Assembly: GCF_001428385.1 (NCBI RefSeq)
Contig: NZ_LMSK01000001.1
Coordinates: 1,355 to 65,354 of the forward strand
DNA length: 64,000 nt
Reading direction: 5' to 3'
Source of the DNA: Rhodanobacter sp. Soil772
GTDB taxonomy: Bacteria > Pseudomonadota > Gammaproteobacteria > Xanthomonadales > Rhodanobacteraceae
Shown here: positions 1 to 64,000 of the stretch, in pieces
Numbering within the stretch: position 1 is the first letter of the stretch
How the letters are laid out: the number at the start of each line of letters is the position of its first letter
Translations under genes and position numbers: made by a program
Notes under the pieces: model-generated
The model's input: the letters and a program-made list of their open reading frames with translations, nothing else
What the model was told of the DNA's origin: nothing
The model's database searches: none

Positions 1-105
1 ACCTACGTGCTGAACAGCTGGGACAACCCGGGCGGGCAGATCAGCAAGGAAGAAGTGGCCAAGGCTCGTGCCGCGGCCGCGCCGGCACCGGCGGCGGAAC
101 ACTGA
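1..105 (+). CDS. C-terminus of a c-type cytochrome-domain protein (partial)
   Basis: Only the last 34 codons are present, entering from the left edge and ending with TGA at 103-105. The visible residues (a [11 protein letters not shown] stretch, then KEEVAKAR and an Ala/Pro-rich tail) resemble the last helix and tail of small c-type cytochrome domains, including the cytochrome domain fused to some copper nitrite reductases (NirK). The denitrification-type genes that follow would suit NirK, but the catalytic part is outside the window, so nirK is only a guess. Confidence 0.45.
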
Positions 106-257
106 TGCGGAGCGGTACGAAAAAGCATGTCTGGAAGTAAAGACGTCCAGACGAAGCACTGCAAGGCGCAACGCCGACCCTCGTGGTCGGCGTTGTCGTT
201 TCGGCGGCATGCATGGCCGCGGCGCGTTGTCACAGTCGCACCTTGCATGGCGGGGAC

Positions 258-271
258 TTGACCGGGGTCAG
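258..271. promoter_or_regulatory. FNR-type box upstream of the outer-membrane channel gene
   Basis: TTGACCGGGGTCAG, one mismatch from the dyad TTGAC-N4-GTCAA. It ends 54 bp before the ATG at 326, a usual position for FNR/Anr activation. The same dyad recurs seven more times in the first 24 kb, and an FNR protein is encoded at 21897-22661. Confidence 0.55.
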
Positions 272-325
272 GTCGGGCACGTGCGCTCGCTTCGAGACTG
301 CCGCCGACCACAAGGGAGCAACACC

Positions 326-1585
326 ATGAACCATGCACGCAACTATCTTTCGGCAGCCTGCCTGTTCGCGATCCTGGCCACACCGGCCTGGGCGGGCGAC
401 GGAACCGCCAACATCAGCGAGCCGACGGCATCGGCCGGGCCATCGTGGCAGCTGGAATGGGATGCCCGCCTGCGCCATGAACAGGTCGACGACGATGCGT
501 TCGCGCGCAACGCTAATGCCGACACCTTGCGCCTGCGCCTCGGCCTGCATGCCGAGTTCGGGCATGGCTGGAGCGGCCTGGCCGAAGGCGCCGGCGTGGC
601 CGGCGCCGGCGATCGCTACAACAGCGGCGCCAATGGCCGCGTCCTGTATCCGGCGGTGACCGATCCGCGCGGCAGTGAGTTTAACCAGTACTGGCTGCGC
701 TGGCAGGGCGACCGCTTCGGCGCCACCGCGGGCCGCCAGCGGCTGCTGCTGGACAACCAGCGCTGGGTTGGCAACAGCGGCTGGCGCCAGCACGAGCAGA
801 CTTTCGATGCAGTCGAGTTGCGCTGGCAGCCGCTGACGGCGTTGACGGTGCGCTACGACTGGCTCGACCGGGTGCACCGGGTGGCCGGCCGCGACGCACT
901 GAACCCGCTCGCGCGCGAGCACAAGTTGAATACTCACCTGCTCAACCTGGCCTGGACCCGGGGTGCGCAGCAATGGGGCGGCTACGCCTACCTGCACGAG
1001 GATCGCGACGTGGCCAGCGCCTCCAGCGCCACCTACGGCCTGCGCTGGAACGGCAAGGCGCTGCACGACGGCCGTGGTCTCGGCTGGACGCTGGAGGGGG
1101 CGCGGCAAGTCGACTACGCCAACAACCCGCAGCGTTTCGCGCACAGTTACTGGCTGCTGGAACCGAGCTGGACGCAGGCCGGGATCACCGCGAAGCTGGG
1201 CTGGGAGCACCTGGGCGGCAACGGCCGGCATGCACTGCAGACACCGCTGGCCACGCTGCACGCGTTCAATGGCTGGAACGACCAGTTCAACGTGACCCCG
1301 GCCGGCGGGCTGGAAGATCGCTACGTCGGCGTCAACGGCAACTTCGGTCGCGGTGGCGTTGCCGGCAAGCTGGCCTGGGCAGTGGCGTACCACGACTACC
1401 GCGCCGATCGCGGCGGTCGCTACGGCAGCGAGTGGGATGCCTCGCTCGCGTTTCCGCTGGCGCAGGGCCTCAGTGGCCTGCTGAAGGTGGCGGACTATCG
1501 CGCCGACGGTTTCGGCCGCGACAGCGCGAAACTGTGGCTGCAACTGGAATGGCGTGGCCAGCAGGCCTTGGCCGGCGCACGTTGA
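326..1585 (+). CDS. Outer-membrane channel, alginate-export (AlgE/OprD-like) family
   Basis: A 419-residue exported protein. The ATG at 326 follows GGGAG and begins a clear signal peptide (hydrophobic core to about residue 24, ending AWAGDG). The mature part alternates aromatic and polar residues throughout, with repeated WLRW, LRWQP and GYAYLHEDRD-type strands, as expected for an outer-membrane beta barrel of the alginate_export family. Known members pass alginate or other small anionic solutes; the cargo here cannot be read from sequence. An in-frame extension upstream to 68 exists but lacks both a ribosome site and a signal peptide. Position between a cytochrome fragment and DUF2249, with an FNR-type box 54 bp upstream, suggests expression under low oxygen or denitrifying conditions. 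Confidence 0.75.
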   Translation: MNHARNYLSAACLFAILATPAWAGDGTANISEPTASAGPSWQLEWDARLRHEQVDDDAFARNANADTLRLRLGLHAEFGHGWSGLAEGAGVAGAGDRYNSGANGRVLYPAVTDPRGSEFNQYWLRWQGDRFGATAGRQRLLLDNQRWVGNSGWRQHEQTFDAVELRWQPLTALTVRYDWLDRVHRVAGRDALNPLAREHKLNTHLLNLAWTRGAQQWGGYAYLHEDRDVASASSATYGLRWNGKALHDGRGLGWTLEGARQVDYANNPQRFAHSYWLLEPSWTQAGITAKLGWEHLGGNGRHALQTPLATLHAFNGWNDQFNVTPAGGLEDRYVGVNGNFGRGGVAGKLAWAVAYHDYRADRGGRYGSEWDASLAFPLAQGLSGLLKVADYRADGFGRDSAKLWLQLEWRGQQALAGAR

Positions 1586-1659
1586 ACGAAGCGGAAATGC
1601 AGATGGGCGCGTTGATCCAGGTCAGCGCGCCCGCGCCGCGACTGCGTTGAGATGACGCC

Positions 1660-1941
1660 ATGAAAGCCCAGTCATCACCCCACCGCCGCGTCGACGACGC
1701 GGTACTTCCCGAACTTGACCTGCGCTGGCTGCCGTCGCCGGAGCCGATGCTGCGCGCACTGGCGGCAGCCGATGCGTTGCTGCCGGGGCAGGCAGTGCAG
1801 GTACTCACCCCGCTGCTGCCGACGCCGCTGCTCGACGCGCTGGCCTCGCACGGCATGCAGACGTCGGTGTTCGCCTTGCCGACCGGCGGTGCGCGCGTGC
1901 TGATTCGTTGTCCGGGCGGCGATGACGCAGCTTCGGCTTGA
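1660..1941 (+). CDS. DUF2249-domain protein
   Basis: A 93-residue soluble protein. From about residue 17 it has the DUF2249 pattern: an ELDLRWLPSPEPM opening, a helix, a VLTPLLPTPLLDAL segment and a final beta hairpin ending VLIRCP. DUF2249 domains are small TusA-like folds often found beside denitrification genes; the biochemical role is not established. The last 20 bp overlap the next gene, so the two are probably translationally coupled and the partner is likely that membrane protein. Confidence 0.65.
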   Translation: MKAQSSPHRRVDDAVLPELDLRWLPSPEPMLRALAAADALLPGQAVQVLTPLLPTPLLDALASHGMQTSVFALPTGGARVLIRCPGGDDAASA

Positions 1942-3190
1942 GCAGGCTCCGGCGCCGTCGTTGCCGCGGCGCTTCCTGCTCGGTGCGCCGTGGTGGGGAA
2001 TGCTCGCCGGTGTGCTGCTGATCGTCGACGGCGATGCCGCGCTGCACATGCGCTGGAACGCGGCCACGCTGGCGCTGGTGCACGTGTTCACGCTGGGCGT
2101 GCTGGGCAACGCGATGTTCGGCAGCGTGCTGCAGTTCCTGCCCGCCGCGGCCGGCGTGCGGGTGCGCGGCAGCGCCACGTTTGGACCGTGGCTGCATGCC
2201 CTGTTCAATCTCGGCGTGCTGTTGCTGGTAGCGGGACTGCACCGTGGTTGGCGTACGGCACTGATCGCCGCCGCCGTGCTGCTGCCGTTGGCGTTCGCCC
2301 TGCTGGCGGCGATGACCGTGCCCGGCCTGCTGGTGGCGGCGGGGCAGCGCCTGCTGCGCGCGGGCTTCGGCGCGGCGATCGGATTCGCCGTGCTCACCGC
2401 ATTGCTTGGCGGCATGCTTGCGTTGGGCTCCGCCGGGTACCTGGCTTTGCCGTTGGCGGTACTCACCGACGTGCATGCGAGCTGGGGCGTGCTGGGCTGG
2501 GTGGTGGTGCTGATGGCCAGCGTGGCGCGGGTGGTGATGCCGATGTTCCAGGGCACCGGCACGGTGCGCGAACCGGTGCAGGCGATGTGGTTGGGCAGCG
2601 TGCTGCTGATGCTGTTCGGCGCGGCGTGCTGGCGTCTGACCGATGGTGGCGGTGTCTGGCTGACCGGTACGGTAGCCGTGCACGCGCTGCTGTTCGCCGT
2701 TGCCGCGTTGTGGCTGCAATGGCGTGCGCCGCGATTGCGCCGCGGGCCGCTGCTGTGGAGCTGGCGCGCCGGCTTGATCGTGCTGGCGCTGGCGGCACTG
2801 GCACTGGCCGCGGGCGTGCGTGGCGGCATGCTCGCCGCGACGCTGGGGCTGGGCATCGCCTTGCCGCTGCTGGTCGCCGGCATGATGCTGGAGATCGTTC
2901 CCTTCATCGGCTGGATCGAACTGCACCGGCGCTGCGGTCGCGGCGTGCAACTGCCCGGCGTGCAGCGGTTGTTGCCCGCACACGACAAGACTCGCGCGCT
3001 GCTGGCGCAAGGGCCGCTGCTGTTGTTGCCGGCTGCCGTGATGTGGCCGTCGGCGTGGCTGGCCCGCGCGGCCGGGCTGGCGTTGCTGCTGGCCTGGGGT
3101 TGCATGGGCTGGACGCTGCGCGGCGTGCGCCGGCGCGCCGGTGATTTCCTGTCGACGATGGAATCCGCCGATGCCGCTGCCCGGGTCTGA
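1922..3190 (+). CDS. Polytopic membrane protein, NnrS-like, denitrification-associated
   Basis: A 422-residue protein with about twelve hydrophobic segments and almost no soluble domain. Several histidines sit in or at the ends of helices (LVHVFTLGVLGN, LTDVHASWGVLGW, IELHRRCGRG). This resembles the NnrS / heme-copper-oxidase-subunit-I-like proteins of denitrifiers, which bind heme and help cells tolerate NO, but I cannot assign it firmly to that family. The ATG at 1922 overlaps the DUF2249 gene, and its 3' end overlaps the next gene by 20 bp, making a three-gene coupled unit. Membership in this operon is the best hint of function. Confidence 0.55.
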   Translation: MTQLRLEQAPAPSLPRRFLLGAPWWGMLAGVLLIVDGDAALHMRWNAATLALVHVFTLGVLGNAMFGSVLQFLPAAAGVRVRGSATFGPWLHALFNLGVLLLVAGLHRGWRTALIAAAVLLPLAFALLAAMTVPGLLVAAGQRLLRAGFGAAIGFAVLTALLGGMLALGSAGYLALPLAVLTDVHASWGVLGWVVVLMASVARVVMPMFQGTGTVREPVQAMWLGSVLLMLFGAACWRLTDGGGVWLTGTVAVHALLFAVAALWLQWRAPRLRRGPLLWSWRAGLIVLALAALALAAGVRGGMLAATLGLGIALPLLVAGMMLEIVPFIGWIELHRRCGRGVQLPGVQRLLPAHDKTRALLAQGPLLLLPAAVMWPSAWLARAAGLALLLAWGCMGWTLRGVRRRAGDFLSTMESADAAARV

Positions 3191-4031
3191 CCGTTTCGCA
3201 CTCGGCCGGGTTCGAGCGGCGATCGACCGCGTCGACGACGGCCTGGTCGCGTTGTTCGCCGCGCGGCGTCGGTTGGCCGCTGCCGCCGGGATGCTCAAGC
3301 GGCGTGCCGGCGTGTCGCCGCGCGATTCGTTGCGCGAGCAGCAGGTGCGTGCGCGAACGCAGGCGCTGGCGCAGCGGCTGGCGCTGCCCGCGAGCACCGC
3401 CGAGCGCCTGCTCGATCTGGCGATCGCCGATGCCTGCCAGCGGCAAGGCATGGCGGTTGACCTGGGTCAAGGCGTGCCGTTGTGCGCGCCCGTCATGATG
3501 CCGCCCATCATGCCCAGCCAGACATTCCTTCCCTCTCTTGCGCCGCGCCTGCTGCGCCTGTTGCCGCCGCCGACGCGGGTGGCCCCGCTGCTGCATGCGC
3601 TGCCGGCGCGCTGGCAGCGCCGCCTGCTGGAAGCGGCGATGGCGCGCGTGCTGGCCACGCCGCTGCGCGATGGCTCGCTCGATTTCATGCGTGGTCGCCG
3701 GCTCGCCATTGAAGTGAGCGACCTGCGCCTGCGCTGGGTGCTCGAACTGCACGGCGACCGCCTCGGTGTGGTCGACGCCGAACCCGAGGCAAGCGTGCGC
3801 GGCAGCGCCACCGACCTGCTGTTGCTGGCCGGCCGGCTGGAAGATGCCGACACGCTGTTCTTCCAGCGGGCGCTGGAACTGACCGGCGACACCGAACTGG
3901 GCCTTACCGCGCGCAACCTGCTGGAACGGCTGCCGTGGGAGTCGGTGCCGCTGGGCCTGCGCATCGCGCTGAACCGCGGCGCGCGCTTTGCCCGTGCCGC
4001 CCGTGCCGCGCACTGCGGCGAAGCCGCCTGA
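3171..4031 (+). CDS. ubiT: Chorismate mutase (AroQ-type) fused to UbiT (SCP2-like)
   Basis: A 286-residue two-domain protein. Residues 1-93 match the all-helical AroQ chorismate mutase; counterparts of E. coli Arg11, Arg28, Lys39, Asp48, Arg51, Glu52 and Gln88 are visible (for example MLKRRAG and RDSLREQQV), so the domain may be active. Residues 114-286 match UbiT, the SCP2-family factor of oxygen-independent ubiquinone synthesis, including DADTLFFQRALELTGDTELGLTARNLLE. UbiT acts with UbiU and UbiV, encoded at 9198-11103. The ATG at 3171 overlaps the preceding gene by 20 bp. The linker contains a perfect FNR box (3457-3470) followed by in-frame ATGs at 3495, 3498 and 3510, so a shorter UbiT-only product is possible. 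Confidence 0.85.
   Translation: MPLPGSDRFALGRVRAAIDRVDDGLVALFAARRRLAAAAGMLKRRAGVSPRDSLREQQVRARTQALAQRLALPASTAERLLDLAIADACQRQGMAVDLGQGVPLCAPVMMPPIMPSQTFLPSLAPRLLRLLPPPTRVAPLLHALPARWQRRLLEAAMARVLATPLRDGSLDFMRGRRLAIEVSDLRLRWVLELHGDRLGVVDAEPEASVRGSATDLLLLAGRLEDADTLFFQRALELTGDTELGLTARNLLERLPWESVPLGLRIALNRGARFARAARAAHCGEAA
3457..3470. promoter_or_regulatory. FNR-type box inside the CM-UbiT linker
   Basis: TTGACCTGGGTCAA is a perfect TTGAC-N4-GTCAA dyad lying in codons for the inter-domain linker. Its centre (3463.5) predicts a class II start near 3505. A weak -10 (CATGAT, 3494-3499) is correctly spaced, and an in-frame ATG follows at 3510 exactly where UbiT homology begins. It could drive a near-leaderless ubiT-nadA-nadB transcript. 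Confidence 0.5.
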
Positions 4032-4065
4032 GCCAACCCGTTTTCCCACTGATAAAGCGATCACG

Positions 4066-5091
4066 ATGACCGCCTCCGCAACGCTGCCCGTGCCGGTCTG
4101 GCGCGACGAACTCGAACACGAGTACGCCGCGCTGGCCGAGCGCCTGGAACCGCTGGTGCCGTGCCTGGAGATCCCGCTGCACTTGCCGTGGATCGACGCC
4201 ATCAACAAGCTGAAGCGGCAGCGCGGCGCGGTGATCATGGCGCACAGCTACCAGTCGCCGGAGATCTTCCACGGCGTGGCCGACATCACCGGCGACTCGC
4301 TCGGCCTGGCGCAGGCCGCCGCCGATTGCGACGCCGACCTGATCGTGGTGTGTGGCGTGCACTTCATGGCCGAGAGCGCGAAGATCCTGGCGCCGGAAAA
4401 GACCGTGCTGATCCCCGACCTGGAAGCCGGCTGCTCGTTGGCTTCCTCGATCACCGCCGCCGACGTGCGTGCGCTGCGCGCGCAGCATCCCGGCGTGCCG
4501 GTGGTGAGCTACGCCAACACCTCGGCCGCGGTGAAGGCGGAGTCCGACGCGATCTGCACCTCGGCGAACGCGGTGCAGGTGGTCGAGTCGATGGGTGCGG
4601 CCAAGGTGATCTTCCTGCCCGACGAGTACCTGGGCCGCCACGTCGCCAGCCAGACGAAGGTCGAGCTGGTGCTGTGGCACGGCCGCTGCGAAGTGCATGA
4701 GAAATTCACCGCGCAGCAGGCACGGCATGCGCGCGAGCAGTTCGACGCGATGCTGGTGGCGCACCCGGAGTGCCCGCCCGAGGTGCTCGCCGAGGTGGAC
4801 TTCGTCGGCTCCACCACGGCGATGGGCAAGTGGCTGGAGCGCGAGAAGCCGGCGCGCGTCGCGCTGATCACCGAGTGCTCGATGGCCGACAACCTGCGCG
4901 CGCAGTTCCCGGCCACGCAGTTCATCAAGCCGTGCAATCTGTGTCCGCACATGCAGCGGATCACCTTGCAGAACATCTACGCGTCCCTGCGCGACATGAA
5001 GCACGCGGTGGAGGTGCCCGCGGATATCCGTGTGCGTGCGCGTGCCGCGCTGGAGCGCATGCTCGCGATCGGGCGGCGCGAGAGCGTGTGA
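4066..5091 (+). CDS. nadA: Quinolinate synthase NadA
   Basis: A 341-residue enzyme that condenses iminoaspartate with dihydroxyacetone phosphate to quinolinate for NAD synthesis, using a [4Fe-4S] cluster. The family landmarks are present: MAHSYQSPEIFHG near the start, VVCGVHFMAES, a VSYANTSAAVKAESDAICTSANA block and the C-terminal KPCNLCPHM. Cysteines in VVCGVH, AICTSA and NLCPHM are the likely cluster ligands. It lies 34 bp after the UbiT fusion, and nadB starts inside its stop codon (GTGA overlap at 5088-5091). The FNR box at 3457 could give it a second, low-oxygen promoter. Confidence 0.95.
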   Translation: MTASATLPVPVWRDELEHEYAALAERLEPLVPCLEIPLHLPWIDAINKLKRQRGAVIMAHSYQSPEIFHGVADITGDSLGLAQAAADCDADLIVVCGVHFMAESAKILAPEKTVLIPDLEAGCSLASSITAADVRALRAQHPGVPVVSYANTSAAVKAESDAICTSANAVQVVESMGAAKVIFLPDEYLGRHVASQTKVELVLWHGRCEVHEKFTAQQARHAREQFDAMLVAHPECPPEVLAEVDFVGSTTAMGKWLEREKPARVALITECSMADNLRAQFPATQFIKPCNLCPHMQRITLQNIYASLRDMKHAVEVPADIRVRARAALERMLAIGRRESV

Positions 5092-6536
5092 AGCAAGCGC
5101 GCCTGCCGATCGTGGTGGTGGGTGGCGGCGTGGCTGGCCTGGCCACGGCGCTGGCCGCCGCGCCTGCGCCAGTGCGCCTGCTGTGCCGCGCGCACGACGG
5201 CAGTGGCAGTGCCAGTGCCCTGGCCCAGGGCGGCATTGCTGCCGCGCTCGATCCGCACGACAGCCCCGCCACCCACGCCGCCGACACCTTGCTGGCCGGC
5301 GCCCATCACAACGACGCGGAGATGGTGGAGTGGCTGACACGCGAGGCGCCCGGCGCCATCGCCTGGCTGCAGGCGCAAGGTGTGCTGTTCGACCGCGATG
5401 CCGATGGCCGCCTGCAACTGGGGCGCGAGGGCGGCCACGCCGCCGCGCGGATCGTGCACGCCGGCGGCGACGCCAGCGGGGCCGCGCTGGTGCATGCCTT
5501 GCGCGCGAAGGCGCAGGCCGCGGCGCACGTGCAGTGGCGCGGCGGCGTGGACGTCGATGCCTTGCTGGTCCGCGACGGTGCCGTGGTCGGCGTGCGTACT
5601 CGCGATGAACGCGGGCGACAGGAGCACATCGAGGCGGCGGCCGTGGTACTCGCCACCGGCGGCATCGGTGCGCTGTTTGCACGCACCAGCAATCCGCCGG
5701 GTGCGGACGGTGCCGGGTTGGCGCTGGGGCTGGCAAGTGGCGCCTCGCCGCGCGACCTGGAATTCGTGCAGTTCCATCCCACCACACTGGACGTCGCCGG
5801 ACACTGCCTGCCGCTGATCACCGAGGCGCTGCGTGGCGCCGGTGCGCACTTGCTTGATGCCGATGGACAACCGCTGATGGCCGGCGTGCATCCGCTTGGC
5901 GACCTCGCACCGCGCGACGTGGTGGCGCGCCGTGTGGCGCAGGCGCAAGGCGAGGGCGGACAGGTCTGGCTCGATGCGACGGGCGTGGCCGGTGCCTGGG
6001 AACGGCGTTTTCCCACCGTGCTGGCGGCGTGCCGTGCCCACGGTTTCGATCCGCGGCGGGCACCCATACCGGTCACGCCGGCAGCGCATTTCCACATGGG
6101 CGGGTTGGCCACCGATGCGGACGGGCGCACCAGCGTGCCGGGCCTGCATGCGGTGGGCGAGGTGGCTTGCAACGGCGTGCACGGCGCGAACCGGCTGGCC
6201 AGCAACTCGCTGCTGGAAGGCGTGCTGTGCGGGCGTCGGCTTGGCCGTTTTCTGGCCGCTGCCGAACCACGCCCCGGCCGGCGCGGCGACTACCGCTGGG
6301 TCGAGCGTGGCGACAGCCTGTCGCCGTCACAGCTGATCGCGCTGGGCGACCTGCTGTGGCGCGCGGCCGGCCCTGTGCGCGAGGCGTCGTCGCTGCGCGA
6401 TGCATGGCGCAGCTGTGCGGCGGTGGCGGATGCCGGCTGGCAGGCGCGGCTGGCCAAGGCCCTGCTGCGCGCGGCGTTGCTGCGCAAGCGCAGCCTGGGC
6501 GCCCATTGCCGCCACGATCGCGGCTGCCCGGCCTGA
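5088..6536 (+). CDS. nadB: L-aspartate oxidase NadB (GTG start)
   Basis: A 482-residue flavoenzyme oxidising L-aspartate to iminoaspartate, the substrate of NadA; family members can use fumarate instead of oxygen, which fits anaerobic life. It begins with the dinucleotide-binding motif VVVGGGVAGLA and shows ALAQGGIAAAL, EFVQFHPTT, HFHMGGLATD and GEVACNGVHGANRLASNSLLEG, all typical of the succinate dehydrogenase/NadB family. The start is a GTG overlapping the nadA stop; the open frame continues upstream only as a shadow of nadA. The C-terminal end (RKRSLGAHCRHD) departs from the usual SRGLHYR-type sequence but sits in the same place. Confidence 0.93.
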   Translation: MKQARLPIVVVGGGVAGLATALAAAPAPVRLLCRAHDGSGSASALAQGGIAAALDPHDSPATHAADTLLAGAHHNDAEMVEWLTREAPGAIAWLQAQGVLFDRDADGRLQLGREGGHAAARIVHAGGDASGAALVHALRAKAQAAAHVQWRGGVDVDALLVRDGAVVGVRTRDERGRQEHIEAAAVVLATGGIGALFARTSNPPGADGAGLALGLASGASPRDLEFVQFHPTTLDVAGHCLPLITEALRGAGAHLLDADGQPLMAGVHPLGDLAPRDVVARRVAQAQGEGGQVWLDATGVAGAWERRFPTVLAACRAHGFDPRRAPIPVTPAAHFHMGGLATDADGRTSVPGLHAVGEVACNGVHGANRLASNSLLEGVLCGRRLGRFLAAAEPRPGRRGDYRWVERGDSLSPSQLIALGDLLWRAAGPVREASSLRDAWRSCAAVADAGWQARLAKALLRAALLRKRSLGAHCRHDRGCPA

Positions 6537-6605
6537 AATAGGCGACCCACAGTGCGGCGATATACCCTGGCGGAAGCGGCATGTGTGGCGGCTGTCGCGA
6601 GGGGT

Positions 6606-6619
6606 TTGACCCGGATCAA
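6606..6619. promoter_or_regulatory. FNR-type box upstream of fabA-fabB
   Basis: TTGACCCGGATCAA, a perfect TTGAC-N4-RTCAA dyad, ends 55 bp before the fabA ATG. A TATAGA element at 6647-6652 is a possible -10. It lies in the only gap between nadB and fabA, so it can only serve fabAB. Confidence 0.6.
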
Positions 6620-6674
6620 GACAATTGAGCCGGGAGCTGTGCAAACTATAGACTCCCGACCCTGTGAGTCTTTC

Positions 6675-7190
6675 ATGACACGTTCTTCTTCGTTTGACTA
6701 CGAACAACTGCGCGCCTGCGGCCGCGGCGAACTTTTCGGCGACGGCAATGCCCGGTTGCCGTCGCCGCCGATGCTGATGTTCGACCGCATCACCCACATC
6801 GCCGACGAGGGCGGTGCACATGGCAAGGGCGTGATCCGCGCCGAGCTGGATATCCATCCGAAGCTGTGGTTCTTCGACTGCCACTTCATCGGCGACCCGG
6901 TGATGCCCGGCTGCCTCGGTCTGGATGCGATGTGGCAGCTCAGCGGATTCTTCCTGCCGTGGCTGGGCGAACCCGGCCGTGGTCGCGCGCTCGGCGTGGG
7001 CCAGGTGAAATTCTCCGGCCAGGTGTTGCCGAGCGCGAAGCTGGTGCGCTACGAGATCGACATCCGCCGCGTCATGCGCGGCAAGCTGCGGATGGTGATC
7101 GCCGACGGCAAGACCTTCGTCGACGACCGCCTGATCTACGAGGCCTCCGACATGCGCGTGGGCCTGTTCCAGTCCACCGAGGGTTTTTGA
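6675..7190 (+). CDS. fabA: 3-hydroxydecanoyl-ACP dehydratase/isomerase FabA
   Basis: A 171-residue enzyme that dehydrates 3-hydroxydecanoyl-ACP and isomerises the product to cis-3-decenoyl-ACP, the branch point of oxygen-independent unsaturated fatty acid synthesis. The active-site segment [20 protein letters not shown] is essentially that of E. coli FabA, with catalytic His70 and Asp84. The ATG at 6675 starts the domain; an in-frame extension to 6552 has no support. fabB follows after one base. An FNR-type box lies 55 bp upstream. Confidence 0.96.
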
Positions 7191-7191
7191 G

Positions 7192-8400
7192 ATGCGCCGG
7201 GTAGTGGTGACCGGCATGGGTATCGTGTCGTGCCTGGGCAATGACCTGGAGACCGTGACCGGCGCCTTGCGTGATGGCCGCAGCGGTATCCGGGCGATGC
7301 CTGAATATGCCGAGCTTGGCATGCGCAGCCATGTGGCCGGTGTGCCGAACATCGACCTGGAGGCGGTGATCGATCGCAAGCTGAAGCGCTTCATGGGCGA
7401 TGCGGCAGCCTATGCCTACGTGTCGATGCGTTCGGCGATGGCCGATGCCGGACTGGACGCGGAACAGGTTCGTCACCCGCGCATCGGCGCGATTGCCGGT
7501 TCCGGCGGTGGATCGCCGCGCTGGCAGATCGAGACCGGCGATCTGCTGCGCAACAAGGGCGTGCGCAAGATCGGCCCGTACATGGTGCCGCGCACGATGT
7601 GCTCGACCGTGTCGGCCACGCTGGCCACGACCTTCGGCATCCTGGGCCTGAGCTATTCGATCTCCGCCGCCTGCGCCACCTCGGCGCATTGCATCGGTGC
7701 CGCGGCCGACCTGATCCGGCACGGTGCGCAGGACGTGGTGTTCGCCGGTGGCGGCGAGGAAGAACACTGGGGCATGACCGCGCAGTTCGACGCGATGGGC
7801 GCGCTGTCCAGCCATCACAACGACACCCCGGTCACCGCCTCGCGCCCCTACGACAGCAGTCGCGACGGCTTCGTCATCGCCAGCGGCGGCGGCATGCTGG
7901 TGCTGGAGGAGTACGAGCACGCGAAGGCGCGCGGCGCGCGCATTCACGCCGAACTGGTCGGTTACGGCGTCACCTCCGACGGTGCCGAGATGGTGGCGCC
8001 GTCCGGCGAGGGCGCGGTGCGCTGCATGCAGATGGCGCTGGCCAACGTCAACGCGCCGATCGATTACCTGAACACCCATGGCACCGCCACGCCGCTGGGC
8101 GACATCGTCGAGCTCGATGCGGTGCGCGAAGTGTTCGGCGAGGCGGTGCCGCCGCTGTCCTCGACCAAGGCGTTGACCGGCCATTCGCTGGGTGCCGCCA
8201 GCGTGCACGAGGCGATCTACAGCCTGCTGATGCTCAAGGAAGGATTCGCCGCCGGCTCGGCCCACATCACCGAACTCGATCCGCGCGCCGAAGGTTTCCC
8301 GATCCTGCGCGAAAGCCGCCCGGCGAAGCTGCACACGGTGATGTCGAACAGCTTCGGCTTCGGCGGCACCAATGGCAGCCTGGTGTTCGCCAAGGTGTGA
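7192..8400 (+). CDS. fabB: 3-oxoacyl-ACP synthase I FabB
   Basis: A 402-residue ketosynthase that extends the cis-decenoyl-ACP made by FabA. The Cys-His-His triad is visible as Cys161 (SAACATSAH), His296 (NTHGTAT) and His331 (TGHSLGAA), with the usual NSFGFGGTN close to the C-terminus. Length and the [13 protein letters not shown] start are normal for FabB. It is separated from fabA by one base, the classical fabAB operon, and would share any FNR control of fabA. Confidence 0.96.
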
Positions 8401-8420
8401 GCCGGCGGCAGCCACTTGCG

Positions 8421-8455
8421 ACAAGCCGGTTGGCCTGCAGCGGCCGCCGGCTTGT
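8421..8455 (+). terminator. Hairpin after fabB, possible terminator
   Basis: ACAAGCCGG and CCGGCTTGT form a perfect 9-bp stem around a 17-nt loop, 20 bp after the fabB stop. No U-run follows, so termination would be inefficient or Rho-assisted. Confidence 0.35.
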
Positions 8456-8575
8456 GTCGTCGGTGCGGGCCGGGGTGTACCGAGGCGTGTCGGCGCGCTA
8501 GGATCGCGGCGGACGCGGGGCTGCCAGGGTGGGGAACGTCGGTGGTACGACATCGCGACAGCAGTGGAGGCTGTG

Positions 8576-9187
8576 ATGGGCGACGGATACATGGAAGCGT
8601 GGTTTTCGCGCGTGGAACCGGTACTGGGCGCTGCGCTCGAACGGCGCGACGTTCACACCTCGACCCACTGCGGGCGGGTCGGTCGGCTGGCCCTGGCGTT
8701 CGCCCGGGATCTTGGCCTGGCCGACGAAGAACTGCTGGTTCTGGATGTGGCGGCCCGGTTTCACGACGTGGGGAAGATCGGGATCCCCGATGCGGTCCTG
8801 CACAAGCAGGGGGCGCTGAACGACGCCGAGTGGGAAATCATGAAGGGCCACAGCCTCCATGGCGAGCACATCGTGCGGATGGACCCGGAGCTGCCGTTCG
8901 GCAACGAGATCGCGCTGGCGGTGCGCCATCATCATGAGCACTACGATGGCACCGGTTATCCGGACGGCCTGCACGGACGCGCCACTCCGCTGCCGTCGCG
9001 CATACTGTCCGTGATCGACAGCTACGACGCGATACGCAAGCGTCGTGCCTACCATGCGCCCCAGTCGCATGAGTCCACGGTGGCCATCCTGGTCAGCGAG
9101 CGGGGCACCAAGCACGATCCGCAGATCCTCGATGCGTTCCTGTCGCACGACAGGCCTTGGTTCGACCGACCGGGCGTACCCGGCTAG
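8576..9187 (+). CDS. Stand-alone HD-GYP cyclic-di-GMP phosphodiesterase
   Basis: A 203-residue protein that is essentially one HD-GYP domain. It has the metal/catalytic HD signature (RFHDVGKIGIPDAVL) and the family-defining HHHEHYDGTGYPDGL, so it probably hydrolyses cyclic-di-GMP. No receiver, PAS or membrane segment is present, which is unusual; most family members carry a sensor. The ATG at 8576 lies six bases after GGAGG; the frame is open upstream to 8372 but overlaps fabB and has no ribosome site. It is convergent with ubiV, ten bases away. Confidence 0.85.
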   Translation: MGDGYMEAWFSRVEPVLGAALERRDVHTSTHCGRVGRLALAFARDLGLADEELLVLDVAARFHDVGKIGIPDAVLHKQGALNDAEWEIMKGHSLHGEHIVRMDPELPFGNEIALAVRHHHEHYDGTGYPDGLHGRATPLPSRILSVIDSYDAIRKRRAYHAPQSHESTVAILVSERGTKHDPQILDAFLSHDRPWFDRPGVPG

Positions 9188-9197
9188 CAGAGGCGAT

Positions 9198-10085
9198 TCA
9201 CGCGGTTTCCGGCATCCGCATGCCCGGCTCGCCGTGCCAGTAGCCGTTGCGCGCGCCGATCCGCGGCGGCGCCACCGGCGAGCGGCGGGCGAGGTGATAG
9301 TGCGCCACCACCTCGGCCATGCCCTCGGCTTGCGGATACAGCCGCAGCACGTCCACGCCCAGTTCGCGCAGCTGCGGCAGTTCGGGGCCGAGGTCGGTGA
9401 TCTCCTCGCCCTGGATCTGGATGCCGTTGATGCGCAGGAACGGCCGGCCCTCGCGCGTGGCCAGCGGCATGCCGTCGGGATAGTCGATGCAGCGGAAGCC
9501 GCACTGGTCCTTGGCCACGTCCAGCGCACGCGCGGTGAAGCAGCGCGCGGAGAAGGCCAGCGGCAGCCGGCCGAACGCGATCACCTCGAGTTCGGGCATC
9601 GTCCTGCCTTCGGCCTGCATTGCCTCGCGCAATTCGCGCAGCAAGGTGTGGCCTTGTTCGACACCCGGTACCCAGCGGCGCAGGCCGTCGTCCATCAGCA
9701 TCGCCAACGCGTGGTGGTTGTAGACGTTGAGCGTGGGCCCGGCGACGAACGGCACACCGCGCTCGCGGCACAGCTGCACCGCCGAGAGGTCGTTCGCCTC
9801 GATCCAGCAGTCGCCGTGATCGACCAGCCGCTGCAATGCGCCCAGTTCCGATTCGGCCTCGATCAGCGCCAGCGACGACAGCACGACCTGCTTGCCGCTG
9901 CGGGCGAGTTCGGCGGCCAGCGCGATCCAGTCGCGCGTGCCCAGCTCGCGGCGCTTGCTGCACACCGTCTCGCCCAGGTAGATGATGTCGACCGGCCAGT
10001 CGGCTGCCTCGCGGTAGAACGCCAGCGTGTGTTCGCGTGGCCAGAAATACTGCAGCGGGCCCAGGCTCAGTTTCATCGTGTTCAT
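9198..10085 (-). CDS. ubiV: Oxygen-independent ubiquinone hydroxylase partner UbiV
   Basis: A 295-residue U32-peptidase-family protein closely matching E. coli UbiV. With UbiU it forms a [4Fe-4S] heterodimer that hydroxylates the ubiquinone ring without oxygen, using prephenate as oxygen donor. The four conserved cysteines are visible: one in GETVCSKRRE, one in FSARCFTARA and two in KDQCGFRCIDYP. The ATG at 10085 is used here; a second in-frame ATG at 10076 is equally possible and neither has a good ribosome site. It follows ubiU by 19 bp, as in the ubiUV operons of other Proteobacteria. Confidence 0.92.
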   Translation of the reverse strand: MNTMKLSLGPLQYFWPREHTLAFYREAADWPVDIIYLGETVCSKRRELGTRDWIALAAELARSGKQVVLSSLALIEAESELGALQRLVDHGDCWIEANDLSAVQLCRERGVPFVAGPTLNVYNHHALAMLMDDGLRRWVPGVEQGHTLLRELREAMQAEGRTMPELEVIAFGRLPLAFSARCFTARALDVAKDQCGFRCIDYPDGMPLATREGRPFLRINGIQIQGEEITDLGPELPQLRELGVDVLRLYPQAEGMAEVVAHYHLARRSPVAPPRIGARNGYWHGEPGMRMPETA

Positions 10086-10104
10086 CGGTTCAGTGCCAGA
10101 AAAA

Positions 10105-11103
10105 TCAGTGCCACGAGCGGTGATAGGGGCCGAGCGTGGTCTGGTGACCCTCGGCATGCTTCGACAGCGCGGACTGCCAGCGCGGTTGCGCCGACCAGTC
10201 CTGCGGCGAAGCGCGGTAGCGGTCCAGCGCGTCGCGCCAGGTGCGGGTGACCGAGCCGACATAGGCGACGCCGCGCTGGCGGCCCTCGATCTTCAGCGCC
10301 GCCACGCCGGCTTGCGCCAGTCGCGGCAGCAGCTCCAGCGTGTTCAGGCTGGTCGGTTCCTCCAGCGCGTGGAAGACTTCGCCGCCGACCTCGAAGCGGC
10401 CCTTGCACACGGTCGGATAACCGGCCGGTTCGCGCGGTTCGAAACGGTCCATCAGCACGTTGTTGAGGCGCACGCTGCGGCGGCCGTCATCGTGTTCCTC
10501 CCAGCGCACGAAGCTGGCCGGCGAGCACACGCCGTGGCGGTTCGGCGAGGCGCCGGTGACGTAGCTGGACAGCTGGCAGCGGCCTTCGACCATGATGCAC
10601 AGGCTGCCGAACGCGAACACTTCCAGCGGCACCGGCGAACCCTCGCACAGCCGCTCGACCTGCTGGATCGACAGTACCCGCGGCAACACCGCGCGGCTGA
10701 TCCCGAAGCGCTCGTGCGCATAGCGCAGCGCCGGCGCGGTGGTCGCCGAACCCTGCACCGACAGGTGCCGCTTCAGCGCGGGATGCGTGCGGGTGGCGTA
10801 GTCGAGCACGGCCATCTCCGCCGCGATGATCGCGTCGCAGCCGAACTCGGCGGCCTTGTCCACCGCCGCGTACCACTGCGGTAGGCGCACGCTGTCGGGA
10901 TAGGTGTTCAGCGCCAGGTAGACCTGCCTGCCGCGCTGGTGCGCGTAGGCGATGCCGTCGCGCAGTTCGTCGTCGCTGAAGTTCAGCCCGGGAAAGGCGC
11001 GCGCGTTGGTCTGGTCGCGGAAGCCCGCGTAGACCGCGTCGGCGCCGGCGTCGATCGCCGCTTGCAGCGCCGGCAGGTTGCCGGCAGGACAGACCAGTTG
11101 CAT
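10105..11103 (-). CDS. ubiU: Oxygen-independent ubiquinone hydroxylase partner UbiU
   Basis: A 332-residue U32-family protein, near-collinear with E. coli UbiU: LVCPAGNLPALQAAI at the start, then PVPLEVFAFGSLCIMVEGRC, HGVCSPASFVRW, PTVCKGRFEVGGEVFHALEE and a C-terminal TTLGPYHRSWH. The cysteines in SLCIMVEGRC, GVCSPA and TVCKGR are the expected cluster ligands. The ATG at 11103 has GAGG a few bases upstream; the longer frame to 11187 has no homology. First gene of ubiUV, divergent from the His-rich exported protein, with an FNR-like dyad in the shared 152-bp gap. ubiUVT are FNR-controlled in E. coli. Confidence 0.93.
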   Translation of the reverse strand: MQLVCPAGNLPALQAAIDAGADAVYAGFRDQTNARAFPGLNFSDDELRDGIAYAHQRGRQVYLALNTYPDSVRLPQWYAAVDKAAEFGCDAIIAAEMAVLDYATRTHPALKRHLSVQGSATTAPALRYAHERFGISRAVLPRVLSIQQVERLCEGSPVPLEVFAFGSLCIMVEGRCQLSSYVTGASPNRHGVCSPASFVRWEEHDDGRRSVRLNNVLMDRFEPREPAGYPTVCKGRFEVGGEVFHALEEPTSLNTLELLPRLAQAGVAALKIEGRQRGVAYVGSVTRTWRDALDRYRASPQDWSAQPRWQSALSKHAEGHQTTLGPYHRSWH

Positions 11104-11161
11104 GAGCACCTCGAAGCTGGGAGTTCGGGGCGCATCGTGACGGTCGTCGCCGGTGCCTGCG

Positions 11162-11175
11162 TTGACGTGGATCAG
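11162..11175. promoter_or_regulatory. FNR-like box in the ubiU / exported-protein divergent promoter
   Basis: TTGACGTGGATCAG, one mismatch from TTGAC-N4-ATCAA. It ends 58 bp before the ubiU start and lies 80 bp before the ATG at 11256, so it could serve either or both genes. Confidence 0.5.
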
Positions 11176-11255
11176 CTGGACCCGCATTGCCCGGAGCTAC
11201 CATGCCCCACATCTGTCACGTGCATGATGTTGTTTCCCACCGAGGAGTCGATTCG

Positions 11256-11747
11256 ATGAAATACAAGCATGCTGTCACCGCCGTCCTGCTGTGCGCGTTC
11301 TCGCTGGCGCCATGGGCGCAGGCGGTGGCCCAGGAGCATCACCATCACGCCGCCGCACCAGCGGCCGCGCCGGCAGCAGCGCAGCGCTGGGCGCCGGATG
11401 CGCCGTTGAGCGAGGGGATGCGCCGCGTGCATGCCGCGGTGGACGAGTTGCGCCACTACGAGATGGGCCACATGAGCGCGCCGATGGCGGTGGACCGGGC
11501 CACTGCCGTCGAGGAAGCGGTGACCTACATGTTCGCCCACTGCAAGCTGGCGCCCGAGCCCGACGCCGCACTGCACGGCATCCTGGTGCCGCTGCTGGGC
11601 GCGGCGCAGGCGCTGAAGGCCGACCCGCAGAAGGTCGGAGCGGTAGCCGACATGCGCGCGGCGATCGCGCACTACCCGCAGTACTTCAACGACCCCGGCT
11701 GGGACCAGCCGGCCCCGGTCGAGCACGTGATGCACGACGAGCCCTGA
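11256..11747 (+). CDS. Exported His-rich small protein, function unknown
   Basis: A 163-residue protein with a signal peptide (hydrophobic to about residue 22, cleavage near AQA-VAQE), then a run of four histidines and an Ala/Pro linker, then a mostly helical acidic/His domain ending HVMHDEP. Scattered His and Met residues (RHYEMGHMSAPM, TYMFAHCKL) suggest periplasmic metal or heme contact, but this is inference. Similar proteins near denitrification genes in Xanthomonadales are sometimes called DnrO; I do not rely on that name. Start at 11256 follows GAGGAG. Divergent from ubiU over an FNR-like box, so possibly co-induced under low oxygen. Confidence 0.6.
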   Translation: MKYKHAVTAVLLCAFSLAPWAQAVAQEHHHHAAAPAAAPAAAQRWAPDAPLSEGMRRVHAAVDELRHYEMGHMSAPMAVDRATAVEEAVTYMFAHCKLAPEPDAALHGILVPLLGAAQALKADPQKVGAVADMRAAIAHYPQYFNDPGWDQPAPVEHVMHDEP

Positions 11748-11780
11748 GTCGTAGCGGCGGCAGGTCGTGGCCGCCGCGTA

Positions 11781-13268
11781 TCACCTTGTCGTCGGTGTGC
11801 GCGTGGCCTGCAGCACCGCCCACAGCGCATCGACGCGCCGTTCCACCGCGGCATCCGGCACGATCGGCCGGCTCCAGGCGCGGCTGGTTTCGGATGGCCA
11901 TTTGTGGGTGGCGTCGATGCCGAGCTTGGAGCCGAGCCCGGCGACCGGGCTGGCGAAGTCGAGGTAGTCGATCGGGGTGTTCTCCACCAGCATCGTGTCG
12001 CGTGCTGGATCGACCCGGGTCGACACCGCCCAGATCACCTGCGACCAGTCGCGCACGTCGATGTCGTCGTCGGTGACGATCACGAACTTGGTGTAGGTGA
12101 ACTGGCGCAGGTACGACCACACGCCCATCATCACCCGCCGCGCGTGGCCGGCGTACTGCTTGCGGATGCTGACCACCGCGATGCGGTACGAGCACGCCTC
12201 CGGCGGCAGGTAGAAGTCCACGATCTCCGGAAACGCCTTCTGCAGGATCGGCACGAACACATCGTTCAGCGCCATCGCCAGCACCGACGGTTCGTCGTGC
12301 GGCGCGCGGCCCATGTAGCTGCCGTGGTAGATCGCGCCTTGGCGCAGGCGCATGCGCTCGATGGTGAATACCGGAAAGTGATCCTGCGCGTTGTAGTAGC
12401 CGGTGTGGTCGCCGAACGGGCCTTCCAGCGCGGTGTCGCCGGGATGGATGAAGCCTTCCAGCACGATCTCCGCGCCGGCCGGCGCGTCCAGGCCGGTCAG
12501 CTCGCTGCGCCACACGCGCGTGCGCTGGCCGCGCAGCAGGCCGGCGAATTCGTATTCGGACAAGGTGTCGGGCACCGGCGCCACCGCGGCCAGCATGGTG
12601 GCCGGGTCGGCACCGATCGCCACCAGCACGGGAAACGGTTGCTGCGGATGCGCGGCGCACCAGTCGGCGTAGTCCAGCGCGCCGCCGCGATGCGGCAGCC
12701 AGCGCATGATCACCCGGTTCGGTCCGATCACCTGCTGGCGGTAGATCGCCACGTTCTGGCGCGGCTTGTTCGTGCCGCGCGTCACCACTAGGCCGAAGGT
12801 GATCAGCTTGCCGGCGTCGTCGGGCCAGCAGTGCTGGATCGGCAGGTGCGCGAGATCGATCTCATAGCCTCGCGATGTTTCGTGTTCGAACGCCGCCTCG
12901 CGCACACGCTGCGGTGCCACGTGCGCCAGTTGCGCCAGTTCGGGCCAGGTCGCCAGCGCCTGGCGCAGGCTGGATGGCCAGCGCGGCTCCTTGATCGCAG
13001 CGAGCAACTGGCCGAGTTCGCGCAGGGAAGCCAGCGGTCGTCCGGCCAGCGCCAGTTCGATGCGCCGACGGTGACCGAACAGGTTGCCGAGCAGCGCATG
13101 CGACGAGTCGCCGGGGCGCTCCATCAGCAGCGCGGGGCCACCTTCGCGCAGCGCGCGCAGGCTGAGCGCGGTGGATTCCAGGTGCGGATCGACCGGCGTC
13201 GTCACGCGCTGCAGCTGCCGTTCGCGTTCGAGGTGCGCGAGGAAACCACGCAGGTCGTGGAAGCTCAT
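11781..13268 (-). CDS. ubiD: UbiD-family decarboxylase (4-hydroxy-3-polyprenylbenzoate decarboxylase)
   Basis: A 495-residue prenylated-FMN decarboxylase that removes the carboxyl group of the polyprenylated ubiquinone precursor. Family landmarks include [13 protein letters not shown], the [11 protein letters not shown] and [12 protein letters not shown] block with its catalytic Glu/Arg region, and [10 protein letters not shown] at the C-terminus. Length is normal. It needs the flavin prenyltransferase UbiX, not seen here. It is the last gene of a five-gene minus-strand operon, overlapping the TyrA-like gene by four bases (ATGA). Confidence 0.92.
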
Positions 13269-14071
13269 GCGGGCGGCCCGGGAATGGCCAGGCTGTCGCC
13301 GTCCGCATCGGCCAGCAGCTGCCGATGCACCCGTTCGAGTTCCGCCAGCAGCTGCGCGCGCGCCTCGGCGGCGAACGGGTTCTCGCGCTGGATCGCGGCA
13401 AACAGGTGGCCGGCGTCGCCGCGCACCGCCGCCAGCATGTGCTTCATGCCCTGGAACGACGGCGGGGCTACCGGCAAGCCATCGTCCACGCCGAGGTCGA
13501 TCAGCCCCTTGGCGATGAAGAACGCCAGCGCGTGAGTCCTGGCCATGGCGCGGTCGTGGCTTTCCGGGTCCTGCACGATGACTTCGCAGCCGAGTTCGAC
13601 GAACAGTTCGCGGGTGCGCTCGGCAGCTCGTGGATGATCCGCGGCGGGGCAGATCACCGCGCGCAACGGCCGCTCATCGCGGGCCAGGCTGAGCGGGCCG
13701 AACAGCGGATGTGTGCCCACGTGCGGAATGTCCGCGCCGAGCAGCTCGTCCATCATCGCGCAGGGATGCAGCTTCACGCTGCCCACGTCGAGCACGGTCT
13801 GCCCGGCATGCAGCAGCGGACGCAGCGTGAGCAGCGCATCGCGCATGTGCGGCACCGGCATCGCCAGCACGATCCAGCGTGCCTCGCCGACGGCGGCAGG
13901 CATCGACGCGGCGGCCAGTGCGGTGGAGATATCCGCGTGCGGATCCCACGCGCGCACGCGGTGCCCCGCCTGCAACAGCAGCTCGGCAAAGGCTTTACCA
14001 AAGCGGCCGTAGCCGAGCACGGCGAAAGTCGTGGCGGATGGCGCAGGCTCGCGCAGCTCGGTGGCGCTCAT
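13265..14071 (-). CDS. Prephenate/arogenate dehydrogenase family protein (TyrA-like)
   Basis: A 268-residue NAD(P)-binding protein. The Rossmann motif [11 protein letters not shown] lies near residue 20; [21 protein letters not shown] and [21 protein letters not shown] are the conserved TyrA blocks, with the Ser of GSVK and the two His as likely catalytic residues. It would oxidise prephenate or arogenate towards tyrosine. No chorismate mutase or ACT domain is attached. It overlaps both neighbours by ATGA (14068-14071 and 13265-13268), so translation is tightly coupled to the cysteine-synthase-like enzyme and to UbiD. Confidence 0.8.
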
Positions 14072-15174
14072 GCCGCGAGAGGCGGACGGCCGCTGGCCAG
14101 GCTGGCGCGCAGCGCGGCGTCCCATGGTGCGGTGTCGATCCCGCGCGCGGCCAGCCAGTCGCGGTCGAACAGCGTCTGCGCGTAGCGTTCGCCGCGGTCG
14201 CACAGCAGGCTGACGATGCTGCCGCGTTCGCCGCGTGCGCGCATCGAGGCGGCCAGTTGCAGGCAGGCGACCAGGTTGGTGCCCGACGAGCCGCCGTAGC
14301 GGTGGCCGAACAGATCTTCCAGCAGCCAGGCGGCGGCGATCGAGGCGTCGTCGGGCACCTCGACCACGCGGTCGACCACGTCGAAGATGAAGCCCGGTTC
14401 CACCCGCGGCCGGCCGATGCCTTCGATCAGGGTGGGCTGGCTGGCCACCGCCCGCACGTCGCGGTTGCGCCAGCCATGCACGTAGCCGCTGCCGGTTGGC
14501 TCGGCCACGCACAGTTGCGTGTGCAGCCGGCGGTAGCGCAGGTAGCGGCCGATGGTGGCCGAGGTGCCGCCGGTGCCGGCGCCGCAGACGATCCAGGCTG
14601 GCTCGGGCTCGGCCTCCAGCGCGAGCTGGCCGATGATCGACTCGGCGATGTTGTTGTTGCCGCGCCAGTCGGTGGCGCGTTCGGCCAGGCCGAACTGGTC
14701 CAGGTGGCAGGCACCGCGCGCGGCGTGCTCGGCGGCGCGCGCGTGCACTTGCGCGGGATCGTCCACCAGGTCGCACTCGCCGCCCAGCGCCTGCACGTCG
14801 TGGATCTTGCCCGGTGCGGTGCAGGCCGGCATCACGGCGATGAACGGCAGGCCGAGCAGGCGCGCGAACCATGCCTCGGAGATCGCCGTGCTGCCGGAGG
14901 AGGCATCGACCACCGCCTGGCCGCCGCGCAGCCGGCCGTTGCACAGCGCGTACAGGAACAGCGAGCGCGCGAGGCGATGCTTCAGGCTGCCGCTGGGATG
15001 CGCGGCCTCGTCCTTGAAGTAGAAGTCGATACCGTGGAAGCCAGGGAAGTTCAGCTTGAGCAGGTGGGTGTCGGCCGAACGCGCGGCCTCCTGCGCCAGC
15101 TTCGCCAGCGCGGTGTGCACCCAGCGGCGATCGGTTTCGCGTTGCGGGTTGACCAGTCGCAGGACGCTGTCCAT
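14068..15174 (-). CDS. PLP-dependent cysteine-synthase-family enzyme
   Basis: A 368-residue fold-type II PLP enzyme. The PLP lysine is in PSGSLKHR near the N-terminus, DASSGSTAISEAW is the substrate loop and CGAGTGGTSATIGRY the phosphate-binding glycine loop. The family includes cysteine synthase, cystathionine beta-synthase and cysteine desulfhydrases; the exact substrate is unknown. The ATG at 15174 is chosen because GGAG precedes it at good spacing; an ATG at 15192 lacks a ribosome site. It begins 14 bp after the decarboxylase and overlaps the TyrA-like gene by four bases. Confidence 0.78.
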   Translation of the reverse strand: MDSVLRLVNPQRETDRRWVHTALAKLAQEAARSADTHLLKLNFPGFHGIDFYFKDEAAHPSGSLKHRLARSLFLYALCNGRLRGGQAVVDASSGSTAISEAWFARLLGLPFIAVMPACTAPGKIHDVQALGGECDLVDDPAQVHARAAEHAARGACHLDQFGLAERATDWRGNNNIAESIIGQLALEAEPEPAWIVCGAGTGGTSATIGRYLRYRRLHTQLCVAEPTGSGYVHGWRNRDVRAVASQPTLIEGIGRPRVEPGFIFDVVDRVVEVPDDASIAAAWLLEDLFGHRYGGSSGTNLVACLQLAASMRARGERGSIVSLLCDRGERYAQTLFDRDWLAARGIDTAPWDAALRASLASGRPPLAA

Positions 15175-15188
15175 CGGAGGCTCCGTGA

Positions 15189-17144
15189 TCATGGGTGGAA
15201 AGCGGCGGCGCCGTGCAGGGCGCGCACGCGACGGCCGAGGAAGTCGAAATAGCGGTCGATGTAGCTGATGCCGTTCTCGTGGTCGATCAGGTACGGATTC
15301 ATCAGCGTGTGACGCAGGATCAGCAGGCGGTCATCGCCGGGAACGAAGCTGGCCGGGTCCAGGCCCAGCGCGCCGAGGATGCGCGTGGTCTGTGCCGGGC
15401 CCAGCATTTCCGGTCGCAAACTGGTCACTGAACCGAAGAACTCCTTCAGCTGCAGCGGCTGCTGCGGATCGCAGCGCAGTTCGTCGTGCAGTGCGCGCAC
15501 GAACGCGTTCGCCGTCGCCACCGAGGTGTTGCCGTGCGGGTTGAGCGCGAGGCAGACCAAGTTGCTGTCCGGCGCGAACGGCACCAGCGCGTGGACGCAG
15601 CCGGCCAGTTCCAGCGCGAAGCGTTGCGCGCGGGCGTGGAAGGTTTCGGCCGCGCGCACGGTGGCGCGCGGCAGGGCGCCGAAGTGGGCGTGGTCCAGCG
15701 GCAGCACCTTGTGCGTCACGTACACCGCGGCTGCCGCCGCGCCGGATTTCGAGCCTTCCGGGATGAACTGGCCCAGGCTGCGGTAGCGTGCCAGGTAGCC
15801 GGCGGGCGTGGCGGCGTGGAACACGTAGTCGGCGCGCTCGGCCAGCAACGCCATCGCGCGGTGGTCACGGCAGATGAAGGCGCCGCTGCCGTAGGGCAGG
15901 TAGCCGAGCTTGTGCGGGTCGACGGTGACCGAGTCGGTGTCGCCCAGCGCGGCGAACGCGGCGTGCACCGCGGGCGTGGGGAATTGCACGTAGTCGGCGG
16001 CCACTTCGTCGCGGGTGCGCAGCGAGCTGTCCTCGTGGCGGAACAGCGTGGCCAGGTAGCCGCCCCAGGCGGCATCGACGTGCACGGCGAAGTCCAATCC
16101 GCGCTCGCGCGATTCATGTCGCGCGGCGAGCACGGCGTCGATCGGGTCGATGGTGCCGTACTCGGTGCCGCCGAGCACGGCCACGCACATCAGCACCGGT
16201 CGGCGCTCGCGCGCGCAGCGTTCCAGCGTATCGCGCAAGGCGGCGGGGTCCAGCCGCATGCCGGCGGTAGGCAGCAGTTCCAGTTGATCGCGGCCCAGGC
16301 CGAGCAGCTTCAGCCCCTTGCTCCACGAGTAGTGCGCAGTGACCGGCGCCAGCACCAGCGGTACGCGCAACGACGGATGTGCGGCGAAGAAACCGGCCAG
16401 ACCGCGCTGCTCGATGCGTTCGTTCTCGACCCGCTGCAGCCAGTGCGCGCGCTGCGTCGGCGCTTGTGCGGCCAGCCAGTGCTGCCATGCCTGCAGCAGG
16501 GCGATGCCATCGGTGTGGGAAAGGTTGAACGCGCTCCAGTCATCGGCGGGCAAGGCCAGCTCCGGCACCTGCGCCGCGCGCAACGCGACCGGAAACGCCT
16601 TCAGCGCCAATGCCAGGCGCAGCGCCTGGTAGTTCGCCAGGGTGCCGCCGGAAGTGAGGTGGCCGAACGCGCAGGCGTCCTGCGCCGGATCGTGCGGATA
16701 GCCGAGCATGCGCGCCAGCTGCAGGCCGGCCTGCACTTCCATGTCGACGGTGACCGGGGCGGCGTCCTCGCTGACGTTGTTGGGGTTGTACGGCAGCGTC
16801 AGCATCTGCGCGGCCAGTCCCGGCAGCAGCAGGTCGGAAGCCATGTGGCCGATGTAACGCGGGCTGTGGAACGGTACCGACTTCTTCAGCGCGGCGGAGA
16901 GCTGGTGCAGCTCGCGGCGCATGCGCGATTCGAAGGCGAGGTAGTCCGGGTGATGCGCGGCGGCGGTGGCGATCGCCGGCGGGTCCTCCGGGTGGAAGTT
17001 GCGGCGCCAGTAGACGTGGTCGCGCAGGAATTCCACCAGCAGCTTTTCCAGCAGCGTGTCGTTCTCGCCGTAAGGGCCGAGGAAGCAGGCGTCCAGCGTG
17101 TGGTCGCGCGGTTCTTCGGCGGGAAAGGGTCGTGCTGCATTCAT
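15189..17144 (-). CDS. PLP-dependent group II amino-acid decarboxylase
   Basis: A 651-residue decarboxylase of the aromatic-amino-acid/glutamate decarboxylase fold. The PLP lysine is in TVDPHKLGYLPYGSGAF; the earlier blocks FGHLTSGGTLANYQAL and FAVHVDAAWGGYLATLF are typical of the family. It is longer than most (about 480-520), with an N-terminal arm of about 100 residues and an extended C-terminus, as in tyrosine- or glutamate-decarboxylase-like proteins. Substrate unknown; the adjacent TyrA-like enzyme makes an aromatic amino acid plausible. The ATG at 17144 overlaps the SirB stop (ATGA); the frame is open further to 17642 only through the heptamer repeat. Confidence 0.8.
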   Translation of the reverse strand: MNAARPFPAEEPRDHTLDACFLGPYGENDTLLEKLLVEFLRDHVYWRRNFHPEDPPAIATAAAHHPDYLAFESRMRRELHQLSAALKKSVPFHSPRYIGHMASDLLLPGLAAQMLTLPYNPNNVSEDAAPVTVDMEVQAGLQLARMLGYPHDPAQDACAFGHLTSGGTLANYQALRLALALKAFPVALRAAQVPELALPADDWSAFNLSHTDGIALLQAWQHWLAAQAPTQRAHWLQRVENERIEQRGLAGFFAAHPSLRVPLVLAPVTAHYSWSKGLKLLGLGRDQLELLPTAGMRLDPAALRDTLERCARERRPVLMCVAVLGGTEYGTIDPIDAVLAARHESRERGLDFAVHVDAAWGGYLATLFRHEDSSLRTRDEVAADYVQFPTPAVHAAFAALGDTDSVTVDPHKLGYLPYGSGAFICRDHRAMALLAERADYVFHAATPAGYLARYRSLGQFIPEGSKSGAAAAAVYVTHKVLPLDHAHFGALPRATVRAAETFHARAQRFALELAGCVHALVPFAPDSNLVCLALNPHGNTSVATANAFVRALHDELRCDPQQPLQLKEFFGSVTSLRPEMLGPAQTTRILGALGLDPASFVPGDDRLLILRHTLMNPYLIDHENGISYIDRYFDFLGRRVRALHGAAAFHP

Positions 17145-17545
17145 GGGGTCCATCCGTACAGCCAGCCCAGCGGGTGATGCATGCGGGCGACGCCGAGCAT
17201 GTAGACGTAGGTGACCAGCGCAGCCACATAGAAGGCCAATCGCGCGCGCGGCGTGCGTGCCCGTTTCAATGCCAGCATGGCGAGCACCACGTAGACCACC
17301 AGCAGCACCAGCTTGGTGGTGAGCCAGCCGTTGGCGAACAGTGCGCCGGGCAGGATGCTCATCAGCATCAGCGCGGCGGTGAGCAGGGTGGTGTCGATCG
17401 CGTAGCTGAGCCAGCGTAGCGGCATCGCCTGTGCCGCGCCGCTGTAGCCGAGCTGGGTCGCCAGGCCGCGCAACGCGAACAGCGTACCGCTGGCCAGCAC
17501 ACAGGCGATGTGCACCCATTTGATCTGTGGATAGAACTCGAACAT
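17141..17545 (-). CDS. SirB-family small membrane protein
   Basis: A 134-residue integral membrane protein with four hydrophobic segments, opening FEFYPQIKWVHIACVLASG and ending GWLYGWTP, matching the SirB (YchQ) family of unknown function. It heads the decarboxylase operon. Its ATG (17545-17543) is embedded in the first unit of a heptamer array that replaces the normal ribosome-binding region; no Shine-Dalgarno sequence is visible. No other ATG would keep the conserved N-terminus, so this start is likely genuine. Confidence 0.75.
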   Translation of the reverse strand: MFEFYPQIKWVHIACVLASGTLFALRGLATQLGYSGAAQAMPLRWLSYAIDTTLLTAALMLMSILPGALFANGWLTTKLVLLVVYVVLAMLALKRARTPRARLAFYVAALVTYVYMLGVARMHHPLGWLYGWTP

Positions 17546-17634
17546 TCGGGATTCGGGATTCGGGATTCGGGATTCGGGATTCGGTATTCGGTATTCGGTA
17601 TTCGGTATTCGGTATTCGGTATTCGGTATTCGGT
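17544..17634. repeat. Heptanucleotide tandem array, 13 units (5 ATTCGGG + 8 ATTCGGT)
   Basis: Thirteen uninterrupted 7-bp units: ATTCGGG five times (17544-17578) then ATTCGGT eight times (17579-17634). The array runs from the SirB start codon to the norB terminator. All three minus-strand frames are open through it because three units equal 21 bp. Unit number is expected to vary by slippage. Similar ATTCGGG-type arrays are known between genes in Xanthomonadales. Confidence 0.95.
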
Positions 17635-17640
17635 AAAAGC

Positions 17641-17670
17641 ATCAGGGCGCGCCTCGCGGCGCGCCCTGAT
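17641..17670 (-). terminator. Rho-independent terminator of norB
   Basis: A perfect 13-bp GC-rich stem with a 4-base loop, followed on the minus strand by GCTTTT. It starts 6 bp after the norB stop and separates norB from the heptamer array and the SirB operon. Confidence 0.85.
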
Positions 17671-17675
17671 GTGGG

Positions 17676-19958
17676 TCATGCGTTCTCGCGGGCCGCTTGC
17701 GGTAGCACCGCGGGAGCTGTCCGGCGATTTGGCCACAGCCACAGTGCAGCGACGAACACCGCGATCAGCAGGGCTCCGACGGCGAACAGGGTGTCGCCCG
17801 GCACGCGCATCCACACCAGCATGTGGATCAGCGGGCGGTCCATGAACTCGGCCGAACGGGCGAACCAGTAACCGTGTTCCAGCACCGCCTTCAGCTGCAG
17901 GATGCCCAGCGGCAGCAGGGTCAGCACGGCCATCAGCGACAGGCCGATGTTGAGGCACCAGAACGAGCTGCGCAGCCAGCCTTCGCGCCAGTGCGCCTCT
18001 GGCTTGATGCCGCGTAGGCAGAACAGCATCAGGCCCAGGCCGAGCATGCCGTACACGCCCATCAGTGCGGTGTGGCCGTGCGTGGCGGTGAGGTTGAGGC
18101 CCTGCATGTAGTACAGCGCGATCGGCGTGTTGACGAGGAAGCCGAGCAGGCCCGCGCCGATCAGGTTCCAGAAGCTCACCGCCACGAAGAACATGATCGG
18201 CCAGCGATAGCGCGCCATCCACGGCGCGGCATGCTGCTTCTTCCAGGTGTCGTGGGCTTCCAGGCCGATCAGCGCCAGCGGCACCACTTCCAGTGCCGAG
18301 AAGCTGGCACCCAGCGCGATCACCGCCGTGGTGGTGCCGCTGAAGTACAGGTGATGCAGGGTGCCCAGCACGCCGCCGGCCATGAACACGATGGTGGCGA
18401 ACAGCACGTTGGTGGTGGCGCTGCTCACGCGCAGCAGGCCCAGCCTGACGAACAAGTAGCTGATCACCGCGGTGGCGAACACTTCGAAGAAGCCTTCCAC
18501 CCACAGGTGCACCACCCACCAGCGCCAGTACTCGACCATCGCGATGTGGGTGTGCTCGCCCCACATCAGGCCGGCGCCGTAGAGCAGGCCGATCGCCACG
18601 GTGGACAGGAACAGCAGGCCCACGATCGACGCGCCTTCCTTCTTGCCGCGCATCGCCGGCAGCAGCGCGCGGCCGACCAGGAACAGCCACAGCATCAGCC
18701 CGATGAACAGGAAGATCTGCCAGAAGCGGCCGAGGTCGGTGTATTCCCAGCCTTGGTGGCCGAACCAGAAGTTGTACTGGAGGCCCATCTTGTCCATCAC
18801 CGCGAACCACTGGCCGGCGAACGAGCCGACCACGATCACCAGCAGGCAGACCCACAGGAAGTTCACCCCGAAGCGCTGGAACTTCGGCTCGTGGCCGGAG
18901 ATCAGCGGCGCGATGTACAGGCCGGTGGCCAGCCACGCAGTGGCGATCCACAGCACGGCCAGCTCGGTGTGCCAGGTACGGGTGAGGCTGTATGGCAGGT
19001 AGTTGGCCAGCGCGAAGCCGTACGCTTCCTGGCCCTCGACTTGGTAATGCGCGGTGGTGGCGCCCAGCAGGATCTGCGCCAGGAACAGCGCCAGCACGGT
19101 CCAGAAATACTTGCCGGTGGCCTTCATCGAAGGCGTCGCTTTCATTTCGGTCAGCGGGTCGCGCACCGGAATCGGCGGCAACGGCTCGTGGCTCACCTGG
19201 CGCGCGTGGTGCCAGCCGAGCAGGCCGATGCCGAAGATCATGAAGAGGATGCTGAAGACCGACCACAGGAAGCTGGTCGAGGTTGGCACGTTGCCGGCCA
19301 GCGGCTCGTACGGCCAGTTCTGGGTGTAGCTCATCGCCTCGTTCGGGCGCTGCGTGGCGGCGGCCCAGCTGGTCCACCAGAAGAACGCGGTGACCTCGCG
19401 CCGGTGCTCCATCTCGGCCACGGTGTTCTCGCGCATCGCATAGCCTTCGCGCAGCGTGTGCGTGGCCGGGTCGTTGCCGAACAGGCTCATGTAATGCGCC
19501 GCGACGGCTTCCATCGCGTGCGCGCGCAGCGCCGAGACGGTGATGGTGTTGCTGGCTGCGTCGTAGGTATTGGTGCGCAGTTCTTCCTGCACCCGCGCCT
19601 TCAGCGGTGCCTGCTGCTGCGCATCCAGCGATTCGTAAGGGCCCAGGCCCGCGTCACGGGCGAGCAGGTCCAGCATCGCCATGCTTTCGCGGTGCAGCCA
19701 GTCGGCGCTCCAGTCCGGCGCCAGCAGCGCGCCGTGGCCCCAGATGGATCCCAATTGCTGGCCGCCGATGCTCTGCCACACCTGGCGGCCTTCCTCCATG
19801 TCGGCCTTGGTGTACAGCGTCTGGCCATCGCCGGTGACGACGGCCGTGGGCAGCGGCGGCGCCTGTTGGTGGACCACGCTGCCGACCCACAGCAGCACGG
19901 CGAAGGACGTGACGAGCAAAGCCGCCAGTCCCAGCCAGAGTTTTCGGGTGGTACTCAT
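17676..19958 (-). CDS. norB: Quinol-dependent nitric oxide reductase (qNor)
   Basis: A 760-residue single-subunit NO reductase reducing NO to nitrous oxide with electrons from quinol, in the cytoplasmic membrane. The N-terminal extension (one membrane helix, then a periplasmic domain with GDGQTLYTKADMEEG and SIWGHGALLAPDWSADW) marks the qNor type rather than the cytochrome-linked cNor. The heme-copper-like core shows GLMWGEHTHIAMVEYWRWW and VHLWVEGFFEVF, holding the His and Glu ligands of the heme b3/non-heme iron site. The ATG at 19958 follows AGGGAG. An FNR-type box ends 55 bp upstream and a strong terminator follows. It is the key denitrification/NO-detoxification gene here. Confidence 0.96.
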   Translation of the reverse strand: MSTTRKLWLGLAALLVTSFAVLLWVGSVVHQQAPPLPTAVVTGDGQTLYTKADMEEGRQVWQSIGGQQLGSIWGHGALLAPDWSADWLHRESMAMLDLLARDAGLGPYESLDAQQQAPLKARVQEELRTNTYDAASNTITVSALRAHAMEAVAAHYMSLFGNDPATHTLREGYAMRENTVAEMEHRREVTAFFWWTSWAAATQRPNEAMSYTQNWPYEPLAGNVPTSTSFLWSVFSILFMIFGIGLLGWHHARQVSHEPLPPIPVRDPLTEMKATPSMKATGKYFWTVLALFLAQILLGATTAHYQVEGQEAYGFALANYLPYSLTRTWHTELAVLWIATAWLATGLYIAPLISGHEPKFQRFGVNFLWVCLLVIVVGSFAGQWFAVMDKMGLQYNFWFGHQGWEYTDLGRFWQIFLFIGLMLWLFLVGRALLPAMRGKKEGASIVGLLFLSTVAIGLLYGAGLMWGEHTHIAMVEYWRWWVVHLWVEGFFEVFATAVISYLFVRLGLLRVSSATTNVLFATIVFMAGGVLGTLHHLYFSGTTTAVIALGASFSALEVVPLALIGLEAHDTWKKQHAAPWMARYRWPIMFFVAVSFWNLIGAGLLGFLVNTPIALYYMQGLNLTATHGHTALMGVYGMLGLGLMLFCLRGIKPEAHWREGWLRSSFWCLNIGLSLMAVLTLLPLGILQLKAVLEHGYWFARSAEFMDRPLIHMLVWMRVPGDTLFAVGALLIAVFVAALWLWPNRRTAPAVLPQAARENA

Positions 19959-20292
19959 CGCGCATCTCCCTGAAAGGTGCGCGCATGCTCGGCGAGGCGT
20001 GACCTGGCCATCTTGATGCAGGTCAAGCAGCCGCCACGGCACGCTGCGCGAATTGTCGCGGCCGTCGCCCGCGGCATCTCGCCGTCTTGCCGTGGGGATG
20101 GGCCGATGGAGAACGTGCGGATTCCGGGGCTCCGCTGGCTGCGACATTTCCAGTGCCAGCCATGCGCCGCTATCCGGCTTTTTCCCCGCATGAGGCGCCA
20201 GGCTTCGCGCGCAGTCATTTCGACAATGCCGTCCATTTCGCGTACGGCCTGCGAGCGACCCCGGCAGTGGTGAAACGGGTGAACGCGAAAAT
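19959..20292. other. Intergenic stretch between norB and the Usp gene
   Basis: About 334 bp with no convincing gene. It holds the norB leader, including the FNR-type box at 20013-20026. Open frames in the remainder lack ribosome sites and look like chance. No other structure seen. Confidence 0.6.
20013..20026. promoter_or_regulatory. FNR-type box upstream of norB
   Basis: TTGATGCAGGTCAA, matching TTGAY-N4-RTCAA, lies 55 bp upstream of the norB start. Control of nor genes by FNR/Dnr-type regulators is well established in denitrifiers. Confidence 0.7.
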
Positions 20293-21150
20293 CTAGTGTT
20301 GCATCAGCACCGGAATGGAGGCTTCTTCCAGCACGCGCCGGGTGGCGCCGCCGAACACGTGTTCGCGCATGCGCGAACGGCCATAGGCGCCCATCACCAG
20401 CAAGTCCGCGTCGATGTTCTCGACTTCCTTCAGCAGGATTTCGCCGGCCATCGCGGAGGAGGCGCGGACGTAACTGGGCCGGGACGTGATGCCGTGGCGC
20501 AGAAGATAGACGAACGGGTCGAAGCGCGGATGCCCTTCGTCGCCGTCGCGCACGTCGCCGTCGACCAGGGTCACTTGTTTTGCTGCCTTGAGGAACGGCA
20601 GGGCGGAGTGGATCGCGCGGATGGCCTCGATGCTGCCGTTGCAGCCGATCACGATGCGCTCGAAGCGGGTTTCCCGATGCCATTGCGGGGGCAGGATCAG
20701 GCAGGGCACGCGGCAGCCGAGTATCGCCTCGCCGAGGATGTCGAGCAGGCCGGATGCCTGCACCATGTCCCGCTCGATCACCGCGAGATCGTGCCGTGCG
20801 CCGAGCCAGCGCAGGGTAGCGGCGATGCCGGCCCGGGCGACGGTCCAGTCGGCATTGCGCACGCCGGACTGCCGCGCGAATGATTCGAAGGCGGCGTGCT
20901 CGTCGGCGAATTCCGTTCGCGGTTCAAGCAGCAGGCCGAGCACGGTGGGGTCGGTGCCGGCTTCGGCGCCGCCGGGTTTCCGCAGCGCGGGGTCGATGAA
21001 ACAGCCCGTCAGGTTGCTGCCCCAGCGCGCGGCAATCGCGAGGCCGGTTTCGGCGGCGGGACTCCACGGGTTGCTTGATGTCACCAGCGCGAGGACGTCG
21101 CCCGGGCGTGTCACGGGCGGTGTCGGGCTGGCTTGCTCGGTGGCTGGCAT
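20293..21150 (-). CDS. Tandem universal stress protein
   Basis: A 285-residue protein with two UspA domains. The C-terminal domain has the nucleotide-binding pattern MGAYGRSRMREHVFGGATR (G-2X-G-9X-G type); the N-terminal copy is degenerate. Double Usp proteins are commonly induced by low oxygen or energy stress and bind ATP; a defined reaction is not known. It follows the GNAT gene by 26 bp on the same strand and probably shares the FNR-type box at 21862-21875. Confidence 0.82.
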   Translation of the reverse strand: MPATEQASPTPPVTRPGDVLALVTSSNPWSPAAETGLAIAARWGSNLTGCFIDPALRKPGGAEAGTDPTVLGLLLEPRTEFADEHAAFESFARQSGVRNADWTVARAGIAATLRWLGARHDLAVIERDMVQASGLLDILGEAILGCRVPCLILPPQWHRETRFERIVIGCNGSIEAIRAIHSALPFLKAAKQVTLVDGDVRDGDEGHPRFDPFVYLLRHGITSRPSYVRASSAMAGEILLKEVENIDADLLVMGAYGRSRMREHVFGGATRRVLEEASIPVLMQH

Positions 21151-21176
21151 GGTGGGCGTCCGAGCTTCGCTGGCGG

Positions 21177-21749
21177 TCAGAGGTCGAGGGTGTGGATGGC
21201 TTGCGCGGCGTCATCCGGGTCGAGCCGGCGCCGGAAGCCCAGGAAACCGGCCAGCTCGCGCATCGGTTCGTTCTCGGCGGCGTCGATCGAGAACATCGTG
21301 CGGAATCCGTTCTTGTGAGCGATATCGATCAGGCGCCGCATCAGCAGCACGCCCAGGCCGCGATGGCGCCAGTCGTCGGCCACCGTCACCGCGCATTCGC
21401 ATTGCTTTTCGTCGCCGCTCGCGCTGTAGCGGCTGACCCCGACTTCGCGCAGTTCGCCGTTGTCGTGGGCGAGCGCCACGAAGGCCATCCGATCCTGGTA
21501 GTCGACGTTCATCAGCTGGTCGAGCAGGGCCGGGCTCGCTTCCTTCAAATTGCCCAGGAAGCGGAAACGGCAGGCCTGTTCCGACAGGCGGTTGATGAAG
21601 TCCGTTTCGCGCTGGCGATCCTCCGGGCGCAGCGGGCGTATCAGCACCGGGCTGCCGTCATTCAGGGTCTCGATCCAGTGCGTTCCCTCGATGGCGCCGA
21701 AGGGCGCGGCGGGTGTGGGGTCGTGGTCGGCATGATGGGCGTTGGACAT
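21177..21749 (-). CDS. GNAT-family N-acetyltransferase
   Basis: A 190-residue acetyltransferase. The acetyl-CoA-binding core is visible as VTVADDWRHRGLGVLLMRRL (the RxxGxG/A loop), flanked by a beta strand with ECAVTV and by FRTMFSIDAAENEPMRELAGFLGF. The N-terminal part (LIRPLRPEDRQRETDFINRLSEQACRFRF) resembles the GNAT domains of Pat-type protein acetyltransferases. Substrate unknown. Start at 21749 is the first ATG consistent with homology; a longer frame reaches 21815. It is first in a GNAT-Usp operon with an FNR-type box 113 bp upstream. Confidence 0.8.
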   Translation of the reverse strand: MSNAHHADHDPTPAAPFGAIEGTHWIETLNDGSPVLIRPLRPEDRQRETDFINRLSEQACRFRFLGNLKEASPALLDQLMNVDYQDRMAFVALAHDNGELREVGVSRYSASGDEKQCECAVTVADDWRHRGLGVLLMRRLIDIAHKNGFRTMFSIDAAENEPMRELAGFLGFRRRLDPDDAAQAIHTLDL

Positions 21750-21861
21750 GATCTGTTCCCGTGGCGGATGAATCGCGGTCGATTCCCATGCCGAAACGGG
21801 CGGCCATCGCGGCATGGCTCCTTGCAGGGTCCATTTCTACGCCGGCCAATGGTGGTTCGAC

Positions 21862-21875
21862 TTGACCTCGGTCAA
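21862..21875. promoter_or_regulatory. FNR-type box upstream of the GNAT-Usp operon
   Basis: TTGACCTCGGTCAA, a perfect dyad, between the 3' end of fnr and the GNAT start. Both neighbours are on the minus strand, so it most likely controls GNAT-Usp. Confidence 0.65.
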
Positions 21876-21896
21876 TCCGGAATGAACACGGAAGAT

Positions 21897-22661
21897 TCAG
21901 CCGGCATCGCGCTGTTTCGATGCCGCCACGGGGCTGCTGCGGCAGAGTTCGGCGAGCAGATCGGGGCGGCAGATGCGCACGGATTTGCGGTTGACCTCGA
22001 GCACGCCCATTTCCTCCAGGCGCGAGAACAGCCGGCTGACCGTCTCGACCACCAGGCCGAGGTAGTTGGCGATGTCGTAGCGCGACATCGACAAGGTGAG
22101 CGCGGTGCTGTCGCGCTGCAGGCGCTGGTAGCGGTCGGCCAGGCTCTTCAGGAAGATCGCCAGCTGTTCCTGGGCCTGCTGCCGGCCCATCATCACCAGG
22201 TGGCGGTGTTCCTCGATCACTTCGCGGCTGATCACCCGCATCAGTTGCCGGTGCAGCGCCGGCACCTCGCTGGTGACCTGCTGCAGCCGCGCATAGGGCA
22301 GCTCGCAGATGCTGCTGCGTTCCAGCGCCTCGGCCTGGCTGACATGCCGGTTCGAAGCCAGCGCGTCGAAACCGATGATTTCGCCGGGCAGGTGGAAGCC
22401 GAGGATCTGCACGTCGCCGGAATCGTCCTGCACGAAGGTCTTGAGCGAGCCGGAACGCACCACGTAGAGCGCCTCGAACGGGTCGCCATCGCGGTACAGC
22501 ATGCCGCCGCGGTCCAGCGTGCGCTTGTCGCGGACCGCCGTGTCCAGCCGTTCCAGATCGTCGTTGCCGATGCCGGCAGGCAGGCACAGTTCGCTCAGGG
22601 CACAGGACGAGCAACTGCGTCGCAGTTGGCTCAGATCAAGGACGTTGGTTCCGGAGTCCAT
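21897..22661 (-). CDS. fnr: FNR/Anr-type oxygen-sensing transcription regulator
   Basis: A 254-residue CRP/FNR protein. Cys17, Cys20 and Cys26 (CSSCALSELC, the C-x2-C-x5-C of FNR) plus Cys119 (SSICELP) correspond to the four [4Fe-4S] ligands of E. coli FNR, so it should sense oxygen directly. The recognition helix (VETVSRLFSRLE) has Glu206, Ser209 and Arg210, the residues that read TTGAT-type half-sites. The ATG at 22661 follows GAGG; the TTG at 22664 is less likely. It is presumably the regulator acting on the eight boxes in this block. A box at 22763-22776 lies in its own upstream region, so autoregulation is possible. Confidence 0.93.
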   Translation of the reverse strand: MDSGTNVLDLSQLRRSCSSCALSELCLPAGIGNDDLERLDTAVRDKRTLDRGGMLYRDGDPFEALYVVRSGSLKTFVQDDSGDVQILGFHLPGEIIGFDALASNRHVSQAEALERSSICELPYARLQQVTSEVPALHRQLMRVISREVIEEHRHLVMMGRQQAQEQLAIFLKSLADRYQRLQRDSTALTLSMSRYDIANYLGLVVETVSRLFSRLEEMGVLEVNRKSVRICRPDLLAELCRSSPVAASKQRDAG

Positions 22662-22762
22662 CAACGTCCTCGCAGGGCTTGAGATGGGCTCGCATGGACC
22701 CGGCAGGCAGCCGGATCGTGTGGCCGCACCATAGCATGGCGGGGTGCAAATTCCGTGTGTAT

Positions 22763-22776
22763 TTGACCGGAGTCAA
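22763..22776. promoter_or_regulatory. FNR-type box between fnr and cytochrome b561
   Basis: TTGACCGGAGTCAA, a perfect dyad in the divergent gap, about 100 bp from both start codons. It may autoregulate fnr, drive the cytochrome gene, or both. Confidence 0.65.
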
Positions 22777-22878
22777 GTTGCGCGCGGGTCTTTCATCGCA
22801 GGCTGTCGGCATGGGCCGGAGCAGCGCGTGATCGTGCAGAACCGGCCGTTGCCGACATCCCGCCTGCAAGAGATTGTC

Positions 22879-23424
22879 ATGAACTGGAAAAACACCACCG
22901 ACCGTTACGGCTCGCTGTCGATCGGCATGCACTGGCTGATGCTGCTGTTGCTGGTCGCCGTGTATGCCTGCATCGAGTTGCGCGGCTTTTACCCGCGCGG
23001 CAGCGACCTGCGCGAGGGCCTGAAGACCTGGCACTTCATGCTGGGCCTTGGTGTGTTCGTACTGGTCTTCGCGCGCCTGGCGATCCGCTTCGCGGCGGGG
23101 GCGACGCCGCCGATCCGGCCGGCGCCACCGGTGTGGCAGGAGCGCCTGGCCGGGCTGATGCACCTGGCGCTGTACGCCTTCCTGATCGCGATGCCGCTGC
23201 TCGGCTGGCTTACTCTCAGCGCCGCGGGCAAGCCGATTCCGTTCTTCGGCCTGCAGTTGCCGGCGCTGGTGGGGGCGGACAAGGCACTCGCCGATTCGCT
23301 GAAGGAAATCCACGAGACCATCGGCACGGTCGGCTACTACCTGGTCGGCCTGCACGCGGCCGCCGCGCTGCTCCACCACTACGGCATGCGCGACAACACC
23401 TTGCGACGCATGCTGCCGGGTTGA
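22879..23424 (+). CDS. Cytochrome b561 family protein
   Basis: A 181-residue four-helix membrane protein of the prokaryotic CybB type. Candidate heme b ligands are the histidines in SIGMHWLM, LKTWHFML, LMHLALYAF and VGLHAAAALLHH, one per helix. It probably passes electrons from the quinol pool to a periplasmic acceptor, perhaps scavenging superoxide as reported for E. coli CybB. The ATG at 22879 is preceded by AAGAGA. Divergent from fnr, with an FNR-type box 102 bp upstream. Confidence 0.85.
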   Translation: MNWKNTTDRYGSLSIGMHWLMLLLLVAVYACIELRGFYPRGSDLREGLKTWHFMLGLGVFVLVFARLAIRFAAGATPPIRPAPPVWQERLAGLMHLALYAFLIAMPLLGWLTLSAAGKPIPFFGLQLPALVGADKALADSLKEIHETIGTVGYYLVGLHAAAALLHHYGMRDNTLRRMLPG

Positions 23425-23512
23425 CTCAGTCGACCTTGACCGGCTCATGCAGGCCGGGTAGTTGGCAGGCTATGCGCGGCGTTCTGAGTCGTCTGCCCGC
23501 CGATAGTGCTGC

Positions 23513-23950
23513 TCAACGGCAAACCAGCACCGGTACGTCGCCGTTGAGGATCACCTTGTGCGTCTCGCTGCCCAGCAGCAGCCGGTCGAAGCCGCGCCAG
23601 CCGTGCGAGGCCATCACGATCAGGTCGCACTGGTGCTTGCGGGCAGCGCCGACGATGGCGGAGTAGGGGCGCGCATCGACCTCGGAGCTGCTTTCGCAAG
23701 AGACGCCGGCGGCCTCCGCACGCCGACGCACGTCGGCCAGGTAGCGCTCGGCGTTGGCGTTGGCTTCCTGGGTGTATGCGGGCTCGTTGGCCTGGACGAA
23801 CTCGGCGAAATAGGTGGAAGCAGGGAACGGCGCGATCACGTGGAACGCGTGCACGCGGGCTCCCAGCCTGGCGGCCAGCTCGATGCCGGTGTCGACGGCG
23901 CGCAGGGACAGCTCGGAACCGTCGGTGGGCAGCAGGATGTGCTTGAACAT
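23513..23950 (-). CDS. Universal stress protein, single domain
   Basis: A 145-residue UspA-domain protein opening MFKHILLPTDGSELS and carrying the ATP-binding pattern VMASHGWRGFDRLLLGSETHKV. The ATG at 23950 follows GAGGAG. It lies 26 bp downstream of a 27-codon dehydrogenase remnant whose strong ribosome site and upstream FNR-type box (24112-24125) are probably now its leader. A low-oxygen stress protein by context. Confidence 0.88.
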   Translation of the reverse strand: MFKHILLPTDGSELSLRAVDTGIELAARLGARVHAFHVIAPFPASTYFAEFVQANEPAYTQEANANAERYLADVRRRAEAAGVSCESSSEVDARPYSAIVGAARKHQCDLIVMASHGWRGFDRLLLGSETHKVILNGDVPVLVCR

Positions 23951-23976
23951 GGCGAACTCCTCTACTTTCTCGATAA

Positions 23977-24060
23977 TCAGCGGCAGGTGTAGCCGCCATC
24001 GATGACCAGCTCGCCGCCGGTCACCAGTGCCACTTTGCCGCTCAATCTGCCCATGGCCAT
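23977..24060 (-). pseudogene. Short-chain dehydrogenase collapsed to its two ends
   Basis: A 27-codon frame with a strong GAGGAGG ribosome site. Residues 1-16 (MAMGRLSGKVALVTGG) are the start of a classical SDR, ending exactly at the TGG of the TGxxxGxG cofactor motif. The remainder (ELVIDGGYTCR, then stop) is the family's C-terminal tail. About 230 codons between them are gone. The sequences for VTGG at the start and the usual VTGxELV at the end share GTGACCGGC-type codons, so deletion between short direct repeats is likely. It sits between an FNR-type box and uspA and may still be translated as a leader peptide. Confidence 0.75.
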
Positions 24061-24111
24061 GCCTCCTCGGGGAGTTGAGACATAGCATGTGCGCGCCGGC
24101 ATGCCCGGGTA

Positions 24112-24125
24112 TTGACCGGTGTCAA
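24112..24125. promoter_or_regulatory. FNR-type box upstream of the SDR remnant and Usp
   Basis: TTGACCGGTGTCAA, a perfect dyad, ends 52 bp before the remnant's ATG on the minus strand. The promoter now reads through the remnant into the usp gene. Confidence 0.65.
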
Positions 24126-24164
24126 GTGGAGGTCATGCCGGCGCGTCGATGTCGCCGAAGCGAA

Positions 24165-24758
24165 TCATTTCAGCTGGGTGCAGGTAGCGGCCTGGGCGGA
24201 GTTGGCGGGAGCGCCGCGGATGCGGCCGGCGTTGGAGACCACGACGACGAGCGCATCGCTCGCCTTGGACGGCTGGCAGAACAGCAGGGTGATGTTGCTG
24301 CCACTGGCGCTGCCGTCGGGATGGAAGCGCACGACGTGCCGGCCGCCGCTGCTGTAGATGGCCACTTTCCCGGCGTAGCCCCGGCCGACGTGCAGCGGAC
24401 CGCCGTCGGGCTGGTCATCGTGATCGCCGTCGCGGCCGAGCAGCCAGCCGTTCTCCCAGCGCGTGGCGTCGCTGCAGCTGCTGCCATCCAGCGTAGGGCA
24501 GAACAGCGTGCGCCGGCCGCTCGTGACGGCAGCCTCGCGGGCATGTTGCAGGGCTGCGATGAAGTCGGTCTGGGCGACCCGCAGTTCGTTGCGGCTCAGC
24601 AATTGGCGCAAGGGCGGGGCGGCGATGCCCATGAGTACCGCGATGATGGCGAGCACCATGATCTGCTCGATCAGGGTCATGCCGCACTGCCGGCGCAATG
24701 GCCCGGGATTCCTTGAAACCGTCACGGTGTCGCTTCCTGCGTGGTCCGGGAGGTTCAT
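24165..24758 (-). CDS. Type IV pilin-like / GspH-FimT family pseudopilin
   Basis: A 197-residue prepilin. CGMTLIEQIMVLAIIAVLMG is a type IV prepilin cleavage site and N-terminal helix (Gly-1, Glu+5). Position +1 is Met rather than Phe, which is tolerated. The leader is long (26 residues). The globular part resembles the FimT/GspH minor pseudopilins, with LQHAREAAVTSGRRTLFCP after the helix and a terminal Cys region. No other pilus gene is adjacent, so it is an orphan minor pilin. The convergent gap to uspA contains an FNR-type box that belongs to the other side. Confidence 0.78.
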   Translation of the reverse strand: MNLPDHAGSDTVTVSRNPGPLRRQCGMTLIEQIMVLAIIAVLMGIAAPPLRQLLSRNELRVAQTDFIAALQHAREAAVTSGRRTLFCPTLDGSSCSDATRWENGWLLGRDGDHDDQPDGGPLHVGRGYAGKVAIYSSGGRHVVRFHPDGSASGSNITLLFCQPSKASDALVVVVSNAGRIRGAPANSAQAATCTQLK

Positions 24759-24878
24759 GCTAGGGCGATGCCGTCGCCCGGCCAGCAGTCCGGCCGCCAG
24801 CCGGCTGTCGGTTTCTGCTGACGCGTCCTGTCAGCAGGGACGATTTAAAATGACCTGTCGCACCCACATCTGTAGCCG

Positions 24879-26903
<2,025 letters not shown>

Positions 26904-26930
26904 GCCGGCAACCCGGTCACCGGCGGGATA

Positions 26931-26959
26931 TTGTCGAGCGCCGGCAGCTCCCGTATACT
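26931..26959 (+). promoter_or_regulatory. Promoter of tRNA-Val
   Basis: TTGTCG (26931-26936) and TATACT (26954-26959) are separated by 17 bp, close to the sigma-70 consensus, and lie 31 bp before the tRNA. Confidence 0.75.
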
Positions 26960-26990
26960 GCGCGGCTCGCGTAGCTGGTATGCGCGATAC

Positions 26991-27065
26991 GGGCGGTTAG
27001 CTCAGCGGTAGAGCACTACCTTGACATGGTAGGGGTCACAAGTTCGATCCTTGTACCGCCCACCA
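26991..27065 (+). tRNA. tRNA-Val (GAC anticodon)
   Basis: Acceptor stem GGGCGGT pairs with ACCGCCC, followed by an encoded ACCA end. The D arm (GCTCAGCGGTAGAGC), the anticodon arm with loop TTGACAT (anticodon GAC, valine) and the T arm (GTTCGATCC) are all intact. A sigma-70-type promoter lies just upstream. An inverted repeat AACGGCGC/GCGCCGTT at 27079-27108 may help end the transcript. Confidence 0.95.
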
Positions 27066-27210
27066 CCTTCGACCCAGCAACGGCGCAGCTTTCGGGCTTG
27101 GCGCCGTTTCTGCGTTTGGCGGTTGCTAACCCCGTACTGACCCCGTGCAGACGGGGTACATCCTTCGTCAGGTCGGCAATTCACGTATCCGGCGGGCTGC
27201 GCCCGGGCGA

Positions 27211-27528
27211 TTATCCGGTTCTGCGCCGCCGCGACCGCTTCCAGCGCACCCAGCGTCGCTCCACCCAGAGCAGCGCCCGCCGCATCGGGCGACGCAGGAA
27301 GGGCAGGTCTTGCGCCAATAGCAACAGGCCCAGCGGCAGCATCCACATGCCCAGCAGGGGCAGGATGCTGAAAATCCCTCCCGCGATCAGGAGAAGTCCC
27401 ACGGGAATGCGCACCCAGCGCGACGAAGGTTCCCGCAGCCATCGGATGCTTCGGCTGACCCGTTTCGGCAGCTCCCGCTCGAAACGGTCGAGCTGGTGGT
27501 TCAGCCTTTCCTCGTCTTTGTCGATCAT
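27211..27528 (-). CDS. Small basic membrane protein, unknown
   Basis: A 105-residue protein. A charged N-terminal amphipathic part (DEERLNHQLDRFERELPKRV) is followed by two closely spaced hydrophobic segments (IPVGLLLIAGGIFSILPL and MWMLPLGLLLLAQ) and a very basic tail (WVRWKRSRRRR). The ATG at 27528 follows GGAAAGG; an upstream ATG at 27576 lacks a ribosome site. Family not recognised; the hairpin-plus-basic-tail layout suggests an inner-membrane protein with a cytoplasmic tail. Confidence 0.6.
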   Translation of the reverse strand: MIDKDEERLNHQLDRFERELPKRVSRSIRWLREPSSRWVRIPVGLLLIAGGIFSILPLLGMWMLPLGLLLLAQDLPFLRRPMRRALLWVERRWVRWKRSRRRRTG

Positions 27529-27609
27529 GCCTTTCCAGTCACGCGTACCCACGAACACGCGCCATCCTATCGGCAAACCGGGTCAGGTGTGTCTGCGGGC
27601 CAAGCGGTC

Positions 27610-27891
27610 CTATTCTTCTTCGGTGGAAGCGGGCGGCACGTAGTCCGGATCTTCCGAGTCGCGCGCGTGGCGGATGGCATTGCGCAGGCGCAGGCCCAGG
27701 TGATCGAAGTCCAGGATGACCTTGTCGGAATGGACGGCTTTCACTGCTGAAAGCGGGACCACGAAGTCGCCGGCGTTCTCGATGTAGACGAGCAGTTCGG
27801 GCAGGCCGTGCCTGATCTCGCGGACCGAGCCGACGCCCTCGGCCCCGTCGGAGACGAAAACCATGAATCCTTCGCTGATCTGACCGTGCAT
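27610..27891 (-). CDS. PRC-barrel/DUF2171-like small protein
   Basis: A 93-residue soluble protein. ISEGFMVFVSDGAEGVGSVREI and the later VVPLSAVKAVHSDKVILDFD give a small beta-barrel pattern like PRC-barrel/DUF2171 domains, followed by an acidic tail ending ASTEEE. The ATG at 27891 follows GGGAG at good spacing. Function unknown. Confidence 0.6.
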   Translation of the reverse strand: MHGQISEGFMVFVSDGAEGVGSVREIRHGLPELLVYIENAGDFVVPLSAVKAVHSDKVILDFDHLGLRLRNAIRHARDSEDPDYVPPASTEEE

Positions 27892-28271
27892 GATGCGATC
27901 TCCCTGCGAAACTGGGCGGGTTGAGCTTCGCGTTGCGACGGCATGAGCGGCGGACAGTGCTGCGACCAGCCTTCGCAATGCGGGCTGCAGCGAATGATGG
28001 ACACACCCGCCGTTTCGAAGCGGTGAAAATGCACAGGGTCGCGCTGCCTGTCCCCGGCAGTACCCGAGCCCTGGCGTCGAAGGATGCGGAAACGGCGGTC
28101 CCAAAGCGGTTCATTTCCGGCGTCGGGGCAGGGTGTGGAAGAATGGACATGCGCCCGGTTTCTCCCGTCGTGTGCCGTATGCGAGTGAACCCGGCTGCGG
28201 CAAGCATGACTGCAGCATGTACCCTTAACGGTCGACCCCGGCCGACCGACTGCCACCAGCGAATGAATCCC
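27892..28271. other. Non-coding stretch upstream of dapD
   Basis: About 380 bp between the divergent PRC-barrel-like gene and dapD. The plus-strand frame open to 27921 has no ribosome site or recognisable homology and is treated as an unsupported N-terminal extension of dapD. It presumably holds both promoters; no clear operator was recognised. Confidence 0.5.
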
Positions 28272-29099
28272 ATGCAAGCCATCGAAACCCTGATCGACGA
28301 CACCTTCGAACGCCGCAACGCGCTGACCCAGGCCGAGATCGAAACCCATCTGCGCCCGGCCATCGGTCAGGTTCTGGATCTACTCGAATCCGGCGAGCGC
28401 CGCGTCGCCGAGCCGGACGGCCACGGCGGCTGGACGGTGAACCAGTGGATCAAGAAAGCGGTGCTGCTGTACTTCCGCATCAACGACAACCAGGTGGTCG
28501 ACGGCGGCCCGGCGCAGGCGTTCGACAAGGTGCCGCTGCGCTTCGCCCACGGCAACGATGCCGAGCTGCAGCAGCTCGGCGCACGCGTGGTGCCCGGTGC
28601 GCTGGTACGCCGCGGTGCACACATCGCGAAGGACGCGGTGCTGATGCCCAGCTACGTCAACATCGGCGCGTATGTCGGTGCCGGCAGCATGATCGACACC
28701 TGGGCCACGGTGGGTTCCTGCGCGCAGATCGGTGCGGGCGTGCACCTGTCCGGCGGCGTCGGCATCGGCGGTGTGCTGGAGCCGCTGCAGGCCAACCCCA
28801 CGATCGTCGAGGACAACTGCTTCATCGGCGCGCGCTCCGAAGTGGTCGAGGGCGTGGTGGTGGAGCGCGGCAGCGTGATCGGCATGGGCGTGTTCCTCGG
28901 CCAGTCCACCCGCATCTACAACCGCGCCACCGGCGAAGTGAGCTACGGTCGCGTGCCGGCCGGCAGCGTGGTGGTGGCCGGCAGCCTGCCGGCGAAAGAC
29001 GGCAGCCACAGCCTGTACGCGGCGGTCATCGTCAAACAGGTCGACGCGAAGACGCGCGGCAAGACCAGCATCAACGAACTGTTGCGGAGCGGCGAATGA
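28272..29099 (+). CDS. dapD: 2,3,4,5-tetrahydropyridine-2,6-dicarboxylate N-succinyltransferase
   Basis: A 275-residue hexapeptide-repeat transferase of lysine/diaminopimelate synthesis. The helical N-terminus ([17 protein letters not shown]) precedes the left-handed beta helix, visible as imperfect hexads through [28 protein letters not shown] and the [22 protein letters not shown] block. ATGs at 28263 and 28272 are both possible; the second aligns with family starts. arsC overlaps its stop (ATGA), and dapE, acting later in the same pathway, lies 2 kb downstream. Confidence 0.95.
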
Positions 29100-29452
29100 A
29101 CCCTGTCGTGTATGGACTGCCGAATTGCGACACCTGCAAGAAGGCGCGCAACTGGCTCGCCCGCTTCGAGGTGGCGCACGACTTCGTCGACTACCGCGCC
29201 AACCCGGTGCCGGCGGCGACGCTGAAGGACTGGGCGGCGCAGCTCGGCGGCTGGGAAAAACTGGTGAACAAGTCGTCCACCACCTGGCGCAACCTGCTGC
29301 CGCAGCGCAAGAACCCGGGCAGCGATCCGGAGTGGACGCTGCTGCTGAAGGAATACCCCGCGCTGATCCGCCGCCCGGTGGTGGTGCAGCCCGACGGCGC
29401 GGTGAGCGTGGGCTTCACCGACAACGGCTTCAAGAAGCTGTTCGGGCGCTGA
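29096..29452 (+). CDS. ArsC/Spx-family reductase-like protein (YffB type)
   Basis: A 118-residue thioredoxin-fold protein with a CDTC motif ([14 protein letters not shown]) near the start and the RRPVVV segment typical of ArsC-like proteins. In Xanthomonadales and others such a gene is commonly lodged between dapD and dapE; its substrate is not known, and arsenate reduction should not be assumed. ATGA overlap with dapD. Confidence 0.85.
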
Positions 29453-29453
29453 G

Positions 29454-29951
29454 GTGCCGACGCGCCTTTCCAAGATCCTGATAATGGCGACGATCGCGCT
29501 GTGGCTGGCGCTGGTCGCGTTCGGCAACATCACCGACTACGGCAGCAACTGGGTCTTCGTGCAGCACGTGCTGGCGATGGATTCGATCTTTCCCGACGCC
29601 GGCATCCATTACCGTGCGATCCATGCGCCGCTGCTGCAGCACGCCGCCTACGTACTGATCATCGCCGCCGAGACGCTGGCCGCGGTGCTGTGCGGAGCCG
29701 GTGCCTGGCGCATGTGGCGTGCACGTCGCGCGCCTGCGGCGACGTTCCATCGCGCCGGGCAGCTCGCCGTGACCGGACTGACGGTCGGCGTGCTGCTGTG
29801 GCTGGGCGGCTTCATGGCGATCGGCGGCGAATGGTTCGGCATGTGGATGTCCACGCAGTGGAACGGCCTGGCCAGCGCCTTTCGTTTCGTTGTCGTGTTG
29901 CTGGTTGCACTGGCCTATCTCGGCCAGCGCGACGACGAACTCGGCGATTGA
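29454..29951 (+). CDS. DUF2165 family membrane protein (GTG start)
   Basis: A 165-residue protein with four predicted membrane helices and the DUF2165 landmarks FGNITDYGSNWVFVQHVLAMD near the start and GGEWFGMWMSTQWNG before the last helix. The GTG at 29454 overlaps the end of the previous gene's ribosome context, one base after its stop codon. Role unknown. Confidence 0.78.
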   Translation: MPTRLSKILIMATIALWLALVAFGNITDYGSNWVFVQHVLAMDSIFPDAGIHYRAIHAPLLQHAAYVLIIAAETLAAVLCGAGAWRMWRARRAPAATFHRAGQLAVTGLTVGVLLWLGGFMAIGGEWFGMWMSTQWNGLASAFRFVVVLLVALAYLGQRDDELGD

Positions 29952-29965
29952 GCCGGGAGGCTGCG

Positions 29966-31042
29966 ATGGGCAATCACCGTACCCGCAGGTTCCGCGGCAA
30001 TCTGCGCATCGAGCGCGACAACGCCGCGCTGTACGCGCGGCTGGCCGAGCTGGCTACCGATGCGCGGCTGGCCCACGTCTACCGGCGCATCGCCGCGGGC
30101 GAGCAGGTCAATGCGCAGTTCTGGGAGGCGCGTCTGCGCGAACTGGGCGAGGCCGTGCCGCCAGCGCGGATCGGTCTGCGCGTACGTGCGCTGAGCTGGT
30201 TCGCGCAGCACTTCGGCACCGAGTTCGTGATGCCGACGGTGGTGCGGCTGGAGCACGCCGACCAGGGCGCCACGCCAGTCGATCGCAGCGGTCATCGCGA
30301 CCATTTCGTCGTGCCACGCGGGATCGGGTCCCAGCAGGCCGGTTCGCGCAGTCATCGCCATCGCACGCAGAGCGGCAACACCTTGCGTGCGGCCGTGCTC
30401 GGCGCCAACGATGGGCTGGTTTCCAACGTCAGCCTGGTGATGGGCATGGCCGGCGCCGCCACGGGCGATCGTGCGGTGCTGCTGGCCGGCCTGGCCGGAC
30501 TGGTTGCCGGTGCCTGCTCGATGGCGCTGGGCGAGTGGCTGTCGGTGAACAGTTCGCGCGAGTTCTACCAGGCGCAGATCACCGAGCGCGCCGAACGCCT
30601 GGCCGTGGCGCCGGAGGACGGCCTCGAGCATATCGCCGGCATCTATCGCGACAAGGGACTGGAGCCGGCCGCAGCCGAGCACCTGGCCGGGCACATCGCC
30701 GAGACGCCGCGCGCGGCGCTGGACATGCTGGTGCGCGAGGATCTGGGCGTCGATCCGGGCGAACTGGGCGGCTCGGCGTGGGGCGCGGCGATCTCGTCGT
30801 TCTGCCTGTTCGCCTGCGGCGCGCTGTTTCCGGTGGCGCCGTACTTCTTCCTCGGCGGCCATGCCGCGCTGCTGGCCAGCGGGTGCTCCACCGCGGCGGG
30901 GCTGGCGTTGATCGGCATCGGCACTTCGCTGTTCACCGGCCGCAGCATGCTGTTCTCGATCGCCCGCCAGTTCGGCATCACCGCCGCGGCTGCGGCGATC
31001 ACCTACGGCGTGGGCCATCTGCTGGGCGTGGTGCTGGCCTAG
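29966..31042 (+). CDS. Ferritin-like domain fused to VIT1/CCC1 transporter (MbfA-like)
   Basis: A 358-residue fusion. Residues 1-95 form a rubrerythrin/ferritin-like helical bundle with Glu/His spacing (IERDNAALYARLAEL, RRIAAGEQVNAQFWEARL) for a di-iron site. The rest is a CCC1/VIT1 domain with five membrane helices, opening LRAAVLGANDGLVSNVSLVMGMAG. Such Er-VIT proteins export iron or manganese and protect against peroxide (MbfA in alphaproteobacteria). GGGAGG precedes the ATG at 29966. The linker region (about residues 100-130) is rich in His, Arg and Gln. Confidence 0.85.
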   Translation: MGNHRTRRFRGNLRIERDNAALYARLAELATDARLAHVYRRIAAGEQVNAQFWEARLRELGEAVPPARIGLRVRALSWFAQHFGTEFVMPTVVRLEHADQGATPVDRSGHRDHFVVPRGIGSQQAGSRSHRHRTQSGNTLRAAVLGANDGLVSNVSLVMGMAGAATGDRAVLLAGLAGLVAGACSMALGEWLSVNSSREFYQAQITERAERLAVAPEDGLEHIAGIYRDKGLEPAAAEHLAGHIAETPRAALDMLVREDLGVDPGELGGSAWGAAISSFCLFACGALFPVAPYFFLGGHAALLASGCSTAAGLALIGIGTSLFTGRSMLFSIARQFGITAAAAAITYGVGHLLGVVLA

Positions 31043-31088
31043 CTTGATATGCTGCGTCATCGCCCATCGCTGTGCCGCGTGAGTCTCC

Positions 31089-32237
31089 ATGTCCGACGTC
31101 TTCGAGCTTGCCTGTGACCTGATCCGCCGCCGCTCGGTGACGCCGGAAGACGCCGGCTGCCTGCCGTTGATCGGCACCCGACTCGAGCGCGCCGGCTTTC
31201 GCGCCGAGCATCTGCGTTACGGCGAGGTGGACAACCTCTGGGCCACCCACGGCGCTACCGGCCCGACCCTGATGTTCCTCGGCCATACCGACGTGGTGCC
31301 GAGCGGTCCGGAAGCCTCGTGGCATAGCCCGCCGTTTGAACCGACAATTCGCGATGGCCGTCTATACGGCCGTGGCGCCGCCGACATGAAAGGTGCGGTG
31401 GCGGCGATGGTGGTGGCGCTGGAACAATTTGTGGCGGCGCATCCGGGCCATCGCGGCCGGGTCGGACTATTGCTGACCAGCGATGAGGAAGGGCCGACCA
31501 ATCTCGATGGCGTGCGCAAGGTGGTGGAGCACTTCCGTGCCACCGGCGAGCGCATCGACTGGTGCGTGGTAGGCGAACCGTCGGCGAAGCAGCGGCTGGG
31601 CGACCTGATCCGCGTGGGCCGACGCGGCTCGCTGTCGGGCACGCTTCGCGTGCGCGGCGTGCAGGGGCATGTGGCGTATCCGGAGAAGGCGCTGAATCCG
31701 ATCCACGCCTTTGCGCCGGCGCTGGCCGAGCTGGCGACCGAGCGCTGGGACGAAGGCAACGGCGACTTTCCGCCCACCTCGTTCCAGGTCCCCAATCTCA
31801 ACGCCGGCACCGGCGCCAACAACGTGATTCCCGGCGAGCTCACCGCGCTGATCAACTTCCGCTACTGCACCGCCAGCCGCGCCGAAGATCTGCGCGCGCG
31901 CACCGAGGCGATCCTGCATCGGCATGGCCTGGACTTCGTGCTGGACTGGAACCTCTCCGGCGAGCCGTTCCTCACCCCGCCTGGCGGCGTGCTGCGCGAA
32001 ACCGTGGTGGCCGTCTGCCGCGACCTGTGCGGCATCGACCCCGAACAGAGCACCGGCGGCGGCACCTCCGACGGCCGCTTCATCGCGCCGATGGGCACCG
32101 AAGTAGTGGAGATCGGCCCGGTCAACGCGACCATCCACAAAGTGGACGAGTGCGTGGCGCTGGAGGAACTGGAGCAGTTGCCGGCGTTGTACGAGGCCAT
32201 CTGCGAACGGCTGCTTGGTCGGAGTGATCGCGGGTAG
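31089..32237 (+). CDS. dapE: Succinyl-diaminopimelate desuccinylase
   Basis: A 382-residue M20-family zinc hydrolase removing succinate from N-succinyl-LL-diaminopimelate. Metal-binding blocks are [40 protein letters not shown] and the C-terminal [24 protein letters not shown]. Normal length. Works downstream of DapD at 28272-29099. Confidence 0.95.
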
Positions 32238-32300
32238 CAGTGCCGGGTGTTACCCCCAGCACCGAACGGACTGGTTCAAGAGCGACCTGCTGCAGAGCCG

Positions 32301-32385
32301 TCATTCCCGCGAAAGCGAAAATCCAGCGACTTCAGGATTCGTGAGTGGTGCGAAAGGCGCTGGATTCCCGCTTTCGCAGAAATGA
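32301..32385. repeat. Imperfect long inverted repeat (REP-like)
   Basis: A 28-base arm beginning TCATTCCCGCGAAAGCG (32301-32328) pairs with its complement at 32358-32385 with four mismatches. The CATTCCCGC/GAAAGCG core recurs as a compact palindrome at 54755-54782, so this is a dispersed intergenic element. It lies in the 215-bp convergent gap between dapE and the acylase gene and may act as a bidirectional transcription stop. Confidence 0.75.
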
Positions 32386-32452
32386 CGAAATGCCTCCAGG
32401 CGGGCACAACCCTGCGCTGAATGTCCGCATGTTGTGGTTGCCACGATTCGCC

Positions 32453-34861
32453 TCAGCGCCCGGGTTGCAACACCAGCGTGTGTTGCGTCGCCCCCGGCAA
32501 CAGCGGCGTCGGCTTTCCTTCGACCCAATCCGCGTGCCCCGCGCCGAAGTACGGCGACAGCGGGTGGTCGCTCTGGCCGCCGGGCATGTTGAGGATGCCG
32601 TCGGCTTCGTGGCCGGGCGCCACGTCCAGGTGCTCGGAGGCGCCGAAACCGGGCGAGGCGACGTGCGGCATGTTGTTGTCGCCGGGGATGGGCTGGTCGG
32701 GCATGTCGATGAAGCGGCCCAGCCAGGACGGTAGCGCGGCGGACAGCGGGTGCTTGATCCCGGCGCGGTTGCGTTCGCCCCAGCTGCGCGCGGCGAGGCC
32801 GCCGGGTTGCCGGCCGAGTTCGGCCACCACTTGACGGGCGGCGTCGGTGAGCAGGGCGTGCCAGTCGGGGTATTTCGGGTCGAGCAGGTACGCGGGCCGG
32901 GCGCGCACCAGCGCCCACACGGCCGCTTCGGCGCTGTTCTCGCCGGGCCAGCTGAAGTCCGGGTAGCGCTGCTGCACTTGCGCCGCAAACGGAGCCAGCA
33001 CGGCTGCGCCGACCTGGTCGCGGAAGGCGCGTACCAGCCGGTAATCGACGCTGTCGACGGCGGCGCGTTCCTGCCACTGCGCGGTGAGCTGGCGCAACTG
33101 CTGCAGTGACGGGTCGGTGCTGCCGGCCAGGGTGTCCTGCAGCAGGCGCTGCCAGCGGGTGAGAAACACCGCGCGGTTGTCCATCTGGATATCGAGCAGG
33201 TTGCCGGGGGTGAAGCTGGCGCGGGCGCGCAGGTCGTCGCGGATCTGCTGCGCGCGCGCGCCGAGGTCGTGGCCGCCGTTGCCGAGCAGGGCCAGCGCAT
33301 CGCCGTCGACGGTGCGGTTGTTCGCCGTCCACAGCCGGCCTTCGCCCGGATTTTCGATGCGCGGGTAGCGCGCCGGCATGGCCCAGCCCTGCCAGCCGCT
33401 GCCGGGTTTCGACCAGTCCGACGGCAGCAGCGGGTCGATGCCGGTGCGCAGCGGGATGCTGTTGCCGGCGATGGTCCAGCCGATGTGCCCGGCGCGGTCG
33501 GCGACCAGCAGGTTCTGCGGCGGCATGCCGAGCCGCGGCGCCAGGTCCAGCGCACCGGCCACGTCGGTAGTTCGTTCCAGTTGCATCAGTTCGACGTTGT
33601 AGCCGTGCGCGCGGCCGCCGATCCACGCCAGCGCCAGCGGCGTGCCGTCGGCGTCCTGGCCCATGATCGGGCCCCAGCGGGTGTCTTCGACCTTGAGGAT
33701 GGTATCCGGCTGGCCTTTGACCTGGATGTGTTCGTCGTGGCTGTCGATGCGGGCCCAGCCATCGGGCACTTTGTAGCGCGTGGGGTCGGCGGGATCGCGC
33801 AGCACGCGCACCCAGTCCTGCCAGTCGCCGTAGCTGTTGGTGAAGCCCCAGGCGATCTGGCCGTTGGAGCCGACGATGATCGCCGGCGTGCCGGGCAGGC
33901 TGACGCCGTTGACGTCGCGCTGGCCGTTCGGTGCGCTGGCGTCGGGGTAGCGCAGGCGGGTGCGGAACCAGATGTTCGGCACGCGCAGGCTCAGGTGCAT
34001 GTCGTTCGCCAGCATCGCCGCGCCGCTGCCGGTGAGTGCGCCGGCGACCGCGAAATTGTTGCTGCCGGGGCGCACTGCATCGAGCGCCGGCGCCAGGGCG
34101 GCGAGCAGCGCCGCGGAGGGCTGCGACGGCGCGAGCTGGTGCAGGTCGAACACGCTGGCAGGCGGAATCACCGGTGGCCGCGACAGCCGGCCGCTCAGCG
34201 GCGCCTCCCAGTCGGGGTCGGGCGCCAGCAGGAAATCCACCAGCGATCCGGGCAGCACCGCGCGCATCTGCGCAAAGCGCAGTTCGCGCTCGTTGCGGCC
34301 GTCGCTGTTGAGGTCCAGGTACATCGCGGCGATCACCAGCGCGCTGTCCTCCGAGCGCCATGGCTGCGGCTGGCTGCCCAGCAGCAGGTATTCCCACGGC
34401 CGCACGCGCAGGTCGGCAAGGCCGGCGTTGACGCCGTCGCGGTAGCGGTCCAGTTCGTGTTGCTGCTCCGGCGGCAACTGCGCATAGGCGGCCTCGACCA
34501 CGGCGCGCAGGCGATGGCGGCGATGGTTGAGATCGACCTTCAGCGCGGCCGGCCCGACCAACGCGGACAATTCGCCGGCGCTCATGCGGCGCATCAGGTC
34601 CATCGCGAAGAAGCGCTCCTGCGCGTGCGCGTAGCCAAGCGCGTAGCTGATGTCCGCGCGGTTTTTCCCCTCGATGGTGACCGTGCCCAGCGCGTCGCGG
34701 TCGATGCTGACCGCGGCGGTGAGGCCTGTGGCCGGGCGCGTGCCGTCGAGCCGCGCCTGGCTGCCGGCGAGCAGCCACCAGAGCGCGAGGAAAGCCAGCA
34801 GCAACAGCGCCAGCAAGGCCAGCAGCAAGGTGCGCAGGATGCGCCAGCGGCGGGTCGTCAT
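32453..34861 (-). CDS. Penicillin acylase-family Ntn hydrolase
   Basis: An 802-residue precursor. An N-terminal membrane/signal segment (residues 7-35) is followed by the alpha-chain region and an autoprocessing site at GSNNFAVAG, where Ser becomes the N-terminal nucleophile of the beta chain. Further family features are NDMHLSLRVPNIWF, SYGDWQDW and the C-terminal NMPGGQSDHPLSPYFGAGHADW. Members cleave amide bonds of penicillins, acyl-homoserine lactones or other acyl amides in the periplasm; the substrate here is unknown. The ATG at 34861 overlaps the preceding gene (ATGA), so it is coupled to the phosphodiester glycosidase. Confidence 0.88.
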   Translation of the reverse strand: MTTRRWRILRTLLLALLALLLLAFLALWWLLAGSQARLDGTRPATGLTAAVSIDRDALGTVTIEGKNRADISYALGYAHAQERFFAMDLMRRMSAGELSALVGPAALKVDLNHRRHRLRAVVEAAYAQLPPEQQHELDRYRDGVNAGLADLRVRPWEYLLLGSQPQPWRSEDSALVIAAMYLDLNSDGRNERELRFAQMRAVLPGSLVDFLLAPDPDWEAPLSGRLSRPPVIPPASVFDLHQLAPSQPSAALLAALAPALDAVRPGSNNFAVAGALTGSGAAMLANDMHLSLRVPNIWFRTRLRYPDASAPNGQRDVNGVSLPGTPAIIVGSNGQIAWGFTNSYGDWQDWVRVLRDPADPTRYKVPDGWARIDSHDEHIQVKGQPDTILKVEDTRWGPIMGQDADGTPLALAWIGGRAHGYNVELMQLERTTDVAGALDLAPRLGMPPQNLLVADRAGHIGWTIAGNSIPLRTGIDPLLPSDWSKPGSGWQGWAMPARYPRIENPGEGRLWTANNRTVDGDALALLGNGGHDLGARAQQIRDDLRARASFTPGNLLDIQMDNRAVFLTRWQRLLQDTLAGSTDPSLQQLRQLTAQWQERAAVDSVDYRLVRAFRDQVGAAVLAPFAAQVQQRYPDFSWPGENSAEAAVWALVRARPAYLLDPKYPDWHALLTDAARQVVAELGRQPGGLAARSWGERNRAGIKHPLSAALPSWLGRFIDMPDQPIPGDNNMPHVASPGFGASEHLDVAPGHEADGILNMPGGQSDHPLSPYFGAGHADWVEGKPTPLLPGATQHTLVLQPGR

Positions 34862-35688
34862 GGCTTGGCGAACACCGCGAAGATGCCGGCGTACGGCTTG
34901 ACCATGAAGGCCGGCGCGCCGGCGTAGCCCTCGCCGTCGACGTACAGCTGCGAGATGCTGCCGTCCAGGTAGAGCGCGTCGCGGCAGCCCAGCTTGTCGC
35001 GGAACAGCCGTCCAAACGTATGGAAGTTCACGGGGGCCTCGCTCACGGCAAATACCACGTCGGTGGGGGTTTTCGCGCAGACGCCGCTGCGCCATTTCAG
35101 GCTGGACGAGTCGTCGATGAACTGTTCGTTGAGCTTGCCGTCGATCAGCAGCATCGGCCCGGACTGGGTCGCCCACTGCGCGCTCGCGCCGTCGGCCTTG
35201 AACGCGGCGCTGGTGCGCACCGCGGCATGGCCGTCCGGGTACACCGCGAACACGCCGTTCGGCAGCAGCGAGAAATTGCCCGAGGCGGGGTTGCCGTGCG
35301 CCAGGTTCAGTGGCACCACGGTCTTGCCGTTTTCCACGTACAGGCCGAGCGGCGCGAACTTGTGGTCGTAGATGCCCGCGTTGGCGGCAAACAGCAGGCG
35401 CCGGCCGCGCTGCTCGCCCCATTGGCGCAGCGTCTCGATACTGCCGAACGGCTGGCCGCTGGCGGGTTCGCGCCAGTGCAGGCTCAGTGGCTCGCGTTTC
35501 AGGTTCAGGTGCACGACGCGGTAGTTCTGGCCCTCGAACGCCAGCTCGCGGCTGTCCAGCGCGCGTGCGCTCGGCGTACAGCCGGGCATGCCGACGAGCA
35601 GCAGCAAGGGCAGCAGCGCGTGCAGCAGCACGCGTCGCAGCTGTCGTGCAGGGAAAATGTGGGGTGGCGGCGAAGCGGATGGGCGCAT
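34858..35688 (-). CDS. Exported phosphodiester glycosidase (NAGPA/DUF2233) family protein
   Basis: A 276-residue exported protein. The N-terminus has a basic region, a long hydrophobic core and a Cys (VGMPGCTPSA) that is a possible but non-ideal lipobox. The rest shows the NAGPA fold marks: LFAANAGIYDHKFAPLGLYVENG, FSLLPNGVFAVYPDG, SGPMLLIDGKLN and CRDALYLDGSISQLY. Family members cleave sugar-phosphodiester or related bonds in the envelope. The chosen ATG (35688) is the last before the signal peptide. Coupled by ATGA to the acylase gene. Confidence 0.78.
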   Translation of the reverse strand: MRPSASPPPHIFPARQLRRVLLHALLPLLLLVGMPGCTPSARALDSRELAFEGQNYRVVHLNLKREPLSLHWREPASGQPFGSIETLRQWGEQRGRRLLFAANAGIYDHKFAPLGLYVENGKTVVPLNLAHGNPASGNFSLLPNGVFAVYPDGHAAVRTSAAFKADGASAQWATQSGPMLLIDGKLNEQFIDDSSSLKWRSGVCAKTPTDVVFAVSEAPVNFHTFGRLFRDKLGCRDALYLDGSISQLYVDGEGYAGAPAFMVKPYAGIFAVFAKP

Positions 35689-35790
35689 CCGTCGATGGTC
35701 GCCGCCCAGCCGCGTCGGTGCAAGTCCGCCGATGTCCCTGCGCCGGATATCGGCTGCCGCTAAACTTGGGTTTTTCCGCGGTGCCCGCCC

Positions 35791-36279
35791 ATGCCCTATA
35801 CCCCGATAGTGGCGACTCTCGGCTACGTGTTGTCGCCCGACCGCAGCGAAGTGTTGATGATCCACCGCAACGCCCGCCCCGACGACCTGCACCTGGGCAA
35901 GTACAACGGCCTCGGCGGCAAGATGGAACCGGGCGAGGATATTGCCGCCTGCATGCGCCGCGAGATCCGCGAGGAAGCCGGTATCGAATGCGAGTCGATG
36001 CAGTTGCGCGGCACGTTGAACTGGCCGGGTTTCGGCAAGCACGGCGAAGACTGGCTCGGTTTCATCTTCGTGATCGATCGCTACAGCGGCACGCCGTTCA
36101 TGGTCAACCACGAAGGCACGCTGGAGTGGGTGGCGCTGGAGCGCCTGCCGACCCTGCCGATGTGGGAAGGCGACCGCCACTTCCTGCCGCTGGTGTTCGA
36201 CGCCGACCCGCGCCCGTTCCATGGCGTGATGCCATACAAGGACGGGCGCATGCAGTCGTGGTCGTATACGCGATTGTGA
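35791..36279 (+). CDS. Nudix hydrolase, MutT-like
   Basis: A 162-residue pyrophosphohydrolase. The full Nudix box is present from GKMEPGED to REIREEAGIE, with the metal-binding Glu residues intact. LGKYNGLGGKMEPG and the Trp-rich WPGFGKHGEDWLGF resemble the 8-oxo-dGTP diphosphatase (MTH1/MutT-like) group. Possible role is sanitising oxidised nucleotides; the substrate is not proven. Divergent from the glycosidase/acylase pair. Confidence 0.88.
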   Translation: MPYTPIVATLGYVLSPDRSEVLMIHRNARPDDLHLGKYNGLGGKMEPGEDIAACMRREIREEAGIECESMQLRGTLNWPGFGKHGEDWLGFIFVIDRYSGTPFMVNHEGTLEWVALERLPTLPMWEGDRHFLPLVFDADPRPFHGVMPYKDGRMQSWSYTRL

Positions 36280-36366
36280 GTGGCGGCGAGAGGATCGCCC
36301 GCATCATTGCCAGGGCGATCCGCGACGAAGCCGGCGGCGACAGCGAAGCAACCGAGCCGGCTGCGC

Positions 36367-37143
36367 TTAGGCCACGTCGCCGATCCAGGTCGGGCTGCTG
36401 AACTTGGTCAGCGCGAGTGCTTCGGCCTGGACCAGCTCGTCGGCGCGCAAACTGCCGTCGTTGAGGCCGTGCAGGCGGCGGAAGGTGGCGATCATGCGCT
36501 CGATCACCGCCTCGCGCGGCAGGCCGGTCTGGCTGCGCAGCGGGTCGACCCGCTTGGCCGCGCTGACGGTGCCCTTGTCGGACAGTTTTTCGCGGCCGAT
36601 GCGCAGCACGTCCAGCATCTTCGCGGCGTCGATGTCGTAGGCCATGGTGACGTGATGCAGCACCGCGCCGCCGCGGTGCACCTGGGCGGCGCCGGCGATC
36701 TTGCCGCCTTCGGAGGTGATGTCGTTGAGCGGCTGGTACCACGCCTTGATGCCCAGTTCGCCGAGTGCTTCGAGCACCCACGCGTCGAAGAACGCATAGG
36801 CCTCCTGGAACGACAGCCCCTTGACCAGCGACTGCGGCGCGTAGATCGAATAGGTGATGGTGTTGCCCGGCTCGATGAACATCGCGCCGCCACCGGAAAC
36901 CCGGCGCACCACCTCGATGCCGTGGCGCCGGGCTGCCTCGCCGTCCACTTCGTTGCGCAGCGACTGGAAGCGGCCGATCACCACCGCCGGCGCGGCCCAT
37001 TCCCAGATGCGCAGGGTCGGCGCGCGGCGGCCGGCGCCGACTTCGTGGGTCAGCACGTCGTCCAGCGCCATGTGCAGGGTGGGCGATTGCGGCGCGGTGT
37101 GGATCAGCTGCCAGTCGTGGTCGCGCCAGTCGGTGCGCATCAT
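36367..37143 (-). CDS. lplA: Lipoate-protein ligase A catalytic domain
   Basis: A 258-residue ligase attaching lipoate to E2 and GcvH proteins. RRVSGGGAMFIEPGN is the LplA/LipB lipoyl-AMP loop and GGKIAGAAQVHRGGAVLHH holds the catalytic Lys. It lacks the C-terminal accessory domain of E. coli LplA; that domain is encoded by the next gene upstream, which overlaps it by ATGA. A split ligase of this kind is known in Thermoplasma (LplA/LplB). Confidence 0.88.
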   Translation of the reverse strand: MMRTDWRDHDWQLIHTAPQSPTLHMALDDVLTHEVGAGRRAPTLRIWEWAAPAVVIGRFQSLRNEVDGEAARRHGIEVVRRVSGGGAMFIEPGNTITYSIYAPQSLVKGLSFQEAYAFFDAWVLEALGELGIKAWYQPLNDITSEGGKIAGAAQVHRGGAVLHHVTMAYDIDAAKMLDVLRIGREKLSDKGTVSAAKRVDPLRSQTGLPREAVIERMIATFRRLHGLNDGSLRADELVQAEALALTKFSSPTWIGDVA

Positions 37144-37430
37144 GCGGCGGGTTCCCTGTGCAAGGCGCGGCGCACGGCTACCGCGACGGCTTCCGGCGAA
37201 AGACCATACATCATCACGTCGGCGGCGAGGGCGTCGCGCACGCTGGCGGCGAGCGCGGCTTCGTCGGCGTGTTCCGATTGACCCTCCAGCGCGCGGTTGA
37301 TCGTGTCCAGCGCGCTGTCCGGTTCCAGGAAAAAATCGCCGCTCAGCTGCACGCCGGCAAGCCGGCCGTCGCGCACGGTGAGGTCGATCACCACCAGCTT
37401 GCCGCCGGGCATCTTGTATTCGCCGTGCAT
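37140..37430 (-). CDS. LplB-like accessory domain of split lipoate ligase
   Basis: A 96-residue protein. MHGEYKMPGGKLVVIDLTVRDGRLAGVQLSGDFFLEP matches the opening of the LplA C-terminal/LplB domain, which is needed for lipoate adenylation. The start is taken at 37430 because AGGGA lies at a usable distance. An ATG at 37451 has no ribosome site, but a TATAAT sequence sits directly upstream (37458-37463), so a leaderless start there is possible. It overlaps lplA by four bases; the two subunits probably form one enzyme. Confidence 0.8.
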   Translation of the reverse strand: MHGEYKMPGGKLVVIDLTVRDGRLAGVQLSGDFFLEPDSALDTINRALEGQSEHADEAALAASVRDALAADVMMYGLSPEAVAVAVRRALHREPAA

Positions 37431-37470
37431 CGAAAGCGTCCCTGGCACCATGCGGCGATTATACCTTCGG

Positions 37471-37902
37471 TCAGTGGCCGCCACGGCCGTGGAAGTGATC
37501 GCTGCCGGCGCCGACCGAGATGCTGACGCCGCCGGTGGGGTGGTCGCAGCTGCCGAACGCCTTGGTGAGGTTGACCGTGCCGGTCTGGTAGCTGCCGCCG
37601 AAATGGTTGCCGCTGACCACGCCCATGCCGACGCTGCCGTGCAGCTGGGGCTGGTTGTAGCTGTAGTCGTCGCAGTCGGTGCCCGTCGCGGCGGCAGTGG
37701 TGTCGTTGTTGCCCATGCGCCCGCTGGTGTCGCCGTAGTACACGCCGGGCGCGTTGCGGGCCGGCGTGGCGGCGGTGGAACTCGGAGCAGGCAGGTCGCT
37801 GGGCGGCAGTTTCAGGTTCAGCGGCTTGTCGGCGCTCTGCGCCCACGCCGGCGCGGTCAGCAAGGTGACCAGCAGGGCGGGAAGGAACCGTGGCATGTTC
37901 AT
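37471..37902 (-). CDS. Small exported protein, unknown
   Basis: A 143-residue protein with a signal peptide (cleavage near AWA-QSAD), a Pro/Ala-rich linker, and a Gly/Ser/Tyr-rich C-terminal half containing two Cys (GTDCDDYSYNQP, FGSCDHPTGG) and a His/Gly tail. The ending alternates like a short beta sheet (SVGMGVVSGNHFGGSY). No family recognised. It lies between parC and lplB with its own upstream gap. Confidence 0.6.
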   Translation of the reverse strand: MNMPRFLPALLVTLLTAPAWAQSADKPLNLKLPPSDLPAPSSTAATPARNAPGVYYGDTSGRMGNNDTTAAATGTDCDDYSYNQPQLHGSVGMGVVSGNHFGGSYQTGTVNLTKAFGSCDHPTGGVSISVGAGSDHFHGRGGH

Positions 37903-38002
37903 GCGTACTCCAAGGTTGTCACGTGTTCAACGCGCGATGCCGCGTTGGCGTGCACATCCCTGTTGGAAAGGCCGGACGTCGACAAGTTCCTGTGGCTGTT
38001 GT

Positions 38003-40243
38003 TCAACCGCTGGTCTCGATCCGCTCGACCCGGCGCAGGCCGCGCGGCAGCAGGCCGCCGCGGGTGGCGCGGTTGCCGCCGTACTCGACGAGGTCGGCCC
38101 AGCGCAGGGTGAGCTTGCGCTGGCCGGCGTACAGGGTGACCTCACCCTTGCCTTCGCTGACCACGGCCACGCCGGCCACGCGTTCGTCGCCGCTGACGAG
38201 TTTCGCCTTCGGCACCTCGATCAGCTTGTTGCCCTTGCCCTTGTCCAGCTCGGGCAGCTCGGCCACCGAGAACATCAGCAAGTGCCCTTCGGTGGTGACC
38301 ACCACGATGCGGTCGCGCGCCGGGTCGGCACTGGTCTGCGGCGCCAGCACCTTGGCCTTGTCGCTGAGGCTGATGATCTGCTTGCCGGCCTTGTTGCGGC
38401 CGGTGAGCGATTCGAAGCGGGTGACGAAGCCGTAGCCGAAGTCGGTGGCGAGGATCAGCCGGGTGTCGTTGTCGCCGGCGACCACCGCGTCAAAGCTGGC
38501 GCCCGCGGCCGGGCTGAAGCGGCCGGTCAGCGGTTCGCCGTTGCCGCGTGCCGAAGGCAGGGTGTGCGCCAGCGTGGAGTAGGCGCGGCCGGTGGAGTCG
38601 ATGAACGCAACCTGTTGCGTGGTGCGTGCCTTCACCGCGGCGAGCAGGCCGTCGCCTTCGCGGTAGTTCAGTGCCTCGGCGTCGACGTCGTGGCCCTTGG
38701 CCGCGCGCGCCCAGCCCTTCTGCGAGAGCACCACGGTGACCGGCTCGCTGGCCACCAGCGCGCTCTCGTCCAGCGCATGCGCCACCTCGCGCTCGACCAG
38801 CGGCGAGCGGCGCTCGTCGCCGAATTTCGCCGCATCGGCGCGCAGTTCGTCCTTGATCAGGCTCTTCAGCTTGGCCGGCGATTTCAGCAGCACGTTGATG
38901 CGCGCGCGCTCCTCTTCGAGCTGGTCGCGCTCGGCGTTGATCTTCATCTCCTCCAGTCGGGCCAGCTGGCGCAGGCGGGTTTCGAGGATGTAGTCGGTCT
39001 GTTCCTCGCTGAGCTTGAAGCGTGCCATCAGCACGGGCTTGGGCTCGTCCTCGCTGCGCACGATGCGGATGACTTCGTCGAGGTTGAGGTAGGCGGTGTG
39101 CAGGCCTTCGAGCAGATGCAGGCGGCGGTCGACCTTGGCCAGGCGATGTTCCAGGCGCCGGGTGACGGTGCTGGTGCGGAAGCTCAGCCACTCGCCGAGG
39201 ATGCGTTTGAGATCCTTCACCTGCGGTCGGCCGTCGAGGCCGATCATGTTGAGGTTGACGCGGAAGCTCTTCTCCATGTCCGTCGTGGCGAACAGGTGCT
39301 GCATGGTCTCGTCGGCATCGACGCGGTTCGAGCGCGGCACGATCACCAGCCGGATCGGATTCTCGTGGTCGGACTCATCGCGCAGGTCCTCGATCATCGG
39401 CAGCTTCTTCGCGCGCATCTGCGCGGCGATCTGCTCGAGGATCTTCGACGGGCTGACCTGGTGCGGCAGCGCGGTGATCACGATGTTGCCTTCCTCGCGC
39501 TGGTACACCGCGCGGGCACGCACCGAACCGCCGCCGGCCTGGTAGATCGCCAGCAGGTCGGCGCGCGGGGTGATGATCTCCGCCTCGGTCGGGTAGTCCG
39601 GCCCGCGCACGTGCTCGCACAGGTCGGCGACGGTGGCGTCCGGATCGTCCAGCAAGCGGATGCATGCGGTGGCCAGCTCGCGCAGGTTGTGCGGCGGGAT
39701 GTCGGTGGCCATGCCCACGGCGATGCCCATCGAACCGTTCAGCAGCACGTGCGGCACGCGCGCCGGCAGCCAGCTCGGCTCGTCCATGGTGCCGTCGAAG
39801 TTCGGTACCCAGTCCACCGTGCCCTGGGCCAGCTCGCCCAGCAGCGCCTCGGCGATCGGGCTGAGCTTGGATTCGGTGTAGCGCATCGCGGCGAAGCTCT
39901 TCGGGTCGTCCGGCGAACCGAAGTTGCCCTGGCCGTCGACCAGCGGGTAGCGGTACGAGAACGGCTGCGCCATCAGTACCATCGCCTCGTAGCACGACGA
40001 ATCGCCGTGCGGATGGAATTTGCCGATCACGTCGCCGATGGTGCGTGCGGACTTTTTCGGCTTCGCGGTGGCCGCCAGGCCCAGCTCGCTCATCGCGTAG
40101 ATGATGCGCCGCTGCACCGGCTTCAGGCCGTCGCCCACAAACGGCAGCGCGCGGTCCAGCACCACGTACATCGAATAGTCGAGATAGGCCCGCTCGGCGT
40201 ATTCCTTCAGCGGGATCTGTTCGTAATTGGCTTGCAGGTTCAT
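38003..40243 (-). CDS. parC: DNA topoisomerase IV subunit A
   Basis: A 746-residue type II topoisomerase subunit that decatenates chromosomes with ParE. The catalytic Tyr is in [11 protein letters not shown] and the quinolone-determining region reads [21 protein letters not shown], with the Ser and Glu matching E. coli Ser80 and Glu84, so no resistance substitution is seen. The C-terminal pinwheel is short, as usual for ParC. The ATG at 40243 begins [16 protein letters not shown]; the longer frame has no homology. Confidence 0.96.
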
Positions 40244-40361
40244 GCGGTGATGTCTGATGAGTAGCGCGCAGTGCGCGGATAACCGGTCGATGGTGCCAGA
40301 ACGCGCCGGCCCGGGACAGCTTGCGGGAGCGCGGCTGTTGTGCCGCAACGGTTGCCGGGGT

Positions 40362-40841
40362 TCACCGGGTTTTGCCCTTGGGCGCGGGCAACGGCGGCGC
40401 GCGCAGCGGGACCGGCGTGGATTGCACGATCGAGGTCGTGGTCTGGCCGTAGCGCAGGAAGCGGTCGAGGATCAGGTCGAGGTTTTCCAGCGCATCCAGG
40501 TGCACTTTCATGATGAAGCAGTCTTCGCCGGTGACACGATGGCACTCCACGACTTGCGGCATCTTCTGCGCGAGTTCGGCGATCTTCGGCAACTGCCCGG
40601 GTACCGGGCGCACGCGCACATACGCCGTGATCGGCCAGCCCAGCGCCTTCGGATCCAGATCAAGCCGGTAGCCGCGGATCACGCCGGCTTCTTCCAGCCG
40701 GCTCAGGCGTTCTTTCACCGCCGGTGCCGACATCCCGACGCAGGCGGCCAGCTTGGTGACGGGCTGGCGCGGATCCTCCTGCAGCGCCTGCAGCAGCGCG
40801 ACGTTGCGGGGGTCGGACAGGAGATTTGAAATCTGAGGCAT
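40362..40841 (-). CDS. Lrp/AsnC-family transcription regulator
   Basis: A 159-residue regulator. The N-terminal winged helix ([46 protein letters not shown]) and C-terminal RAM ligand domain ([30 protein letters not shown]) are both complete. Such proteins sense amino acids. It is divergent from an EamA-type exporter 93 bp away, the usual arrangement for an Lrp-type activator of amino-acid export; its operator should be in that AT-richer gap. Confidence 0.9.
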
Positions 40842-40934
40842 CTTGGTTATTCAACCTGCAAGAAGCGAAATATTGACCGCTGAATCCTTTCTTTCGGCAT
40901 GGATCATGCGCCGATACTTTGTAAAAGTGGAGCC

Positions 40935-41834
40935 ATGAATGACGCGCACGATACCCCGACCTTGCGCCGGCCGGTGCCGACCCTGGCCGCGCTTGGCGAC
41001 CGGCTGCCGCCGCACCTGTACTTCATCGTCAGCGCGGTCTTTCATTACCTCGGCCCGGCCTTCGCCGTCTTGCTGTTTGCCCGCGTCGAGCCGCTCGGCG
41101 TCGCCTGGCTGCGGATCGCCAGCGCCGCGTTGATCTTCGCCGTGTGGCGAAGGCCGTGGCGCTATTTCCTGCAGCAGGATGTCGCGGCGCGATGGAACAT
41201 CGTGGGGCTGGGCGTCGTGCTCGGCTGCATGAACCTCTGTTTCTATCTGGCGATCGATCGCCTGCCGCTCGGCACGGTGGGCGCGATGGAATTCCTTGGT
41301 CCGATCGCGCTTGCCCTGGCCGGTACGCGCACCCGACGCAATGTGGTGGCGCTGGCCGTTGCGGTCGCCGGTGTGTGGATGCTGACCCACGTGCGCATCG
41401 TCGGCGAGGCGACGGGTTTTGTCTTCGCCTTCGCCAACTGCGCGCTGTTCATGCTGTATATCGTGCTCGGACATCGTGCCGCGAAGGATGGCGGCGGCGA
41501 GGGTATCGACCGTCTCGCCGCGGCGATGCTGGTGGCCTTGCTGCTGGTCATGCCGTTTGGCCTGCGCGACGCGGCGACGGCACTGGTCAGCCCCGGGCTG
41601 CTCGCGGCCGGTATCGGCATCGGCATTTCGTCGTCGGTGATCCCCTATGTCTGCGACCAGCTCGCGATGGCGCGACTGCCGCGCGCCACGTTCGCGCTGC
41701 TGCTTGCGCTGTTACCGGCCACGGCGAGCGTGATCGGTATCGTGGTGCTGCATCAGATACCGGGTTCGCTTGAGATGACCGGCATCGCGCTGGTCATCGT
41801 TGGAGTCAACCTGCATCGGGTGAGCAACCGGTGA
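40935..41834 (+). CDS. EamA/RhtA-family transporter
   Basis: A 299-residue membrane protein with ten hydrophobic helices forming two EamA repeats. GPAFAVLLFARVEPLGVAWLRI and LPLGTVGAMEFLGPIALALAG match the RhtA (threonine/homoserine exporter) branch. The ATG at 40935 follows GGAG. Paired with the divergent Lrp-type regulator, which suggests amino-acid efflux; the substrate is not determined. Confidence 0.88.
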   Translation: MNDAHDTPTLRRPVPTLAALGDRLPPHLYFIVSAVFHYLGPAFAVLLFARVEPLGVAWLRIASAALIFAVWRRPWRYFLQQDVAARWNIVGLGVVLGCMNLCFYLAIDRLPLGTVGAMEFLGPIALALAGTRTRRNVVALAVAVAGVWMLTHVRIVGEATGFVFAFANCALFMLYIVLGHRAAKDGGGEGIDRLAAAMLVALLLVMPFGLRDAATALVSPGLLAAGIGIGISSSVIPYVCDQLAMARLPRATFALLLALLPATASVIGIVVLHQIPGSLEMTGIALVIVGVNLHRVSNR

Positions 41835-41885
41835 GCGCAGGCGATCGCTTTTCGTTCCGTCGACATCCCCACGGGAGTGCACCTC

Positions 41886-42872
41886 ATGAACTACATCAAT
41901 CTCGGCAAATCCGGCCTCAAGGTCTCGCGCATCTGCCTGGGCTGCATGAGTTATTCGGTGACACCTACCGACGAGAGGCCATGGACGCTGGACGAGGAGC
42001 ACGGCCGGCCGTTCATCCGCCGCGCGCTGGAACTGGGCATCAATTATTTCGACACGGCGAACATGTATTCGGGCGGCGGCAGCGAGCTGGTGCTGGGGCG
42101 CGCATTGCGCGATTTCGCCCGGCGCGAGGAGGTGGTGATCGCCACCAAGGTGTTCTATCCGATGCGCGGCGATGCGAATGGCGGCGGCCTGTCGCGCAAG
42201 GCGATCATGACCGAGATCGACGCCAGCCTGCGTCGCCTCGGCACCGACTACGTGGACCTCTACCAGATCCATCGCTGGGACGACGCCACGCCGATCGAGG
42301 AAACGCTGGAGGCGCTACACGACGTGGTGAAGGCGGGCAAGGCGCGCTATCTCGGCGCCTCGTCGATGTCGGCGTGGCAGTTCGCCAAAGCACTGTACAC
42401 CGCCGACCTGCACGGCTGGACGCGTTTCGTGTCGATGCAGCCGCACTACAACCTGCTGTACCGCGAGGAGGAGCGCGAGATGCTGGCGCTGTGCGCCGAC
42501 CAAGGCATCGGCGTGGTGCCGTGGAGCCCGCTGGCGCGCGGCCGGCTGGCGCGGGCGTGGGAGGACGAACCGAGCACCGTGCGCGGCGGCTCCGATCCGT
42601 GGGGCGATGGCGTGTATGCCGCGAGCAAGGCGGCGGACAAGGCCGTGGTGGATCGCGTCGGCGAGGTCGCCGCGCGGCTCGGCGTGCCGCGTGCGCAGGT
42701 GGCGCTGGCGTGGCTGCTGCAGCAGCCGGTGGTCACCGCGCCGATCGTGGGTGCGACCAAGCCGCATCATCTGGAGGAGGCGGTGGCGGCGTTGTCGGTC
42801 AGCCTGCCGCCGGCGGAGATCGCCGCGCTCGAGGCGCCGTATGCACCGCACGCCGTCGCCGGCATCGACTGA
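41886..42872 (+). CDS. Aldo/keto reductase
   Basis: A 328-residue TIM-barrel NADPH reductase. The tetrad is visible: Asp and Tyr in FDTANMYSGG, Lys in VIATKVFYP and His in YQIHRWDD; GVVPWSPLARGRLAR and IVGATKPHHLEEAV form the cofactor-binding end. It belongs to the YghZ/YajO/Tas-like group acting on small aldehydes or ketones. GGGAG lies eight bases before the ATG at 41886. Its stop codon directly abuts that of the convergent TraB/GumN gene. Confidence 0.9.
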   Translation: MNYINLGKSGLKVSRICLGCMSYSVTPTDERPWTLDEEHGRPFIRRALELGINYFDTANMYSGGGSELVLGRALRDFARREEVVIATKVFYPMRGDANGGGLSRKAIMTEIDASLRRLGTDYVDLYQIHRWDDATPIEETLEALHDVVKAGKARYLGASSMSAWQFAKALYTADLHGWTRFVSMQPHYNLLYREEEREMLALCADQGIGVVPWSPLARGRLARAWEDEPSTVRGGSDPWGDGVYAASKAADKAVVDRVGEVAARLGVPRAQVALAWLLQQPVVTAPIVGATKPHHLEEAVAALSVSLPPAEIAALEAPYAPHAVAGID

Positions 42873-43745
42873 TCAGGGCAGGCGCTCGACCGGGACGCCC
42901 AGCAATTCCAGTCGCGCTTGCACGCTGTCCGGCCCGGCCAGGTGCGCGGCACCGACGGCGATGAAGACGGTGCCCGGCTGCTGCAGCATCGCGGCGATCT
43001 TCGTCGCCCAGACCTGGTTGCGCTGCACCAGCAGCCGTTGGTAGAGCTTCGGCCCGCGCAGACGCATGTCGTCGTTGCCGATGCGGGCGATGGTGTCCAC
43101 GTCGCCGGCCTTCCAGGCGTCGATCAGTTCGGTGAGCTGGAACGCGCCCTTGTCCGCGTCGCGCATGGTCGAGCGCAGCAGGGCCAGCTCGATCGCGCGC
43201 GGCATGTCGGCGAGAAAGCGGATCTGCTGTTCGGCGGTTTCCAGCCCCAGCACCGGCTTGCCGGTGGCGCTCATCTGCGCCTTCAGCTGCTTGTCCACGC
43301 CATGCTCCGGGTCGAGCCCGGCCTTCAGTAGCGGCGTCACCGCCAGCGTCAGCGCGGCCAGCCACGGACGCATCACGTTCAGCGTCTGCATGCCGCCGGG
43401 CACGCCGAGCTTGTTCGCCAGCAGGCTCAGCCGATGCGCCTCCGACGGGCTGAGCTGGCTGGACAGCGGATGCGTCGCATCCATCCCGTGGCGCAGCACC
43501 AGCGCCGCCATGTTCGCCGGGTCGTCGTCGGTGATTTCGATATACAGCGTCCGGCTGTCCGCCATCGCCCGGTCCAGCTCGGGGGTATGCCAACTGGCGT
43601 CGCTCGGCATCAGGTGCACCGTGCCGAACAGGTAGATCGTGGTGTCGGCGTCCTTCACCACCCACAAGGCGGGGTGGGCGATGGCTGCCACGGGCAGCAG
43701 CAGGGCGAGGCAGGCGAACAGGCGCAGGGCGATCGAGGACTTCAT
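42873..43745 (-). CDS. TraB/GumN family protein
   Basis: A 290-residue exported protein. A signal peptide (to about residue 23) precedes the TraB/GumN landmarks: IYLFGTVHLMPSD, EHGVDKQL and the C-terminal VFIAVGAAHLAGPDSV. The conserved His/Glu set suggests a Tiki-like metalloprotease fold; gumN lies near the xanthan cluster in Xanthomonas, but this is not that locus. The ATG at 43745 begins the signal peptide; the frame continues upstream only through the 42-bp repeats. Confidence 0.85.
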   Translation of the reverse strand: MKSSIALRLFACLALLLPVAAIAHPALWVVKDADTTIYLFGTVHLMPSDASWHTPELDRAMADSRTLYIEITDDDPANMAALVLRHGMDATHPLSSQLSPSEAHRLSLLANKLGVPGGMQTLNVMRPWLAALTLAVTPLLKAGLDPEHGVDKQLKAQMSATGKPVLGLETAEQQIRFLADMPRAIELALLRSTMRDADKGAFQLTELIDAWKAGDVDTIARIGNDDMRLRGPKLYQRLLVQRNQVWATKIAAMLQQPGTVFIAVGAAHLAGPDSVQARLELLGVPVERLP

Positions 43746-44103
43746 GCCGCGAGTGTCGCGGCAGGTCGTGGCCAGTTCAATCCCGGCGAGTTGGCGACGG
43801 CGTGGGCCGTCGGCCTGCGGAACCGCCGTGTCGGAGTTGCACAGGTGCCAGTTGACCCCCGGAACCTCGCCGTCGGGGTGGCGCATGTCCCCGTCGATAT
43901 CGGGAACCTCGGCGTCGAGGTGGCGCACGTCCCCGTCGATATCCGGAACCTCGACATCGGGGTTCGGCACGTCCTGGCCGGGTTTCGCTACCGCCTTGCC
44001 GGACGCGGCGCAGCGAGATCGGGCGCGTGGGTGCGGGCCGGTAGCGAGGGCCGCGTCACGCCCCGCGGATGCTCGTGCAGCCGCCGGAGGATTTCGGGGC
44101 CGG
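43746..44103. other. Gene-free stretch containing 42-bp repeats
   Basis: About 358 bp between the TraB/GumN start and the next small gene's stop. It is dominated by the 43819-43986 tandem repeats. No frame here has both a ribosome site and recognisable homology, and no promoter stood out. Confidence 0.5.
43819..43986. repeat. 42-bp tandem repeat, four units
   Basis: Units start with GGAACC at 43819, 43861, 43903 and 43945. Units 2 and 3 are nearly identical (ending TCCCCGTCGATATC), unit 1 is diverged and unit 4 is partial in its second half. Because 42 bp is 14 codons, every frame reads as a 14-residue repeat; none looks convincingly like a protein. Confidence 0.85.
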
Positions 44104-44349
44104 TCAGTCGCCCGAACGCCAACGCGGCGGTTCGCCCTTCAGCCAGCACACGGCCGTCAGGCCGAGGGTAAGCAACACCAGACTGATCGCGAACATGACG
44201 GGGTCGGCCGCTGGCTGCAGGGAACGAAAGACTAGCGCAACACACCCCGCGTAGATGGCGAGGCAAACCCAGCCCTGCCACCGAACCGGCAGACCCCAGC
44301 CCCAGCCGTAGCGCTTGGCGGGAAACCAATACTTGTTCTGGCTATCCAT
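44104..44349 (-). CDS. Small membrane protein, unknown
   Basis: An 81-residue protein with an aromatic N-terminus (KYWFPAKRYGWGWGLPVRWQGW) and two hydrophobic segments, ending KGEPPRWRSGD. AAGGAG precedes the ATG at 44349 at good spacing. It looks like a genuine two-helix inner-membrane protein of no assigned role. Confidence 0.65.
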   Translation of the reverse strand: MDSQNKYWFPAKRYGWGWGLPVRWQGWVCLAIYAGCVALVFRSLQPAADPVMFAISLVLLTLGLTAVCWLKGEPPRWRSGD

Positions 44350-44456
44350 TTCGGCTCCTTGGGAGGATTCGTGGCGTTTGGGTTTGAATGGACCTGATCG
44401 CGTTTTCGCCGCAGAGCGGGAAGGGGGGCGACCAACATGGCGTCGCCCGCACGGGC

Positions 44457-44843
44457 TTACGTCGGGGTTTCGTTGGTCAGCGCAAACGCGCTGGCGCGCG
44501 TCAGATCGAGCGGCCGCACCTCGCACACCAGGCCGTAGGCAAGGCACGGGTTCTCCGCCGCGATGCGCGCCGCTTCCTCCAGGCTGTTCGCGCGAATGAA
44601 CCAGTACCCGCCGACCACTTCCTTGGCCTCGGCAAACGGGCCGTCCGTGGCCGCCTGCCGCGACACCACCTTACCCTCGCGGGCGAGCCGATGCCCGGGC
44701 CCGATCCTGCCCTCGCTCACCAGCCGGTCGTACCACGCATAGAACCGGTCGATCGCGCCCTGGATCTCGTCGCGCGAGGCGTCCTTGTCCCACTGACCGC
44801 GGCAGAGGATGAGGTAGTCGGAGGGTGGGGTTGGCTGGTTCAT
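44457..44843 (-). CDS. YCII/DGPF-domain protein
   Basis: A 128-residue soluble protein of the YCII-related family. The diagnostic DGPFAEAKEVVGGYWF lies at about residues 70-85, with SLEEAARIAAENPC following. The fold is ferredoxin-like; members act in varied small-molecule reactions and many are unassigned. The ATG at 44843 matches the family start; a longer frame to 44906 is not supported. Last host-type gene before the AT-richer cassette region. Confidence 0.85.
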   Translation of the reverse strand: MNQPTPPSDYLILCRGQWDKDASRDEIQGAIDRFYAWYDRLVSEGRIGPGHRLAREGKVVSRQAATDGPFAEAKEVVGGYWFIRANSLEEAARIAAENPCLAYGLVCEVRPLDLTRASAFALTNETPT

Positions 44844-44989
44844 GGGTGGCTTCCGTTGGTGTTGCGTCGCGCCTATATGCGCGACCTCGCAGAAGAGAGG
44901 GGACACATGACCAGCAGTGGCCCGAAAGCTCAGGGCAAAAGCATCATGCGCATGGGGTTGATCGGAAGTCTCTTACGAAACTGTTAGGG

Positions 44990-45691
44990 CTAACGCTTTG
45001 GATGATAGTCAATAGCTGTGGGATCATAGATATCCCGCCTGATGTACTCGGATCCGTTATGCTCTGCCCAGCGCTGCATAAGCCGATCTATGTAACCATC
45101 AGCGAGGTGCTTGAATGTGCGGCAAGCACAAATCACTAGCATTTGGTTCTGGCGATCCCCGCCATTACTGATCTCATGAGACTCGAAGACAAGTAAGCAA
45201 TAATCGATGTGTCGTGACTTCTTGTTCAAGTACTCACAGACCCGGTAAGCGACAACCCCCGGATCGAGGGGCGCAATGCTCTCATTTAAGATGATCAGTA
45301 GCCCGGTGGAGTCAATGCCAAGATGCTGCGAGGTATGCATAATTTGCTCGTTCGCAGATCGACACATCTCCTCGGTGTTTCGCGTGACATCTCTGAGAAT
45401 CTTATGATGGAACCTATCGCTATCGGTTTGATCTTTGAATAGCTGCGTACTCACTATAGTGCCAAAGACAATGATGCCCGAATCTTCCAGGTGCTGATCT
45501 AGCCGACGATCGATCTTCGGTTGCGGGTCGTTCGTAACTGTCTTGACTTCGACAATGACGCTACGTTGATACAGAAGAAAGTCAGCTTTTCTAGTTTTTG
45601 GCGGAAAACAGAATTCTGGGGAATCAAGCCACTCCGAGTCGGGAAGGCTCTTCAAGAATTCTGTAAATCGATGTTCGAGAGAAGCTGGCAC
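44990..45691 (-). CDS. Cassette protein with PD-(D/E)XK-like nuclease motif (GTG start)
   Basis: A 233-residue protein of unknown family. Residues about 35-52 read KADFLLYQRSVIVEVKTV, a D-(x)n-E-x-K arrangement on two strands typical of PD-(D/E)XK nucleases; a preceding acidic region (SEWLDSPEF) could supply further residues. The remainder has no recognised domain. The GTG at 45691 lies six bases after the attC core; no good ribosome site. The stop codon TAG is part of a GCGTTAG sequence adjoining the truncated attC. AT-rich codon use unlike the host genes points to transfer. A nuclease or defence role is inference. Confidence 0.6.
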   Translation of the reverse strand: MPASLEHRFTEFLKSLPDSEWLDSPEFCFPPKTRKADFLLYQRSVIVEVKTVTNDPQPKIDRRLDQHLEDSGIIVFGTIVSTQLFKDQTDSDRFHHKILRDVTRNTEEMCRSANEQIMHTSQHLGIDSTGLLIILNESIAPLDPGVVAYRVCEYLNKKSRHIDYCLLVFESHEISNGGDRQNQMLVICACRTFKHLADGYIDRLMQRWAEHNGSEYIRRDIYDPTAIDYHPKR

Positions 45692-45696
45692 GTTAG

Positions 45697-45753
45697 CCCC
45701 AACGCTGGAGTTAAGTGGCGGCGAAGCCGTCCGCCTCGGACGAGTTGTTAGCG
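45697..45753 (-). repeat. attC recombination site 2
   Basis: On the minus strand it runs from CGCTAAC (45753-45747) to GTTGGGG (45703-45697), with an internal imperfect palindrome around GACGGCTTCGCCGCC and the tract CTTAACTCCAGCGTTGG. The layout and several blocks closely resemble the aadA-type attC of class 1 integron cassettes. It sits between the stop at 45754 and the GTG at 45691. Confidence 0.85.
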
Positions 45754-46404
45754 CTAAGCCTCATATTGCTCCATGAACTGCGGAAGGTACAATAAAAGAC
45801 TCCGGACGCTTTCAGCCGATACTTCGTGCCACTGTGCGTGCAAGGCCGAATTGCGAAAGTCTTTAAACCCAAGAAGAATACCTTTTGTTGCTTTAGTGAT
45901 GGCGCCGGCCTTGAATAGCTCCACGACAACGACGCTAAATTCTTGATTGAGCACCGTAGTAAGTTCGTGCTTTTCCGCAAGGCGCTTCGCTGAATCCTCA
46001 AGAACGGCAGCACCCAGGACCGCTGCCACCTCTGTACCGCCGTTGTCGAGCGCCTGGCTTGCGGCACTGATAAAATCCGACTTGATATCGAGCAGTACTT
46101 GAGTTCGTAGCTCTGCTAGGAGACCGTGCCTCAGCGCTTCCAATGTGCCATGAAGAATTCCTTCGGCAGATTGAAGATGAAATAGGGTTTCCTGCGAGAC
46201 AGTTCTTGCCAAGCTGCGAGCTTGCACATGGTCCGCGCCATAAATGTAGTTGCCAAGTGCAATACACTCAGTACAGAGTGCTGAAAACGCAACCGTGTCT
46301 CTGAACCTAGAGACAACATTGCTGGAGTGCCACGTGGCGGCCACGGCTGGAAATTTCGTGAGCACGCGCTCTATTTGTGCAATTAATTCTTCAGTAGAAG
46401 CCAC
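45754..46404 (-). CDS. Cassette protein with C-terminal HEPN-like RX4H motif (GTG start)
   Basis: A 216-residue, mostly helical protein. Near the C-terminus LLGFKDFRNSALHAQW contains R-N-S-A-L-H, the RX4H catalytic motif of HEPN ribonucleases, and the helix before it (GTEVAAVLGAAVLEDSAKRLAEKHEL) matches the usual HEPN/DUF4145-type lead-in. It may be an RNase toxin or abortive-infection protein; no antitoxin gene is next to it. The GTG at 46404 is preceded by AAGGGGAA. The stop (TAG) joins directly onto attC site 2. Confidence 0.6.
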   Translation of the reverse strand: MASTEELIAQIERVLTKFPAVAATWHSSNVVSRFRDTVAFSALCTECIALGNYIYGADHVQARSLARTVSQETLFHLQSAEGILHGTLEALRHGLLAELRTQVLLDIKSDFISAASQALDNGGTEVAAVLGAAVLEDSAKRLAEKHELTTVLNQEFSVVVVELFKAGAITKATKGILLGFKDFRNSALHAQWHEVSAESVRSLLLYLPQFMEQYEA

Positions 46405-46417
46405 AAATTCCCCTTCG

Positions 46418-46475
46418 CACTAACGCCTGAAATCAGCGGCGCGCGTAGCGCGTCCGCTGGATTGATTTGTTAGCC
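46418..46475 (-). repeat. attC recombination site 1
   Basis: On the minus strand it runs from GGCTAAC (46475-46469) to GTTAGTG (46424-46418). Between them lie AATCAATCCAGCGG and CCGCTGATTTCAGG, complementary around a GCGCG-rich tip, giving the long imperfect hairpin of attC with unpaired bases. The TAA stop of the upstream cassette gene is inside the first core, as is common. Confidence 0.88.
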
Positions 46476-47294
46476 TTTTTCGAGCGTTGCAAGTAGTTCC
46501 TTCATAGAACGGTCGATCCGCTCGAAATTAGCCTGAGCTTCCGCCTCATAGTCAGATGCTTCTGTTGCCAGCGCAAGCTCACCACGAATTGCGGCGGTAA
46601 GACGCATTTGCAGGGGACCAACCGAGCGCATCTCTTTCAGTAGGGCAATTGTGTATTCGCGCATCGCAAGGTTGCGCTCCTCGAAGCTCTTGATCCTATC
46701 TTCGCTAAGTTGCGTAGCGGCCTGTTGAGAATTGTCGAAGGATCGTTTTAGGGCCTCGAAACGCAACGGATCAGCGGAACCAGACTCATTGAGTTGAGTC
46801 ATTTCCGCTAGCACGCGCACTACTTCTGACTGCTTCTGGTCGTAGAACTCACCTGCGATCTGTATGGATGCTTGCAATGTATGAACCGGAGAGGCCTTAG
46901 CGAGCAGTGAAAAGAGCATCTCGGTGTATCTAGCTGTCAATTCGTTTGCCAGCTTGGCTGTTCCGGACTCCGCAACGAGCTGAAGCTTTATTGACGCCCC
47001 GAAAAAACCTGACAGGCCATCGGCAATATTTTCTTTCGTTGGGTCAAGTTGTGGAATCTTACCGAGGTAGTTGCCGACCTCAGCCATCGTTTCCGCGGCG
47101 CGCAGGTAGACGTCTTTTCGGAGAGAATGTATTCGGTCTTTGTCCTTCTCGGAAGATTCATGCGCCAACGTTTTGATGAGACGGCTCGTGTTACTCCTAT
47201 TTGAAAGCATCACCCCAAAGAAGGTAAGGGCTGATGCCAATATGGCAGCCCAGACAACATTGGGAATCATCGCAACGTAGTTAAGAAGATGCAT
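46470..47294 (-). CDS. Cassette membrane-anchored coiled-coil protein, unknown
   Basis: A 274-residue protein with one N-terminal membrane helix (about residues 10-32, NVVWAAILASALTFFGVML) followed by long helical, charged stretches likely to form coiled coils (SSEKDKDRIHSLRKDVYLRAAETMAEV and the C-terminal EAEAQANFERIDRSMKELLATLEKG). No enzyme motif recognised. It is the first intact gene of the array; the ATG at 47294 lies 4 bp after a GTTAGCC core and has no Shine-Dalgarno sequence. AT-rich relative to the host. Confidence 0.6.
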   Translation of the reverse strand: MHLLNYVAMIPNVVWAAILASALTFFGVMLSNRSNTSRLIKTLAHESSEKDKDRIHSLRKDVYLRAAETMAEVGNYLGKIPQLDPTKENIADGLSGFFGASIKLQLVAESGTAKLANELTARYTEMLFSLLAKASPVHTLQASIQIAGEFYDQKQSEVVRVLAEMTQLNESGSADPLRFEALKRSFDNSQQAATQLSEDRIKSFEERNLAMREYTIALLKEMRSVGPLQMRLTAAIRGELALATEASDYEAEAQANFERIDRSMKELLATLEKG

Positions 47295-47461
47295 AGGAGG
47301 CTAACGCTAAGTAGATTTCAAATCGCAGTGTAATCCTGCAGCCTATCCCGTGTCTGCGGTGTCACTTTTCCAGTCGTCGCTTTTTGAATCAATACCTTGG
47401 CTTGCCATGCGCAGCCTAACGCCGCAGCCTAATCCCGCAGCGTTTCGACGCACCTTTTGCG
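47295..47461 (-). other. Array start: degenerate cassette with 21-codon frame
   Basis: Contains GTTAGCC (47305-47299) and, about 110 bp upstream on the same strand, GTTAGGCTGC (47420-47411), with related AGGCTGC copies at 47434-47424 and 47350-47338. Between the cores an ATG at 47408 opens 21 codons (MASQGIDSKSDDWKSDTADTG) to a TAG at 47343. This has the shape of a tiny or decayed cassette whose attC is no longer recognisable, or of a former attI side. No integrase remnant seen. Confidence 0.4.
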
Positions 47462-48502
47462 TCACTTCGCTTCAACGCCCCGCAAGAACCCGATCAACCC
47501 ATCGAAATACACCTGCTGGTCGTCATACATCGCCATATGGCTCCCCTTCGGGCACAGCAAAAACTGCCCATGCGGCAGTTTCTTCGCCATGCCGGCCATG
47601 TACTTCGGATCCATGGTGTCGTGTTGCGCGCCGATCACCAGGGTGGGGACGGTGATCCGGTGCAGGTCCTTGCTGCGGTCCCAGTTCAGCAGGCGGCCGC
47701 TGGCGCCGAGTTCGCTGGGGCCTTGCATCAAGGCGTAGATCTGCTCGTTGATGTGGCCGAAGGAGCGGGTCACCGGCTCGGGCCATTGCGCCGAGGGCAT
47801 GCGCAGTACGTGCTGCTCGTAGTGCATCGGGGTGAGGATTTGCATGTAGCGCGGGTCGTCGGTGCGGTGTTCGGCTTCCAGCTTCTGCACTTCGGCGAGT
47901 TGTTTCTGATCCATCGCCGGCATCAGCACCTTGTGCGCGTAGTCGTTGTAGGCGGGGATCGAGTCGACCATGTTGGAGATCACCAGGCACTTCAGGTGCT
48001 GCTGGTATTTCAGCGCGTATTCGATGGCCAGCACGCCGCCCCAGGAGTGGCCGAGCAGGCAGAAGTTGTTCTTGTCCAGGTGCAGCGCCTGGCGCACCTG
48101 TTCCACTTCGTCGACGTAGCGGTCGATGGTCCACAGCGCATCGTCTTTCGGTTGGTCGCTGTAGGCCGAGCCGAGCTGGTCGTAGTAGTAGTACTCGATG
48201 CCGGCGCCCGGGAAATAGCTGTCGAATGCCTCGAAGTATTCGTGGGTGGCGCCGGGGCCGCCGTGCAGCAGCAACACCTTCAGCTTCGGGTTGTTGCCCA
48301 CGCGCTTGGTCCAGACGCGGAACGTGCCCTTGGGTGTGGTGATCGGGATCATCTTCACGCCGCCGGCAAGCACGTCGTCGCGGCCGCTGTGGTCGAAGTA
48401 GCCGGCACCGGGCGCGGTGGTGGCGGGCGTGGGGCCGCTGGCCATGGCGGCGGTGGCGGCCAGGGCCAGGCCGGCCAGCAAGGTGGCGATGCAACGCTTC
48501 AT
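47462..48502 (-). CDS. Exported proline iminopeptidase-like alpha/beta hydrolase
   Basis: A 346-residue S33-family hydrolase with a signal peptide (to about residue 21). HGGPGATHEY is the oxyanion region typical of proline iminopeptidases, GHSWGGVLA holds the nucleophile Ser, VIGAQHDTMDP the Asp and CPKGSHMAMYDD the His. It probably removes N-terminal proline or similar residues from peptides in the periplasm. Host-like GC content marks the edge of the cassette array. Confidence 0.86.
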   Translation of the reverse strand: MKRCIATLLAGLALAATAAMASGPTPATTAPGAGYFDHSGRDDVLAGGVKMIPITTPKGTFRVWTKRVGNNPKLKVLLLHGGPGATHEYFEAFDSYFPGAGIEYYYYDQLGSAYSDQPKDDALWTIDRYVDEVEQVRQALHLDKNNFCLLGHSWGGVLAIEYALKYQQHLKCLVISNMVDSIPAYNDYAHKVLMPAMDQKQLAEVQKLEAEHRTDDPRYMQILTPMHYEQHVLRMPSAQWPEPVTRSFGHINEQIYALMQGPSELGASGRLLNWDRSKDLHRITVPTLVIGAQHDTMDPKYMAGMAKKLPHGQFLLCPKGSHMAMYDDQQVYFDGLIGFLRGVEAK

Positions 48503-48598
48503 CGGTATTCCCCCGGTGCAAGATCAGCCCGAACTATGCGGCGCGGTCGCGTTGCCGGCAACCAGCGGGCAGCGCATGCGGCTTCAGTGCGGCACGCG

Positions 48599-49717
48599 TC
48601 AGCGCGGCACGCGGTAGCCGCCGGGCACGCCGTGCGGGCTCAGGGTGATCTGCCACAGCTGGTCGCGGCGGCTGCGGAACACCGCGGCGGAGACGGCGAG
48701 GTAGTAGCGCCACATGCGCCGGAAGCGTTCGTCGTAGCTCGCCGGCAGGCTGGGCCAGGCGGCTTCGACGTTGGCGCGCCAGGCGGTGAGGGTGCGGTCG
48801 TAGTCGGCGCCGAAGTTGTGCCAGTCCTCGACCACGAACAGGTCTTCCAGCGCGGCCGTGACCTGGCTGGCGGCGGGGATCATCGAGTTCGGGAAGATGT
48901 ATTTGTCGATCCACGGATCGGTCTGCGCCGGTGCGCTGTTGCTGCCGATGCAATGCAGCAGCGAAAGGCCGTCGTCCTTCAGGCAGCGCCGCACGGTTTC
49001 GAAATACGCGCGGTAGTTCCTGCCGCCGACGTGCTCGAACATGCCCAGCGAGTACACCGCGTCGAAATGCTCTTCGACGTCGTGGTAGTCCTGCAGGCGG
49101 ATTTCGATCGGCAGCCCGGCGCACAGTTCGCGTGCGTACTCGGCCTGCTCCTGCGACACGGTGATGCCGACGCCCTCGATGCCGTAGTGTTCGGCTGCGT
49201 ATTTCAGCGCCTCGCCCCAGCCGCAGCCGATGTCCAGCACGCGCTGACCGGTCTTCAGCTGCAGCTTGCGGCAGATCAGGTCGAGCTTGGCCGCCTGCGC
49301 GTCATCGAGGTTGTCGGCCTTGGCCCAATAGCCGCAGGAATACACCATGCGCTTGCCCAGCATGGCGTGGAACAGGTCGTTGCCGAGGTCGTAGTGGGCC
49401 TTGCCGATCTCGAATGCGCGCTCGCCGCGCTGCAGGTTGATGAAGCGCGCCTTGAGGTGGGCGAGCAGGGTGTCGAGCGTCTTCAGTTCCTGGTCCAGCC
49501 CGGCGGTGAGCAGGCGGGTGCACATCGCGGGCAGGTCGTCGGCGTCCCACCAGCCGTCCATGTAGGCCTCGCCCAGGCCCAGCGAGCCGTGCGCGAACAC
49601 GCGGGCGTACAGGCGCTCGTCGTGCACGCGCAGGTCGATCGGGGCATCGCCGTCGATGCGGATGCCGGCCTGTTCGAGCAGTTCGCTGGCGCGATTTTTC
49701 AGATCGTCCTGGCTCAT
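48599..49717 (-). CDS. cfa: Cyclopropane-fatty-acyl-phospholipid synthase
   Basis: A 372-residue SAM-dependent enzyme adding a methylene bridge to unsaturated phospholipid acyl chains. GKAHYDLGNDLFHAML, MVYSCGYW, VLDIGCGWGEALKYAAEHYG (SAM site) and FEHVGGRNYRAYF are all family blocks. Only 32 bp separate it from the DUF190 gene on the same strand, so it may be co-transcribed with crcB. It would act on the unsaturated chains made by FabA/FabB. Confidence 0.95.
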   Translation of the reverse strand: MSQDDLKNRASELLEQAGIRIDGDAPIDLRVHDERLYARVFAHGSLGLGEAYMDGWWDADDLPAMCTRLLTAGLDQELKTLDTLLAHLKARFINLQRGERAFEIGKAHYDLGNDLFHAMLGKRMVYSCGYWAKADNLDDAQAAKLDLICRKLQLKTGQRVLDIGCGWGEALKYAAEHYGIEGVGITVSQEQAEYARELCAGLPIEIRLQDYHDVEEHFDAVYSLGMFEHVGGRNYRAYFETVRRCLKDDGLSLLHCIGSNSAPAQTDPWIDKYIFPNSMIPAASQVTAALEDLFVVEDWHNFGADYDRTLTAWRANVEAAWPSLPASYDERFRRMWRYYLAVSAAVFRSRRDQLWQITLSPHGVPGGYRVPR

Positions 49718-49749
49718 GCGTGGCCTCGTCGTGGGTGGAATCGTGGCGG

Positions 49750-50088
49750 TCAGTCGCCGCCGAGTACCGCAAAGCTTGCCGGCGAACGTGCATACGTCAC
49801 GTCGACGCCGGCGTTGCGCACCAGTTGCAGCAGCAGATCGGCCTGTTCCTCGCGCAGCAGGAATTCCACTTTCACCGGCAGGTCGTCGGCGAGCTCGAAG
49901 AACTGTTCCTCGTGCAGCACGCCGTGCCGGCCGAAGCCGGCGATCGCGCGGAACACCGAACCGCCGCCCAGGCCGTGCGCCTTGGCCTGTTCCAGCAGCC
50001 ACTCGGACAGCAGCATGCCGTCGTGTTTCGCGCGCGAGTGGCAGTAGAAGTACAGGTGCACGCCGTGTTGCAGGGTTTCCTGGTTCAT
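49750..50088 (-). CDS. DUF190 family protein (CrcB-associated)
   Basis: A 112-residue PII-like small protein; GGGSVFRAIAGFGRHGVLH is the DUF190 signature, with SEWLLEQAKAHGL before it and LPVKVEFLL after it. DUF190 genes accompany crcB in many bacteria, as here (13 bp from the crcB stop), and are thought to modulate ion channels. Normal length, clear start. Confidence 0.88.
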   Translation of the reverse strand: MNQETLQHGVHLYFYCHSRAKHDGMLLSEWLLEQAKAHGLGGGSVFRAIAGFGRHGVLHEEQFFELADDLPVKVEFLLREEQADLLLQLVRNAGVDVTYARSPASFAVLGGD

Positions 50089-50101
50089 GCGCTGCTCCCG
50101 T

Positions 50102-50488
50102 TCAATGCCGCAGCAGGCTGCGGGTGAGAGCGATGCCGAGCACGGTCATCGCCAGCGAGCCGGCCAGGTGCGCCGCCACGTGGCCGCTGAACCACAGGTA
50201 CTGCTGGCGCAGCAGCAGGGTGGCCGACTCGGCCGAGAAGGTGGAGAACGTGGTGAGGCCGCCGAGGAAACCGGTGAACACGAACAGCCGCAGCGCCGGC
50301 GACAGTGCCTGGAAATGATCGAACAGGCCCATCACGCAGCCCATCAGCAGGCCGCCGACGAGGTTCGCCGCCAGCGTGCCCAGCGGCAGGGTGGGAAACA
50401 GCGGGTTGAGCAGGATGCCCAGCCCCCAGCGCAGCCAGCAGCCCAGGGCGCCGCCGACGCCGATTGCCACAAATCCGTTCCAGCCCAC
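50102..50488 (-). CDS. crcB: Fluoride ion channel CrcB/Fluc (GTG start)
   Basis: A 128-residue four-helix membrane protein that exports fluoride. IGVGGALGCWLRW, LGTLAANLVGGLLMG and GFLGGLTTFSTFSAES (with the fluoride-track Thr/Ser) are the family signatures. The GTG at 50488 is chosen because AGGAGG lies seven bases upstream and the first helix begins right after; the frame is open to 50746 through the riboswitch. A fluoride riboswitch precedes it. Confidence 0.93.
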   Translation of the reverse strand: MGWNGFVAIGVGGALGCWLRWGLGILLNPLFPTLPLGTLAANLVGGLLMGCVMGLFDHFQALSPALRLFVFTGFLGGLTTFSTFSAESATLLLRQQYLWFSGHVAAHLAGSLAMTVLGIALTRSLLRH

Positions 50489-50555
50489 GTGCGCGCCTCC
50501 TGACAATGAAAGTGTCCGGTTGCCGCGGGCAGGCGCGCCTGCACCGCCGGAAACC

Positions 50556-50653
50556 GGGGGAGCAGGCATCATCAACTTCAACGCGGGATCACGAGAAGCG
50601 GTTTGTCCCGGTGTGCCCGCAGGCTCCGGAACGGGAGGCATGCCATCTCCCGC
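50556..50653 (-). promoter_or_regulatory. Fluoride (crcB-type) riboswitch
   Basis: On the minus strand, stem CGGGA/TCCCG (50652-50648 with 50636-50632) closes a loop reading GATGGCATGCC. Loop bases GGCAT (50644-50640) can pair with ATGCC (50569-50565) in the 3' segment TGATGATGCCTGCTC, which is the conserved fluoride-riboswitch pseudoknot. Downstream, a GCGCGCCT copy (50538-50531) is complementary to the AGGCGCGC that carries part of the crcB ribosome site (50498-50491), giving a plausible switch. Confidence 0.8.
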
Positions 50654-50736
50654 GCGGCCAATCCTAGTTGATCCGGCGGTCCCGCCGTCAAGGGTGGCCG
50701 CTATACTGCACGGCCCCGTCGATGCCCCGTGCCGCC

Positions 50737-52002
50737 ATGAACCCAACCCATCGCACCGTGCGACGCAGCCTGCCGTGGCTGCTGGCCGCGCTGTCGATGA
50801 TCGGGCCGTTCTCGATCGACGCAGTGTTCCCGGCGTTTCCGCTGGTCGGCGCGCGCTTCGACGTGGACGCCGCGGCGCTGCAGCAGCTGATCAGCGTGTA
50901 CCTGGTCACGTATGCCGCGATGAGCCTGTTCCACGGCGCGATCTCCGACGCGATCGGGCGCAAGCCGGTGATCATCGCCGGCATGCTGGTGTATGCGCTG
51001 GCTTCGGTGGGCGCGGCGGTGTCCACCTCGTTCACGATGCTGCTGGCCTGCCGCGGCCTGCAGGGCATGTGCGCCGGCGCCGGACTGGTGGTGGGGCGCG
51101 CGGTGATCCGCGACAGCCTGGAAGGGCCGGCCGCGCAGCGGCTGATGTCGCAGGTGATGATGATCTTCGGAGTGGCGCCGGTGATCGCGCCGATGGTCGG
51201 CGCGCTGCTGCTGCCGCTGGGCAGCTGGCACGGCATCTTCTGGCTGCTGGCGGGCTTCACCGTGCTGCTGGCGCTGGCGTTGCAGCTGTTCCTGGACGAA
51301 ACCCATCCGCCGGCGCGGCGTACGCGATTTGCGCCGCGGCCGCTGCTGGCCGGCTACCTGTCGTTCGGTCGCGACCGGCGGTTCTGGCCGCTGCTGGTGG
51401 CCAGCTCGGTCAACTTCGCCGGGCTGTTCCTGTACATCGCCTCGGCGCCGCACATCGTGCGCGAACTGCTGCAGCTGTCGGCGCAGGGTTTTCCGTGGCT
51501 GTTCCTGCCGGTGGTGACCGGCCTGATCGGCGGCGCCTGGCTGTCCGGGCGGATGGCCGAACGGCGCAGCGCGAAGTTCACGGTGAGCCTGGGTTACGCG
51601 GTGATGCTGCTGGCCTGTGCGGCGCACCTGCTGCTGGCGCTGGCGTTCCCCGCGCCGCGGCTACCATGGTCGATGCTGCCGCTGATCCTGCACGGCATCG
51701 GCGTGCAGCTGGCGTTCCCCACCCTCACGCTGTTGCTGCTGGATCGTTTTCCGCACCATCGCGGCGGGATTTCCTCGGTGCAGGCGTTTGCCAGCCTGCT
51801 GCTGTGCAGCTTCGTGGCCGGGGTGATGTCGCCGCTGCTGTCGGCCAGCATGCTGCATCTGGCGCTGGGCGCGTCGACGCTGACCCTGGTCGGCGTGCTG
51901 GCGTGGTGGTGGTACCACGGCGTGACCCGCCAGCTGGTGCAGCCTGCCGCCGGTGCCGAAGCGGCGGTGGTGATGCAGGCGGAGATCGCCGAACCGCGCT
52001 GA
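50737..52002 (+). CDS. MFS multidrug transporter, Bcr/CflA family
   Basis: A 421-residue drug/proton antiporter with twelve hydrophobic segments. The Bcr/CflA marks are MIGPFSIDAVFPAFPL in helix 1, HGAISDAIGRKPVIIAG (the loop 2-3 motif) and ACRGLQGMCAGAGLVVGRAVIRD. The start is taken at 50737; ATG 50722 would add five residues, and neither has a good ribosome site. A TATACT at 50702-50707 may be the -10 element. Divergent from the fluoride riboswitch. Confidence 0.88.
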   Translation: MNPTHRTVRRSLPWLLAALSMIGPFSIDAVFPAFPLVGARFDVDAAALQQLISVYLVTYAAMSLFHGAISDAIGRKPVIIAGMLVYALASVGAAVSTSFTMLLACRGLQGMCAGAGLVVGRAVIRDSLEGPAAQRLMSQVMMIFGVAPVIAPMVGALLLPLGSWHGIFWLLAGFTVLLALALQLFLDETHPPARRTRFAPRPLLAGYLSFGRDRRFWPLLVASSVNFAGLFLYIASAPHIVRELLQLSAQGFPWLFLPVVTGLIGGAWLSGRMAERRSAKFTVSLGYAVMLLACAAHLLLALAFPAPRLPWSMLPLILHGIGVQLAFPTLTLLLLDRFPHHRGGISSVQAFASLLLCSFVAGVMSPLLSASMLHLALGASTLTLVGVLAWWWYHGVTRQLVQPAAGAEAAVVMQAEIAEPR

Positions 52003-52032
52003 TGGCCGGCGCAGGATCGAGGGTGACGGGAG

Positions 52033-53175
52033 TTACGCCGGCGACCCCGGCTGGGGTGCGGGGTTCTGCACCACGGCATCCGCCGACATCAGCACGGTGG
52101 CGTCGGCCAGCGCCCGCACCAGCGGCGGCGAGCGGTAGCCGGCGTCGGCACGCCAGCGCTGCCACACCGAATCGTCGATCTTTTCGTTGACGCCGGTGCC
52201 CAGCAGGCGGTCGATCGGCGACTTGAATTCCTTGTAGATGCCGCTCATGAATTCCGCGTACGAGTTGCGCGGCACGCCGCTGTCGGCATCGAGCGCGGGA
52301 ACCAGCAGCTTGCTGCAGGTCATGCCGGCGTCGATCGCCTTGCGCTGCAGCCATGCCAGCGGCAGGTCGGGCAGCGGATCGGGCTTGCGCCCGGCGCCGT
52401 CGCAGTCGTTGCCGCCGCCGACGTCGGAGTGCGAACCGATGAACCAGCGCTGCTCGATCTCGATCTGCTCGGACTTCTTCGAGGTGAGGGTTTCGCCGGG
52501 CTTCACCGTGAACGGGTTGCGCGTCCACACCGCGGGCACGAAGTCGGCGCGATGTTCGTCCAGTGCCAGCGCCTGGTACGCGTACTTCACGATCTTGCTG
52601 AGCTCGGTGTCGTGGAACTGGTAGCGCGAGCGGGCGTACGGGAACCACGAGGCGGTGTCAGGAATGCCGAGCGAGCCGACGGTATCCCACACGCCGATGA
52701 AGTGGATGTCGACCTCGATCGAATGGCTGGCGCGAAATTCCACGCCGATCGGGTCGTCGGGTTTGCTTCGGGTGTCGCGGTAGAAATCGTAGGCGGCGGA
52801 GACATCGGCCTTGGCCACGCTGTCGTCGGCGCCGCGCCGAAGCAAGCCGCATTTGCGGATCAGCCCGCCGAGGCTGCGCGCGCTGTAGGCGCCGCGGCTG
52901 AAGCCGAACAGGTAGAGCTGGTCGCCGGGCTGCCAGGTCTCGCACAGCCAGCGGTAGCCATCGATCACGTTGTCGGACAGGCCGTAGCCGAACGCGCCGC
53001 CGAGCAGGTGGGTGATGCCGCGCTTCACGCCGACACCGGGAATGTAGTTGACCAGTTGCAGGCTGCCGTCGGCATCGTGCGGCGCGATCAGCTGGCGCAG
53101 GCGTTCCACGTTGGTGTTCGACTCGGGCTTGTTCCAGGTGCCGTCGAACAGCAGTACCAGCTTGCGTGTGGCCAT
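52033..53175 (-). CDS. DUF2235 (Tle1-like) alpha/beta hydrolase
   Basis: A 380-residue protein opening KLVLLFDGTWN, with the nucleophile elbow LFGFSRGAYSARSLGG (GxSxG) near residue 92, HFIGVWDTVGSLG and WFIGSHSDVGGG, the last two holding Asp and His candidates. The domain is that of the Tle1 phospholipase effectors of type VI secretion, but the gene stands alone with no VgrG, PAAR or immunity gene, so it may act inside the cell. GGAGG precedes the ATG at 53175. Confidence 0.82.
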   Translation of the reverse strand: MATRKLVLLFDGTWNKPESNTNVERLRQLIAPHDADGSLQLVNYIPGVGVKRGITHLLGGAFGYGLSDNVIDGYRWLCETWQPGDQLYLFGFSRGAYSARSLGGLIRKCGLLRRGADDSVAKADVSAAYDFYRDTRSKPDDPIGVEFRASHSIEVDIHFIGVWDTVGSLGIPDTASWFPYARSRYQFHDTELSKIVKYAYQALALDEHRADFVPAVWTRNPFTVKPGETLTSKKSEQIEIEQRWFIGSHSDVGGGNDCDGAGRKPDPLPDLPLAWLQRKAIDAGMTCSKLLVPALDADSGVPRNSYAEFMSGIYKEFKSPIDRLLGTGVNEKIDDSVWQRWRADAGYRSPPLVRALADATVLMSADAVVQNPAPQPGSPA

Positions 53176-53303
53176 GGTTCCCTCCAGCGCGGTGCGTCGG
53201 GTTGCCAGCGGCAACTCTAGGCCGCAACGCGGGAGGGAACCAGTGCCGGACAAGACGCAAGCGGCGTAGGCTGCAGGTTTCGTCATCGTCAGCGGGTGTG
53301 TGG

Positions 53304-54143
53304 ATGGACATGCAAGTACAGATCGGCAGGGCGCAGGCGTTCCGGCAGATGCACGATCGCACGGCGATCCTGCTGTTGCCGAATGCCTGGGATGCGGGCA
53401 GCGCGCGGCTGTTCGCGCAGCGCGGTTTTGCGGCGATCGCCACCACCAGCGCCGGCGTGGCCTGGTCGCTCGGCTACGCCGACGGCGAACAGGCGCCGCT
53501 GGCCGAGGTGCTGGCGGCGATCGCGCGGATCACGCGGGTGGTCGAGCTGCCGGTGACGGCGGATATCGAGACCGGCTACGGCGAGGCACCGGCGGACGTG
53601 GCGGCCACGGTGCGGGCGGTGATCGCGGCCGGCGCGGTGGGCATCAACCTGGAAGACGGCCGCCCCGGGCACGGCCCGCTGCGGCCCGTCGAGGAGGCCG
53701 CGGCACGGATCCGCGCCGCACGCGGGGCGGCCACTGCGGCTGGCGTGCCGATCGTGATCAACGCGCGGGTGGACAACTGGATGCAGCACGATGCCGCCGC
53801 TCCGGCCGAGCGTCTTGCCGATGCGGTGCAGCGTGCACAGGCCTATCTGGCGGCGGGCGCGGACTGCATCTATCCCATCGGCCTCGATGACCGTGCCACG
53901 CTGGCCGCGTTGGTGCAGGCCATCGACGCCCCGGTGAACGTCGCGGCCGGACCGGGTGTGCCGGGCCTGGCCGAGTTGGCGCGCCTTGGCGTGGCCCGCG
54001 TGAGCACGGCGACGCGTCTTGCCACACTGGCGCTGGCCGCGGTCGACCGGGCGGCAGGCGCCATGCTTGAAAGCGGCCGCTTCGACAGCCTGGCTGCAGA
54101 CTTCACCTACGCGGACGTGCAGCGGATGTTCGTGCATGCCTGA
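53304..54143 (+). CDS. Isocitrate lyase/PEP mutase superfamily protein
   Basis: A 279-residue TIM barrel. LLLPNAWDAGSARLFAQ, VTADIETGYGEAPADV, GINLEDGR and VINARVDNW are the superfamily motifs; the KKCGH-type loop of true isocitrate or methylisocitrate lyases is not evident, so it belongs to the oxaloacetate-hydrolase/carboxyphosphonoenolpyruvate-mutase-like side group. Reaction unknown. It overlaps mpg by eight bases. Confidence 0.8.
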   Translation: MDMQVQIGRAQAFRQMHDRTAILLLPNAWDAGSARLFAQRGFAAIATTSAGVAWSLGYADGEQAPLAEVLAAIARITRVVELPVTADIETGYGEAPADVAATVRAVIAAGAVGINLEDGRPGHGPLRPVEEAAARIRAARGAATAAGVPIVINARVDNWMQHDAAAPAERLADAVQRAQAYLAAGADCIYPIGLDDRATLAALVQAIDAPVNVAAGPGVPGLAELARLGVARVSTATRLATLALAAVDRAAGAMLESGRFDSLAADFTYADVQRMFVHA

Positions 54144-54726
54144 TCGTCACGTGGCACTGGATCGCGCGTTCTACCGGCGCGATCCGCGCGAGGTCGCGCC
54201 CGACCTGCTGAACAAGATCCTGCTGAGTGCGGACGGCCGCAGCGGTCGCATTGTGGAAACTGAGGCTTACTGCGGCTCGGTGGACCCGGCGGCGCACTCC
54301 TGGCGCGGCCGCACGGCGCGCAATGCGACGATGTTCGGCGCGCCGGGGTTGCTCTATGTGTATTTCACCTATGGCATGCACTGGTGCTGCAACCCGGTGT
54401 GCGGCGAGGAGGGCGAAGGCGTCGCGGTATTGTTGCGTGCGCTGGCGCCGCTGGACGGACTGCCCGCGATGCGTGCGGCGCGAACGAGTTGCCGCAGCGA
54501 TCGCGACTTGTGCCGTGGGCCGGCGCGGCTGTGCCAGGCGCTGGACATCGGCCGCGCGCAGGACGGCATCGACCTGGTCGGAGGCGCCAGCGGATTCAGC
54601 ATCGTCGACGACGGCATGCCGCCGCCCGCGGCTCCCGTGGCGACGACGCGCGTAGGCATCACCCGCGCGGCCGACGAGCCCTGGCGCTGGTACGTGCCGG
54701 GCGACCCGCACGTCTCGCGCCGCTGA
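54136..54726 (+). CDS. mpg: 3-methyladenine DNA glycosylase, AAG/Mpg family
   Basis: A 196-residue base-excision glycosylase. RIVETEAYCGSVDPAAHSWRGRTARNATMFGAPGLLYVYFTYGMHWCCN is the full Mpg core, holding the catalytic Glu (VETEAY) and the base-flipping Tyr; RGPARLCQALDI follows. Removes alkylated and deaminated purines. The ATG at 54136 overlaps the previous gene, suggesting coupling with an unrelated metabolic enzyme. Confidence 0.93.
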   Translation: MPDRHVALDRAFYRRDPREVAPDLLNKILLSADGRSGRIVETEAYCGSVDPAAHSWRGRTARNATMFGAPGLLYVYFTYGMHWCCNPVCGEEGEGVAVLLRALAPLDGLPAMRAARTSCRSDRDLCRGPARLCQALDIGRAQDGIDLVGGASGFSIVDDGMPPPAAPVATTRVGITRAADEPWRWYVPGDPHVSRR

Positions 54727-54754
54727 AGGGAACCGCGAATGCCCCCTTTTTTCT

Positions 54755-54782
54755 CGTCATTCCCGCTTTCGCGGGAATGACG
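54755..54782. repeat. Compact palindrome, REP-like
   Basis: CGTCATTCCCGC, loop TTTC, GCGGGAATGACG: a perfect 12-bp stem. It shares its core with the larger inverted repeat at 32301-32385. Located between mpg and chaB. There is no U-run on the 3' side for either strand. Confidence 0.8.
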
Positions 54783-54914
54783 GCATCGGAGTTTTCGAGA
54801 TTCCCAGGACGGAGCGCCGCGGTTACCGCGGCGGCAACATGAAGTTGACGACGGCTTGACCGCGCGTGGCACACGGTAGCGGCACATCATTTCTTCAGCT
54901 GCGAGGCTCGAGCC

Positions 54915-55181
54915 ATGCCATATGCATCCATCAGCGAGCTGCCCGATGCCGTGCGCGATCACGTGCCGAAACACGCGCAGGAGATCTACAAGGAGGCGTT
55001 CAACAGCGCTTGGAACGAGTACGCCGACAAGGACGCGCGCCGTGGCGACGAGTCGCGCGAAGAGGCCGCGCACAAGGTGGCCTGGGCGGCGGTGAAGAAG
55101 CAGTACCGCAAGGGCGCCGACGGCGACTGGCACGCGCAGTCGCCGTCGCGGAAGGTCAGGACGGCAGGCCGCGCGCCTTGA
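54915..55181 (+). CDS. chaB: ChaB family protein
   Basis: An 88-residue soluble protein; LPDAVRDHVPKHAQEIYKEAFNSAWNEY and AAHKVAWAAVKKQYRK are the ChaB pattern. ChaB was named as a regulator of the ChaA cation antiporter in E. coli; no chaA is present here and the true role is uncertain. Its last 26 bp overlap the convergent gene. Confidence 0.85.
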   Translation: MPYASISELPDAVRDHVPKHAQEIYKEAFNSAWNEYADKDARRGDESREEAAHKVAWAAVKKQYRKGADGDWHAQSPSRKVRTAGRAP

Positions 55182-55650
55182 GGAATTCGCGGGCGTTGTC
55201 CGCATCCTGCTCGAACCATGCGCGGGCCGAGCCGAGCCGGAACGTGTAGCCCCAGGCGTCCATGTCGGCCATCAGGCGCTCGCGCCCCACGCCGGGCAGT
55301 TCGTCGGCCAGCACGATCTGCAGGTAGCAGGTGGCGTCTTCTTCCTCGATCGAGTCGGTGGCGTCGGTATGGACGTCTGGACGTCTTTCCGGCGGCAGCA
55401 CGATCAGGTGGCCGGCCTCGTGCAGCAGCGAATGCACCGGGGTGTCGTCGCGGGCATAGACGGTGGCGCCGATGATGCCGGCCTCCTCGTCGCCCCAGAA
55501 GCTGCCGGGGATCGGTTCGCCCGGCGCCACCCATTGAAGCTGCAGGCCGAAGCGGCCGAGCAGGGCGGCCGGCGCGTCGAATCCGACCTGGCCCACACGC
55601 ATCACGGTGCTGGCCGGGTCGCCGGAGACAGGAGGAGTGGCGGGGTGCAT
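55156..55650 (-). CDS. Small putative zinc metallopeptidase-like protein (HEAGH)
   Basis: A 164-residue soluble protein. HSLLHEAGHLIVLP is an HExxH zinc-binding motif at about residue 78, and a downstream acidic stretch (ATDSIEEEDATCY) could supply a third ligand. It lacks an export signal. Family not identified; catalytic activity is not proven. It overlaps the convergent chaB 3' end. Confidence 0.6.
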   Translation of the reverse strand: MHPATPPVSGDPASTVMRVGQVGFDAPAALLGRFGLQLQWVAPGEPIPGSFWGDEEAGIIGATVYARDDTPVHSLLHEAGHLIVLPPERRPDVHTDATDSIEEEDATCYLQIVLADELPGVGRERLMADMDAWGYTFRLGSARAWFEQDADNAREFLKARGLPS

Positions 55651-55738
55651 GGGTGTGCGCGGCGGGCGCGGATGACTTCGGTGGGAAAGGGCGCCGGGCG
55701 ACGCGGGGTCGCCCGGCGGTCAGGCTGTCGGCGATCGC

Positions 55739-56023
55739 TCAGCCGGTCTTGGCTTCGCTCTTGGCGGCCAGCTTGCCTTCCGGCAGGGTGACCGAGAGTT
55801 CGAGGATCTCGTGGCCGCTGTCGCGCTCGAAGTTGATGTTGATCGCATCGAGGTCGACGTGGACGTATTTCTTGATCACTTCAAGCAGTTCGTTGCGCAT
55901 CATCGGCAGGTAGTCCGGTGCGCCGCGGGTGGAGCGCTCCTGCGCCACGATGATGCGCAGGCGCTCGCGCGCCACCGTGGCGGTGGCTTCGGGCTTGCGC
56001 TTCAGGAAATCGAGAATACCCAT
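55739..56023 (-). CDS. minE: Cell-division topological specificity factor MinE
   Basis: A 94-residue protein. MGILDFLKRK is the membrane-targeting sequence, RLRIIVAQERSTRGAPDYLPMMRNELLEVIKKYV the MinD-binding helix and the VDLDAININFERD strand the topology domain. It drives the pole-to-pole oscillation of MinCD. GGAGG precedes the ATG at 56023. Last gene of minCDE. Confidence 0.96.
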   Translation of the reverse strand: MGILDFLKRKPEATATVARERLRIIVAQERSTRGAPDYLPMMRNELLEVIKKYVHVDLDAININFERDSGHEILELSVTLPEGKLAAKSEAKTG

Positions 56024-56028
56024 CGTGA

Positions 56029-56844
56029 TCAACCTCCGAACACGCGCTGGAGAAAGCCCTTCTTGGGCACGTCGATGAAGCGCAACGGGCGCTCTTCGCC
56101 GAGGATGCGGGCCACCGTGTCGCCGTAGGCCTGGCCGGCGTGTGAGTTGGCGTCGACGATCACCGGAATGCCGTTGTTGGAGGCGGTCAGCACGTTCTCC
56201 GATTCGGGGATCACGCCGACCACCTCGATGCCGAGGATCTCCTCGACGTCCTTGACGCTGAGCATTTCGCCGATCGCCACGCGCGCCGGGTTGTAGCGGG
56301 TCAGCAGCAGGTGCTGGGTGACCGGCTTTTCGCCTTTCTCCGCGCGCCGGGTCTTGCTGGCGAGCAGGCCGAGGATGCGGTCGGAATCGCGCACCGAGGA
56401 CACTTCCGGGTTGACCACCACCACCGCGTGGTCGGCGAAGTACATCGCCAGGTGGGCGCCTTTCTCGATGCCGGCCGGGGAGTCACAGACAACGTAGTCG
56501 AAGCCGTCTTCGGACAGGCCGTCGAGCACCTTCTCGACGCCTTCCTGGGTCAGCGCGTCCTTGTCGCGGGTCTGGCTGGCGGCCAGCACGTACAGGTTGT
56601 CGTAACGCTTGTCCTTGATCAGCGACTGCTTCAGCGTGGATTCGCCGTGCACGACGTTGACGAAGTCGTACACCACGCGCCGTTCGCAGCCCATGATCAG
56701 GTCGAGATTGCGCAGGCCGACGTCGAAGTCGATGACGGCGGTTTTCTTGCCGGCCATGGCCAGGCCGGTGGCGAGCGAGGCGCTGGTCGTCGTCTTGCCG
56801 ACGCCGCCTTTGCCGGAGGTGACAACGATAATCTCAGCAGTCAA
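56029..56844 (-). CDS. minD: Septum-site ATPase MinD (TTG start)
   Basis: A 271-residue ParA-type ATPase. The deviant Walker A TSGKGGVGKTTTSASLA, the FVNVVHGESTLKQ segment, YVVCDSPAGIEKGAHLA (Walker B region) and the C-terminal membrane helix (KKGFLQRVFGG) are all present. The start is a TTG at 56844 preceded by GGAG; no ATG would keep the conserved N-terminus. Five bases separate it from minE. Confidence 0.95.
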   Translation of the reverse strand: MTAEIIVVTSGKGGVGKTTTSASLATGLAMAGKKTAVIDFDVGLRNLDLIMGCERRVVYDFVNVVHGESTLKQSLIKDKRYDNLYVLAASQTRDKDALTQEGVEKVLDGLSEDGFDYVVCDSPAGIEKGAHLAMYFADHAVVVVNPEVSSVRDSDRILGLLASKTRRAEKGEKPVTQHLLLTRYNPARVAIGEMLSVKDVEEILGIEVVGVIPESENVLTASNNGIPVIVDANSHAGQAYGDTVARILGEERPLRFIDVPKKGFLQRVFGG

Positions 56845-56881
56845 GGGCCCATCTCCGCATAGTTGTTTTTGTTGTAGGTGA

Positions 56882-57652
56882 TTACAGCTTGGCGATCAAC
56901 AGCTTGTCGCCTTCGAGCCAGCATTGCACGGACTGGCCCTCGAGGTCGTCGGGAATCTGCTCGAACACGCGATATTGCCCGGCGATCGCCACCAGCTCGG
57001 CGCGAAAGTCAGAGACGAAAATGCGCGCCTTCGCGTCGCCCTGCGCGCCGGCCATGGCGCGGCCGCGCAGGCCGCCGTAAATGTGGATGTTGCCGTCGGC
57101 GATCACTTCGGCACCGTTGGCGACGGCGCCGGTGACGATGAGGTCGCGGTCGCGCGCGTAGATCTGCTGGCCCGAGCGCACCGAGCCGGCATGGTGCTGC
57201 GCGCCCTGCATGCTGCCGGGAGGCGGCGCGGACAGGATCGGCTCGCGCTGCACCGCCGGGGCGGGTTCGGCGTGCCGGGCCGGTTCGGCGGCGGGCGCGT
57301 TGCCCTGGGCCGGCTCGTAGGCGGCGCGGAACTTGGCGATCAATGGCAGGCCCATGCGCTTGGCCAGCGCCTCGGTCTCGCTGGTGCCGTAGGCCAGGCC
57401 CACCGGCAGCATGCCGGCGCTGCGCACCGCTTCGAGCAAGGCATCGACGGCGCCGTCGTCGGGCAGGTCGAGCAGGTGGCTCAGGTCCAGCACCACGGCG
57501 GCGCGGGCAAACATCTGCGGCGCGGCGCGCACGCGGCGTTCGAGTTCGTCGCACAGCGCGGCGGCGTCGACCCGGCGCACGCGCACGCAGGCAATGCCGA
57601 CCTGGCCGAAGCGCAGATCGCAGGCGTCGGCGGTATCCATTTTTGCGCTCAT
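56882..57652 (-). CDS. minC: Septum-site inhibitor MinC
   Basis: A 256-residue FtsZ inhibitor. The N-terminal domain (VVLDLSHLLDLPDD, PVGLAYGTSETEALAKRMGLPLI) is joined by an Ala/Pro-rich linker to the C-terminal beta helix that binds MinD (RDLIVTGAVANGAEVIADGNIHIYGGLRGRAMAG). The ATG at 57652 overlaps the upstream GNAT gene by four bases, so the GNAT is part of the min operon. Confidence 0.93.
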   Translation of the reverse strand: MSAKMDTADACDLRFGQVGIACVRVRRVDAAALCDELERRVRAAPQMFARAAVVLDLSHLLDLPDDGAVDALLEAVRSAGMLPVGLAYGTSETEALAKRMGLPLIAKFRAAYEPAQGNAPAAEPARHAEPAPAVQREPILSAPPPGSMQGAQHHAGSVRSGQQIYARDRDLIVTGAVANGAEVIADGNIHIYGGLRGRAMAGAQGDAKARIFVSDFRAELVAIAGQYRVFEQIPDDLEGQSVQCWLEGDKLLIAKL

Positions 57653-58269
57653 GCGTGCCGCTCCCCGGCGGCGCGGCGCGAGGTGCTGTCGTGCAGGAAA
57701 CGGTGCTCGCGTTCGGCCAGCCACGGCACGTCGGGCAGGCCGCCGTGCTCGAGCCAGGTGTCGCGCACGTAGGCGTAGCTGGGCAGGTCGCGGGCCAGCA
57801 GGCTGACCTGCGGGCCGTGTTCGCCCATGCGCTGCTGGCCGACTTCCTGGAAACCGTAGGTGCCGTGGAACAGCACCACCACGTCGTCGCGCGGCTCCAG
57901 GAACACCTCGCAGGTGAGCAGCGGCACGCGCACCTCGGCGTAGCTGTGCACGTCGCAATAGAAGATGCGGCCCAGGCCGTGGCGGCGGTAGGCGTTGGCG
58001 ATCACGATGCGGTCGATGTAGACGAACTGCGGGTAGTGTTCGGCAAACCAGCGGTAGTTCGGGCTGTCGTAGCTGCTGCCTTCGCGCAGCGCGATCAGGA
58101 ACCCGGCCAGGTGACCGTCGATCTCGGCCACGCGAAAATACTCGGCGTGCTCGTGGAAGTAGCGCAACTGGGCTATATCGAGGGCGAGGATGGAGCGACC
58201 GGCAGCGTTGTTGAGCGCCAGTACGGCATCCAGGTCGTGCTCGCGCACGTCGCGGATGGCAAGGGCCAT
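57649..58269 (-). CDS. GNAT-family acetyltransferase coupled to min genes
   Basis: A 206-residue acetyltransferase. DGHLAGFLIALREG and RIVIANAYRRHGLGRIFYCDV form the acetyl-CoA site (RRxGLG), and VFHGTYGFQEVGQQRMGE is the usual C-terminal strand. Substrate unknown. GGAG precedes the ATG at 58269. The ATGA overlap with minC implies co-expression with the division-site genes. Confidence 0.82.
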   Translation of the reverse strand: MALAIRDVREHDLDAVLALNNAAGRSILALDIAQLRYFHEHAEYFRVAEIDGHLAGFLIALREGSSYDSPNYRWFAEHYPQFVYIDRIVIANAYRRHGLGRIFYCDVHSYAEVRVPLLTCEVFLEPRDDVVVLFHGTYGFQEVGQQRMGEHGPQVSLLARDLPSYAYVRDTWLEHGGLPDVPWLAEREHRFLHDSTSRRAAGERHA

Positions 58270-58432
58270 TCGTTGCTCCGCAATGATGGAATCGGGGACG
58301 AGGTCGGGCCGCAGCCTCGCACAAGGACGCATTATGACATGCGGCCGTGGCCCGTACATCTCGCAAGGGCACATGTGAAAGCTTCGTAAAATGGTTCGGC
58401 ATGGCTTTCGGCAGGGGGTGACTTCCCGCGCA

Positions 58433-58460
58433 TTGCACGGACTTCGCGCTCCCCTATGAT
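58433..58460 (+). promoter_or_regulatory. Promoter of the two-component operon
   Basis: TTGCAC (58433-58438) and TATGAT (58455-58460), 16 bp apart. The predicted start of transcription, around 58467, coincides with the ATG at 58468, so the kinase mRNA may be leaderless. Confidence 0.5.
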
Positions 58461-58467
58461 GCCGGAC

Positions 58468-59691
58468 ATGCAATTGTCCAATTTCAATCACGTCCGCCTG
58501 CTGCGCTACGCCGGGTTGTTTACCTACCTGTGCGTCGGCACGCCGTTGATCACCAACTGGGCGGCCGAACGTGTGAGCCTGCTGCACCGCCCCAACTTTG
58601 CCCTGCTGTTGTGGACGCTGTGCTACCTGCTGTTCGGGCTGCTGTACTGGGTGGTGACCAGCAACCTCGGCTCACGTCGTTACCAGGGGCTGCGCCTGCT
58701 GGGGCTCGTCGCGATGAGCACCTTCGCGATGGCGGTGGGCTGGTACAGCCACAGTGGGTTGTCGGCCATGTTGATGGCGATCAGCGCGGTGGCGCTGCCG
58801 TGGCTGCTGCCGGTCTGGCTCGGCGTGCTCTGCATCGTGCTGCAGAACCTCAGCCTGGTTGCGGTGTTTGTGAACTTCCCCGAATACGACCATAGCGTGG
58901 GCCTGGCTTTCCTGCAGACCAGCATCTATCTGGGCATCTCCGCACTGACCTACATTGCGTCGATGGCGGCCAGCCAGCAAGCCGAACAGCGCGAAGTGCA
59001 GCGCCGGCTGAACTCCGAGTTGCGCGCTACCCGCGCCCTGCTGGCCGAGTCCAGCCGGATCGCCGAGCGCATGCGCATCGCGCGCGACCTGCACGACCTG
59101 ATCGGCCATCACCTGACCGCGCTGAGCCTGAACCTGGAGGTGGCCAGCCACCTCACCAACGAGGCGGCTGGCGCGCACGTGCGCAAGGCGCAGAGCACGG
59201 CCAAGCTGCTGCTGGCCGACGTGCGCGAGGTGGTCAGCGAGTTGCGCCAGGACGATGCGATCGACCTGACCCAGGCGCTGCGCAGTCTCACCGAGGGCGT
59301 GCCCGGCCTGAGCGTGCACGTGATCATGCCGCCGCGCTTCAGCGTGGAGGACCCGCGCCGCGCCCAGGTGCTGCTGCGTTGCGCCCAGGAAATCATCACC
59401 AATACCGCCAAGCACGCCGGCGCGCGCAACCTGTGGCTGAACTTCGCCTATGCCGGGGAAAACCTGCTGGGCCTGCACGCGCGCGACGACGGTCGCGGTG
59501 CCGAGAACGTCGAGCCGGGCAATGGCCTGTCCGGCATGCGCGAGCGGCTGGCCGAATTCGGCGGCAGCGTGACGCTGGAAACCGGCTTGAGCCAGGGCTT
59601 TGCACTGACCGTACGGCTACCGCTGGGCGAGCACACCGCGCTGGCGCACGCGCCGACGCGGTTTGAGCCGCCGGCGCTGAATGTGTCGTAA
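58468..59691 (+). CDS. DesK-like sensor histidine kinase (HisKA_3)
   Basis: A 407-residue membrane kinase. Five or six hydrophobic helices fill residues 1-165, then a coiled linker, the H-box RIARDLHDLIGHHLTALSLNLEV with the phospho-acceptor His, and an ATPase domain with EIITNTAKHAGA and DDGRGAENVEPGNGLSGMRERL. The multi-helix sensor resembles DesK, which senses membrane fluidity. ATGs at 58456 and 58459 lie within the -10 element, so 58468 is preferred. Confidence 0.88.
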   Translation: MQLSNFNHVRLLRYAGLFTYLCVGTPLITNWAAERVSLLHRPNFALLLWTLCYLLFGLLYWVVTSNLGSRRYQGLRLLGLVAMSTFAMAVGWYSHSGLSAMLMAISAVALPWLLPVWLGVLCIVLQNLSLVAVFVNFPEYDHSVGLAFLQTSIYLGISALTYIASMAASQQAEQREVQRRLNSELRATRALLAESSRIAERMRIARDLHDLIGHHLTALSLNLEVASHLTNEAAGAHVRKAQSTAKLLLADVREVVSELRQDDAIDLTQALRSLTEGVPGLSVHVIMPPRFSVEDPRRAQVLLRCAQEIITNTAKHAGARNLWLNFAYAGENLLGLHARDDGRGAENVEPGNGLSGMRERLAEFGGSVTLETGLSQGFALTVRLPLGEHTALAHAPTRFEPPALNVS

Positions 59692-59797
59692 TCTTGGCGG
59701 CCCGCGCTGGGGCGCAAAGTGCGCCGGTGTTGGCAACGACCCGGCCCGCCAGCTGCCAATATCACTTTCTTGAGTCATGTTTGCCCGAGGATCCGCG

Positions 59798-60439
59798 ATG
59801 ATTTCCGTTTGTCTCGTCGACGACCAGAATCTGGTGCGCCAGGGCGTTCGCTCGCTGCTGGACCTGGCTGAAGATATCCGCGTGGTGGCCGAGTGCGCCG
59901 ACGGCGCCCAGGCCGTGCAGGACATTCCGCGGATCAAGCCCGACGTGGTGCTGCTGGATCTGCGCATGCCGAACATGAGCGGGCTGGAAGTGCTGCAGGC
60001 GTTGTCCGCCCGCAACGAACTGCCGCCGACCATCATCCTGACCACCTTCGACGACGATCAGCTGGTGCTGCAGGGGCTCAAGGCCGGCGCGCGCGGCTAC
60101 CTGCTGAAGGACGTCTCGCTGGAGCAGCTGGTCGAGGCCGTGCGCACCGTGGCCGGCGGCGGCTCGCTGGTGGCGCCGATGGTCACCCAGCGCCTGATGG
60201 CCGGGGTGGCGCGGATGCAGAACAATTTCACCAGCCTGGAGCAGCCCGATCCGCTGACCGAGCGCGAGACCGAGATCCTGCGGCTGCTGTCCGGCGGCTA
60301 CAGCAACAAGGAGATCGCCAACTCGCTGAAGGTGGCCGAAGGCACGGTGAAAAACCACGTTTCCAACATCCTGTCCAAGCTGGGCGTGCGCGACCGCACC
60401 CGTGCCGTGCTGAAAGCGCTGGAAATGGGCATCGTCTGA
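59798..60439 (+). CDS. NarL/LuxR-family response regulator
   Basis: A 213-residue regulator. The receiver has the acidic pair (VCLVDDQNLVRQGV), the phospho-acceptor Asp in DVVLLDLRMPNMSG, a Thr (TTFDDD) and Lys (LLKDVS); the C-terminal LuxR-type helix-turn-helix reads LTERETEILRLLSGGYSNKEIANSL. Partner of the kinase 106 bp upstream. GAGG precedes the ATG at 59798; an ATG at 59777 is less likely. Confidence 0.92.
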   Translation: MISVCLVDDQNLVRQGVRSLLDLAEDIRVVAECADGAQAVQDIPRIKPDVVLLDLRMPNMSGLEVLQALSARNELPPTIILTTFDDDQLVLQGLKAGARGYLLKDVSLEQLVEAVRTVAGGGSLVAPMVTQRLMAGVARMQNNFTSLEQPDPLTERETEILRLLSGGYSNKEIANSLKVAEGTVKNHVSNILSKLGVRDRTRAVLKALEMGIV

Positions 60440-60668
60440 AACAAGCCCGGGAGCCGGCGCTGGCGGCCATGCCGCAGCCCGCTTTTGGCCTTCCGGATGG
60501 GGCAATGCCGACGATAGCGTTCCAGCCCGTGAGCAAGTAACATCCGTTGCTTCGGCGTTTGCCGACCCCCTGCCATGGCCCTCGGAGTGAACCCTCGGGC
60601 GGGCCCGCGCGGACGGCTGGGGCAACACTATCTAGGTATGGCGTAAAGACGCTTCGGAGAACTCTGGA

Positions 60669-62036
60669 ATGATGCGTGTCTTTGAATTTCTTGTTGCCCT
60701 GGTCATCGTTGCGATCATCGGTGTCCTGGCGGCTGTGGTCATGCCCGGCAGCGGTCATGTGGAGCGCCAGCTGGTCATCGGCAAGGACATGCGGCAGGTC
60801 TACGACGTGCTCGACAACTACCGCCGGTTGCCGGACTACTCCGTGCTGCGCTCGTTCGACCCGAACATCCAGTTCAGCTTCTCCGGCAAGTCGTACGGCC
60901 CCGGTGCCGAGGTCAGCTGGACCAGCACCGACCCCAAGGTCGGCAACGGCGGCCTGACCATCGCCAGCGCCACGCCGGATTTCGACAAGATCGACAGCAA
61001 CACCAAGACCGCCAGCATCATCTGGAACCTGGACAACAGCTGGCGCGGTCTGGACAAGCATTTCACGCTGGACCTGGAGCGCCAGGGCAGCCGCGGCCAG
61101 CTGACCCAGGTCACCTGGTCGTATGACGTTTCCTACGGCTGGAACCTGGTCAACCGCTTTGCCAACCTGTACATCCATGGCGATCCCGACTCGTTCATCC
61201 AGTTCAGCCTGAACAACCTGCAGAACGTGCTGGCCGGCGTGCCGAACATCGACTACAGCCAGCTGATCCCGTACATCGAACAGACCCAGCCGACCCCGGT
61301 GCTGCTGGTGTCCACCTCGATCCAGCGCAAGGACGGCATGGAGGCCGTGGAAGACGCCATCGTCAAGGCAAACACCGAGGTCCAGGCGGCGGCCAAGAAG
61401 CTCGGCGTGAACGTCACCGGTTCGCGGATCCTGATCACCACCAACTATGGCGACCAGACCTACAGCTTCGACGTGGCGTTCCCGATCGACTCCAGCACGC
61501 TGACCATCAACGGCCAGAGCGAGCAGCTGACCGCGGCGACCCCGCCGTCGCTGGACGCCTCCGGCGCGCCGGCCGAGGCCAGCAGCGCCGCCGTTGCCGC
61601 GGATGCCAGCGTCGCTGCCGGCGGCCGCGACCGCTACGGTCGCCTGGTGGTGGACGGCAACGTGCGCGCCACGCTGGCCTTCGGCGGTGCAGCGTTGAAG
61701 GGTGTGTGGAACGGCACCTTTGCCGGCGTGCCGCAGACCCGCGACATGCTCAAGGCTTATGCGCAGACCCACGGCTACAAGTACGACGACGTGATCAACC
61801 GCACCTACGACCTGATCGCGACGCCGGAAGTGAAGGACGCCGGCGGCAACATCACCACGTACGCGAAGTACAACGTGTTCCTGCCGATCAGCAACGCGCC
61901 GGAGCAGACCCCGGAGCAGGAAGCCGGCTTGCAGCCGCCGACGCTGGACGAAGCGGCTCCGGCCGCATCGGGTTCGGCACCGGCCCCGGCCGGCAGCGCT
62001 GCCGCGCCGGCCGAGGCAGCCAGCGCCGGCGAATAA
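60669..62036 (+). CDS. SRPBCC-family membrane-anchored protein
   Basis: A 455-residue protein. An N-terminal membrane helix (VFEFLVALVIVAIIGVLAAVVM) is followed by a START/polyketide-cyclase-like domain (RQLVIGKDMRQVYDVLDNYRRLPDYSVLRSFDPN), a second alpha/beta region (about residues 205-385) and a low-complexity Ala/Pro-rich tail from about 415. It probably binds a hydrophobic ligand in the periplasm. It ends at a strong terminator. Function unknown. Confidence 0.75.
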   Translation: MMRVFEFLVALVIVAIIGVLAAVVMPGSGHVERQLVIGKDMRQVYDVLDNYRRLPDYSVLRSFDPNIQFSFSGKSYGPGAEVSWTSTDPKVGNGGLTIASATPDFDKIDSNTKTASIIWNLDNSWRGLDKHFTLDLERQGSRGQLTQVTWSYDVSYGWNLVNRFANLYIHGDPDSFIQFSLNNLQNVLAGVPNIDYSQLIPYIEQTQPTPVLLVSTSIQRKDGMEAVEDAIVKANTEVQAAAKKLGVNVTGSRILITTNYGDQTYSFDVAFPIDSSTLTINGQSEQLTAATPPSLDASGAPAEASSAAVAADASVAAGGRDRYGRLVVDGNVRATLAFGGAALKGVWNGTFAGVPQTRDMLKAYAQTHGYKYDDVINRTYDLIATPEVKDAGGNITTYAKYNVFLPISNAPEQTPEQEAGLQPPTLDEAAPAASGSAPAPAGSAAAPAEAASAGE

Positions 62037-62060
62037 GCCGGGCGCCGCTGCAGTACGTCG

Positions 62061-62092
62061 AAAGGCCCTTCCATCCGGAAGGGCCTTTTCTT
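62061..62092 (+). terminator. Rho-independent terminator after the SRPBCC gene
   Basis: AAAGGCCCTTCC, loop ATCC, GGAAGGGCCTTT followed by TCTTTT: a perfect 12-bp stem, 25 bp after the stop codon. Confidence 0.9.
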
Positions 62093-62200
62093 TTCAGGCC
62101 GCAGGCCAGTGTCTTGCGGTACATTGCAGGGCGAGCCGCGGCGTCGATCAGCAGACCCGCCCGCGCTCGACGCGACCCCCGCCACAGCCCACCGCCGGAC

Positions 62201-63148
62201 ATGATCGAGACCGACCAGCTCACCCGATGCTATGGCAACCTGACCGCAGTGGACGCGCTGAGCATTCGTGTCGAGCCCGGCCAGGTGCTCGGCCTGCTCG
62301 GGCCCAACGGCGCCGGCAAGTCCACCGCGATGCGCATGATCGCCGGGTTCCTGGTGCCCACCTCGGGCACTGCGCGGGTTTGCGGCCATGACGTCGGCCG
62401 CGAGCCGCTGAAGGCGAAGCGCGCGCTTGGCTACCTGCCCGAAGGCGCACCCAGCTACGGCGAGATGACGGTGCGCGAGTTCCTGCAGTTCATCGTGCGC
62501 ATGCGCGGGCTCAAGGCCGAAGCCGGCTACCGGCAGTTCGACGCGGTGGTGCAGCAGCTGCAGCTGGAGGAAGTGCTGGGGCTGTGCATCGACACGCTGT
62601 CGAAGGGCCTGCGCCGGCGCGTCGGCCTGGCCCAGGCGATCCTGCACGATCCGCCGGTGCTGATGCTGGACGAACCCACCGACGGCCTCGATCCGAACCA
62701 GAAGCATGCGGTGCGCCAGCTGATCGACGCGATGGCGCGCGACCGCACCATCCTGATCTCCACCCATCTGCTGGAAGAAGTGCATGCGCTGTGCAACCGG
62801 GTGGTGATCATCGCCCACGGCAAGCTGCTGGCGGATGCCACGCCGGCCGAGCTGGAGGCGCGCTCGCGCTATCACGGCGCGGTGTCGTTCAGTGCACCGG
62901 GCAGCGGCATGTCGCAGGAGATGCTGGGCCGCCTGCCGCAGGTGGCGGCGATCGAGGTCGATCCGCTGGATGGCCGCATCACGGTGTTCCCGAAGCCGGG
63001 CGAGCGGATCCTGGAGCCGGTCGAGACGCTGCTGCGCGAGCAGGGCCTGGAGGTGTCGGAGATCCAGCTTGAGCGCGGCCGGCTGGATGAAGTGTTCCGC
63101 CAGATCACCACCGGCGGTGACGGCGATCTTGCCGGAGGCCACGCATGA
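62201..63148 (+). CDS. ABC transporter ATP-binding protein (GldA-like)
   Basis: A 315-residue ATPase. Walker A GLLGPNGAGKST, the Q-loop region LGYLPEGAPSYGEMTVREFL, signature LSKGLRRRVGLAQAI, Walker B VLMLDEPTDGLDP and the switch His (ISTHLLEEV) are complete, plus an accessory C-terminal domain of about 90 residues. The order ATPase, ABC-2 permease, auxiliary protein matches Gld-type exporters. ATGA overlap with the permease gene. Confidence 0.92.
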   Translation: MIETDQLTRCYGNLTAVDALSIRVEPGQVLGLLGPNGAGKSTAMRMIAGFLVPTSGTARVCGHDVGREPLKAKRALGYLPEGAPSYGEMTVREFLQFIVRMRGLKAEAGYRQFDAVVQQLQLEEVLGLCIDTLSKGLRRRVGLAQAILHDPPVLMLDEPTDGLDPNQKHAVRQLIDAMARDRTILISTHLLEEVHALCNRVVIIAHGKLLADATPAELEARSRYHGAVSFSAPGSGMSQEMLGRLPQVAAIEVDPLDGRITVFPKPGERILEPVETLLREQGLEVSEIQLERGRLDEVFRQITTGGDGDLAGGHA

Positions 63149-63879
63149 GTCCGGTCAGCGCCGTGCTGCGGCGCGAACTGCGCAGCTATTTCGTGACGCC
63201 AGTGGCGTACGTGTTCCTGGTGATCTTCCTGGTGCTGGCCGGCATCCTCACGTTCTACGCGGGCGATTTCTACGAGCGCGGCCAGGCCGACCTGCAGCCG
63301 TTCTTCATGATGCACCCGTGGCTGTACCTGATCCTGGTGCCGGCGATCACCATGCGCATGTGGGCGGAGGAAGCCAAGGGCGGCACGCTGGAACTGCTGC
63401 TGACCCTGCCGCTGACGCTGTGGCAGGCGATGCTGGGGAAGTTCCTCGCGGCGTGGCTGTTCATCGGGCTGGCGCTGGTGCTGACGTTTCCGGTCTGGAT
63501 CACCGTCAACTACCTGGGCTCGCCGGACAACGGCGTGATCCTGGCCGGCTACCTGGGCAGCTGGCTGATGGCGGGCAGCTTCATCGCGATCGGCGCCTGT
63601 CTGTCCGCGCTGACGCGCAGCCAGGTGGTGGCATTCATCCTCACCGCGCTGGTGTGCGTGTTGCTGATCCTGGTCGGCCAGCCGCAGGTGCTGGATTTCT
63701 TCTCCGGCACCTTGCCGCGCAAGCTGATCAACGCGGTGGCGCACTTGTCCATGCTGCGGCACTTCGAGGCGATCGCGCGCGGCGTGCTGGACATCCGCGA
63801 CCTGACGTACTTCCTGCTCAGCACGATCGGTTGGCTGATCACCGGCGTGCTGCTGCTCGACCTGAAACGGACGCGTTGA
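63145..63879 (+). CDS. ABC-2 type permease (GldF-like)
   Basis: A 244-residue membrane protein with six hydrophobic helices. The opening VLRRELRSYFVTPVAYVFLVIFLVLAG and the coupling segment MRMWAEEAKGGTLELLLTLPLTLWQAMLGKFLAAW are those of GldF/NosY-like permeases. Works with the upstream ATPase; cargo unknown. Confidence 0.9.
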   Translation: MSPVSAVLRRELRSYFVTPVAYVFLVIFLVLAGILTFYAGDFYERGQADLQPFFMMHPWLYLILVPAITMRMWAEEAKGGTLELLLTLPLTLWQAMLGKFLAAWLFIGLALVLTFPVWITVNYLGSPDNGVILAGYLGSWLMAGSFIAIGACLSALTRSQVVAFILTALVCVLLILVGQPQVLDFFSGTLPRKLINAVAHLSMLRHFEAIARGVLDIRDLTYFLLSTIGWLITGVLLLDLKRTR

Positions 63880-63882
63880 GCC

Positions 63883-64000
63883 ATGCTCCGCTCGCGCCTG
63901 CATCGCCTGCTTACCACGCCGCTGCAACTGACCCGGCGCGGTGTGCTGTATGGCGCGCTGGTGCTGCTGGTGTTGCTGTTCGTGCCGTTGATCGTGGCCA
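63883..64000 (+). CDS. Start of a GldG-like auxiliary protein (partial)
   Basis: The first 39 codons run off the window edge. A basic N-terminus (MLRSRLHRLLTTPLQLTRRG) leads into a membrane helix (VLYGALVLLVLLFVPLIVA). Position three bases after the GldF-like permease suggests the GldG-type component of the exporter; this cannot be confirmed from the fragment. Confidence 0.55.
   Translation, partial: MLRSRLHRLLTTPLQLTRRGVLYGALVLLVLLFVPLIVA

Follow-up and report, generated by a model that had tools for sequence, protein, structure and literature searches.

The locus described here raises the question of how gene cassettes came to stand, and whether they may still be taken up, at a place in the Rhodanobacter sp. 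Soil772 genome that has no integrase gene beside it. The window (the whole 64,000-nt stretch of DNA that was analysed) carries a short array of three cassettes at this place, with the following features.

44457..44906, minus strand: YCII-domain gene, right flank (PF03795)
44983..44994, minus strand: truncated attC of cassette 3, R''-like half only (read from the sequence)
44990..45691, minus strand: cassette 3 gene, 233 aa, with a D-x(n)-E-x-K motif, presumably of PD-(D/E)xK type
45697..45753, minus strand: attC of cassette 2, probably degenerate, of the family of the genome's main array (model R1, 66.3 bits, E 4e-14)
45703..46423, minus strand: cassette 2
45754..46404, minus strand: cassette 2 gene, 216 aa, weak DUF4145 similarity (E 0.2, below cut-off), RNSALH motif (by eye)
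46418..46475, minus strand: attC of cassette 1, intact (model R1, 47.0 bits, E 3e-9; fold z -3.6)
46424..47304, minus strand: cassette 1 (crossover to crossover)
46470..47294, minus strand: cassette 1 gene, 274 aa, N-terminal membrane segment (by eye), no family over cut-off
47299..47305, minus strand: crossover core GTTAGCC of attI and first cassette
about 47301..47450, minus strand: predicted orphan attI element (type C), ~145 nt, at the 5' end of the array (homology and position)
47325..47349, minus strand: proximal direct-repeat pair GGGATAGGCTGCA GGATTACACTGC (sequence and alignment)
47411..47436, minus strand: distal direct-repeat pair GGGATTAGGCTGC GGCGTTAGGCTGC, including the GTTAGSC match at 47414-47420 (sequence and alignment)
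47462..48502, minus strand: proline iminopeptidase-family hydrolase gene (PIP), left flank (TIGR01250, 325 bits)

Both attC sites that an earlier, sequence-only reading had called clear are borne out at their minus-strand positions. To score them, a covariance model (R1) was trained on 28 other attC sites of this genome (25 from the array beside the integrase and three from another place), the window's own sites being excluded. When the window was scanned in full and without filters, R1 gave the two sites 66.3 and 47.0 bits, versus 14.3 bits for the third best match. Single-strand folding, which had been proposed as a further check, agrees for one site only: 46418-46475 gives a much better fold than shuffled sequences (z -3.6 for either strand), but 45697-45753 does no better than shuffles (z -0.4 and -0.6), one ordinary attC of the main array giving z -2.0 for comparison. 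Because of this fold and an altered R', the 45697-45753 site looks degenerate and is probably decaying. The truncated third attC that had been placed at 44983 is present as an R''-like CCCTAAC half, contained in the minus-strand sequence GTTAGCCCTAAC at 44994-44983 and followed by unrelated sequence, but R1 has no match at 44983-44994 in the filter-free scan of the window. Rfam has no match within 44000-48500. The extra GTTAGSC cores reported at the other end also exist, but one is the attI crossover core (47299-47305) and the other is part of a direct repeat (47414-47420). Counting such matches was rejected as evidence, since the window holds five versus 5.5 expected; the unusual point is that all five fall inside 44988-47420. 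In the alignment of the 28 Rhodanobacter attC sites, two L-box pairs covary (A-T to G-C in 5/28, G-C to A-T in 2/28).

The three cassette genes are, as had been noted, on the same strand, richer in AT than their surroundings (GC ~49-52%, versus ~61-72% just outside the array) and without an assigned function, with Pfam and NCBIfam matches to the three products only far below the curated cut-offs. The suggestion that such clusters often hold defence-related genes finds no firm support in the cargo here. PADLOC gives one weak match for the three products (E 0.012), and the 233-aa product has a Pfam DpnII-MboI match at E 0.048, below the cut-off; its D..E-x-K motif, which we take to be of the PD-(D/E)xK nuclease type, is common to two distant plasmid-borne relatives and is suggestive only as a sign of function. 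The 216-aa product has no relative on plasmids and none in viral contigs, the 274-aa product has one partial plasmid match, and no relative of any of the three was found among the loci searched. A search for a cassette promoter (Pc) between 44900 and 47500 found no sigma-70-like site on the minus strand and two matches on the plus strand, versus 2.3 expected.

On both flanks the genes are ordinary host genes, as first read, and the YCII gene is also a neighbour in relatives G007, G009 and G028. The earlier statement that no integrase is visible is correct at the locus, but a search of the genome for intI finds one full-length IntI (TIGR02249, 472 bits versus a cut-off of 265) beside an array of 28 attC sites, on a contig other than the window's; TIGR02249 has no match on the window's own contig. 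The genome contains 54 attC matches in all, 28 beside IntI and 26 in seven further places (grouped by hand), including the window. Full-length cassettes common to these arrays are only ~80 and 85% alike, and shorter shared pieces, some of them past the final attC of the main array, are 97-100% identical. Lone attC sites away from arrays occur at C3:277577 and C1:547094, the second following a divergent copy of the attI element described below. The start of a secondary array of three attC sites at C2:896k resembles, by eye, a degenerate type B attI (C2:895.3k; L021, about 5273).

At its 5' end, judged by homology and position, the window array begins with the attI region of one IntI clade. This putative attI, whose outer limit near 47450 was read from the alignment, comprises two pairs of 13-nt direct repeats, a CAAG..TTGATT block and TTTGAAATCTACTTAGCG, which runs to the crossover. 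A sequence model of the element (R2), with the window copy among its training sequences, matches 47301-47422 at 78.6 bits and 47301-47431 (C1:48655-48785) at 86.5 bits. Across 60 loci (405 kb), R2 has five matches, all from the same genome (window, C2:28k, C3:289k, C3:389k and C1:547k) and all belonging to the sequences from which it was made, and in every case the first attC follows after 332-829 nt; at other attI types in these loci it has no match. No conserved RNA structure was found in the element, as expected for a double-stranded site.

The assignment to type C follows from the relatives, in some of which the same sequence lies directly upstream of intI. The Rhodanobacter IntI proteins form three main clades, each with its own attI. 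Among 49 intI matches in 45 Rhodanobacter genomes, all six of type C adjoin the type C element, which was not seen by any other IntI, a few of these having little upstream sequence. In a tree of 25 IntI proteins, the five C-type members group together with support 1.0. The proximal stretch TCTAMTWAGCG is alike in the three attI types. Four IntI (L233-L236), ~50% identical to all three main clades, were left unclassified. Genomes G022 and G023 hold three and four integron integrases, these four among them. In the genome of the window, the single IntI is of type B, IntI-C was not found, and the window attI differs in type from the attI beside the genome's own intI.

Bare copies of the type C element are widespread in the genus. 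The motif GGATTANACTGCNNTTTGAAATCNACNNAGCG, allowed up to three mismatches and searched irrespective of attC, has 44 matches in 29 of the 45 Rhodanobacter genomes, and its reversed control has none. Together with a five-mismatch site from the window's genome and a four-mismatch site beside intI, these gave 46 aligned sites, six of which have a divergent intI at about -190 to -1165 and 40 of which have no full intI. Of the latter, 36, spread across 23 genomes, have no IntI-C in the same genome, bearing in mind that draft assemblies may hide an intI elsewhere in genomes scored as lacking one. Where there is room downstream, 34/42 copies have an attC on the same strand 230-1343 nt away (R1, E up to 0.01); no opposite-strand attC was seen at element copies. 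The other eight have no attC at E 0.01, and a filter-free scan adds one weak attC. The attC is absent at 5/8 sites without a GTT core versus 3/34 with one (Fisher p 0.003, with orthologous sites not independent), and three of the eight GTT-less sites nonetheless have attC. Grouped by left flank, the 46 sites form 23 groups, five of which are bare sites common to two to eight genomes; a further member of the iminopeptidase group, L091, is missed by this criterion.

An exact search of 84,980 genomes with a degenerate element pattern finds nine stretches, all Rhodanobacter. With R2, matches are found across the family in 51/197 genomes and 13/26 genera, and among 19 of the 30 family loci returned, which were checked with the Rhodanobacter attC model, 12 have attC (E up to 0.1) and seven do not. 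Weaker family matches (e.g. G125, G166, G175) end before the crossover core; such core-less matches may be decayed sites or represent another use of the repeats.

Bare sites are also found for the other attI types. The type A/B core has 78 matches in 33/45 genomes (two in the reversed control), of which 27 have an intI match no more than 400 bp away and 51 do not, some of the 51 being on short contigs. Twenty of the 51 bare sites were fetched, and 19 have downstream same-strand attC. A short N-terminal intI stub remains at five of these 20 and an intI stub at 2/40 bare type C sites; since stubs remain at some sites, loss of intI is probably how bare attI come about. The other 38 bare type C sites, the window included, have no integrase stub, so that this loss is not directly seen at the window. 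As bare attI of all three types are scattered in Rhodanobacter, a single cell may combine several capture sites with just one integrase or a few.

Comparison of orthologous sites bears on how the cassettes arrived. Past the iminopeptidase stop codon, homology with the relatives continues for ~157 nt and ends at GCG/TTAG (47299-47305), and, with other species, the homology of the left flank breaks off 0-9 nt beyond the window's G/TT point. In all 44 comparable pairs of orthologous intI-less sites it ends at most 19 nt past the crossover. The stop-to-crossover distance at the PIP locus is 133-159 nt in seven species, which leaves no room for an intI in any of them. Identity there averages 80% in the proximal element, compared with 32-57% in other intergenic parts and 88% in the coding flank. 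Several species have the same element and left flank at this spot, followed by unrelated cassettes. When the window was compared with five relatives at the PIP site, no common cassette was found at the DNA level, and what does align past the crossover consists of attC pieces and of sequence lying beyond the array. A third locus has both flanks in common in two species, which differ there in one cassette.

The best sign of recent use in trans comes from another species, G007. There, a cassette of an array next to intI recurs, without a single difference over 351 nt, as the first cassette of a bare type A attI in the same genome; both copies have exact crossovers, and their neighbours differ on either side. 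This case is of type A, in a genome with IntI-A, and is one of seven genomes compared. There is no support for satellite attC sites being closest to those of their own main array: among 19 sites, one is closer, nine are ties and nine are closer to other genomes.

Taken together, it is likely that the locus is a chromosomal integron remnant that has lost intI and kept an attI into which cassettes were taken, probably by an integrase acting in trans. An ancestral IntI-C integron would have stood beside the iminopeptidase gene and would have lost intI before several Rhodanobacter species split. The bare attI, with its G/TT core and TCTAMTWAGCG stretch, could then be read by another IntI in the cell, and cassettes would be gained and lost through this integrase in trans, in the present genome most likely the single IntI of type B. 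In the window, three cassettes would be left, with their attC sites eroding. For the window site, the in-trans step is one that we infer; the genome's own IntI is B rather than the cognate C, and IntI-B would have to use attI-C.

The present array looks old, because one attC is degenerate and the last one is truncated, and the same two features are consistent with a locus that is a fossil only. IntI-C would then have built the array before its own loss, the species would have kept different cassettes of one large ancestral array, and nothing would have been inserted since. Differential deletion could indeed leave different cassettes in each species, integrase stubs at 7/60 bare sites examined point the same way, and the cognate IntI-C is not in this genome. 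However, conservation of the element's proximal part extends to species that lack IntI-C, the window has no DNA-level cassette in common with the five relatives compared, and a full identical cassette lies beside a bare attI in G007, though of type A. On balance we regard a pure fossil as unlikely, while still a serious alternative to a remnant supplied in trans.

Chance landing of the cassettes at an attG-type site, the element then not being an attI, would invoke an established route of insertion, to judge from the available parts of two reports (PMC12444791, PMC12901181). It is highly improbable here: the target is long and conserved, is one and the same element as the attI region of IntI-C integrons, and holds cassettes at this position in several species. 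Insertion into a target unrelated to attI was rejected for this reason. That part of the main array was relocated to this place, or that a nearby intI is missing from the assembly, is scarcely credible, for although cassette arrays break assemblies, and in G042 one contig breaks off 16 nt past the crossover and the one carrying the YCII gene stops ~1 kb beyond it, the window locus lies 47-50 kb inside a 1.4-Mb contig, its junction with the iminopeptidase gene is common to seven species, and its attI type differs from that beside the genome's intI.

If the remnant supplied in trans is extended to the other bare sites, Rhodanobacter and part of its family may have a distributed integron, in which one or a few integrases serve many fixed bare attI, also across attI types, with cassettes being taken up and reshuffled at several loci at the same time. 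We put this forward tentatively, as a possibility for which the case is almost evenly balanced. The three IntI clades in one genus, each with its own attI, are in any event a natural set for the study of integrase-attI specificity.

Among known systems, the locus agrees with the formal definition of a CALIN, as it had first been described: two attC, three cassettes and no neighbouring intI. That definition is silent on attI, and the label therefore ignores what distinguishes this locus: an attI is still recognisable at the 5' end of the array, and the locus is one of many of this kind. With sedentary chromosomal integrons it shares an attI with cassettes at its core, an attC array and the attI region of the genus's IntI-C integrons, but the intI gene that a complete integron has at the locus is absent. 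Like attG insertions, it places cassettes away from intI; attG sites, however, diverge from attI and attC and are widely scattered, according to the accessible parts of the reports (PMC12444791, PMC12901181), whereas at the window one long conserved element is reused.

In the parts of one survey available to us, 2961 CALINs are set beside 2760 complete integrons and are read as degraded integrons, and Shewanella is described, likewise in a source available in part, as having many attC away from intI. IntegronFinder, according to the available text of one report (PMC9024848), does not detect attI outside class 1; as such attI are not modelled, bare attI are missed by standard tools. No conserved integrase-free (bare or orphan) attI is described in the literature searched, which was itself available in part and did not include most subscription papers. 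Were many CALINs to begin with a bare attI used in trans, they would be working capture sites, and conservation of the attI would explain their recurrence at the same places in related species.

The closest parallel is with Xanthomonas, in which, in the accessible part of the report (PMC12444791), CALINs are found apart from intI in about half of the genomes and, among the well-sampled species, occupy seven loci. As at the window, these integrase-free clusters recur across several species at a small number of positions, intI being located elsewhere, and their fixed loci are contrasted by the authors with scattered attG insertion; the same part of the report differs from the present case in giving no attI at those places. 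If bare attI used in trans were also to lie at the start of these clusters, the fixed positions of the Xanthomonas CALINs would have a simple cause.
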